DNA from: Saprospiraceae bacterium
Lineage (GTDB): Bacteria > Bacteroidota > Bacteroidia > Chitinophagales > Saprospiraceae
Assembly (NCBI GenBank): GCA_027008645.1
Contig: JALVEE010000289.1
Span: 1 to 43,695 of the forward strand
Direction of reading: 5' to 3'
Length of the DNA: 43,695 nucleotides
The position numbers were made by a program, and so were the translations under genes. The notes beneath the pieces are model-generated. The model saw nothing but the letters and a program-made list of their open reading frames with translations, had not been told where the DNA came from and did not search any database. This document shows, in pieces, positions 1 to 43,695 of the stretch (within the stretch, counting starts at the first letter, position 1; every line of letters starts with the position of its first letter).

Positions 1-39
1 GTAGTACCTATTCTTAAGTACGTAATTCCACTAAAATCT

Positions 40-771
40 CTACGCAGATTTTAACTCTTTCTTCTTCAATAAAACAGAGAAAATTACAACTAGTAAAGTT
101 AAAACAGCCAATCCAAATCCATATGCAGGATAAGATTCAGTTGTAAATTGTGCAACTTTACCTTCACCAAAAACAGTTGGCATAAATTCCTTTATCCCTT
201 CGAATGCACCTCCACCATGCAATCCTAAATGGTGTCCGTACCAATACAAAAAGTAGATATATAATGCTAAAAAATATACAGGTATAAGTCCGCCGACATA
301 AGCTGCCCAAGCATTTAGCTTCCTTGGAGTTGCTATAAAGTATATCATAAGAAGAATCATCAGTGCGAAGAAATATACAGAATTTCTCAATATCTGATCA
401 AGAAGTTTCAGAGGCTTTGGAATCTCATTTTCCGGAATTGATTCTCCGGCATATACAGGATATGGTACATGTTTTCCAATTTCATCCTTATCATTAGTTC
501 CTTGTACTATCGGATACATACCGATAAAGTGATTGATTTTATTCATTTCCAACAAGCAATCCGAACCGACATTCATAGCCAATTCTTCTCTTTCTCTCAC
601 ACCCTCACATCCATTATATACCCCATCGTATTTGAATATGATTCTAATTCCTTGAGGATACATAGCTTTTGGATATTGACGGCTTTGTAGCGCAACCCAC
701 CATACAGGACTTAGAAAAGTGAGGATAATTAACACTATAGCGAGACCTGCAAAAAGTTGATATTTTTTCAT
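40..771 (-). CDS. NosB-like integral membrane protein of the nos cluster (hypothetical)
   Basis: 243-aa ORF with an N-terminal TM, a periplasmic segment (PVWWVALQSRQYPKAMYPQGIRI...NKINHFIGMYPI) and several C-terminal TMs; same strand and next in order after the NosZ-like genes and a cytochrome c. Confidence 0.6.
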   Translation of the reverse strand: MKKYQLFAGLAIVLIILTFLSPVWWVALQSRQYPKAMYPQGIRIIFKYDGVYNGCEGVREREELAMNVGSDCLLEMNKINHFIGMYPIVQGTNDKDEIGKHVPYPVYAGESIPENEIPKPLKLLDQILRNSVYFFALMILLMIYFIATPRKLNAWAAYVGGLIPVYFLALYIYFLYWYGHHLGLHGGGAFEGIKEFMPTVFGEGKVAQFTTESYPAYGFGLAVLTLLVVIFSVLLKKKELKSA

Positions 772-1094
772 GATTTTTTATTTTATAAAATGACTAATTC
801 TTAACAATACAAACTCAATAATTTATCTTATCAACAGGCTGTTAACAACATTAACTAAACCAATTAATTATCAGATTATTATTAGAGAATGCAAAGTTAG
901 TCATGTTTAGCCGAAACAGGTAATTTTATACCAAAAAATTTTTATACTAACCTAAAAATATTATTATAAAATGGTTGGTTTATATGAGCAAGAAAACCAT
1001 GATAGTGGTTTAATATGAATAGCTCCGTATGAAATGGGGGGTAAACGAAGCTAATTTCACTTTCCCAGCAAATCAAAACAGGAAATAAAAAAAA

Positions 1095-1120
1095 GTATTC
1101 TTTCGAAGACGAAAGAATAC
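1095..1120. terminator. Strong hairpin GTATTCTTTCG-AAGA-CGAAAGAATAC with T-tract on both strands
   Basis: 11-bp perfect stem, 4-nt loop, flanked by poly-A upstream (U-tract on minus) and CTTTTT downstream; lies downstream of the minus-strand cytochrome c gene. Confidence 0.75.
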
Positions 1121-1174
1121 CTTTTTAAAGTGATACCAAAACCACTTTGGCATATTTCTTAATACTAAAGAAAT

Positions 1175-1624
1175 TTATTTTATTGTTGCTTTAGCTTCAT
1201 TGTACATATATGAAATAGCATCGAACAAATCTTGTTCACTACAGTCCATACAAGTACCTTTAGGAGGCATCAAGTTATTATTAAAACCTTTGATTGAGTG
1301 CTCTAACAAAGTAGCCATACCTTTATCCGCTCTTTTTTGCCAATCTTCTTTATTGTATTTGTCTGCTTTCAATGCAGGTGCTCCACTTACTCCTGTAAAG
1401 TGACAAGCGATACAAGCTTTACTGTAAACTTTTTTTCCGTTTTCTAAATTTGCTTTCATTTTAGAAACATCAACTGAAGCTGTTTTTGCTTCTGCTTTAG
1501 TTGTTTCTTTTTTTACTTCTGCTTTAGTTTCGTTTGTTTTTGACGCTTTTTTGTCACCACCACAACTTGTCATAAGCAAACCGAAAAAAGCAACCATTGT
1601 TAGGGATAATAAGATTTTTTTCAT
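1175..1624 (-). CDS. Class I (c5-like) cytochrome c lipoprotein
   Basis: 149 aa; lipobox LLMTSC; CIACH haem motif; MPPKGTCMDCS C-terminal segment resembling cytochrome c5. Confidence 0.85.
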   Translation of the reverse strand: MKKILLSLTMVAFFGLLMTSCGGDKKASKTNETKAEVKKETTKAEAKTASVDVSKMKANLENGKKVYSKACIACHFTGVSGAPALKADKYNKEDWQKRADKGMATLLEHSIKGFNNNLMPPKGTCMDCSEQDLFDAISYMYNEAKATIK

Positions 1625-1740
1625 CTGTTTAGTTTTAAATTTTTAAAAATTGATAAATATACGATATAGATATTACTCATCGCGAGGTGCAAAGTTAAAA
1701 CACTTTTCATTTTTTTGTTAAAAAATTAACAAATTTATAT

Positions 1741-1768
1741 AAAAAAGGGGTGAATAAATCCACCCCTC
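1741..1768 (-). terminator. Hairpin AGGGGTG/CACCCCT followed by T-run on minus strand
   Basis: 7-bp stem immediately downstream of the minus-strand ORF 1799..4195; CCCCTTTTTTATA read on minus. Confidence 0.6.
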
Positions 1769-1798
1769 AAATTAATTTGTTATGAAAATCAATTTATT

Positions 1799-4195
1799 TT
1801 ATCCTTCCATGGCTTTTTTAGACTTAGCTTTCATGTACTCGATAATTTTCTTAACGTCATCTTTTGATACATTCTGATTAGGCATTTTTAGCTTAAATCT
1901 TTTGTACAATGCTTGTACATCTGCATCTTTGAAATGTGAATCCGGATCCAAAATCCATTCTTCAAGCCATTTATCGGATCTACGTTTATCAACCATCAAT
2001 AAGTCAGGACCATTAAAGTCTTCACCAAATTTATGGCAAGCGTTACATCCGTAGTTCAAGAATTCAAGTTCTCCGGTCATTAAGTTTTTCAACTCTATTG
2101 CAGACGGTTTAAATGCTTGCATCAAGTTATCCCACTGGATTCTCTTTGAGTACGCCAATAATTTAGCATTTTCAGCCTTTGCATTTGGCTCTACTGTAAG
2201 GTAGCCAACTAAACTTCTTCCTTCAGGGCTGTGTATTTTATCAAGCAATAATGGATAGGCTCCGGCTTTTTCCGCTTTGAATGCTATAGTAGCAGTCTCT
2301 CCAGGTCTCCATCTGTACATCTGATCATAAAGAGCAACCTCATATACATAGTGATCCAATTTTGACTGACCAAGGTTTGTTATATGTATTTCTACATCTT
2401 GACCTTGAGTCACTTTAATATTTCCGGGTGTAACTTTACCATTATTTATTGTTGCATAAACATGAACCGTATTGCCTTTTGTCTCAACTTTTTCTCCTCC
2501 TGCCGTTGTAGCATATGGTGATTTATAGTCAGTACTCGCACCGGTATATTTATAGATATTTGTTCCCACAGGATATACATCAATATCTTTAAAGAAATTG
2601 AAGTTAATCAAAGAAGTATAGTGAGGCTCTCCTAATGGTAGAGGCATATCATAAATCACTTTCATCTTATCACCTGAGATATCAATCAATTGGTGATTTT
2701 GTGGGTGAAGAGGTCCAACCGGATTAAATCTATCAATTGATAATTTATCCAAAGAAATCAGATATTTACCATGTGGTTCTCTTGAGTCACCATGTGCAGC
2801 TACCAAGTGTCCTACATTGTAGTGAGAAGGAACAAAACCTAAAACTTTACCTTCGATATAATTCCACTTTGTGATTCTTGAATCTACATATATAGATGTA
2901 TAAACTACTCCCGGAGTTTTATCATATTGGTTGTGCAATGGTCCAAGACCAACTTCTACACTTTTGTGAAGAGCGTCCTCAAGTTTGATTACGGGAATTC
3001 CAAATTTATCTGTACCTGAGAAATTCTTTTCCTCAATAGCTTTCTTAATCTTCTCAAATGAATACACCCATGCGTGACTGTCAAGTTTACCTGCAACAAT
3101 GATGTATTCTCCTGTTGGGTTTACATCAACACCGTGAGGTGATTTTGGCTCAGGAACAAGATAAAGTAATCCATATTTTTTAGATTCTTCGATAGTAATG
3201 ACATGCATTCCTCTGATTACTTTTCTACCAATCTTTCCGGCTTTAAATAGCTCTTCTGCTTTTTTCCAATTAGTAATATGAAGATAATCAACATCCCTGG
3301 ATGAACATCCCGCTTCAAAAGGAGGTCTTCCGCTCTCAATTCCACCGTAATACATTTCAGAACAGAAAGAGTTTGTGAACCCCCAACCGTAACTTGCCTT
3401 TTTACCTGCATCACTTAAGTCTTGAGTATAAGGAGGTAATTCAAAATCAAATGATTTGGACATATCTATTTGACCTTTCTCAACATCAAATTTCCAATAT
3501 GTCAAACCACCTCTCCAAATCTTTTTAAAGTTTTCTTCAGAAAGCGGGTGATATTTATGATCATAAGGAGCAGGATATTGGCATGCTTCCATGATATACT
3601 CTGAATTAGGTGTAAAGAAAGCACCTCCGTGTTCATTTCTAAATATCGGATTCATTACCGTTTGCTTCAATTCCCAGTCTTTCAAACTATAAATATAAAC
3701 TCTTGGGTTAGCCTTATCATTGATAGCAGCCCATTTACCATTATATACGCCATTGGTTTCTGAATAACCCGGATGGTGAGTATCACCCCAAAGTATTTCT
3801 GCTCCATCAATAAAACCGGTTTTCATCCTTTCCATTGATTCTTTACTGTATCCAAAACCGTTATATGGTTGTCTGGCAGCATTAACAGGATACCTGACGA
3901 GCCTCATTGAAGGGACCATATAAGTTGGCAAACTACCTGCTTGTCCTCCTGAGTTAAGTGCGATATATTCATCGCTAATTTTGTCCGGTGTATATGTTTT
4001 GGCAGCAGCCAGCACATCATCGGCATTCAAGTCTCTACGCTTAACAACATCAGCAAAAGACTCGTTGCCTCTTGGAGCACCAAATTCTCCCGAACCGGTT
4101 GTAGCTCCTTTTTTACCACCCTTATCACCACAACTCGCAAAAATCAGAGTCATTCCGAAAAGGATGATCATTGTTTTTAAACTAAAATTTTTCAT
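1799..4195 (-). CDS. nosZ: NosZ-like nitrous-oxide reductase, CuZ-bearing subunit: lipoprotein, seven-bladed propeller with all CuZ His, CuA-less cupredoxin domain, C-terminal cytochrome c domain
   Basis: 798 aa; lipobox LIFASC; WGDTHHPGYSETNGVYNGKWAAINDKANPRV (DxHH), NEHGG, KSPHGVDVNPTGEY, VGLGPLHNQYD, VGH, LGEPH, RFNPVGPLHPQNHQLIDISGDKM typical of NosZ; C-terminal CNACH haem motif; CuA Cys absent. Confidence 0.88.
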   Translation of the reverse strand: MKNFSLKTMIILFGMTLIFASCGDKGGKKGATTGSGEFGAPRGNESFADVVKRRDLNADDVLAAAKTYTPDKISDEYIALNSGGQAGSLPTYMVPSMRLVRYPVNAARQPYNGFGYSKESMERMKTGFIDGAEILWGDTHHPGYSETNGVYNGKWAAINDKANPRVYIYSLKDWELKQTVMNPIFRNEHGGAFFTPNSEYIMEACQYPAPYDHKYHPLSEENFKKIWRGGLTYWKFDVEKGQIDMSKSFDFELPPYTQDLSDAGKKASYGWGFTNSFCSEMYYGGIESGRPPFEAGCSSRDVDYLHITNWKKAEELFKAGKIGRKVIRGMHVITIEESKKYGLLYLVPEPKSPHGVDVNPTGEYIIVAGKLDSHAWVYSFEKIKKAIEEKNFSGTDKFGIPVIKLEDALHKSVEVGLGPLHNQYDKTPGVVYTSIYVDSRITKWNYIEGKVLGFVPSHYNVGHLVAAHGDSREPHGKYLISLDKLSIDRFNPVGPLHPQNHQLIDISGDKMKVIYDMPLPLGEPHYTSLINFNFFKDIDVYPVGTNIYKYTGASTDYKSPYATTAGGEKVETKGNTVHVYATINNGKVTPGNIKVTQGQDVEIHITNLGQSKLDHYVYEVALYDQMYRWRPGETATIAFKAEKAGAYPLLLDKIHSPEGRSLVGYLTVEPNAKAENAKLLAYSKRIQWDNLMQAFKPSAIELKNLMTGELEFLNYGCNACHKFGEDFNGPDLLMVDKRRSDKWLEEWILDPDSHFKDADVQALYKRFKLKMPNQNVSKDDVKKIIEYMKAKSKKAMEG

Positions 4196-4228
4196 AATTA
4201 TAATTTTTATAATTTTTATCTAATATTA

Positions 4229-6421
4229 TTATTGATCTACTCCAATTTTCTCAGCTAATAGCTTCTTAGCTCTCAAACCAACATCAGCTGTCTTAACTTG
4301 ATATTGCCAATATTGTTCAGCCCATAAGAAAGCGTCTCTCCATTTTCCTTCTTTAGCATATTTTTCATGATTAGCTTTTGCGGTCTCAGCTTTCTTCAAT
4401 TGATCAAATGCATCATCAACCAATGCAGCAACATAAGGATATTTGGAGAAATTATTTTTCTTCAACCATTCCACAACACCATTGATGATGTCTTGTGTTT
4501 GCTTGATGACAACAAGTTTATCTTCATAATTTTTCTTATATTCAGCTAATTCCTCTTTGGTCAACTTAACTTCAGCTCCCGTAGTCGGTCCTTTGTAATT
4601 CTTAGGTTTGATAAGAAGTATTCCTTCCATCTCAAGGTGAAGAGCAGAACAGAATTCTGTACAATAGTAAGGAAATACTCCGGGTCTATCAGCAACAAAT
4701 GTCAAAGATGCTGTTTTACCGGGCTCAAAACTACCGTGTTTACCATATGTATCCACAGTAAATCCGTGAGTTTCGTCTTCCGCTCTCTCCAAGTTTGTAA
4801 GGTGGAATGTAACTATGTCTCCTTCATTAACTTCAACAATTTCCGGAGTAATATGAGAACGGATAAGTGTACCGAACACGTGTACCCTATGAGTTTTAGG
4901 ATCTCTTTCTATTTTTTCTTGTCCTGCCACTGTTCTAAATGCGGAGATTTCTCCGGTACGGGTATTTGTTCCGAGTGGGTATCTAATAATAGGTTTAATT
5001 GTTGTTCTCTTAATACCAACATTTCCATATACATTTGCTTGAGGTAAAGACATTGTGTATATATCAACCATTTTATCACCTGAAATATCGATCAAATGTT
5101 GGTATGAAGGTCTTACAGGACCAACACTATGCCTTGTTTTGTAAATACCTTCCTTATCAACAGCTATTAAATAATTTGAATGTGGATCGGCAGATAATCC
5201 CTGTGGAACCATCAATTCACTTGGTCCGAATGTCAATGAAATCTCACCCAATTTCTTACCTGAAGCATAGTCAAATTTATAAACTTTCTTGTCATTAAAA
5301 GCAGAAAAATAAGCAACATTATCTCTCATTTCAAATGCAACATCTTTTACTCCGCTTCCTACTTTAAATGAAGATTTCTTTACTGATGCCAAATCAATAT
5401 TTCCATTTTTGACCGCACCATTAACCTTAGACAAATCTAAAACTACAGCTTCATCTGCAACTACAATAGCATATTTACCGTCAGGAGTAACTTTTATCTT
5501 AGTTGCTCCATTAACAGGAATATATGCAACATTACCACTAGCTGCTTTAGTTGAAACAGTTGCCATTGAATTTTTGCTGCCATCTGCTTTTCCGGCCAAT
5601 GCTTTGTAATTAATTGCATATATAAATGTTTTACCATCTTTTTTAGCAATACCATATACATAACCATCACTTCCATTTCTACCGGTATCAAAATACCCTA
5701 ATTCATAAGTAGGCAATTCGACTGTAAATGATTTTTCTTTAATCATACGACCGATATGGTGTCCCTCTTTTCCATGTTCAGCATCCTCAAATTTCCAAAA
5801 CGTAACGCCTGATTTAAAATCCTTAACATCTGTAGATTTCAAATCCCAAGGAGCAGGATATTGACTGGACTGAACTACATAATCAGTATTTTGGTCAACA
5901 GCAACTCCAGCATAACAACTGTGAAATAGTGGATGTGCAAGAATTTGCTTTGTCTCAAAATCATCAAGACCTAATAGTGCAATCCTTGAATTTGCTCCAT
6001 CGGAATAAAACAGGTATTTGCCGTTGTATTTTCCTCCGGCTTCAGAAAATGCAGGAAATCTCATATCCCCGTATTTTGCAATTCTGTCATCAAGTGACCC
6101 TTTTTTCAACATCAGCATACTTTCATCATCAAAACCATATCCTTGCCATGGTTCAGGTGAAAATACACCCACATACTTGTAAATACGCATGGAAGGTATT
6201 CCATACACAATCATGGTACCTGAATTACCTGTTCCGGCGAATCCAAAGTACTCGTCACGCCCTCCTCTGGGCATAAATGTCTTAACAGCTGCGAGAATAT
6301 CGTTGTCGTTAAGACCTCTGGCTTTTTTTACTTCATCGAGAGTTTGCTGCGCGTTCATGCCCGTTGCAAACAAAATCAAAGAAAGAAAAGCCACTAAAAA
6401 TCGTTTAGTCAATGCAATCAT
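4229..6421 (-). CDS. NosZ paralogue, CuA-bearing subunit: Sec signal peptide, propeller without CuZ ligands, cupredoxin domain with intact CuA site, helical C-terminal extension
   Basis: 730 aa; collinear with 1799..4195 (DEYFGFAG, IPSMRIYKY, SQYPAPWD, HLIDISGDKM); CuA motif ETHGF...FPYYCTEFCSALHLEMEG; DxHH replaced by DMRF. Confidence 0.87.
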   Translation of the reverse strand: MIALTKRFLVAFLSLILFATGMNAQQTLDEVKKARGLNDNDILAAVKTFMPRGGRDEYFGFAGTGNSGTMIVYGIPSMRIYKYVGVFSPEPWQGYGFDDESMLMLKKGSLDDRIAKYGDMRFPAFSEAGGKYNGKYLFYSDGANSRIALLGLDDFETKQILAHPLFHSCYAGVAVDQNTDYVVQSSQYPAPWDLKSTDVKDFKSGVTFWKFEDAEHGKEGHHIGRMIKEKSFTVELPTYELGYFDTGRNGSDGYVYGIAKKDGKTFIYAINYKALAGKADGSKNSMATVSTKAASGNVAYIPVNGATKIKVTPDGKYAIVVADEAVVLDLSKVNGAVKNGNIDLASVKKSSFKVGSGVKDVAFEMRDNVAYFSAFNDKKVYKFDYASGKKLGEISLTFGPSELMVPQGLSADPHSNYLIAVDKEGIYKTRHSVGPVRPSYQHLIDISGDKMVDIYTMSLPQANVYGNVGIKRTTIKPIIRYPLGTNTRTGEISAFRTVAGQEKIERDPKTHRVHVFGTLIRSHITPEIVEVNEGDIVTFHLTNLERAEDETHGFTVDTYGKHGSFEPGKTASLTFVADRPGVFPYYCTEFCSALHLEMEGILLIKPKNYKGPTTGAEVKLTKEELAEYKKNYEDKLVVIKQTQDIINGVVEWLKKNNFSKYPYVAALVDDAFDQLKKAETAKANHEKYAKEGKWRDAFLWAEQYWQYQVKTADVGLRAKKLLAEKIGVDQ

Positions 6422-6974
6422 AACATTTAATTTAGTTTAGCTTAATAATTAATTTAAATATTTTTTCAGTTCGGCTAAATTAATACCAATAATGATATTG
6501 AACAAATATTTTGCTATGGATTTTTATTGTTAAATATTAAAAAAAATAAAACCTTAAAATTTTAAAAGACATTTTGGTCTTTTATTTTTGGTTTAGTATA
6601 TATGCGATAAAATATTTACACATTACGATTTTTAATATTAATATTATTATTTATGTGTTATAGGTTTTGTATCAATATTATACTGACCTATGATTTTAAA
6701 TATCATAATAAAGAATAAGATAATTCAATAATTGAAAGAAATTGCCCCGCTTTTAATTTATAAGCAATATAAATTACTATTCATTGCATTTTTTATTAGG
6801 GTATTTATCAAAAACAATCAAATTTTTCAGGTTAATCTTATTAACTTTTGAGTCGTTAAGTTTATTTCATTTTATAATTAAATCAAAAAAATATATTATA
6901 ATTTGGTTTTTACGAAATCAAATACTAATTTAGTGCCAATATTGACAATTAAACAAAACTAAAAAACGAAGATT

Positions 6975-7100
6975 ATGATAAATCTAATTGACTGGGCTCA
7001 AGCGGATAAGTTGTTAGTTTTTATGGTGGCAGTTCTAGTTCTTTTACCAACTATTATTGCAATATGGCTAATAATTAAAGTAAAGAACTCTAAAAAATAA
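6975..7100 (+). CDS. Putative 41-aa single-TM small protein
   Basis: ATG at 6975: MINLIDWAQADKLLVFMVAVLVLLPTIIAIWLIIKVKNSKK*; hydrophobic helix with Lys-rich C-terminus; divergent from the NosZ-like genes; too short for the supplied ORF track. Confidence 0.45.
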   Translation: MINLIDWAQADKLLVFMVAVLVLLPTIIAIWLIIKVKNSKK

Positions 7101-7180
7101 TGCACTCAAAATATTTGATTGCTTATTTTGTGGCAGTTATGGAATACGTAATATTGTTCCGGTTACTGCGGGCTTTTTTC

Positions 7181-9370
7181 TTATCTGAAACTTCCCATAC
7201 TTATATGGAATTGGGGAGTGTTGTATTGCAATGATTTTGTTATACCTATGCTTAGAGGTCCTATTGGTGATTTGAATGAAAATGAAAGTCCACCACCAAA
7301 GTAGTATTCATCCAAGTTTACGATTCCGGCGTTAATTACGGACTTAAGATATATTCTTTCACCTATTTTATACCTCAATCCTAACGAGGCTATTGTATAA
7401 TTTGTGGGGACAATATAGCTATTTGGCATTCCCCAAAAAGCAATTTGATAATTATTGTCAGAATAAGCTCCTCCTAATACTTTATCAAAAAACACAAATT
7501 TTGAACTATCATCAATTATATTATATTCAGCGGTTACTTTGGTTTCAACTACCCAATGTTCGTTTAATGATAGATATTTAGCAAGACGAAGGTCAATTTT
7601 ACCACAATCACCATTAATAAACGCTTTTTCTTTTGAGAATTTATCATCAAATTTTGTAGAAAAATTATATCCGATTTGAGTTTTTAAAATAACTCCTCTT
7701 TCAGAAAAGTATTTATCATCCAAGCTATTAAAATAATAAGATAAAAAAATAGTATTCCTATTAATTTCAGCATTTCTAATGTTTTGATAATTTGTCTTAA
7801 ACAAGCTTTTGAAATACCTTTTTTGAAATTTGTATCCTGATTCCAAAATTGAATTTTGTCCTGTAATCCAGATAGCTTTCATTCCGATATCAAAACTATG
7901 ACGACTATAATCTGTTAACTTTTCTTGATCTTCGTATATTGAAATTTTATCTAAAGTATAATTAAAAAACTGTTTTACTCCAAACCCATACTTAGTTGTT
8001 TTGAAATATTTAGCAAAATATTGATCGACTCCCGGATATTTTGATATTCTCGCCTTAATTTTAAATTTTGTATTTGGTGAAAGTGTATTTCTGGATTCAA
8101 TGCCGGCTATTACACCCAAGTCAACTTGTTCTGAGTAATGCACACCCAATTGCAAATTGGTTTTTGCTTTTGGAGCAAAGTCAAATAAAAGTTTGTATTC
8201 ATTATCTCCTATTTTTTCCAAATAATACTTAATATAAGAAAATTGTCCACTCCTGTATAGATCAGTAATCTCTTTCTCGATAGCAGAATAGCTTGCTATT
8301 AAACCTATGCTTTTGCGCAATCTATTGTATATACTATATTTGTAAGATAGGTCATTTATTCCTCTTATAGCTATTTGACTTATAGGAAAATATTTTTCAT
8401 GTATCGTATATTCTTTTTTGACATTGGTATTTTTGACTCTTTGGGCTATTTTTTTTAATTTTTCAAGGTGATTCAAGGCGGTTTTATATCCAATATCAAT
8501 AATTTTTTGTGCTTTATCAAACTTTGCTCCCATTTCAATCACAGGAGGTTCAATCAATACATCGACACTATCTTTGTACAATTTATATTTTTGCTTGGAA
8601 TGAAGCATCATCAATTGAGCAAAAAGGTTTTTATATGTATCAAAATCATTTTCACTTTTTGAAATCCTTTCGACATTAGAACCGATAATTATATCAGCTC
8701 CTTCCTTTAAAGCGATATCAACACCGAAATTATCGAGTATTCCCCCATCAACAAGGACTTTTCCCTTATATCTAATCGGTTCAAATAAACTTGGAATAGA
8801 CATGCTGGCTCTGAGCGCCAGCGCCAAAGAGCCTTCTTTGAAAACATAAATTTCATTGTGTAATACATCGGTTGCTATTGCACGAAATTTTATTGGAAAT
8901 TCATCGAAATTTGAATATTTATATGCAGGAAAAGTGATTCTATTCAAGTATAATTCAAGTTCATGCCCATAAATCACCCCTTTCCCAAGTGAAGGTTTCT
9001 TTTTTTCGATTGGAAAATTATAAACATATTCATCAAAATCATCTTTCTCTTCAATATTCAGATTTCTCAGATCCATATCATTAGAAAGATATTTAAACCA
9101 ATCTGTTTTCGAAGTGATTTGTTCTATTTCATCAGCTGAATACCCTATTGCATAAAGACCACCAATAATGCTTCCCATGCTTGTCCCAATAATCAAATCA
9201 GGTCTTATGCCCTGCTCCTCAAGTACTTTCAAAACACCTATATGTGCTAAACCTTTAGCAGTACCACCACTTAATACAAGTGCTACCTTTGGCTTGGATG
9301 TTTTATCCTGAGCATAAAACTGAAAACTAAAAAAAAACAATAATATGAGTAAAATTGGTTTCATGTTCAA
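7181..9370 (-). CDS. Patatin-like phospholipase with POTRA-like and outer-membrane beta-barrel domains
   Basis: VALVLSGGTAKGLAHIGVLKVLEEQGI, GTSMGS, DGGILDNFG (patatin Ser/Asp dyad); C-terminal half BamA/D15-like ending ...YNTPQFHISMGSFR; signal peptide. Confidence 0.88.
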   Translation of the reverse strand: MNMKPILLILLFFFSFQFYAQDKTSKPKVALVLSGGTAKGLAHIGVLKVLEEQGIRPDLIIGTSMGSIIGGLYAIGYSADEIEQITSKTDWFKYLSNDMDLRNLNIEEKDDFDEYVYNFPIEKKKPSLGKGVIYGHELELYLNRITFPAYKYSNFDEFPIKFRAIATDVLHNEIYVFKEGSLALALRASMSIPSLFEPIRYKGKVLVDGGILDNFGVDIALKEGADIIIGSNVERISKSENDFDTYKNLFAQLMMLHSKQKYKLYKDSVDVLIEPPVIEMGAKFDKAQKIIDIGYKTALNHLEKLKKIAQRVKNTNVKKEYTIHEKYFPISQIAIRGINDLSYKYSIYNRLRKSIGLIASYSAIEKEITDLYRSGQFSYIKYYLEKIGDNEYKLLFDFAPKAKTNLQLGVHYSEQVDLGVIAGIESRNTLSPNTKFKIKARISKYPGVDQYFAKYFKTTKYGFGVKQFFNYTLDKISIYEDQEKLTDYSRHSFDIGMKAIWITGQNSILESGYKFQKRYFKSLFKTNYQNIRNAEINRNTIFLSYYFNSLDDKYFSERGVILKTQIGYNFSTKFDDKFSKEKAFINGDCGKIDLRLAKYLSLNEHWVVETKVTAEYNIIDDSSKFVFFDKVLGGAYSDNNYQIAFWGMPNSYIVPTNYTIASLGLRYKIGERIYLKSVINAGIVNLDEYYFGGGLSFSFKSPIGPLSIGITKSLQYNTPQFHISMGSFR

Positions 9371-9655
9371 TCAACGGATTTCGATAGCTCATTATTTTAT
9401 TTTTTTAACCTTTGTCTTATGATTCCTTTTAGTAATTAATAAGTTAAAATTAATATTTTTCTGCTACGTATTTTGTGTATTTAAAAAATAATAATACCTT
9501 TGGCGTCATTACTGTAAAATCACTTTCTTTTAATATTGAACTGTTGGAGTTTTCAATGATATTTTTTGAATATTAGCTTGTTGAAATCTCTTTCATTCTT
9601 ATATAATTTCAAATAACTATAACGATATTTTTTTATTAATTTTAAAACATGAAAC

Positions 9656-12316
9656 ATGAAACAGATTTCAACAATTTTTATTCTATTGGCCTTTATTAGC
9701 AGTAGTTTTGGCCAATCCATCCTGACTTCTCAAAAGCGAGTCAATGACAAAGGTGATATTCAATCCAAAGGAGTATTGGATATTAGTGGTTCTATCGAAT
9801 CAAGCAATTATTACATCAAAGGGCAAACTGTAGATTTGTTATTTACATTAAATGTAAATTCTCCTGATGAAGAATATGCTGATCAGATTGTAATGACATT
9901 TCCTCAAGGAGTAAAGCCTAATTCAGGAACAAATCCATTTCCGGGAGCAAGCAGTCAAACAACTCCTGAAGAACTCGTTATAAACGGACAAAAGGTTACA
10001 TGGGGAGACAATGACAATACTTACGGAGGAATTGCTGCACCGGGCACTTATTCCTTTTTTGTAAACGTTACTGTTGATACCGATTTTGTTGGTGATATGG
10101 AAATTCCATATAGTGTATCCGGTGACCAATACAAGGGAACAATACATGAATTTACAGGTACTGTTAAAGTAAAACCTTTACCAGAAACAGCCGAGTTAAA
10201 GACATCATTAACCGGATTTATTGCTGAATATTATCAAATACCTTTAGAGCAAGCAACTTTTGTTCCTACTGCTCAAATTTTCAATAATGGTAATACCCTA
10301 ACTGACACTATTGCATTTTTTGCAAAAGCTGATAATGGATATATTGATAGTACAATTATAGATTTCCCTATAAATACATATGATACCAAAGATTTTAGTT
10401 TTGCTGAGTTTACTGCTACGGAAAAAAGTGATGTTAAATTCACCTTTAGCAATAATTATGCAAAAGACGTCGCCCCTAATGTTAAACCTGTGGAAAAAAC
10501 TATAAATGTTGATAATGTACTTGCGAGAGATAACGGTGACATTAATGGACATATTGGAATTGGTAGTGCAGATGGTGAACTTGGTAATATTTTTACAATT
10601 ACTAAACAAGACACATTGACCTCAGTCCAATTTGCATTAGGTACAGGCGCAACAGTAGGAAATACAATTTCTATAAAAGTAAGATCATTTGAAAATGGTC
10701 AACCCGGTAACGAAATAGGTAAAAGTTTACCAATCAAAATTGTAGAGGATACAATGTATAGTGCAGATATCTTTCCTGCCGTGGTGTTAGCTCCCGGGAA
10801 GTATTATATCGGCTTAGTTGAAGGAGAAAATATTATTAATCTCGCTACAACATCCACGCCTTTTGTTCCCCATTCAGCTTGGGCATATTTTGGTAATAAA
10901 TGGAATGATTTGGGTTCCATAGGATATACTAACACATATTATTTGAGAGGAGTATTTGATAATTACAAAGAAGTCCAAAACGATATAAAGTTCGAATCTA
11001 TTGATATGAAAGAAGGATATGCCATAGGAAATATCGATATCGTTGGAACTATAAGAAATTTGAGTAATGTAAATGTATTAAATGAATTTGATATCGACTA
11101 TACTATAGACGGAGGCTCTAAAGTGTCATATCATGTATCCGGATTGTCAATAAATCCCGGAGAAACTTATAGTTTTAAACACGGTACACCATACGATGCG
11201 ACCACAGGTAGCCACAAGGTATTAGTCAGTATTTCCAAGCCAAACGGTAATGATGATGAAAACAAGGATGACAATGAATTAACTAAAACTTTCATGGTAG
11301 TAAATGAAGTCTTCACTAAAGTAGTAGTAGGAGAAGAAGCAACTGGTACTTGGTGCGGATGGTGCGTAAGAGGACATGTGGGATTAAAAGATATGGAACA
11401 TAATTATTCATCCGATAAATGGATTGGAATCGCAGTTCACAATGGTGATCCTATGGCAAATGAAGAATATGACGGCAATATATCCTCAATGGTGTCTGGG
11501 TATCCAAGCGGTGTTATTAACAGGGATTTGATAGCAGATCCGTCAGAGTTTGAAGATACTTATCAAGAAATCAAAGACGAAGTGCCTCTTGCAAAAGTAG
11601 AAATATACAAAGCAACATTTGATACAGATACGAGAAATATCTATGTAGATGCGTCTGCTATTGCTGCTCTTGACCTCAATAATACCAGTTATCGTCTATC
11701 TATGGTAGTAATCGAAGATGGAGTTACAGGCTCAGAAGATGGGTATAATCAAGCTAACTATTATGCTTCAAATGGAATAACAATTAAAGATTGGGAAGGA
11801 ATAGACTGGAGTAAATTGGGCAACCCTATACCGGCAGATAAGATGGTATATAATCACGTAGGTAGATATTTAGTAGGTGGTTGGGATGGTGTTGAAGGTA
11901 GTGTTCCTTCTACTCTAAAATACAATGAAAAAAATGAGTATAATTTCGTTTCAAAATTACCTGCTAAATATGATGAAGAAAATATCAGAGTAGCTGTCTT
12001 ACTATTGGACAATACAACGGGAAAAATACTAAATGCTGCTGAAGCTGAAGTTGAAATCACAACAGGTACTACTACAATAGGTAATCCTGCAGATATCAAC
12101 ATTTATCCTAATCCAACAAAGGATTACATCACTATTAATGCTGAAAAAGGTGCTAAAATCAGTATATATAATACAAGTGGTAAGGTTGTGTTGAGAAGTG
12201 AAATGAATGAAGACAAAAAAACACTTTCTTTATCAAACTTAAACAAAGGAAGTTATTTTGTGGAAATATATAATAACGAAAAAGTTTATTCAAAGAAAAT
12301 AGTTATAATAAAATAA
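9656..12316 (+). CDS. T9SS type A sorting-domain protein with Omp28-like thioredoxin-fold domain (CGWC)
   Basis: 886 aa; signal peptide; EEATGTWCGWCVRGHVGLKDME; C-terminal INIYPNPTKDYITINAEKGAKISIYNTSGKVV...KIVIIK. Confidence 0.85.
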   Translation: MKQISTIFILLAFISSSFGQSILTSQKRVNDKGDIQSKGVLDISGSIESSNYYIKGQTVDLLFTLNVNSPDEEYADQIVMTFPQGVKPNSGTNPFPGASSQTTPEELVINGQKVTWGDNDNTYGGIAAPGTYSFFVNVTVDTDFVGDMEIPYSVSGDQYKGTIHEFTGTVKVKPLPETAELKTSLTGFIAEYYQIPLEQATFVPTAQIFNNGNTLTDTIAFFAKADNGYIDSTIIDFPINTYDTKDFSFAEFTATEKSDVKFTFSNNYAKDVAPNVKPVEKTINVDNVLARDNGDINGHIGIGSADGELGNIFTITKQDTLTSVQFALGTGATVGNTISIKVRSFENGQPGNEIGKSLPIKIVEDTMYSADIFPAVVLAPGKYYIGLVEGENIINLATTSTPFVPHSAWAYFGNKWNDLGSIGYTNTYYLRGVFDNYKEVQNDIKFESIDMKEGYAIGNIDIVGTIRNLSNVNVLNEFDIDYTIDGGSKVSYHVSGLSINPGETYSFKHGTPYDATTGSHKVLVSISKPNGNDDENKDDNELTKTFMVVNEVFTKVVVGEEATGTWCGWCVRGHVGLKDMEHNYSSDKWIGIAVHNGDPMANEEYDGNISSMVSGYPSGVINRDLIADPSEFEDTYQEIKDEVPLAKVEIYKATFDTDTRNIYVDASAIAALDLNNTSYRLSMVVIEDGVTGSEDGYNQANYYASNGITIKDWEGIDWSKLGNPIPADKMVYNHVGRYLVGGWDGVEGSVPSTLKYNEKNEYNFVSKLPAKYDEENIRVAVLLLDNTTGKILNAAEAEVEITTGTTTIGNPADINIYPNPTKDYITINAEKGAKISIYNTSGKVVLRSEMNEDKKTLSLSNLNKGSYFVEIYNNEKVYSKKIVIIK

Positions 12317-12350
12317 ATTTCTTCTGTTTAAACAGAAATCTTTAAAATTT

Positions 12351-12386
12351 AGAGGCTGTCTATTTCAATATAGATAGCCTCTTTTA
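12351..12386 (+). terminator. Rho-independent terminator-like hairpin after the T9SS/Omp28 gene
   Basis: AGAGGCTGTCTAT-TTCAAT-ATAGATAGCCTCTTTTA. Confidence 0.8.
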
Positions 12387-12475
12387 TTGTCCCTGATATT
12401 TAAAAATCTAATTTATTTTCAAGAAGACTGCTTCTGAAATTTTTATATTAGGCATTAATTATATATTTTTGAACC

Positions 12476-13517
12476 ATGGATTCTAAAAAACAAAATCTAT
12501 TACTTATAAGAGCAAAAGAATTTTTTAGAAATGAAATTGTAGAATCTCATATAAACACCGCTTGTAAAAAAGCAAAGAAACTATCAAATTATAATATAAA
12601 TCCATTTCTCTACAAGTATTTAGCCAATTTTTTAAAAGGAAATGATAGTTCGAGAAGTATAGCAGAAGCTCTTGTTTTACCTCGTATTTTAGGACAGTCA
12701 ATTACAACTTCTTTTGGCATGAGAATTCAAAAATTAATCAGTGAATTACGAATTTGCCAGAGTTGTAAACGAGGTCAAGCCATTAATTTGTATTGGTGAG
12801 AATGTGAAAGGATTAATTTCGCACGATAAAGGAAAAACCTTAAGAGGAATGGTATCAATTTTGGATGAAATAGGATACAGAGTTGTTCCTGTTAAAGTTC
12901 TTAAGGCTATTCATTTTAGAGTACCACAAAAAAGAGAAAGGTTGTTTTTGGTAGGAATAAGAAAAGATGTGAATATTGATTTTGAATACCCCAAACCTCA
13001 TACTAAAATATATAATTTAGAAGATGCTCTTAAGAAAGGAGAACTTTATGATTGTGATGTGCCAAAATCGGAAGGAACTAAATACCCGGAAAGCAAAAAG
13101 AAAGTTTTGGATCTTATTCCACCTAAAGGATATTGGAGAAATTTGCCTTTAGAATTACAAAAGGAATATATGGGAAAAAGTTTTTATTTAGGAGGCGGAA
13201 AAACCGGAATGGCTCGAAGAATAGGCTGGGATGAACCAAGCTTAACCCTAACCTGCAGTCCTGCACAAAAACAAACAGAAAGATGCCACCCCGATGAAAC
13301 AAGACCATTTACAGTCAGAGAATATGCAAGAATTCAAACATTTCCGGATACTTGGAAATTCAAAGGATCTGTCTCACAACAATATAAACAAATAGGAAAT
13401 GCTGTACCTTGTAATCTAGGATTGGAAGTTGGATATTCAATTGTAAAATTCTTAAATAAATATTACTCCAAAAAGAAAATAGAAAGTAAAAAAGCAGTAT
13501 CCTTGAATAATAAATAA
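12476..13517 (+). pseudogene. Restriction-modification remnant: N-terminus of an Eco47II-like restriction endonuclease joined out of frame to the C-terminal half of a 5-methylcytosine methyltransferase
   Basis: ORF 12476..12799 (NPFLYKYLANFLKGNDSSRSIAEALVLPRILGQSITTSFG) runs into another frame encoding YEFARVVNEVKPLICIGENVKGL... to REYARIQTFPDTW...QIGNAVP (Dcm motifs VI-X); motifs I-IV incl. PCQ absent. Confidence 0.8.
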
Positions 13518-13538
13518 TTGTCTATTTTCGGGCAGACA

Positions 13539-14975
13539 CTACTTATTTTTCACCTTTTTTATCTTTATTTTGAAATATGCAAAAAATAGTGTCATAAAAG
13601 GACTGAGCAAATTAAAAAAAGCAAAGGGCAAATAACTGAATGTATCTACTGTAAGCACTCTCGAATTATAAGCTCCACCCGTATTCCAAGGGAATAAAAC
13701 AGATGTTACGGTTCCGGAGTCTTCAAGTGTTCTGCTGAGATTTTCTGGTGCTAACCCTTTGTCATCAAATGCCTTTTTATACATTTTACCGGGAACAACA
13801 ATGGCCAAATATTGGTCTGAGACTGTACCGTTAAAAAAAATGCAGGTTGTGACAGTACTAGCGAACACACCAAAATCTCCTTTGGCAATCCTAAGCAATG
13901 CAGTACTTATGGCATTCAATGCACCTATTGCCTCCATAATACCTCCAAATACCATAGCTGTAATAATCAGCCAAATAGTACCAAGCATTCCCGCCATTCC
14001 ACCCGAAGTGAATAAATCATTGAGTTTTGCATTTGAAGTTTGGATCACGGTATCTTTGGTAATAGAATTCATCACTACTTTATAAGCAGAATTAAAATCA
14101 ATGCTTTCGACACCTGCAAAACCTGCAATCAAATCCGGTTGGAAAATAATAGCAAACAATCCCCCAAGTAGTGTTCCAATCATTAAAGCAATTAAGGGTT
14201 CTGTTTTCTTTATTATCAAAATGATAACAATTGCCGGCACAATAAGCAATAACGGACTTATCACGAATGACTCTTTGATAGACAATAACAATGAATCAAC
14301 ATTGACAGAATCTCCTTTCGAACCCTGAAAAAATCCCAATATTGTAAACAAAATCAAAGTTAATGATATCGAGGGAATTGTCGTCTTCAACATATATCTA
14401 ATATGTGTAAACAAATTGACTCCGGCTACTGCCGAGGCCAAATTGGTAGTATCTGACAAAGGGGAAATCTTATCACCAAAATACGCTCCGGAAATAACTG
14501 CTCCTGCTATCATCCCTTCGTTTATCCCCAAAGCCTTGCCAATACCTATCAAAGCAATCCCTACCGTTGCAGATGTACTCCACGAACTACCGGTAGCAAG
14601 CGAAATTATCGAAGCGATAATTACCGAGGCGACTAAAAATATTTTAGCATTTAATATCTGCAAACCATAATAAATCATCGTTGGAATAATGCCGCTCAAT
14701 AACCACGTACCGGACAAACCACCAACAAAAAGAAGTATTAGTATAGCGCCACTTGTTGATTTGATATTCTTGGAAACAGCTTCCATCATATCATCAAACT
14801 TAATCTTATTCTTAAAACCGATCAATGTAGCGACAGATGCTCCTAATAACAAGGCAAACTGATTGGAACCGGATAATGCATCATCACCATAGATAGCTTG
14901 TACATTAAAAGCGAGCAAAATCACTAAAAACACAATTGGAATTAAGGCTTCTATGAGGCTTATTTTTTTAGTCAT
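13539..14975 (-). CDS. nhaC: Na+/H+ antiporter NhaC family
   Basis: 478 aa multi-TM; ATGSSWSTSATVGIALIGIGKALGI, GAVISGAYFGDKISPLSDTTNLA signature. Confidence 0.9.
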   Translation of the reverse strand: MTKKISLIEALIPIVFLVILLAFNVQAIYGDDALSGSNQFALLLGASVATLIGFKNKIKFDDMMEAVSKNIKSTSGAILILLFVGGLSGTWLLSGIIPTMIYYGLQILNAKIFLVASVIIASIISLATGSSWSTSATVGIALIGIGKALGINEGMIAGAVISGAYFGDKISPLSDTTNLASAVAGVNLFTHIRYMLKTTIPSISLTLILFTILGFFQGSKGDSVNVDSLLLSIKESFVISPLLLIVPAIVIILIIKKTEPLIALMIGTLLGGLFAIIFQPDLIAGFAGVESIDFNSAYKVVMNSITKDTVIQTSNAKLNDLFTSGGMAGMLGTIWLIITAMVFGGIMEAIGALNAISTALLRIAKGDFGVFASTVTTCIFFNGTVSDQYLAIVVPGKMYKKAFDDKGLAPENLSRTLEDSGTVTSVLFPWNTGGAYNSRVLTVDTFSYLPFAFFNLLSPFMTLFFAYFKIKIKKVKNK

Positions 14976-15327
14976 TTTCTGTAGTTGTATCTCGTACTAT
15001 TTTAAGGCTATCTAATACTTTATCCAGATTAATGGAATCTATTTTAATATTAAAACTTAAACTGTCAGTATCTTTTTTTACGGGTTTTTCCGGGAAATCA
15101 ATATCTTTGTTTATCGAATTTTGTGTAATATCAGTGATAATAGAGTCAACATATACTTCCGCATCTTCCAAAGCATTATTTCTGCATTTTTCCATCTTGT
15201 TTTGTATTAAGGAATGTATCTTCCTATTCACTTCTTTTTCAACCAGAGCAGTATTATCAATAGCAGATTCACAGCTCAAAATGAACAGTAAGGATACAGT
15301 ACACAATATATACTTCAATCTACTCAT
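14968..15327 (-). CDS. Hypothetical lipoprotein
   Basis: 119 aa with lipobox LLFILSCES; overlaps the nhaC start by 8 bp. Confidence 0.6.
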   Translation of the reverse strand: MSRLKYILCTVSLLFILSCESAIDNTALVEKEVNRKIHSLIQNKMEKCRNNALEDAEVYVDSIITDITQNSINKDIDFPEKPVKKDTDSLSFNIKIDSINLDKVLDSLKIVRDTTTEND

Positions 15328-15363
15328 AGTTTAATTATTGCCAAATATACAAAAATAGATCTC

Positions 15364-16266
15364 TTAACCAACGACTTTTTTACGATAAATCTTTGAAAAG
15401 TATTTATAAAGTTCAGGATGATTTTTTTTAAATTTTACAGGAGACATAAAAAAGTATTCGCTCGCAACCGCTAAAAATTCTGACTTATTTGTCATACCAT
15501 AAGGATTAATATCCGATTTTCTGTGTTTTATTTTTGATATTTCTTTTTTCAACTCCTTCAACCAAGGAAGTGTATATGCTTTATTTATCAATATTCCGGG
15601 AATACCATCAACTGCTCCGTCCATTTTATCTATTAGATGTACAAATTCATGCAGAGCCACATTTTCAGTAGTTCTTTTCCCTGAAAATGAAGAAAGGATA
15701 TCTTTTTTTGATAAAATCATCATTCTGTTCATCGCTCCATCTCCTACCATGCCGAGTATTCTTTTTTCATTCCCACTATTATATTCTTCATCAAAAGATT
15801 CCGGATATACAAGGATTTCATCAATATTGGTATATTCAAATTCAGGAAAAGCAAAAACCGGCATAATTGCACTAACTGCTATTAAAAGTTTTAATTTATC
15901 ATCTACATCCGTACCAACTCCGGTTATTTTTTTTGTTTTTAGAAAATATTGTATTCTTTTTTCAAAATACTCTTTTTCTTCATCAGATAGTTCTCTATAA
16001 AAATCAATATTCTTTAGCAAAATTTCTTTCCATTTTTCAGGAAATGGTGTATTTATTACTTCTTTCCATCTCCGGACAGGTAGATAACTTAGATAATAAT
16101 ACCCCAAAGCAATCAAAGACAAGGTGCTTATCACTATCAAAATAAACTGTTTTCGGGTTTGTGCAGTAATAAAGGCAATGAACACAAAAAAAATAGCCAA
16201 TAACAATGAAACCGCTACTCCCGTTAAATTCTTTTTGTTGTATTTGTATTTGTAGTACCTATTCAT
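15364..16266 (-). CDS. MtfA-family (M90) zinc-dependent peptidase
   Basis: TENVALHEFVHLIDKMDGAVDGIP, KSEFLAVASEYFF; N-terminal TM helices. Confidence 0.85.
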   Translation of the reverse strand: MNRYYKYKYNKKNLTGVAVSLLLAIFFVFIAFITAQTRKQFILIVISTLSLIALGYYYLSYLPVRRWKEVINTPFPEKWKEILLKNIDFYRELSDEEKEYFEKRIQYFLKTKKITGVGTDVDDKLKLLIAVSAIMPVFAFPEFEYTNIDEILVYPESFDEEYNSGNEKRILGMVGDGAMNRMMILSKKDILSSFSGKRTTENVALHEFVHLIDKMDGAVDGIPGILINKAYTLPWLKELKKEISKIKHRKSDINPYGMTNKSEFLAVASEYFFMSPVKFKKNHPELYKYFSKIYRKKVVG

Positions 16267-16281
16267 TGAAAATCACCGTAT

Positions 16282-17460
16282 TTACTTTGCTTTTTGCAGA
16301 TACCTTTCATATCTTTTAAGGGTTCTAAGTGTGTTATCATCTTTCATATCTTCAGCCATTTTTATCGCTTTTCCCAAGTGTTTTATCGCCAGAGATTTTT
16401 TATCGTGGTTGATCAATATCTTGATATAGTTTTGGTAAGTTTTAGGGGTTTTATCCTTCAAAAAAGTCTTTTCTGCCAATTCTTCCACCAGGGATTTTAT
16501 CTTATCACTTCCCTTGAACTTTTTTGAAATTGAATCTACAAAACTCAATTTTCCACTAGAATCCGATAAAGTTTTGAAGTATTTTTTTGCAGCTTTTATA
16601 TATTTATCAATATCGTTTTCATTTTCAGCTTTCACCAAATCTATTTTTTTTACAAATTCTTTGTACTGCTTTTTATTGTATTTTTTCATTTTCTTTTTTG
16701 CCTCATCTCCCAACTCTTCAACCTCGTATTCCAATGATTTTTCAAAAGTTTTCCAACAAGCATTATAGATTTTTTCCGCTATTTCTCTTTCCGAGTATAT
16801 CTGTTTTATAAGTTTGAGGTATTTCTTTTCCGTCATCATTTCAAACAGCTTGGAGTCGCATTCATTTGTGGCTTCAAACAGCAAAACGGCTTTTCTATCC
16901 TTATCGAGGTTTTTTTTCTCTTTCAAGTATTGCAATGCTACTTTATTGGTAGGTTTACCCGCATTGCTCAATGCTTTGATATATTTCAAAACAAAATTGT
17001 AATTTCTATTTCCTTTCTCCCATTCCACAGCTAAATCCGGAGATTGATCATAGGATTTCAATGCTTTTTTGGCCAATTCTAAGAATCCGTCCAAATGTTG
17101 ACCACCAACTTTCTTTAAAACCACCTTACCGTCAGGATCGATAAAATACAACGTTGGATAAGCACCTACGGGATAAGTCATGCCAAACTTCATTCCTTCC
17201 TGTGTTTCCATATTCATTTTGACATTTATAAAATGTTTATTATATACATCTCCCGCTTGTTTCAATGGAAAAATATTTTTTTGCATCCTTCTGCAAGGTC
17301 CACACCAAGTAGTATAAGAATCAACAAATATAATCTTATTCTCTGCTTTTGCTTTATCTAATGTCTCCTCCCAAGTACCGTGAAAAAATTCCAATCCTTG
17401 GGAAGACCCTGTAATCGTGCTTGAAAGTATGAAAATAATTACCAAAATATTTTTTATCAT
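16282..17460 (-). CDS. Thioredoxin-fold protein (secreted)
   Basis: signal peptide; IIFVDSYTTWCGPCRRMQKNIFP...AYPTLYFIDPDGKVVLKKVGG. Confidence 0.85.
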   Translation of the reverse strand: MIKNILVIIFILSSTITGSSQGLEFFHGTWEETLDKAKAENKIIFVDSYTTWCGPCRRMQKNIFPLKQAGDVYNKHFINVKMNMETQEGMKFGMTYPVGAYPTLYFIDPDGKVVLKKVGGQHLDGFLELAKKALKSYDQSPDLAVEWEKGNRNYNFVLKYIKALSNAGKPTNKVALQYLKEKKNLDKDRKAVLLFEATNECDSKLFEMMTEKKYLKLIKQIYSEREIAEKIYNACWKTFEKSLEYEVEELGDEAKKKMKKYNKKQYKEFVKKIDLVKAENENDIDKYIKAAKKYFKTLSDSSGKLSFVDSISKKFKGSDKIKSLVEELAEKTFLKDKTPKTYQNYIKILINHDKKSLAIKHLGKAIKMAEDMKDDNTLRTLKRYERYLQKAK

Positions 17461-17625
17461 AATGACTAAGTTTCTTTATTGTGATACGAACAACAGTGAA
17501 ATTTATTATTAGAATCGTATTGTTAAAACAAATTTAACTCAAATTGTTTTTAGTATTTTAGTACAAAACAATTATAATACTAAAAAAGAAAGGAATTGAT
17601 TGAACAAATTTTTTAAATAATCATT

Positions 17626-17847
17626 CTAATCATCCGAATACATCTTATCTAGTTTCTTAATGATTTTTTTTGCCTTATCTTTATCTTTTTTCAAAATTTG
17701 CAAACTAATCGATCCTGCACCTATTGGAAACAAACTTGATGATATCGCATTAGATACTATACACTTTATCCCTTCTACTTCCAATTCATGCTGATAAAGT
17801 CTGGCTTTTATTTCATTAGAAAACTGCTTAATTGTTATAATTTTCAT
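17626..17847 (-). CDS. DUF2007-type putative signal transducing protein
   Basis: 73 aa: FSNEIKARLYQHELEVEGIKCIVSNA...GSISLQILKKDKDKAKKII. Confidence 0.7.
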   Translation of the reverse strand: MKIITIKQFSNEIKARLYQHELEVEGIKCIVSNAISSSLFPIGAGSISLQILKKDKDKAKKIIKKLDKMYSDD

Positions 17848-17877
17848 AGTTAAATATTTTAATAGTAAATAATAAAT

Positions 17878-18354
17878 TTACTTTGTTAATTTTTCAATAA
17901 TCTTGTCACTTGCATCGTATAACAAGTCAAAAACTTCTTCGAATCGTCCATCGTAATACGGATCCGGAACATCGATATTTTTACCGGGATAAGCCAAATT
18001 CATATAAAGTTTGATTTTTTTTGTATTCTTAGAATTTCCTGCCAAATTAATAAGTTCTGAATAATTTGATTTATCCATAGCAATGATATAATCAAATTTA
18101 TCAAAATCTTCTAACTCAAACTGCCTTGCCTTTTGCTGACTGATATCTATACCATTGGCAAATGCTACTGAAATCCCTCTCGGGTCAGGTGATTGTCCAA
18201 TATGATAATTGCTTGTTCCCGCTGAATCCACTTCAATATCCAAAGCTAATTGCTCGGCTTTATAGCGCAAAATGCCTTCAGCTAATGGAGAACGGCATAT
18301 GTTTCCTAAACAAACAAATAGGATTTTCATGGGCATAAATTTTTCTGATATCAA
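17878..18354 (-). CDS. Low-molecular-weight protein-tyrosine phosphatase
   Basis: MKILFVCLGNICRSPLAEGIL P-loop and DPYYDG motif; likely start at the internal MKILF (Met8). Confidence 0.92.
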   Translation of the reverse strand: MISEKFMPMKILFVCLGNICRSPLAEGILRYKAEQLALDIEVDSAGTSNYHIGQSPDPRGISVAFANGIDISQQKARQFELEDFDKFDYIIAMDKSNYSELINLAGNSKNTKKIKLYMNLAYPGKNIDVPDPYYDGRFEEVFDLLYDASDKIIEKLTK

Positions 18355-18612
18355 ATGTACAGTAAAATTAGTAATTATTCTAATCCGATTAGATTATTTA
18401 TCCTTATTTTATTACTTTTAGCCCGAATTATTCACAAGTATTTCTATTACGAGCTCAAACTACCTGCAATTAAAGGAAATGTTTAAGATTTTTATGCCTC
18501 AAAAACGGTTGTCCATTTCCCCCGGCAAAAATTTATAGCACTTCCCTCTCTACTATTGGTAATTTGAACTCTCACCATAAAAATCCGTGAATAATGTGGG
18601 TTAATTTTTAAT

Positions 18613-19377
18613 GTGAACTTTAAACGTATATTGTATATGAGATTTGCAGTTAGATTAGCATATAAGGGAACAAATTATTCAGGCTGGCAAAGCCAAAACA
18701 ATGCGAGAACTGTCCAGAGTGAAATCGAAGCTGTTCTTTTTAAAAAGTACAGAAAAGAAATCTCTGTACTCGGATGCGGAAGAACAGATAAAGGGGTTCA
18801 CGCTAGTGATTTTACCATGCATTTTGATTTTGATAAAGATATTAGGGAAAATTTTGTCTATAGCCTGAACAAAATGCTACCAAATGATATCGCACTATTT
18901 GATATCAATAAAGTTGATGAGGATTTTCACGCCCGTTTTGACGCTATTTCCAGATCATATATATATAAAATTAACACAATAAAAAACCCTTTTAATACCC
19001 ATTTGAGTTATTTCTTCCCTCTAATTGAGAATGCTGACTTTTCTTTAATGCAAAAAGCTGCTGATATACTCTTAGGCTATAATGAGTTTTTTCCCTTCTG
19101 TAAGACAAATACAGATGTAAAAACAATGAAATGCCATTTGTCAAAAAGTCAGTGGACAAAGAATCCTGAGAACGGAGATTATTATTATCAAATCACTTCC
19201 AATAGATTTTTGCGAGGTATGGTAAGATTAATCGTAGGAATGACAATAAATATTGGACTGGGAAAAATGTCGATAAATGAACTGGAATTAGCTCTTAAGA
19301 CACAAAATAGGTTAAAGCTCGATTGGAGCGTACCGGCTCACGGCCTGTACTTAAATAGGGTGGTGTATAGTAAATAA
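18613..19377 (+). CDS. truA: tRNA pseudouridine(38-40) synthase TruA
   Basis: RLAYKGTNYSGWQSQNNARTVQSEIE, GCGRTDKGVHA, DFHARFDAISRSYIY; true start may be MRFAVRLAY at 18637. Confidence 0.93.
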   Translation: MNFKRILYMRFAVRLAYKGTNYSGWQSQNNARTVQSEIEAVLFKKYRKEISVLGCGRTDKGVHASDFTMHFDFDKDIRENFVYSLNKMLPNDIALFDINKVDEDFHARFDAISRSYIYKINTIKNPFNTHLSYFFPLIENADFSLMQKAADILLGYNEFFPFCKTNTDVKTMKCHLSKSQWTKNPENGDYYYQITSNRFLRGMVRLIVGMTINIGLGKMSINELELALKTQNRLKLDWSVPAHGLYLNRVVYSK

Positions 19378-19394
19378 TCCTTAATAATTACATT

Positions 19395-19593
19395 GGAGTT
19401 TCCTTGGCGCTCCTTTGCGTGTACTTTGCTGACCTTAGCGGGAAAAATCAATGTCCAACTATATCATTGATAATTAAAATATTAATTTTTTATAATAACG
19501 ATAATTTTGTCACAAAACCATGTTTATTTTTAACACATGAATTTCATATCCCGCAAAGTACCGCAAAGGTAACGCAGAGCATCGCAAAGTAGT
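19395..19593. repeat. Divergent inverted repeats of a CTTTGCG-rich motif between convergent truA and xerD
   Basis: ctcctttgcgtgtactttgctgaccttagcggg (left) versus reverse complement of cccgcaaagtaccgcaaaggtaacgcagagcatcgcaaag (right). Confidence 0.6.
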
Positions 19594-19599
19594 GTTTTC

Positions 19600-20505
19600 C
19601 TATTTTTTATTTCTAGGATGAAAGGCAAGGATTGTTTTTTTGAGATAAGTGGTGTCCAGATGAGTATATATTTCTGTTGTGAGTATGGATTCGTGTCCTA
19701 ACATCTCTTGAACGGCTCTCAGGTCAGCTCCTCCTTCAACGAGATGAGTTGCAAAAGAATGTCTGAATGTATGCGGGCTTATATTTTTCTTAATTCCTGC
19801 CAATTCCGTCAATTCTTTGATTATGTGGTAAATCATTATTCTGGAAAGTTTTTTGCCTCTTCTATTGAGGAAAACAAAATCTTCATTGTCCTTTTTGATA
19901 TTTATTCTATTTCTATAATTATTGATATAGATTCCGATATATTTAATCGCTTCATCATTGATTGGCACTATTCTTTCTTTATTGTTTTTGCCGATTACTT
20001 TTACAAATCCGATATCCGGAAAATAATTCGAAAGTTTCAAGTCTATTAATTCGCTTACCCTTAGTCCACAGGCGTATAAAGTCTCGATAATGGCTCTGTT
20101 TCTATGACCTAACTCGGAACTCAGGTCTATAGCATTCAATATCATTTCTATTTCTTCATAATTGAGTACATCCGGAATTTTTCTCCCGATTTTTGGTCCT
20201 TCAAGCAATTCCGTAGGGTCATTATCGATAATATCTTCCATCATCAGATACTTATAAAATGCTCTGATACCCGAAATAATCCTAGCCTGTGACCTTTGAG
20301 CTACTCCAAGGCTATTTATCCAGTTGATAAACTCTTGTAGATGTGTGAAATTAATATCGAGGGGGGAAATCTCCAATTTATTAATATTGAGATACTCAAT
20401 TAATTTTTTTATATCACGTATATAAGCCTCAATAGAATTGGGAGAAAGAGATCGTTCCAACATAAGATATGCTTCAAAACCATTTATTGCGGAATTCCAA
20501 TCCAT
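19600..20505 (-). CDS. xerD: Tyrosine recombinase XerD
   Basis: 301 aa; LYACGLRVSEL, SPHTFRHSFATHLVEGGADLRAVQEMLGHESILTTEIYTH. Confidence 0.92.
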   Translation of the reverse strand: MDWNSAINGFEAYLMLERSLSPNSIEAYIRDIKKLIEYLNINKLEISPLDINFTHLQEFINWINSLGVAQRSQARIISGIRAFYKYLMMEDIIDNDPTELLEGPKIGRKIPDVLNYEEIEMILNAIDLSSELGHRNRAIIETLYACGLRVSELIDLKLSNYFPDIGFVKVIGKNNKERIVPINDEAIKYIGIYINNYRNRINIKKDNEDFVFLNRRGKKLSRIMIYHIIKELTELAGIKKNISPHTFRHSFATHLVEGGADLRAVQEMLGHESILTTEIYTHLDTTYLKKTILAFHPRNKK

Positions 20506-20516
20506 AAAATTAGTTT

Positions 20517-21080
20517 TTACTTCTTTACTTTCTTGGGATTATCATTAAGATAGCTTTTCCAACCCGAATATTTTTTTCCTCCTACTGCCACACTTGATAT
20601 TTGATTGTAATGACACATAGCTGCTCCCAGAGCATCTGTTGCATCTAGGAATCCATCTTGTATTTTTATCTTCAATATACTTTGTAGCATCGCGGACACC
20701 TGTTCTTTCGATGCGTTTCCATTCCCGGTAATAGATTGTTTTATTTTTTTTGGTGCATATTCTGTGATATTTAATCCCATTGTTATTCCGGCGGCTATTG
20801 TTACTCCTTGTGCTCTACCCAATTTTAGCATAGACTGAACATTTTTGCCGTAAAAAGGTGCTTCAATTGCCATTTCAGCCGGTAAATACATTTCGATTAA
20901 ATCTTGAGTCTGTAAAAAAATTTCCTTTAGTTTTTCTTGATGTGTTTCAAACTTTTTTAACTTAAATACTCCAAGAGCTTCCACATTGAAATGGCCAAAA
21001 TAGTAATCCAAAACAGCATATCCCATAACTTGAGTTCCGGGATCAATTCCCAAAATCTTTACCTTATCAATTTTAGCCAT
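20517..21080 (-). CDS. ruvC: Crossover junction endodeoxyribonuclease RuvC
   Basis: KILGIDPGTQVMGYAVLD, AIEAPFYGKNVQSMLKLGRAQGV, DATDALGAAMCH. Confidence 0.93.
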   Translation of the reverse strand: MAKIDKVKILGIDPGTQVMGYAVLDYYFGHFNVEALGVFKLKKFETHQEKLKEIFLQTQDLIEMYLPAEMAIEAPFYGKNVQSMLKLGRAQGVTIAAGITMGLNITEYAPKKIKQSITGNGNASKEQVSAMLQSILKIKIQDGFLDATDALGAAMCHYNQISSVAVGGKKYSGWKSYLNDNPKKVKK

Positions 21081-21081
21081 A

Positions 21082-22398
21082 TCAGCTTCTTATTTTTTCC
21101 AGAACTGCCTTTACACCGCTGTAAGATACTGTTTTGTCCTTGAAGTATTCAATTATCTTAAGTTTTTCCTTGGCGGTAGCTTCAAGTTGTGTCATAATAT
21201 TTGATAGGTGCAATTTCATATGCCCCTTTTGTATTCCTGTAGTAACAAGCGACTTCACCGCGGAAAAATTTTGAGCTAAACCAACGGAAGCAACTATTTT
21301 CATAAGCTCATGTGCATCGGGATTTCCCATCATTTCCAAAGACCTCCTTGCCATGGGATGAGTTTTTGTCAATCCTCCAACAGTACCTATTGCCATTGGT
21401 ATATCCAACCAAAATCTAAATATTCCTTTATTGATTTCACAATTGCTCAAACTGCGATATTGACCATCTCTTGCTGCATATGTATGTCCGCAGGCTTCGA
21501 CTGCTCTAAAATCATTACCACTTGCTATTATTACCGAGTCGATGCCGTTAAATATACCTTTATTGTGAGTTGTAGCCCTGTATGGATCCTGTTTTGCTAT
21601 TTCAATAGCAGTATTAAATTTTTCAGCAAATAATTTTCCGTTCTTAATGGTTTTTCCATTTTCCAACTCATCTACATGACAACTAACTTCTGCATGTACT
21701 ATACTTTCCGGTGTATAGTTGGACAATATGGACATCACAATTTGGATATCTTTGTCTCCGTTTTTGAAGTTATCATTGGAAATAGCATAATCTTTGAGAC
21801 TCTTCGCAAATTGTTCAAGTATGGTATTTATAAAATTTGCACCCATGGAATCACAAGTGTAAAACTCTGCTTTAATCTGATATAGATTTTCAATTTTATC
21901 AGTAAAATCAATAAGTTTTATCGAGTGAATACCACCACCTCTTTTTTCCATAGTGGCAGTAATGTCTTTTGTTTCATTTCTCAAGTGTTTTTCGATATCG
22001 TTAAAAGACTCAAATAACAATTTTTTGTCTCCTTTCCATTTAAAATGCACTTGACCTATTTTCTTACTATCAATAACTTCAGCTTTGAATCCTCCTCTAT
22101 CAAACCAATATTTGGCACCTGAAGAGGCTGCTGCGACAACAGAACTTTCTTCTATAGCCATTGGAATAGCATATACTTTACCGTTTATCTTAAAATTGGG
22201 TGCAACGCCAAGGGGTATAGGGAAATTACCGATTGAATTTTCTATAAACCCATCTAAGATACTCTGTAGTCCGGGATGCCAATAACTGATCAGCTCATTC
22301 ATAACCAAGTCAGGGTCTTTGAAAAAATTCTCAACTACCCATTGCATCTTTCTTATTTTAGAAAGTCTGGAGAACCCGCTTATTGGATTTTTATGCAC
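21082..22398 (-). CDS. Hydroxymethylglutaryl-CoA reductase, degradative-type (class II)
   Basis: GFSRLSKIRKMQWV, AIPMAIEESSVVAAASSGAKYW, MGANFINTILE, GTVGGLTKTHPMARRSLEMMG, GHMKLHLSN. Confidence 0.9.
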   Translation of the reverse strand: MHKNPISGFSRLSKIRKMQWVVENFFKDPDLVMNELISYWHPGLQSILDGFIENSIGNFPIPLGVAPNFKINGKVYAIPMAIEESSVVAAASSGAKYWFDRGGFKAEVIDSKKIGQVHFKWKGDKKLLFESFNDIEKHLRNETKDITATMEKRGGGIHSIKLIDFTDKIENLYQIKAEFYTCDSMGANFINTILEQFAKSLKDYAISNDNFKNGDKDIQIVMSILSNYTPESIVHAEVSCHVDELENGKTIKNGKLFAEKFNTAIEIAKQDPYRATTHNKGIFNGIDSVIIASGNDFRAVEACGHTYAARDGQYRSLSNCEINKGIFRFWLDIPMAIGTVGGLTKTHPMARRSLEMMGNPDAHELMKIVASVGLAQNFSAVKSLVTTGIQKGHMKLHLSNIMTQLEATAKEKLKIIEYFKDKTVSYSGVKAVLEKIRS

Positions 22399-22403
22399 GT
22401 CAT

Positions 22404-23420
22404 CTAATTTTTAATTCTCAAAAAAGCTTTCGCCATTCTTAATCCCTCAATATGTTTTGAAACAAATTCCCTCAGTAATTCATATTCACCAGTAGCTTGT
22501 TTTAAAAACTCTGAAGCCATACCATATATCGAAGGTACGTTAATTTTTTCAGTATAATAATATCCGTCTAAGAAACTCTTAATCCCACCTGATATAATTA
22601 TTTGATTACACAATATCTTATCCGGCAATTCATCTTTTATCTTATTGACAAAACCGAGCATCTCTTCCGCAGTATGTCCGATATTAATAAATGAATTATA
22701 TTGGTTATTCGAAACATTACTATTCCTAAACATTTCGAGTTTTGAAAAATTTGTTCCGCCAAAAGCCCCAAAGTCTATTGCGGTCAAAGGCAATTGCATA
22801 AGTTCTTTTAAGCTATTATAACCCATACCTTGACCTACCTCTTTGACTATTATTTTTAAATCTTCTTTTTCTAATAATTCCTTTAAGCTATCTATTGGTT
22901 TTTGATTCAATTTATCACCTTCCTCTTGGGTAAATTCCTGTAATGGATTGATGTGTACTATCAAACCATCTGCTTGAAGCTTTTTTACCAAATCAACAAC
23001 TTTGTAAGTTTTTCCGGCTAAAACCAATTGCTCAATCTGAGCTATTCCGATATTTGCAAATAATGGTCTGTCTCCAATATATTTTCTGATATTGAAATCT
23101 TCAAAATAATCATTGCTATCCAAAAGTTGCCTGCAAGATCCAAGCCCCATACCCAAACCGAATTCCGAACAAACACGAGCGAGATTTTTATTGATTTTTG
23201 TGGCTAAACCCGTACCTCCGGTCATACTTGATATCCATAGTGGAGCATCAAACTCTGTATTGAGAAATTCTGTTTTCAAATCTATTTCATTGATATTTCC
23301 CAATAAGGGTTCGTACATAAATCTGGCATCATTAATACCGGAAGCGGTTTGTGATTTGAATGTCAAATCCAAGTGATCAGCTTTGCGTTTTGTGGCAATA
23401 TGTCTGTCTTCTAAATTCAA
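22404..23420 (-). CDS. fni: Isopentenyl-diphosphate delta-isomerase type 2
   Basis: 338 aa; APLWISSMTGGTG, GMGLGSCR, HINPLQEFTQEEGD, VKEVGQGM, DFGAFGGTNF. Confidence 0.88.
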   Translation of the reverse strand: MNLEDRHIATKRKADHLDLTFKSQTASGINDARFMYEPLLGNINEIDLKTEFLNTEFDAPLWISSMTGGTGLATKINKNLARVCSEFGLGMGLGSCRQLLDSNDYFEDFNIRKYIGDRPLFANIGIAQIEQLVLAGKTYKVVDLVKKLQADGLIVHINPLQEFTQEEGDKLNQKPIDSLKELLEKEDLKIIVKEVGQGMGYNSLKELMQLPLTAIDFGAFGGTNFSKLEMFRNSNVSNNQYNSFINIGHTAEEMLGFVNKIKDELPDKILCNQIIISGGIKSFLDGYYYTEKINVPSIYGMASEFLKQATGEYELLREFVSKHIEGLRMAKAFLRIKN

Positions 23421-23549
23421 ATAATTGACTTTTTAGAATAGAAATAGTTTCATAATAAATACAAAAATAACAAAAATGAAAGATAAGCAACAATTATACT
23501 AAAAAAAAGGTACATTTCATTTTTTCGCGTTTTGAGTTTTATCCATCGA

Positions 23550-23755
23550 TGAAATTTCCCCGACAGGGGATAAATGTGAATAACCGTGGGTGGAACCCGC
23601 GGTATCCGAACAAGCAAAGTACAACTCCGGAGGAGTTGAATATCCATACAACATAATAATTGATAATTGAACACCTTCGGTGTTCATATCACCTCTCATA
23701 TTTACCCCGCATTTCATACGGGGCTAATCACATTAAACCACATTCGTGGTTTTTG
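23550..23755. repeat. Array of six short palindromic hairpins
   Basis: CCCC-gaca-GGGG (23558-23569); ACCGTGGG-tggaa-CCCGCGGT (23583-23603); CAACTCC-gga-GGAGTTG (23622-23638); GAACACC-ttc-GGTGTTC (23669-23685); CCCCG-catttcata-CGGGG (23705-23723); AAACCAC-attc-GTGGTTT (23735-23752). Confidence 0.85.
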
Positions 23756-23887
23756 TCCTCTCATTTCTAAACCAAACATTTTATAAAAAAATAGCAATAC
23801 TATCTTTCTTTTGATTTTCCCAACACTTGCCTCTGAATACTAAAGGAGAATCAGCCCGCAATGAAAAAATTGAAACCTTTTAAAAAA

Positions 23888-24499
23888 TCAACGTATTTCA
23901 CAGTGCATTAAATTGTCATTACCTATAAAACCATTGAGAACATCGCCGACTTTTACTTCCCCGACACCTGCGGGTGTACCGGTAAAAATCAAATCCCCTA
24001 TCTGTAATTTAAAGTATTTGGATATATAAACAATGATGTCATCAATGGGAAAAATCATATCTTTACTATTGCCTTTTTGAACGATATTTCCATTCTTTTC
24101 TAGAGAGAAGTCGATATCACTCGACTTCATTTCATCTGTGAAATCTATCCATTTGCCTATCACAGCCGAAAAATCAAATCCTTTGGCAATTTCCCAAGGA
24201 TGTCCTTTTTCTTTAAGCTTTCTTTGGATATCTCTTGCTGTGAAATCGATTCCAATGGTTAATTCATTGTAATATGATTTTGCAAAGTCTAAGCCAATAT
24301 TTTTCCCGTTTTTAGCTATTTTAACCACTAATTCCCCTTCATAGTGAATTTCTTTTGAAAAATCAGGATAATAAAATGGTTTCCCGTCCCTTAACATAGC
24401 TGTTGGTGGCTTCATAAAAATCATAGGTTGCTTTGGAACAGGATTGTTCAATTCTTTAGCGTGATCAATATAATTTCTTCCGATACAGAATATTTTCAT
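23888..24499 (-). CDS. Fumarylacetoacetate hydrolase family protein
   Basis: 203 aa; MKIFCIGRNYIDHAKELNNPVPKQPMIFMKPPTAM, YEGELVV, GDLIFTGTPAGVGEVKVGD. Confidence 0.9.
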   Translation of the reverse strand: MKIFCIGRNYIDHAKELNNPVPKQPMIFMKPPTAMLRDGKPFYYPDFSKEIHYEGELVVKIAKNGKNIGLDFAKSYYNELTIGIDFTARDIQRKLKEKGHPWEIAKGFDFSAVIGKWIDFTDEMKSSDIDFSLEKNGNIVQKGNSKDMIFPIDDIIVYISKYFKLQIGDLIFTGTPAGVGEVKVGDVLNGFIGNDNLMHCEIR

Positions 24500-24797
24500 A
24501 CAATTTTATTTTAGTAAAACAAAAGTAGTAAATTCTTTTACCTTAGAGTAACGAGGTGCATTTCATTGTATAGAAAAGATTTGATTTTGGTAAATCCACT
24601 CTTCATAACGATAGTTTTTTGTTTATACCAATTTTAAATACATGTCCTGTAATTGCATTTAGCCAATTATTGTTTGAATTAGTTGTATATGATATTAGTT
24701 TTAACGACATTTGCGACTTGGTTTTTTTTGAAACAAAAATTGATTAAAATTTATTGCATTATTTTATTGCAATATTAACTATAAAATTGTTTATATT

Positions 24798-27700
24798 ATG
24801 GCTAAAGACTATAAGAAATTGATCCTTGACGGAAATGAAGCTGTTGCCAGGGTTGCGCATAAGACCAATGAGGTTTGTGCTATTTATCCTATCACCCCTT
24901 CATCACCAATGGGAGAACATGCTGATGCTTTTTCAGCAAAAGGAATGAAAAATATCTGGGGAGATATCCCTAGAATTATCGAATTACAAAGTGAAGGTGG
25001 TGCTTCCGGTACTGTACACGGTTCATTGCAAGGAGGTGCTGTTACCACAACATTTACTGCATCACAGGGCTTGTTATTGATGATACCTAATATGTTTAAA
25101 ATTGCAGGAGAATTATTACCTGCGGTATTTCATATTGCATCAAGAACGGTAGCTACACATGCATTATCAATATTCGGTGACCATTCTGATACAATGGCAA
25201 CCAGAACTACCGGTTGGGCTATATTATTTGGTGGAAGCGTACAAGAAGCTCACGATATGGCCTTAATCGCACAAGCTGCAACATTCAAAACAAGAATACC
25301 TTTTCTAAATGTTTTTGACGGATTTAGAACATCTCACGAGATTTCAAAAATCGACAGTATTGATGATGATACTATGAAGCAAATGATTTCAAAGAGGGAA
25401 GTGACTGCTTTTAAAAACAGAGGTTTGAATCCGGATACACCTCAAATAGGTGGTACCGCTCAAAATCCTGATGTGTTTTTCCAAGCTAGAGAAGCTTGTA
25501 ATCCATATTACGACAAAGTGCCGGGTGAAGTAAAAAAAGCAATGAAAAGATTTGCTGAACTTGAAGGTAGAGAGTATCATTTATTTGATTATATCGGAGA
25601 TCCGGAAGCAGAAAGGATTGTGATTTTGATGGGATCAGGTCAAGGTGCGGTTAAAGAAGCTGTTTCTTACTTGAACGAAAAAGGGGAGAAAGTCGGAGTT
25701 GTATTGGTAAGACTTTACAGACCGTTTTCAATTTCTGATTTTATCGATGCTATACCTGCATCTGTTAAGAAAATAGCTGTTCTTGATAGAACAAAAGAAC
25801 CCGGAAGTATTGGAGAACCATTATATATGGATACAATAAATGCTTTTGTTGAATCAGGTAGAGAAATGCCAACTATCGTTGGCGGTAGATACGGATTATC
25901 TTCTAAAGAGTTTACTCCGGGAATGGTTAAAGGGATTTTTGATGAATTATCAAAAGAAAAACCCAAAAATCATTTTACCATTGGTATCAACGACGATGTT
26001 TCATTTACTTCTCTTGAATACGATAACTCATTGTCATTGGATACAAATACTATCAATTGTATGTTCTATGGATTGGGATCTGATGGTACTGTAAGTGCTA
26101 ATAAAAACTCCATTAAAATTATTGGAGAAACTACTGATAATTATGTACAAGGATACTTTGTATATGACTCTAAAAAAGCGGGAGGATTGACTGTTTCTCA
26201 CTTGAGATTCGGTAAAGACCCTATCACATCTACATATCAGATATCACATGCTAATTTCGTAGCTGTTCATCAATTCAACTACTTGCAAAAGTATGATATA
26301 ATGAGCAAAATCAAGAAAGGAGGAACTTTGTTGCTCAACTCTCCTTATAGTAAAGATGAGGTTTGGGCTAAGTTGCCTAAGAGTGCTCAAGAAGGAATTA
26401 TTGAAAAAGAGCTTAAGTTTTACGTAATAGATGCTACCAAAGTAGCACAAGGTATTGGTCTTGGTAAGAGAATTAACACTATACTTCAAACTTGTTTCTT
26501 CGCCATTTCCGGTATTATCGAAAAAGATGAAGCGATTCAAAAGATTAAAGATTTTATCGTTAAATCATATTCACATAAAGGGGATAAGATTGTAAATATG
26601 AACTTCAAGGCTGTGGATAGTGCTATTGAAAACTTATATGAAGTTACATATCCAAAATCAGTATCAAGCAATATTCCCGATTTACCTCCTGTTTATGGAG
26701 ATGCTCCTGATTTTGTTAAGCAAGTTCTTGGTGAAATTATCGCAGGAAAAGGAGATACTCTTCCTGTAAGTGCTTTCCCTGATGATGGAATGTTTCCATT
26801 AGGTACTACCAGATATGAGAAAAGAGACATAGCGGATACGGTTCCGGTCTGGGATGCTGACCTATGTACACAATGTAATAAATGTGTTGCTATTTGTCCT
26901 CACGGTGTTATTAGAGCAAAAGTTTATGATAAAGAATTGCTTGATGATGCACCTGTAACACTCAAGAGTTGTCCGGCAAAAGGACGACCTTTTGACAAAG
27001 ACAATGAGGTTTATACATTACAAGTTTCAGTATTGGACTGTACCGGCTGTAGATTGTGTGTTGAGGTTTGTCCGGCAGTAAGTAAAGAAAATCCGGATTA
27101 TAAAGCTATTAATATGGTTGATAAAATGGAAGTTGTTGAAGTAGAAACAATCAATTGGGACTATTTTGATGCTAAACTTCCTTGGTATGACAGAACAAAA
27201 ATATCTCCTACAAATATAAAAGGAGCGATGTTCTTCGAACCGTTGTTTGAATTTTCAGGAGCTTGTGCGGGATGTGGAGAAACACCATATATCAAATTGA
27301 TAACTCAGTTATATGGAGATCATATGATTGTTGCCAATGCTACAGGTTGTTCATCAATATACGGAGCAAATTTACCAACAACACCATATTCTACTAACGC
27401 AAAAGGACATGGTCCTGCTTGGTCAAATTCATTGTTTGAGGACAATGCAGAATACGGTTTGGGTCTGAGATTAGCTGCAAATAAAAAAGCAGAAAAAGCA
27501 GCTAGTTTGCTTGATTCATTAAAAGATCAAATCGGCGAAGATTTATATACACGTATTAAAGACAATAAAGAAGAAAGTGAAGAAGATAAACAAAACTTGA
27601 TGAATGCGATTGATGAATTGAATATCAAACTTAAAGAAATCGATACGGAAACATCAAGAGATTTGTTGCATATCTCTGATTACTTGAAAAAGAAATCTGT

Positions 27701-28328
27701 GTGGATATTCGGTGGTGACGGTTGGGCTTATGATATCGGATTTGGTGGATTGGATCACGTATTGGCATCCGGAGAAAATGTAAATATCCTTGTAATGGAT
27801 ACGGAAGTTTACTCTAATACCGGTGGTCAAATGTCAAAAGCTACACCTATAGGTGCTGCGGCTAAATTCGCGTATTCAGGTAAGAAATTGTCTAAAAAAG
27901 ATCTTGGTTTAATCGCTGTTTCTTACGGTGATGTTTATGTAGCGCAAATAGCGATGGGAGCGAAAGATGCCCAAACGCTAAAAGCTATTAGAGAAGCAGA
28001 AGCATTTGATGGAGTTTCTATTATTATTGCTTACTCACATTGTATCGAACACGGATATGATATGGGTGACGGTGCTACTCACCAACAATTGGCAATAGAG
28101 ACCGGTTTCTGGCCATTGTATAGATTTAATCCTAGAAATGCTCAAGGTAAGAGGTTTAAATTAGATAGTAAACCTCCTGCAAGACCACTCGAAGATTTTA
28201 TGTACACAGAAGGTAGATTCAATAGAGTAGCTAAGCAAGATCCTGAAAGAGGTAAAATGCTTTTGGATTTGGCTAATCAAGAGTTGGAAAAGAAATGGAA
28301 TCAACTTGAAGCTGCTAAATCACTATAG
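24798..28328 (+). CDS. nifJ: Pyruvate:ferredoxin (flavodoxin) oxidoreductase
   Basis: 1176 aa; N-terminal YPITPSSPMGEHAD, two 4Fe-4S motifs (CTQCNKCVAICP, CTGCRLCVEVCP), C-terminal TPP domain (GGDGWAYDIGFGGLDHV, SNTGGQMSKATP). Confidence 0.95.
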   Translation: MAKDYKKLILDGNEAVARVAHKTNEVCAIYPITPSSPMGEHADAFSAKGMKNIWGDIPRIIELQSEGGASGTVHGSLQGGAVTTTFTASQGLLLMIPNMFKIAGELLPAVFHIASRTVATHALSIFGDHSDTMATRTTGWAILFGGSVQEAHDMALIAQAATFKTRIPFLNVFDGFRTSHEISKIDSIDDDTMKQMISKREVTAFKNRGLNPDTPQIGGTAQNPDVFFQAREACNPYYDKVPGEVKKAMKRFAELEGREYHLFDYIGDPEAERIVILMGSGQGAVKEAVSYLNEKGEKVGVVLVRLYRPFSISDFIDAIPASVKKIAVLDRTKEPGSIGEPLYMDTINAFVESGREMPTIVGGRYGLSSKEFTPGMVKGIFDELSKEKPKNHFTIGINDDVSFTSLEYDNSLSLDTNTINCMFYGLGSDGTVSANKNSIKIIGETTDNYVQGYFVYDSKKAGGLTVSHLRFGKDPITSTYQISHANFVAVHQFNYLQKYDIMSKIKKGGTLLLNSPYSKDEVWAKLPKSAQEGIIEKELKFYVIDATKVAQGIGLGKRINTILQTCFFAISGIIEKDEAIQKIKDFIVKSYSHKGDKIVNMNFKAVDSAIENLYEVTYPKSVSSNIPDLPPVYGDAPDFVKQVLGEIIAGKGDTLPVSAFPDDGMFPLGTTRYEKRDIADTVPVWDADLCTQCNKCVAICPHGVIRAKVYDKELLDDAPVTLKSCPAKGRPFDKDNEVYTLQVSVLDCTGCRLCVEVCPAVSKENPDYKAINMVDKMEVVEVETINWDYFDAKLPWYDRTKISPTNIKGAMFFEPLFEFSGACAGCGETPYIKLITQLYGDHMIVANATGCSSIYGANLPTTPYSTNAKGHGPAWSNSLFEDNAEYGLGLRLAANKKAEKAASLLDSLKDQIGEDLYTRIKDNKEESEEDKQNLMNAIDELNIKLKEIDTETSRDLLHISDYLKKKSVWIFGGDGWAYDIGFGGLDHVLASGENVNILVMDTEVYSNTGGQMSKATPIGAAAKFAYSGKKLSKKDLGLIAVSYGDVYVAQIAMGAKDAQTLKAIREAEAFDGVSIIIAYSHCIEHGYDMGDGATHQQLAIETGFWPLYRFNPRNAQGKRFKLDSKPPARPLEDFMYTEGRFNRVAKQDPERGKMLLDLANQELEKKWNQLEAAKSL

Positions 28329-28359
28329 GTTTAATATCAATTAAATTTTATGATATTTA

Positions 28360-28390
28360 GGACTGTCTGTTTACCGGACAGTCCTTTTTT
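28360..28390 (+). terminator. Rho-independent terminator after nifJ
   Basis: AGGACTGTC-TGTTTACCG-GACAGTCCTTTTTTT. Confidence 0.85.
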
Positions 28391-28538
28391 TGTATATTTG
28401 AGCCCTTATACCAATTTAACTCAAAATTGAAAAATTAATTCTATAATATTAATACAACATCTTAAAGTTAATTTGGTATTATTTTTTATAGACTGTCTAA
28501 AAAGATTATTTTGACAGACTTGTTTTTAATAATGTTTT

Positions 28539-29888
28539 ATGCAAAAGTATTTTTGGATTGTTGTCTTATTCCTATTACTTTACTCCTGCAAAACCAATAA
28601 AAGGAGTAAAATTATCCCTTTCAATAAAATGAATAAAGAAAGTATAATTAAGATTCCGTTTGAATTTAAAAAAGATGAACTTGCAAATTTAATAGATTCA
28701 TTATTACCCGACACTTTGCTCGAAAAAGAAGAAGGTTTACCTTTGAGTATTAAAATTTTGAAAAGTGATATTTCAGGTATTAATTTAGATGGTAAAAATA
28801 TCGACTTGGTTGTTTCTATCAAAGTTGACTTGGTAAAAAAAATCGGTTCATTTCCTGTTGCTTCAGGTAGTGGTGAAATTGAGTTAGATATATTTTCACA
28901 AATCGATATTGACAAAAATTGGAAATTAAAAACCAAAACTACTTTAGTAGATTATTCTTGGGTAAATAAACCTGTGATTAGTTTCATTGGCATGAAAATA
29001 TCAGCTCCAAAATTGGTAGAAGAGTATATCGATTATAAACAAATGGAATGGATGAATCAAGTGGATTCTACAATAGCAAATAGCAATTTATTACAATCAC
29101 CGGTCGATTCAATAGCCGGATTTTTTTCATCTCCCATTGTCATAGATTCATTGGGCATTGCCGGATTAAAAATAAGCCCAAAAACCATTGGGTTTTCACC
29201 ATTTAAATCATCTCAAAATACAATTTCCGGACAGTTAAACCTTAGTTTTTTTAACGATATAATACCGATGAGTGAATACCGGAGCAATGATACTATCTAT
29301 CCGAAATTCAATTGGTATTTTAACGAAGATTTTGGACAAAAAGCAGTTTTAACCCTTGGTATTAATAAATATATCACTCAAAAGTTAATTGATGACTATT
29401 TATTAGCTCAAGACTCAAAAGGTTTGGTTTTTGATATAAAAGGAAACGAAATAAAAATAGAAAAAGCCAATGTTGTTTTTGATAAAGATGTAGTAGGTGC
29501 TAAGGTTGATTTTTCAGGAAGCAAAAGTGGAAATATCTTGGTTAAAACCCGGCCTATCTGGGATAGAAATCAAAAGTATTTATTTCTTAAAAAGAGATTT
29601 GTAGATATCAATCTTGATGGTTTTGGTTCTCAAATATTTGTCAATCTTTTTAGTAATACATTGGAAAGAAAAATAATGGACGGATTGCAGGAAAGTCTGA
29701 ATTTGAAGATAAAAGATATTGTTGACGATACCAATCAATTTTTGGATACATTAAAATATGATAACACTTTAACAATAAAGGATTATAATTTGCCAATGCA
29801 ATTGGAAGACGGTTATTTTTTTATAGATGTAGATTTTGCACTCGAAGGTAAGATAACTTGGAATAAATTAAATATTGAACTTAAGTAG
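28539..29888 (+). CDS. DUF4403-like lipoprotein
   Basis: 449 aa; lipobox LLLYSCKT; IPMQLEDGYFFIDVDFALEGKI-type C-terminus; repeated TULIP-like segments. Confidence 0.75.
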   Translation: MQKYFWIVVLFLLLYSCKTNKRSKIIPFNKMNKESIIKIPFEFKKDELANLIDSLLPDTLLEKEEGLPLSIKILKSDISGINLDGKNIDLVVSIKVDLVKKIGSFPVASGSGEIELDIFSQIDIDKNWKLKTKTTLVDYSWVNKPVISFIGMKISAPKLVEEYIDYKQMEWMNQVDSTIANSNLLQSPVDSIAGFFSSPIVIDSLGIAGLKISPKTIGFSPFKSSQNTISGQLNLSFFNDIIPMSEYRSNDTIYPKFNWYFNEDFGQKAVLTLGINKYITQKLIDDYLLAQDSKGLVFDIKGNEIKIEKANVVFDKDVVGAKVDFSGSKSGNILVKTRPIWDRNQKYLFLKKRFVDINLDGFGSQIFVNLFSNTLERKIMDGLQESLNLKIKDIVDDTNQFLDTLKYDNTLTIKDYNLPMQLEDGYFFIDVDFALEGKITWNKLNIELK

Positions 29889-30050
29889 TGTCTGCACGAA
29901 AACACATCAAATTTTAAATTGATTCTTATGGTCATCTTTTGACTTTTTCACACGTGATTGATACAAAAGCATCAAATCATTGCAAAAAAATCAAAATATG
30001 GGCAATAATTATCTAAATTTAAAAAATTGCCTGTTTTCATGCAGACACTA
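29886..30050. mobile_element. 165-bp MITE-like element with 19-bp terminal inverted repeats
   Basis: Left TAGTGTCTGCACGAAAACA (29886-29904); right TGTTTTCATGCAGACACTA (30032-30050), reverse complement differs at one of 19 positions; no coding capacity; TA at both borders. Confidence 0.65.
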
Positions 30051-30076
30051 ATAAAGAATCCTTTTTTTGACTACTT

Positions 30077-31765
30077 TTGCAGAAAAATAAAAAAATGGCA
30101 GATAACAAAGTAATATTTTCAATGGAAGGAGTGACAAAAATCTTTCCTCCCAGCAAGACGGTTTTAAAAAATATATGGCTATCATTTTACTATGGTGCTA
30201 AAATAGGTGTTTTGGGTCTCAATGGCTCCGGGAAAACCAGCCTTTTGAAAATAATAGCGGGTATTGACGATGAATTTCAAGGAAAAGTAACTTTTGATAA
30301 AGAATACAAAATCGGATATCTCGAACAAGAACCAAAGCTGGATGAGAATAAAACTGTAAAAGAAATAGTCCAAGAAGGTGTTCAACATATAGTGGATGTG
30401 GTAAATGAATATGAAGCTGTGTCTGCAAAATTGGCAGAGCCGATGAGCGATGATGAAATGATGAAAGTTATCGAAGAACAAGGTGAGCTCTTGGAAAAAA
30501 TGGATCATTATGATGCATGGGAATTGGATCATACTTTAGAACTTGCGATGGATGCATTGAGATGTCCGCCTGATGATGCAAAAGTATCAGTTCTTTCCGG
30601 TGGAGAGAGAAGAAGAGTTGCATTGGCACGACTCCTCTTGAGCAAACCCGATATTTTACTGCTCGATGAGCCTACTAACCACCTTGATGCAGAAAGTGTG
30701 CATTGGCTTGAACAATTTCTCAAATCTTTTCCCGGTACGGTAATAGCCGTAACTCACGATAGATATTTTCTTGATAATGTTGCAGGATGGATATTAGAAT
30801 TGGATAGGGGTGAAGGTATTCCTTGGGAAGGAAATTACAGCTCTTGGTTGGAACAAAAGTCAAACAGACTTGCTAATGAGGAAAAAGCAGAATCCAAAAG
30901 ACAAAAAATACTTAAAAGAGAATTGGAATGGACAAGATTGGCACCAAAGGCAAAACAAGCTAAAGGTAAAGCCAGACTTAATGCATATGAAACAATGAGC
31001 AATGCAGAGGTAAAAGAAAAAGAGGCTAAATTGGAATTGTATATTCCTCCCGGACCAAGATTGGGAGATGTGGTAATTGAAGCAGATAAAGTTAGTAAGG
31101 GCTTTGAAAACAGACTTCTAATAGATAATCTCAGTTTTAATGTACCTAAAAATGCAATTGTCGGAATCATAGGACCAAATGGTGTCGGTAAATCGACATT
31201 GTTCAGAATGATAATGGGTGAAGAATCTCCTGATAGCGGTACTATAAGAATTGGAGAAACAGTACAACTTGCATATGTTGACCAATCTCACAAAGATTTA
31301 TTGCCTGAAAAAACAGTATATGAAGTAATAAGTCAAGGGAATGAATTTATTCAGATAGGAACTAAAGAAATAAATGCGAGAGCATATTTGAGCAGATTTA
31401 ACTTCAACGGTTCAGATCAACAGAAAAAAGTAGGGGGTTTATCGGGTGGAGAACGAAATAGACTTCACCTTGCAATGACATTAAAACAAGGTGCAAATGT
31501 GATTTTACTCGATGAGCCTACTAATGATATAGATGTTAATACATTGCGTGCTTTGGAAGAGGCTATAGAAAATTTTGCAGGATGTGCTCTGATTGTATCT
31601 CACGATAGGTGGTTTATCGATAGATTAGCAACCCATATTTTAGCATTTGAAGACGAGGGACAACAAGTTTTCTTTGAAGGAAACTTCTCTGCTTACGAAG
31701 AGAAAAAGAAAGAAAGATTGGGGGATATAACGCCTAAAAGACCAAGATTTAAAAGCTTGCTGTAA
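30077..31765 (+). CDS. ettA: Energy-dependent translational throttle protein EttA (ABC-F)
   Basis: two Walker A/B pairs (GLNGSGKTSLLKI, GPNGVGKSTLFRM; LLLDEPTNHLD, ILLDEPTNDID); KTSWLEQK-type linker; C-term LGDITPKRPRFKSLL; probable start MADNK at 30095. Confidence 0.93.
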   Translation: MQKNKKMADNKVIFSMEGVTKIFPPSKTVLKNIWLSFYYGAKIGVLGLNGSGKTSLLKIIAGIDDEFQGKVTFDKEYKIGYLEQEPKLDENKTVKEIVQEGVQHIVDVVNEYEAVSAKLAEPMSDDEMMKVIEEQGELLEKMDHYDAWELDHTLELAMDALRCPPDDAKVSVLSGGERRRVALARLLLSKPDILLLDEPTNHLDAESVHWLEQFLKSFPGTVIAVTHDRYFLDNVAGWILELDRGEGIPWEGNYSSWLEQKSNRLANEEKAESKRQKILKRELEWTRLAPKAKQAKGKARLNAYETMSNAEVKEKEAKLELYIPPGPRLGDVVIEADKVSKGFENRLLIDNLSFNVPKNAIVGIIGPNGVGKSTLFRMIMGEESPDSGTIRIGETVQLAYVDQSHKDLLPEKTVYEVISQGNEFIQIGTKEINARAYLSRFNFNGSDQQKKVGGLSGGERNRLHLAMTLKQGANVILLDEPTNDIDVNTLRALEEAIENFAGCALIVSHDRWFIDRLATHILAFEDEGQQVFFEGNFSAYEEKKKERLGDITPKRPRFKSLL

Positions 31766-31807
31766 TATCTATACCTCGTCTCAAAATTTGGTTGGTATAA
31801 GACATGA

Positions 31808-31835
31808 CACAAGTGTCGTACAGGCGACATTTGTG
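31808..31835. promoter_or_regulatory. Stem-loop CACAAGTGTCG-tacagg-CGACATTTGTG upstream of the copper locus
   Basis: 11-bp arms with one mismatch; between ettA and the HYC_CC_PP gene; no T-tract, so role (operator, terminator or leader) unclear. Confidence 0.4.
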
Positions 31836-31889
31836 AATTCTTTACAGTATTGATTAAAACAATTCTGTTCATTTTTCATTTAGTGTTTA

Positions 31890-32351
31890 ATGGCAATTAG
31901 GAGAAATAAGACAATTTATAGCACAATATCGCTATCTTTAGCTTTGTGGATAATGACTATATCCGCAGGGGTTGTTGTTGATTTGCATTATTGTCAAAAC
32001 AAGATCAAAAACTTTGCTTTATATACAGAGGCCGAATCTTGTCATCAATCTGAAGATGTTTGCCCAATGCATAAAAAGTCCTGTTCAATGGATGATATGC
32101 AATGCAATAATGATAGCGATGGAGAAGATAATTGTTGTCACAATGAGAAAAAAATTGTTAAGTCTAAGGTAAAATACACTTTTGACAAATCTTCGATTGC
32201 TAAGCCTTTTGATTTTGCTGTAGTACACCATACATTTGTTATAGATGACAGTAATGTTGGTGGCCACAACAGCATTAAACCTATATACGTCGATAGACCA
32301 CCACCACGTGATATTGACTTCCAATCTCTATATCAGAGTTACATATTATAG
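31890..32351 (+). CDS. HYC_CC_PP family Cys/His-rich protein
   Basis: 153 aa; VVDLHYCQNKIK, CHQSEDVCPMHKKSC, NCCHNEKK, C-terminal YVDRPPPRD. Confidence 0.8.
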   Translation: MAIRRNKTIYSTISLSLALWIMTISAGVVVDLHYCQNKIKNFALYTEAESCHQSEDVCPMHKKSCSMDDMQCNNDSDGEDNCCHNEKKIVKSKVKYTFDKSSIAKPFDFAVVHHTFVIDDSNVGGHNSIKPIYVDRPPPRDIDFQSLYQSYIL

Positions 32352-32617
32352 CATCTAATTTTAATTGAAAGCGTTTTAGGACTGCTGAATTTTTATCTCA
32401 AGTTACGTACTTTTGGTAATTATTATACGGTTCTTAAAAGCTTTTTTTAGTTTTGGGTATAAATTATCCAGACTAAAGAGGAAGTTCCGGACTGGAGCGT
32501 AGTGGAATAACGTATTGTGGGATTTCAAGTTCCAAGTTTCAAGTTTAAAGTTTCATGTTCCATGTTCCAATTTCAAGTTTCAGCTTTTAAAAAATGTGAA
32601 TATTAAAATTAGATTAG

Positions 32618-35600
32618 ATGTTAAATAAAACAATAAAATTTCTCCTTGAAAATAAGTTGGTAACTATTTTGTTACTCGTTATATTTGTTTTTTGGGGAAT
32701 AATAAGTGCTCCTTTTGATTGGGATATAGATTGGTTACCACGAAATCCGGTAGCCGTAGATGCTATTCCTGATATTGGAGAAAACCAGCAAATAGTATTT
32801 ACAAAATGGGATGGTCAATCACCTCAGGATATAGAAGATCAAATAACTTATCCGTTGATGACATCATTACTCGGAATTCCAGGAGTGAAGACAATACGTA
32901 GTTCTTCGATGTTTGGCTTTTCTACTATTTTTGTAATCTTCGATGAGAAGATTGATTTCTATTGGAGTCGAAGCCGGATACTGGAAAAACTAAATTCACT
33001 ACCTGCAAATTTATTGCCAATAGGAGTAAAACCCTCGCTTGGGCCTGATGCTACAGGATTGGGGCAGATATTTTGGTACACTCTTGAAGGCAGGGATACC
33101 TCCGGTAATGTTACCGGTGGATGGGATTTACATGAATTGCGTTCCATTCAAGATTATTATGTTAAATATGGTCTGGCTTCTGCCAAGGGAGTATCGGAAG
33201 TAGCAAGTATTGGCGGATTTGTAAAAGAATATCAGGTAGATGTTGATCCTGCTAAACTTCAACAGTATGATATCAGCCTTAAAGAGGTGGTTAATGCCGT
33301 ACGAAATTCCAATAAAGATATAGGGGCAAAAACCCTGGAAATAAATAATGCAGAATACCTTATCAGAGGACTTGGCTATGTTAAAAAAATAGAAGACCTT
33401 GAAAACAGTGTTGTAAAGTCTGTCAATAATACCCCTGTTCTTGTCAAAGATTTAGCTCATATATCGCTTGGACCACAAGAAAGAAGAGGAATTTTAGATA
33501 AAAACGGTGCAGAGGTTGTAGGAGGAGTTGTTGTAGCTCGATACGGTGCAAATCCGATGGAAGTGATAAAAAATGTCAAATCCAAAATAAAAGAATTGAG
33601 TACGGGATTACCGTCTAAAACCCTAAAAGATGGCAGAAGATCTCAATTGACAATAGTTCCTTTTTACGATAGAACCAAACTTATTGAGGAAACACTTTTT
33701 ACACTTAATGATGCTCTTGCCCTTGAAATATTGGTTACTATTTTGGTAATTATGTTGATGCTGTTCAATCTTCGCTCATCGATGTTGATTTCAGGTCTAT
33801 TACCATTGGCTGTATTGATGGTATTTATAGCGATGAAAATGTTTAATGTTGATGCCAATATTGTAGCGTTATCCGGAATTGCAATAGCGATAGGCACAAT
33901 GGTAGATATAGGGATTATACTGATAGAGAATGTCATCAAAAAGTTAAAAGAGCTCAAAGGTCACCCGATAAATCAAATAGTTTATAATGCAACGGCTGAG
34001 GTTTCAGGTGCGATATTAACCGCTGTAATGACTACAATTGTAAGTTTCCTGCCTGTTTTTACGATGCAGGCTGCCGAAGGGAAATTATTCAGACCATTGG
34101 CTTTCACGAAAACATTTGCCTTAATCGCCGCCTTATTTGTAGGCTTGTTTATAATACCAACATTTGCTTCTATTATATTTAAAGAAAGAAAGAAACTATC
34201 AAATACCCTAAGATTATTAATCAATATATTTTGGATAATTCTTGGGGTTTTTGTCGTGTATAAGGGAATAGTTTTAGGTATTCTAATTTCATTATTCGGT
34301 ATAATAAATATTTTGTCCCAAAAATATGAATGGGTAAATAGAAAGGAAGATATTATCAAAAATCTTTTGGGAGGATTGGCAATATTGTGGCTTTTGACTG
34401 AATATTGGAGACCATTGGATTTTGATAGGTCACTAAGCTCCAATTTTGTCTTTGTTGCAGCCTCTACACTTAGTCTTCTGGTTATATTTTATGTATTTCA
34501 AATATATTATGTAAGATTATTGAGATTTGCATTGAAATACAAAGTATTGTTTTTGATACTACCATTGGTAATATTGGTAGGAGGTTATAATTCTTTCAAA
34601 TCAATGGGTAAGGAATTTATGCCGTCATTGGATGAGGGTGCTTTTTTGCTTATGCCAACAACAATGCCGCACGCAGGAGTACAAGAAAACAAAAAGACTC
34701 TAAAACTGTTGGATATTGCAGTAGCCAATATACCGGAAGTAGATGTAGTGGTCGGTAAAGCGGGAAGAGTTCAAAGTGCTTTGGATCCTGCTCCTTTGTC
34801 GATGTTTGAGAATATAATTCAGTATTTACCTGAGTATATTGAAAACAAAGACAGAGATAAATTGAGATTCAAAGTTGATGAAACCGGTAAATTTTATACA
34901 AAAGATAGTGATGAGAGGATTGAAGATATGCAAAAAGTTGATGTTGCCAAACTGATACCTGATGATGAAGGTAAATTTTTTAGACAATGGAGGAAAGAAA
35001 TCAAAAGCCCTGATGATATTTGGAACAAAATAGTAGAGGCAACAAAACTTCCCGGGGTGACATCTGCACCAAAACTTCAACCTATCGAAACAAGGTTAGT
35101 GATGCTGCAAACAGGTATGAGAAGTCCGATGGGAATCAAAATCAAAGGACTAAACCTAAAAGATATTGAAAAATTAGGGATGGAATTCGAAAAAGCATTA
35201 AAAGAAGTTCCCGGAATTAAATCAGAAGCGGTTTTTGCCGACAGAATTATTGGGAAACCATATTTATTGCTGGATATTGATCGTCAAAAAGCGGCATTGT
35301 ATGGCTTAAAGGTCAATGACATCCAAGAGACTATTATGGTAGCATTGGGCGGTAAGAAAGTAAGCACTACGGTTGAGGGCAGAGAGCGCTATTCCATTAG
35401 AGTAAGATATCCACGTGAGCTTAGAACATCACCGGATGATTTAAAGAAAGTGATAATCAAGACTCCGGCAGGTGAGCAAATACTTCTTGGTGATTTAGTA
35501 GATGTGAAGTATGAGAGAGGTCCACAGGTTATAAAGGGAGAAGATACATTTTTGATCGGTTATGTTCTTTTTGATAAAGAAAAAGATGAAGCGGAAGTAA

Positions 35601-36298
35601 ATATAGTGGAAAAAGCACAAAGTTATCTTGCAGGTAAAATAGAAAAAGGGGAAATAGTTGTTCCGCAAGGAGTGAGTTATCAATTTACCGGAACCTATGA
35701 AAATCAAATAAGGTCTGAAAGAAGGTTAATGATAGTATTGCCACTTTCCTTGATGATAATATTTTTGATATTGTATTTCCAATTCAGAGCAGTTAGTACA
35801 ACTTTGATGGTATTTACAGGAATATTTGTTGCGTTTTCAGGAGGTTTTATAATGCTATGGCTATATAGTCAAGGTTGGTTCTTGGATTTTGATGTGTTTG
35901 GAAAAAATATGCGTGATATATTCAATATACATACGGTCAATTTAAGTGTAGCTATTTGGGTAGGCTTTATAGCCTTGTTCGGCATTGCAACAGATGATGG
36001 TGTAGTAATGGCAACGTACTTAACCCAAATTTTTGAAGAAAACAAACCGACAACTAAGCAAAGTATAAGAGATGCAGTAGTAGAGGCCGGAAGAAAACGT
36101 ATTCGTCCGTGTTTGATGACAACTGCAACGACAATTCTTGCATTATTACCTGTCTTGACCTCTAAAGGTAGGGGTTCAGATATAATGATTCCAATGGCTA
36201 TTCCTGCTTTTGGTGGTATGTTGGTAGCTTTGATTACATTGTTTGTAGTGCCGGTTTTGTATAGTTGGGTGAAGGAGATAGGGGCGAGAGTGCGATAG
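32618..36298 (+). CDS. cusA: CusA/CzcA-family heavy-metal RND efflux transporter
   Basis: 1226 aa; AVDAIPDIGENQQIVFTKWDGQSPQDIEDQITYPL, DGRRSQLTIVPFYDRTKLIEETL, FMPSLDEGAFLLMPTTMPH, ATDDGVVMATYL. Confidence 0.92.
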   Translation: MLNKTIKFLLENKLVTILLLVIFVFWGIISAPFDWDIDWLPRNPVAVDAIPDIGENQQIVFTKWDGQSPQDIEDQITYPLMTSLLGIPGVKTIRSSSMFGFSTIFVIFDEKIDFYWSRSRILEKLNSLPANLLPIGVKPSLGPDATGLGQIFWYTLEGRDTSGNVTGGWDLHELRSIQDYYVKYGLASAKGVSEVASIGGFVKEYQVDVDPAKLQQYDISLKEVVNAVRNSNKDIGAKTLEINNAEYLIRGLGYVKKIEDLENSVVKSVNNTPVLVKDLAHISLGPQERRGILDKNGAEVVGGVVVARYGANPMEVIKNVKSKIKELSTGLPSKTLKDGRRSQLTIVPFYDRTKLIEETLFTLNDALALEILVTILVIMLMLFNLRSSMLISGLLPLAVLMVFIAMKMFNVDANIVALSGIAIAIGTMVDIGIILIENVIKKLKELKGHPINQIVYNATAEVSGAILTAVMTTIVSFLPVFTMQAAEGKLFRPLAFTKTFALIAALFVGLFIIPTFASIIFKERKKLSNTLRLLINIFWIILGVFVVYKGIVLGILISLFGIINILSQKYEWVNRKEDIIKNLLGGLAILWLLTEYWRPLDFDRSLSSNFVFVAASTLSLLVIFYVFQIYYVRLLRFALKYKVLFLILPLVILVGGYNSFKSMGKEFMPSLDEGAFLLMPTTMPHAGVQENKKTLKLLDIAVANIPEVDVVVGKAGRVQSALDPAPLSMFENIIQYLPEYIENKDRDKLRFKVDETGKFYTKDSDERIEDMQKVDVAKLIPDDEGKFFRQWRKEIKSPDDIWNKIVEATKLPGVTSAPKLQPIETRLVMLQTGMRSPMGIKIKGLNLKDIEKLGMEFEKALKEVPGIKSEAVFADRIIGKPYLLLDIDRQKAALYGLKVNDIQETIMVALGGKKVSTTVEGRERYSIRVRYPRELRTSPDDLKKVIIKTPAGEQILLGDLVDVKYERGPQVIKGEDTFLIGYVLFDKEKDEAEVNIVEKAQSYLAGKIEKGEIVVPQGVSYQFTGTYENQIRSERRLMIVLPLSLMIIFLILYFQFRAVSTTLMVFTGIFVAFSGGFIMLWLYSQGWFLDFDVFGKNMRDIFNIHTVNLSVAIWVGFIALFGIATDDGVVMATYLTQIFEENKPTTKQSIRDAVVEAGRKRIRPCLMTTATTILALLPVLTSKGRGSDIMIPMAIPAFGGMLVALITLFVVPVLYSWVKEIGARVR

Positions 36299-36352
36299 GG
36301 CGAACGGGCAAGTAGGTGAGTTGGAGAGGGATTTGCAATTTGAGTGGAGAGG

Positions 36353-36784
36353 TGATTAAAGGAAAACTTAGGACTCGAAAGCGCGACTGCAAGGAGTGAT
36401 TTTGAAGCCGGTTTGTAGAAAGGGAAAAGTGCAAAGTTTGAAGATATGGAAGTGGGAATATTTGGCATAGCTGCCCCCTCTGGCATCCCACAAAAGCTCT
36501 TCGCTCCCCCTTGTAGTTTTACTTCACAGTGTTACGTAAAACGACAGGGGGAAGCAGCAACCCGCAATTTTCCTCTGGGAGAGTGCGGGTGGCGGCTACT
36601 CCGGTTTCGTAATGAAAATGGAGAAACGGGAGGCTGGGAGGTGGCAGTGCAAAAAAAGAGGCAGAGGTCAAAGACCTTTATCTCAGAAAAGGACTTGCTA
36701 TTTTGGTGAAAATTGATTAAAGGAAAACTTAGGACTCGAAAGCGCGACTGCAAGGAGTGATTTTGAAGCCGGTTTATAGAAAGG
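36353..36784. repeat. Pair of ~71-bp direct repeats 361 bp apart
   Basis: tgattaaaggaaaacttaggactcgaaagcgcgactgcaaggagtgattttgaagccggttt[g/a]tagaaagg at 36353-36423 and 36714-36784. Confidence 0.9.
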
Positions 36785-36939
36785 CTAAAGGCTAAAGGCA
36801 AAAGTGCAAAGGCAAAAGTAAAAATTTTGGAATATAGAATAACGATTAACCCTGATACGCTAAAGCTACAGGGCAGGCTGAATTTTTGATTTTAGAAGTT
36901 GGGAAAGCGAGGTAAGAGACGCTCGCATATCAAGATATA

Positions 36940-37034
36940 AAAAACCACGATAGTGGTTTAATACGAATAGCCCCGTATGAAATGCGGGGTATATGAAAGC
37001 AAGAAAAATGAACCCCGAAGGGTGTTCAATTTGA
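36940..37034 (+). repeat. Dispersed palindromic repeat (reverse-complement relative of the 23669-23752 hairpins)
   Basis: aaaaccacgatagtggtttaatacgaatagccccgtatgaaatgcggggta...gaaccccgaagggtgttcaatt; shorter copy at 990..1043. Confidence 0.8.
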
Positions 37035-37128
37035 AAATATGATGTTTGGATTGGTTAGTCTTTGTCTTCGGAGAATCGCAAAAAAATAAAAAAAGTATAA
37101 CTATTAATCAAACAAAAATGTATAAAAG

Positions 37129-38343
37129 ATGAAAATAAAATTATTGGTATTAATCTTCTTTTTAATTGTCAGGGTCTCTATTGGGCAGACCTTGGATGAT
37201 TATTTGAAGATCGCGGAAAAGAATAATCCGGAGATAGAGTATTACGATATAAACCACAAGATATTTCAGGAAAAGGTGGATGAAACGGGAAATTTGGGCG
37301 ATACAAAATTTACTATGGGATACTTTATTTTTCCGCCTGAAACAAGACTTGGAGCACAGAGATTGAAGCTCGGCGCACAGCAATCATTTCCTTGGCCGGG
37401 GACATTTGAAGCCCAGAAGGATGTAGCGAGGCTAAAATCGGATCAGGTTTCTTATGATAGTGATATTGCAAGGCTGAATTTATTCTATAATATCAAAAAA
37501 ACCTATTATGAATTATACAAAAATTTAGCGACATTGGATGTATATAAAGAAAATAAGGAAATATTGGATATCTATGAAAATATGGCTTTAGGGGCATTGG
37601 AAAACAACAGGGCAAAAATGAGTGATGTATTGAAAATTCAAACTCAAAAAAATCTATTACACAGCAAAATTTTCAGTGCTTTCAACGATATGACCGCCTT
37701 GTCGAATCAATTCAACAGGCTATTGAACAGAAATGTGAATGAGCCGGTAAATATGTTGGATTCTATGAGTGTATTGGATATTTTGATAACAGAAGATTCG
37801 ATAACCGATCATCCCTTACTCACTAAAATTGAAGCTAAAAAGAATATATTTGAGAAAAAGAAAGAACTCTTGAAATATCAGGAGAAACCAAAATTTACAG
37901 TAGCATTGGATTATATTTCCGTAAGTAAACGGGACGATTCATCTCCTGCGGGAAACGGTAGAGATATTTTGATGCCTATGATTGGGGTTTCGATTCCATT
38001 CTTTACGAAACAATATGATGCCAAAGGAAAAAGACTGGAATTGTCAATGGAAAAAGCTGATATTGAAAAATACAATCAGGAGAAAAGATTCAAAACGCAA
38101 TATGATATAGCAAAAGCTAAATTGAAAAATGCAATTCTTCAGGTTGTTGCTGCCGAAAAGAATAAAGATGTAATACAAAGAGCAATTGATAGCGACCTTA
38201 AAGCATATGAAACAGGTAAATTGGATTATGACAATATCTTGAGAATGCAATTACAGAAAATACAATATCAGTTGCTTGAAATTAAAAGTACTAAAGATGC
38301 TTTCGTACAAAAGGCTAAAATGGAGTATCTGGAAGGTAAGTAG
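37129..38343 (+). CDS. TolC-family outer-membrane efflux protein
   Basis: 404 aa; signal peptide; FSWPGTFE-like QQSFPWPGTFEAQKDVARLK, VSIPFFTKQYDAK; between cusA and cusB. Confidence 0.88.
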   Translation: MKIKLLVLIFFLIVRVSIGQTLDDYLKIAEKNNPEIEYYDINHKIFQEKVDETGNLGDTKFTMGYFIFPPETRLGAQRLKLGAQQSFPWPGTFEAQKDVARLKSDQVSYDSDIARLNLFYNIKKTYYELYKNLATLDVYKENKEILDIYENMALGALENNRAKMSDVLKIQTQKNLLHSKIFSAFNDMTALSNQFNRLLNRNVNEPVNMLDSMSVLDILITEDSITDHPLLTKIEAKKNIFEKKKELLKYQEKPKFTVALDYISVSKRDDSSPAGNGRDILMPMIGVSIPFFTKQYDAKGKRLELSMEKADIEKYNQEKRFKTQYDIAKAKLKNAILQVVAAEKNKDVIQRAIDSDLKAYETGKLDYDNILRMQLQKIQYQLLEIKSTKDAFVQKAKMEYLEGK

Positions 38344-38373
38344 AATTAATAAACAAATCAAAAAAATAAATAT

Positions 38374-39816
38374 ATGAAATATACAAAATTAATTATCACG
38401 GCAATACTTTTTCTTGCAATTGGAATTTTTGCGGGAAAACTGATTTTTACGGCTAATAACGCTGAAAAAATAGAAAATCATTCGGAAGCAGAACACACAG
38501 ATGAGCATTGGACTTGCTCGATGCACCCGCAGATTGATATGCCGGAACCAGGTCAATGTCCTATTTGTGGTATGGACTTAATTACAAAAGAAAAAGGTTC
38601 GGAAGAGCAATTGGATCCAAATAGATTTAAAATGACCAAAACGGCTATTGCTCTTGCAAATATTCAAACATTTACAGTAGGAAATTCTATACCCGGTATA
38701 GACAAATCCAAAATGAAACTGTCAGGTAAAATTGTTCAAAATGATAATAACACCGCGCTTCAAACAGCACATTTTGGAGGTAGAATTGAAAAATTGTATT
38801 ACAAAGCAGAAGGAGATTATATCAAAAAAGGCAGTTTACTCGCTTTGATTTATTCTCCTGAATTGGTAACAGCTCAAAACGAATTGATACAAGCTTTGGA
38901 AGTAAAAAACGAGCAACCTGAATTGTATAATTCCGTGAGGAAAAAATTGTTGAATTGGAAATTGACGGAAGAACAAGTAAGGGAGATAGAACAGAAAAAA
39001 GGAATTATCACAAACTTCAAGATGTATGCAAGTGTAAGCGGTATAATCACCAAAAAGTTTGTAGAAGAAGGTGATCACGTTAGAGAAGGAAGTAAAATGT
39101 TTGAAGTTTTGGGAATGGGTACGGTTTGGGCTGAATTTGACGTGTTTGAACGAGATATAGCATATATCAAAAAAGGCACACAAATCACAATCACATCTAA
39201 TGCATATCCTGATAAAAAAATCACATCCAAAATTAATTTTATTGATCCTTTACTTGATTCAAATACGAGAACGGTAAAGGTAAGAGCTACTGTTAGAAAC
39301 AATAATTATACGCTAAAACCCGGTATGATAGTTTATGCTGATATAGATATAAGTCCAACTTCAAAATCAAATAAAAGCTCGATATTAGTACCTAAAACCG
39401 CTGTAATGTGGACAGGTAAACGTTCTATCGTATATGTCAAACCTGAGGCAGATAAACCAATATTTGAACTCAGAGAAGTAGAATTGGGGAAAGATATGGG
39501 GCCAAACTATGAAATATTATCAGGGTTAGAACAGGGTGAGGAAGTTGTGACCAATGGTACATTTACACTTGATGCAGCTGCTCAATTGCAAGGTAAGGCT
39601 AGTATGATGAACCCTACAGCAGATGCCGGTCAATCAGGAATCGAAATGAAATGTGCATCCGGTAAATGTGGTGAAAGTATGAAGAAAGAAGGGAAAAGTA
39701 TGAAGACAAAAGATAATGGAGGAAAGACAAAAGATAAAAGTAAAAGGATAAAAGTTGAAGGTAAAAAGGGAGAAGAGATGAAGTGTGGTGCCGGGAAGTG
39801 TGGAGGAGGGATGTAG
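38374..39816 (+). CDS. cusB: RND efflux periplasmic adaptor (CusB-like) with heavy-metal-binding domain and Cys/Met/Lys-rich tail
   Basis: WTCSMHPQIDMPEPGQCPICGMDLI; GGRIEKLYYKAEGDYIKKGSLLALIYSPEL; C-terminal EMKCASGKCGESM ... EMKCGAGKCGGGM. Confidence 0.9.
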   Translation: MKYTKLIITAILFLAIGIFAGKLIFTANNAEKIENHSEAEHTDEHWTCSMHPQIDMPEPGQCPICGMDLITKEKGSEEQLDPNRFKMTKTAIALANIQTFTVGNSIPGIDKSKMKLSGKIVQNDNNTALQTAHFGGRIEKLYYKAEGDYIKKGSLLALIYSPELVTAQNELIQALEVKNEQPELYNSVRKKLLNWKLTEEQVREIEQKKGIITNFKMYASVSGIITKKFVEEGDHVREGSKMFEVLGMGTVWAEFDVFERDIAYIKKGTQITITSNAYPDKKITSKINFIDPLLDSNTRTVKVRATVRNNNYTLKPGMIVYADIDISPTSKSNKSSILVPKTAVMWTGKRSIVYVKPEADKPIFELREVELGKDMGPNYEILSGLEQGEEVVTNGTFTLDAAAQLQGKASMMNPTADAGQSGIEMKCASGKCGESMKKEGKSMKTKDNGGKTKDKSKRIKVEGKKGEEMKCGAGKCGGGM

Positions 39817-39847
39817 TGAGGATTTATGTTTTAACCTCAACCCCTGT

Positions 39848-40385
39848 CCCCTTCTCCTTTAAAGGAGTGCATCCCTATTTTGTAACATTGTTGTTAAAGG
39901 AGAAGGGGGAACGAGTAGCTTGGTCTATTGTGAATTGCTCATTGTTAGTAGTGACATTTATTAGTAGGAGTATGGGAAAAGTCCCTCTCCTTTTTAGGAA
40001 ATTTTAAAGAGATAGGTGAAACTTATAAAAAGGAGAGGGATTTAGGGTGAGGATTAAAAGGAGAAGTGGGAACGAGCATCTTGGACTGATGAGAAAAGCT
40101 TTTATTAAGCAGTGACATATTTTGTAGGAGTATGGGAAAAGTCCCTCTCCTTTTTGTGAAAATTTAAAGAGATAGGAATAACTTGTAAAAAGGAGAGGGA
40201 TTTAGGGTGAGGATTAAAAGGAGAAGTGGGAACGAGCATCTTGGACTGATGAGAAAAGCTTTTATAAAGCAGTGACATATTTTGTAGGAGTATGGGAAAA
40301 GTCCCTCTCCTTTTTAGGAAAATTTAAAGAGATAGGAATAACTTATAAAAAGGAGAGGGATTTAGGGTGAGGATTGAAAGGAAAA
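39848..40385. repeat. 160-bp tandem repeat with internal long inverted repeats (about 2.6 close copies plus one diverged copy)
   Basis: aggagtatgggaaaagtccctctcc starts at 39966, 40126 and 40286 (exact 160-bp spacing); each unit carries CCCTCTCCTTTTT...AAAAAGGAGAGGGATTTAGGGTGAGG; diverged copy has 15-bp perfect IR CCCCTTCTCCTTTAA (39848-39862)/TTAAAGGAGAAGGGG (39894-39908). Confidence 0.92.
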
Positions 40386-40441
40386 GGAGTAGGTTAGCAG
40401 AGGAATTTGGGTGAGGATAAAATAGAATTAATTAAATAAAT

Positions 40442-42481
40442 ATGAAAAAAATGAAAATTATATTACTATCAACATTATTCATAGCATTATTTGCTATGAA
40501 TGTTAAGGCACATTGCAAACTTGAGTATCCCGTAGGGGGAGAAAGTTTTAAATCGGGAGAATCTATTACTATTAAATGGAAAGTTACTATTGCACATAAT
40601 ACCGATAATTGGGATTTGTATTTTAGTAGTGATAATGGTGCTAATTGGGAGACAATAAAAGAAGACATCAATGTCAATACATTGTCTTACTCTTGGACTG
40701 TACCGGAATTGAATACCAATAGTGCAAAAATTAAAATAGTTCAAGACAATCAAGGAACGGATTATAACTCCGTGAGCGATGCATTTACTATTAAAACCGA
40801 TTCTGCGCCTACGGGAAACAAAATAAAAATTCCCGGTACAATTACAGGTACAGATATTAATTTGACTCTTCAAAATGGAGAATTTGAATTTTTCCCGGGG
40901 CATAAAACGGCAACAATGGGAGTGAATGGACCTGTATTAGGACCGACATTGATCGTTAATAAAGGAGATTTTCTTGATATAAAAGTCAAGAACGACCTTA
41001 ATGAAAGGACTACAATTCATTGGCACGGTATGCATGTTTCTTCTGAAAATGATGGAGGACCACATATGATAATAGAGCCGGGAGATACTTGGAATCCTAA
41101 GTATGAGGTTAAAAATCGTGCGAGTACCTGTTGGTATCATCCACACTTGGATACACATACTGATGAACATGTAAGTAAAGGAATTGCAGGATTTATAATA
41201 GTAAAAGACGATGAAGAGGCAGGATTTGATTTGCCGAGAACTTATGGTGTGGATGATATTCCATTAGCTGTTCAAACAAGGAGTTTTGACGATAATTATC
41301 AAGTAGAATGGGATGTGAACACCGATGATGTTTTGATAGTAAATGGTACACAGAATGCATATGTAGATGTGCCAGCTCAAGTTGTCAGATTTAGGCTTTT
41401 GGACGGATCATCACAAAGAGTTTTTAATTTTGGTCTTGAAGGAAACAAAGATTTTTATATGATAGCAACTGATGGTGGATTGGTGGAAAAACCGGTAAAA
41501 CTATCTAGATTACCATTATCACCGGGGGAAAGAGCAGAGATTTTGGTTGATTTTACTGGAATGGAAGGCAAAACTATTAGTTTGATGAGTTATGCTTCTG
41601 AATTTTCCAATGGTATTTACGGTGCTTCCAGCCCCGGACCTATGCCCGGAATGCAATTGAACGGTTATAACCCAAACCCGATGAATGGAGCTGATTTTAA
41701 AATTATAGATTTTGTTGTAGGTCAGAAAACGGCAAATCCTGTTACTGCTATTCCAGCTGTTTTGGCGGGTGAAACACCATATAGTGTGAATGATGTTGAC
41801 GATAATAGGAATATTACTTTTAGAGCAAAAAGTCCGGGTATGAACCAGTTGAACGGTGACTTTTATATCAATGGAGTAAGTTTTGATATGGATATTATCA
41901 ATATCACGATACCTTTGAATAATACCGAGATTTGGACAATACAAAACAATACCCCGATAGCACATCCATTTCATCTTCACGACGTAGGATATTATATTTT
42001 GGATATCGATGGCAATCCGCCTCCTGCTTATGCTAAAGGCAAAAAAGATACCTATCTAGTTCCAGGTAGGCATAGCACAATGAGAATCATCACCAAGTTC
42101 AAAAACTTTGCTAATGACTCGATTCCCTATATGTATCATTGTCATATGTTGAAGCACGAAGATGGAGGTATGATGGGAGCTTTTGTTGTAGTAGATAAGA
42201 GTACTGCAACTAATGAATTAAATTCCAAAGAAGGTTTATTTTTATATCCAAACCCTACAAGGTCAATGTATGTTACCGTGGAACTTCAGGACAAGAAAGA
42301 AAGAATCAATGCATATTCTGTGATCGATGAAAGCGGAAGAATCTTATCATACCATATAGTTGACAAAAATGAAATCAGCAATATGTATTCTATCCCGGTT
42401 TTTAATTATGAAAAAGGAGTGTATATGTTAAAAGTTTATTCTGATAATAAGATATATAGCAGGAAGCTGGTGGTGGAATGA
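40442..42481 (+). CDS. T9SS-targeted multicopper oxidase with N-terminal Ser/Thr-rich Ig-like (Kre9/KNH) domain
   Basis: TIHWHGMHV, CWYHPHLDTHTDEH, HPFHLHDVGYYI, YHCHMLKHEDGGMMGAF copper motifs; C-term LFLYPNPTRSMYV...KIYSRKLVVE. Confidence 0.9.
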   Translation: MKKMKIILLSTLFIALFAMNVKAHCKLEYPVGGESFKSGESITIKWKVTIAHNTDNWDLYFSSDNGANWETIKEDINVNTLSYSWTVPELNTNSAKIKIVQDNQGTDYNSVSDAFTIKTDSAPTGNKIKIPGTITGTDINLTLQNGEFEFFPGHKTATMGVNGPVLGPTLIVNKGDFLDIKVKNDLNERTTIHWHGMHVSSENDGGPHMIIEPGDTWNPKYEVKNRASTCWYHPHLDTHTDEHVSKGIAGFIIVKDDEEAGFDLPRTYGVDDIPLAVQTRSFDDNYQVEWDVNTDDVLIVNGTQNAYVDVPAQVVRFRLLDGSSQRVFNFGLEGNKDFYMIATDGGLVEKPVKLSRLPLSPGERAEILVDFTGMEGKTISLMSYASEFSNGIYGASSPGPMPGMQLNGYNPNPMNGADFKIIDFVVGQKTANPVTAIPAVLAGETPYSVNDVDDNRNITFRAKSPGMNQLNGDFYINGVSFDMDIINITIPLNNTEIWTIQNNTPIAHPFHLHDVGYYILDIDGNPPPAYAKGKKDTYLVPGRHSTMRIITKFKNFANDSIPYMYHCHMLKHEDGGMMGAFVVVDKSTATNELNSKEGLFLYPNPTRSMYVTVELQDKKERINAYSVIDESGRILSYHIVDKNEISNMYSIPVFNYEKGVYMLKVYSDNKIYSRKLVVE

Positions 42482-42497
42482 GGAATGAGGGGGTGCA

Positions 42498-42546
42498 TTT
42501 CATTTTTTCGCATTGCGGGTTGATTCTCCTTTAGGAGTCAGAGGCA
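42498..42546 (+). repeat. Second dispersed repeat, reverse complement of 23828..23874
   Basis: tttcattttttcgcattgcgggttgattctcctttaggagtcagaggca matches reverse complement of tgcctctgaatactaaaggagaatcagcccgcaatgaaaaaattgaaa. Confidence 0.8.
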
Positions 42547-42661
42547 AAGAATAGGAAAAGCGAAAAAATGGAATACCCCAAATCGAATAATCCTTTTATA
42601 ATTAAATAATATTTACTATATTTGTAGCTTTGATAGGACGTTATATGAAGAATAAATAAAA

Positions 42662-43405
42662 TTGCGTCAATATATAAACAATATGCCTAAAACAAAATCT
42701 ATAAAAGATAAAATAAATCTCAACGGGATAGAAATCGAAATCGAAATGGTCAAAGTCCCGGCAGGGTCTTTTATGATGGGAAGTGAGGAATGGGAATACT
42801 CACAACCCGTTCATAAAGTGACTTTTGACAAACCGTTTTTTATAGCAAAATATATGGTAACACAAAAATTGTGGAAGCAAGTCTTGGGTGAGAATAACAA
42901 CCCGTCCTTGTTTAAAGGAGATAGCAGACCGGTTGAAAGGGTTAGTTGGGATATGGCTAAAGAATTTATAAATAAAATAAACAAATTTTCGGATAAAACT
43001 TATCGTCTTCCTTCAGAGTCTGAATGGGAATATGCATCAAGAGGCGGACAAAAGTTTGCAAAAGAAAATTTGGATTATTCAGGAAGCAACTGGCTTAAAG
43101 AAGTAGGTTGGTATGGTAAAAACAGTATGAAAGAATCAAAACCGATAGGATTGAAAATGCCAAATCAATTAGGCTTATTTGATATGAGTGGTAATGTATG
43201 GGAATGGTGCCAAGATAATTGGAAAGACAATTATAAAAAACATCCTTTAAATGGTAAGCCTTATTCAGGTGAAAAGGCGAACATTCGCGCGGTTCGTGGT
43301 GGGTGTTGGACCGGTAGTGATTTCAGTTGTTCTGTGTTCGTTCGCATCAGGAGTGATCGAGATAACGTGGGTAATTATTTAGGTTTTCGTTTAGCCCGGT
43401 ACTAA
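42662..43405 (+). CDS. Formylglycine-generating-enzyme/SUMF1-fold (C-type-lectin-like) protein; candidate DGR target
   Basis: VKVPAGSFMMGSEEWEYSQPVHKVTF, YRLPSESEWEYASRGG, LGLFDMSGNVWEWCQDNW, RAVRGGCW...GFRLARY; start may be internal Met at 42683. Confidence 0.9.
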   Translation: MRQYINNMPKTKSIKDKINLNGIEIEIEMVKVPAGSFMMGSEEWEYSQPVHKVTFDKPFFIAKYMVTQKLWKQVLGENNNPSLFKGDSRPVERVSWDMAKEFINKINKFSDKTYRLPSESEWEYASRGGQKFAKENLDYSGSNWLKEVGWYGKNSMKESKPIGLKMPNQLGLFDMSGNVWEWCQDNWKDNYKKHPLNGKPYSGEKANIRAVRGGCWTGSDFSCSVFVRIRSDRDNVGNYLGFRLARY

Positions 43406-43695
43406 ATCTTGGTATCTTTTACACTTTTACTCTTTGTGTTTGATATGAGTGTATTATTTTCCAGGGATTTGATCCATCCGCCTGTCTTTTTTCCTATTTC
43501 GTTGAGTTTTTCAGCGAAATGTTGATATTTCAAAACAAATATTTTTCATCATAAACAATGCCATGTTCATTTAACCCAACTTGGCATTATTTACAAAAAA
43601 AACACAAAAATTCAGCTATTTTTCGGACTTTCTAAAACATAAATAATTGATAATCAATTGCAGTTGTTTTTTAATTGGTGTTTGTAGTGATGTAC

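Follow-up and report, generated by a model that had tools for sequence, protein, structure and literature searches.

Adjacent NosZ paralogues with complementary loss of CuZ and CuA ligands: a candidate heteromeric nitrous oxide reductase

NosZ is the main known biological N2O sink, and its solved structures are symmetric homodimers. To our knowledge, it is the only enzyme that destroys N2O, and the described forms carry both copper sites, CuZ and CuA, in one protein. In the window (here, the whole stretch of 43,695 nucleotides analyzed, a contig of a Saprospiraceae bacterium), two adjacent genes raise the question of whether one N2O reductase (N2OR) may be divided between two polypeptides. The earlier note, made from the letters alone, had described their products, A and B, as full-length NosZ homologues and read them as an obligate heterodimer. 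This reading was supported by every check that could be computed; the complex and its activity are inferred.

Family membership and copper ligands of the two proteins

Both genes are on the minus strand and their ORFs are 33 bp apart: B (730 aa) occupies positions 4229–6421 and A (798 aa) positions 1799–4195, exactly as first called. B consists of a Sec signal peptide, a dead propeller, a live cupredoxin and a C-terminal helical tail (residues 607–730, positions 4232–4603, minus strand), which has three predicted helices and no Pfam match. A is a predicted lipoprotein with a live propeller, a dead cupredoxin without CuA ligands (residues 569–669, positions 2189–2491, minus strand) and a C-terminal fused cytochrome c domain whose haem-binding motif is CNACH (residues 717–721, positions 2033–2047, minus strand). 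A lipobox-like motif occurs in 65/67 relatives, and by this motif A looks like a lipoprotein.

Each protein aligned over all 578 positions (1–578) of the TIGR04246 profile for Sec-dependent clade II NosZ, with A scoring above (653 bits) and B below (398 bits) the cut-off of 625. For both, the nearest solved structures by sequence were N2O reductases, and Foldseek searches with their AlphaFold models (mean pLDDT 78.2 for A and 81.5 for B) returned N2OR crystal structures as best matches, with TM-scores by target length of ~0.84 and ~0.79, respectively. Sequence-to-structure matches and fold comparison thus agree with the view of A and B as full-length NosZ homologues. Membership in the clade III lactonase-type NosZ (NF052460) was rejected, as A and B scored 87 and 80 bits against a threshold of 700.

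In the crystallographically characterized M. nauticus N2OR, the CuZ ligands are H132, H133, H181, H323, H378, H429 and H490, and the CuA ligands are H579, C614, the W616 carbonyl, C618, H622 and M625 (PMC11573801). A has His aligned to all seven CuZ positions (140, 141, 189, 354, 421, 463 and 525), and H552, C587, E589, C591, H595 and M598 of B aligned to the CuA ligands; H552, the fifth CuA ligand of B, sits upstream of the loop CTEFCSALHLEM (residues 587–598, positions 4628–4663, minus strand). All of these except E589 had been named correctly in the earlier note. The residues of B in the CuZ columns are R, F, Y, K, D, E and Y (0/7 His), and those of A in the CuA columns are Y, L, K, H, G and L, with no ligand kept, so that the claimed absence of CuA ligands from A held. 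The claimed loss of all seven CuZ ligands from B was also confirmed, but the residue in the column of H354, within a gapped region, is K and not T307. An alternative alignment that would rescue the CuZ ligands of B or the CuA ligands of A was considered and rejected, since neither was restored by alignment with M. nauticus N2OR; in this structure-informed check no ligand was regained in either protein. The combination that defines a single-chain NosZ, seven CuZ His together with the CuA ligands, is met by neither A nor B, and the two jointly contain both full sets inside one gene pair.

The ligand pattern was uniform in all 68 A rows and 78 B rows (the window among them, and drawn from the matches listed), apart from B rows with His at a single CuZ column (one at the H189 column and 11 at the H463 column). 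All A rows with sequence in these regions have the CuZ His, and 76/76 B rows with sequence at the loop have the CuA ligands. Because the pattern is constant across these rows, complementary ligand loss is not a matter of chance.

The replacements in the dead CuZ site of B are themselves often fixed. The H378 column is D and the H490 column is Y in 78/78 B rows, the H132 column is nearly always R, the H133 and H181 columns are F or Y, and K450 is retained. One idea is that these residues plug the former copper cavity by salt bridges or aromatic side chains.

Occurrence of the pair, neighboring genes and electron entry

We scanned one genome per species for relatives and found at least 77 loci with a relative of B (60–96% identity). 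Their taxon labels, mostly of Bacteroidota, were Saprospiraceae, Flavobacteriales, Bacteroidales, Chlorobiota/Melioribacteraceae and Cloacimonetes, and nearly all were MAGs; likewise, the pair-bearing members are nearly all MAGs without a cultured representative. Among the matches listed, all 67 loci that have sufficient sequence carry A directly downstream of B on one strand, and in the other ten a contig end lies within 910 bp of B. In the family of the window, the pair occurred in seven other genomes of 397 searched, four of them from the same genus, and even samples of the class and the phylum yielded no further pair besides that of the own genome. The distribution of the pair is therefore patchy, with occurrences in particular lineages, most of them uncultured.

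At 4.09 Mb and 96% completeness, the own genome encodes no nos_propeller proteins other than A and B. The earlier note had held that pairs not conserved in relatives, or a canonical single-chain NosZ elsewhere in the genome that does all N2O reduction with A and B unexpressed, would count against its reading; the pair proved to be adjacent and in one order in all 67 informative loci, and no canonical single-chain NosZ was found in this 96%-complete genome. When 47 pair genomes were inspected, 43 had exactly two nos_propeller proteins, one had only one hit, its A being truncated by a contig end, and one had four. Counting these together, 45/47 lack a NosZ outside their pair or pairs, and the other two have a third, canonical NosZ. 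The genome with four is a Lutibacter sp. MAG (SZUA-1414; loci L082 and L085) whose two complete A-B pairs lie on separate contigs. The two genomes with a third protein are Flavobacteria MAGs (L071 and L073), in which a canonical-looking NosZ lies on a separate contig; they are suited to asking why the pair and a canonical NosZ both persist.

The usual gene order in relatives is B, A, cytochrome c, a membrane protein, NosD, NosG-like and NosH-like proteins, an ABC ATPase and NosL/NosY-like proteins. In the window, A is followed by a 149-aa cytochrome c (positions 1175–1624, minus strand) with a lipoprotein-like start and a CIACH motif, a likely electron donor, and by a membrane protein conserved in the nos cluster (positions 40–771, minus strand), which is NosB-like by position, has no Pfam match and is encoded by the last gene ahead of the contig end. 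Another contig of the own genome (C288) has NosD, detected by profile match, at its end, followed by NosG/H-like proteins, an ABC ATPase, a NosL-like lipoprotein and an ABC-2 permease; that it adjoins the window contig is inferred from the gene order in relatives. The Pfam NosL model gave no match in the own genome, and the lipoprotein ORF on C288 was assigned to NosL by position and Cys motif only. With NosL accepted on that basis, the own genome has the nos maturation set (NosD, NosF, NosY and NosL).

Several other features were observed. Terminator-like hairpins are present on the minus strand between A and cytochrome c (positions 1745–1768) and past cytochrome c (1089–1126), and could set the A:cytochrome ratio. 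The own genome (G000) also encodes a cytochrome d1-family protein (PF02239, E 2.4e-113; C164:23008-24186), and its presence makes a nitrite reductase step in this organism plausible. At positions 12476–13517 of the window (plus strand), two ORFs overlap: one of 107 aa has no Pfam match, and one of 258 aa matches only positions 92–323 of the C-5 cytosine methylase profile; this looks like what is left of a truncated methyltransferase or restriction-modification system.

The haem domain of A suggests how electrons may enter. Among 62 full-length A proteins, 50 have one CxxCH motif and 12 have two. In 27 relatives with an ordinary A, cytochrome c was seen as a gene of its own, and in the 12 with a long A a second haem domain is fused and the separate gene is absent. 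The fused domain is 57% identical to the best separate cytochrome. As a homologous domain is joined to A in these 12 relatives, cytochrome c probably belongs to this electron route. That electrons pass from cytochrome c to the haem of A, then to CuA in B and on to CuZ in A is inferred, and there are no data on haem-CuA geometry. A haem domain in all 62 full-length members, together with a NosZ profile cut-off that A still passes, would also suit a different enzyme, namely an A homodimer that reduces N2O independently of CuA, with haem c (and the cytochrome) replacing CuA and with B serving as a CuA shuttle or assembly factor. However, B was always present where the sequence allowed it to be seen, which is one reason why we regard this possibility as unlikely; others come from the domains and contacts described below.

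Origin, constraint and surviving contacts

Three single-chain relatives that keep both sites were found, in Sulfuricella, Hydrogenophilales and Halobeggiatoa (51–54% identity to A and 43–45% to B), and additional ones occurred in the class of the first. In a tree of 79 rows, built with the ligand columns left out, A and B were each monophyletic (support 100), and A, B and the two-site single chains grouped together (99). A and B as one clade was not rejected, and the tree constrained in this way had the better likelihood; otherwise, how A, B and the single chains branch relative to one another was only weakly resolved. The CTEFC loop of B also occurs in the single chains, as does its ~120-residue C-terminal tail, and A has the haem c domain in place of the tail. 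Both the tree and the shared loop and tail fit a two-site gene that was duplicated in tandem and whose copies then lost complementary sites.

Constraint diverged reciprocally between the two proteins. Identity to the single chains was 0.59 for the A propeller and 0.33 for the A cupredoxin, and 0.41 for the B propeller and 0.69 for the B cupredoxin. Within families, the corresponding propeller and cupredoxin values were 0.76 and 0.66 in A and 0.66 and 0.90 in B. In each protein, the conserved domain is the one with the surviving copper site. This speaks against an A homodimer with B as an accessory factor, as the CuA ligands of B are invariant and no domain of the pair is as conserved as its cupredoxin, at 0.90 identity. 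Distances of A and B were correlated (r 0.84, 53 pairs); such a correlation, and shared trees, would also be expected from inheritance in one operon.

Metal-ligand loss seen in one genome alone would resemble decay, and it could be argued that the pair is non-functional, with B or both genes being remnants in decay or artefacts of assembly. We give this almost no credence. Comparison with close relatives gave dN/dS of 0.04–0.08 for A and B, i.e., strong purifying selection on both genes, the same residual ligands recur in ~70 loci from independent assemblies, and the nos maturation operon is conserved. A pseudogene or artefact was accordingly ruled against.

The strongest evidence, albeit indirect, for an A:B dimer over two separate homodimers came from residues that join the two protomers of solved N2OR. 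In these structures, a Ca2+ loop (E260, D274) clamps the propeller to the cupredoxin of the other protomer, E488 hydrogen-bonds the F617 backbone in the other protomer's CuA loop, and F617, E488 and K450 form the described conduit between the sites (PMC11573801). The E260, D274 and E488 positions are retained in 68/68 A proteins; in the window, the loop comprises residues 275–303 of A, including E280 and D303 (positions 3287–3373, minus strand). In B, this loop is deleted and the E488 position is N in 78/78 rows. On the cupredoxin side, all 76 B rows that cover the F617 position have F, where A mostly has Q, I, V or Y, and at the position of the acid D576 of P. stutzeri B has E and most A proteins have G; K450 is present in A and B alike. 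To the extent that aligned residues report on contacts, the known ones survive at only one of the two possible interfaces, that of the A propeller with the B cupredoxin, and it is this single surviving interface that favors the heterodimer. The argument depends on the roles that these residues have in structures of clade I enzymes.

The same residues bear further on the CuA-independent homodimer of A. Since F617 and the acid of the gating region, which have known roles at the interface with the partner CuZ domain, are lost from the A cupredoxin, an A:A dimer would be without a conduit on the CuA side, whereas B keeps both. They leave the subunit ratio undecided, and indeed no result here bears on it; A and B could cooperate at another stoichiometry, for example as A2B2 or with B at the periphery of an A2 core. 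We nevertheless consider this very unlikely, because the head-to-tail contact of the superfamily requires one propeller and one foreign cupredoxin, which is met by one A and one B, and because loss of the Ca2+ clamp from B leaves only one clamp to be expected per A:B pair.

Proposed enzyme and comparison with known systems

Taken together, it is very probable that A and B form an obligate heteromeric N2OR, most likely an A1B1 head-to-tail dimer, that arose by tandem duplication and complementary copper-site loss. The ancestor would have been a two-site, single-chain clade II NosZ whose tandem duplication gave rise to A and B, with CuZ subsequently lost in B and CuA in A. In the predicted enzyme, electrons from the membrane chain would reach the neighboring cytochrome c and/or the fused haem domain of A, pass to the CuA center in the B cupredoxin, and cross the only live interface to the CuZ cluster in the A propeller, where N2O would be reduced to N2. 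The second interface, between the dead cupredoxin of A and the dead propeller of B, may serve as a scaffold only. Copper loading, the physical heterodimer, the electron path and N2O reduction by A:B are all inferences for which there is no structural or biochemical evidence.

We also think it likely that the pair represents an undescribed class of N2OR, an obligate heterodimer with one live CuA-CuZ interface and haem entry, which is the sole N2OR of several uncultured lineages. No description of a heteromeric N2OR was found in the open full-text literature; subscription papers and preprints were outside this scope, and novelty is therefore probable rather than certain. A wastewater survey described MAGs with two nosZ genes, none of which were 45 or fewer genes apart (PMC11409646). 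If the enzyme is indeed split, its copper centers reside on separable polypeptides that would be open to study one at a time, and a dimer would need only one active interface. The pair is a clear candidate for the transition from homodimer to heterodimer via complementary loss. It also matters for surveys: A alone clears the standard NosZ profile, though it is not expected to work alone, and B falls under the cut-off, so that pair genomes can be misread as containing one ordinary NosZ or two odd ones.

A partly similar arrangement is known in DPANN archaea, whose NosZ-like proteins have CuA without CuZ and are of unproven function; in two MAGs, a His-containing NosZ-family protein is encoded directly upstream of the CuA protein (PMC10936187). 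Unlike B, the archaeal CuA protein is placed between Cox2 and NosZ by the tree of that paper, and its neighbor has five conserved His compared with the seven CuZ His of A; N2O consumption in the complementation test of that study was not significant (PMC10936187).

The closest relatives of A and B are gammaproteobacterial single-chain clade II NosZ (L128, L130, L131 and L133-L146, including those of Sulfuricella, Hydrogenophilales and Halobeggiatoa), which resemble B in loop and tail but have both copper sites in each chain and no haem motif. Wolinella-type cNosZ, a Sec-type clade II enzyme, is likewise a two-site single chain and carries a C-terminal cytochrome c. A shares with it this cytochrome c on a Sec-type NosZ but is without CuA. 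Canonical homodimeric NosZ of clades I and II (M. nauticus, P. stutzeri, P. denitrificans) has the same propeller-plus-cupredoxin fold as A and B and the same nos maturation genes, and its CuZ and CuA ligand sets, Ca2+ loop and E488/F617 are equalled by A and B combined. However, canonical NosZ is encoded by one gene and has two equivalent interfaces, whereas the A-B pair is encoded by two genes and appears, from its aligned residues, to keep these contacts at one interface only.
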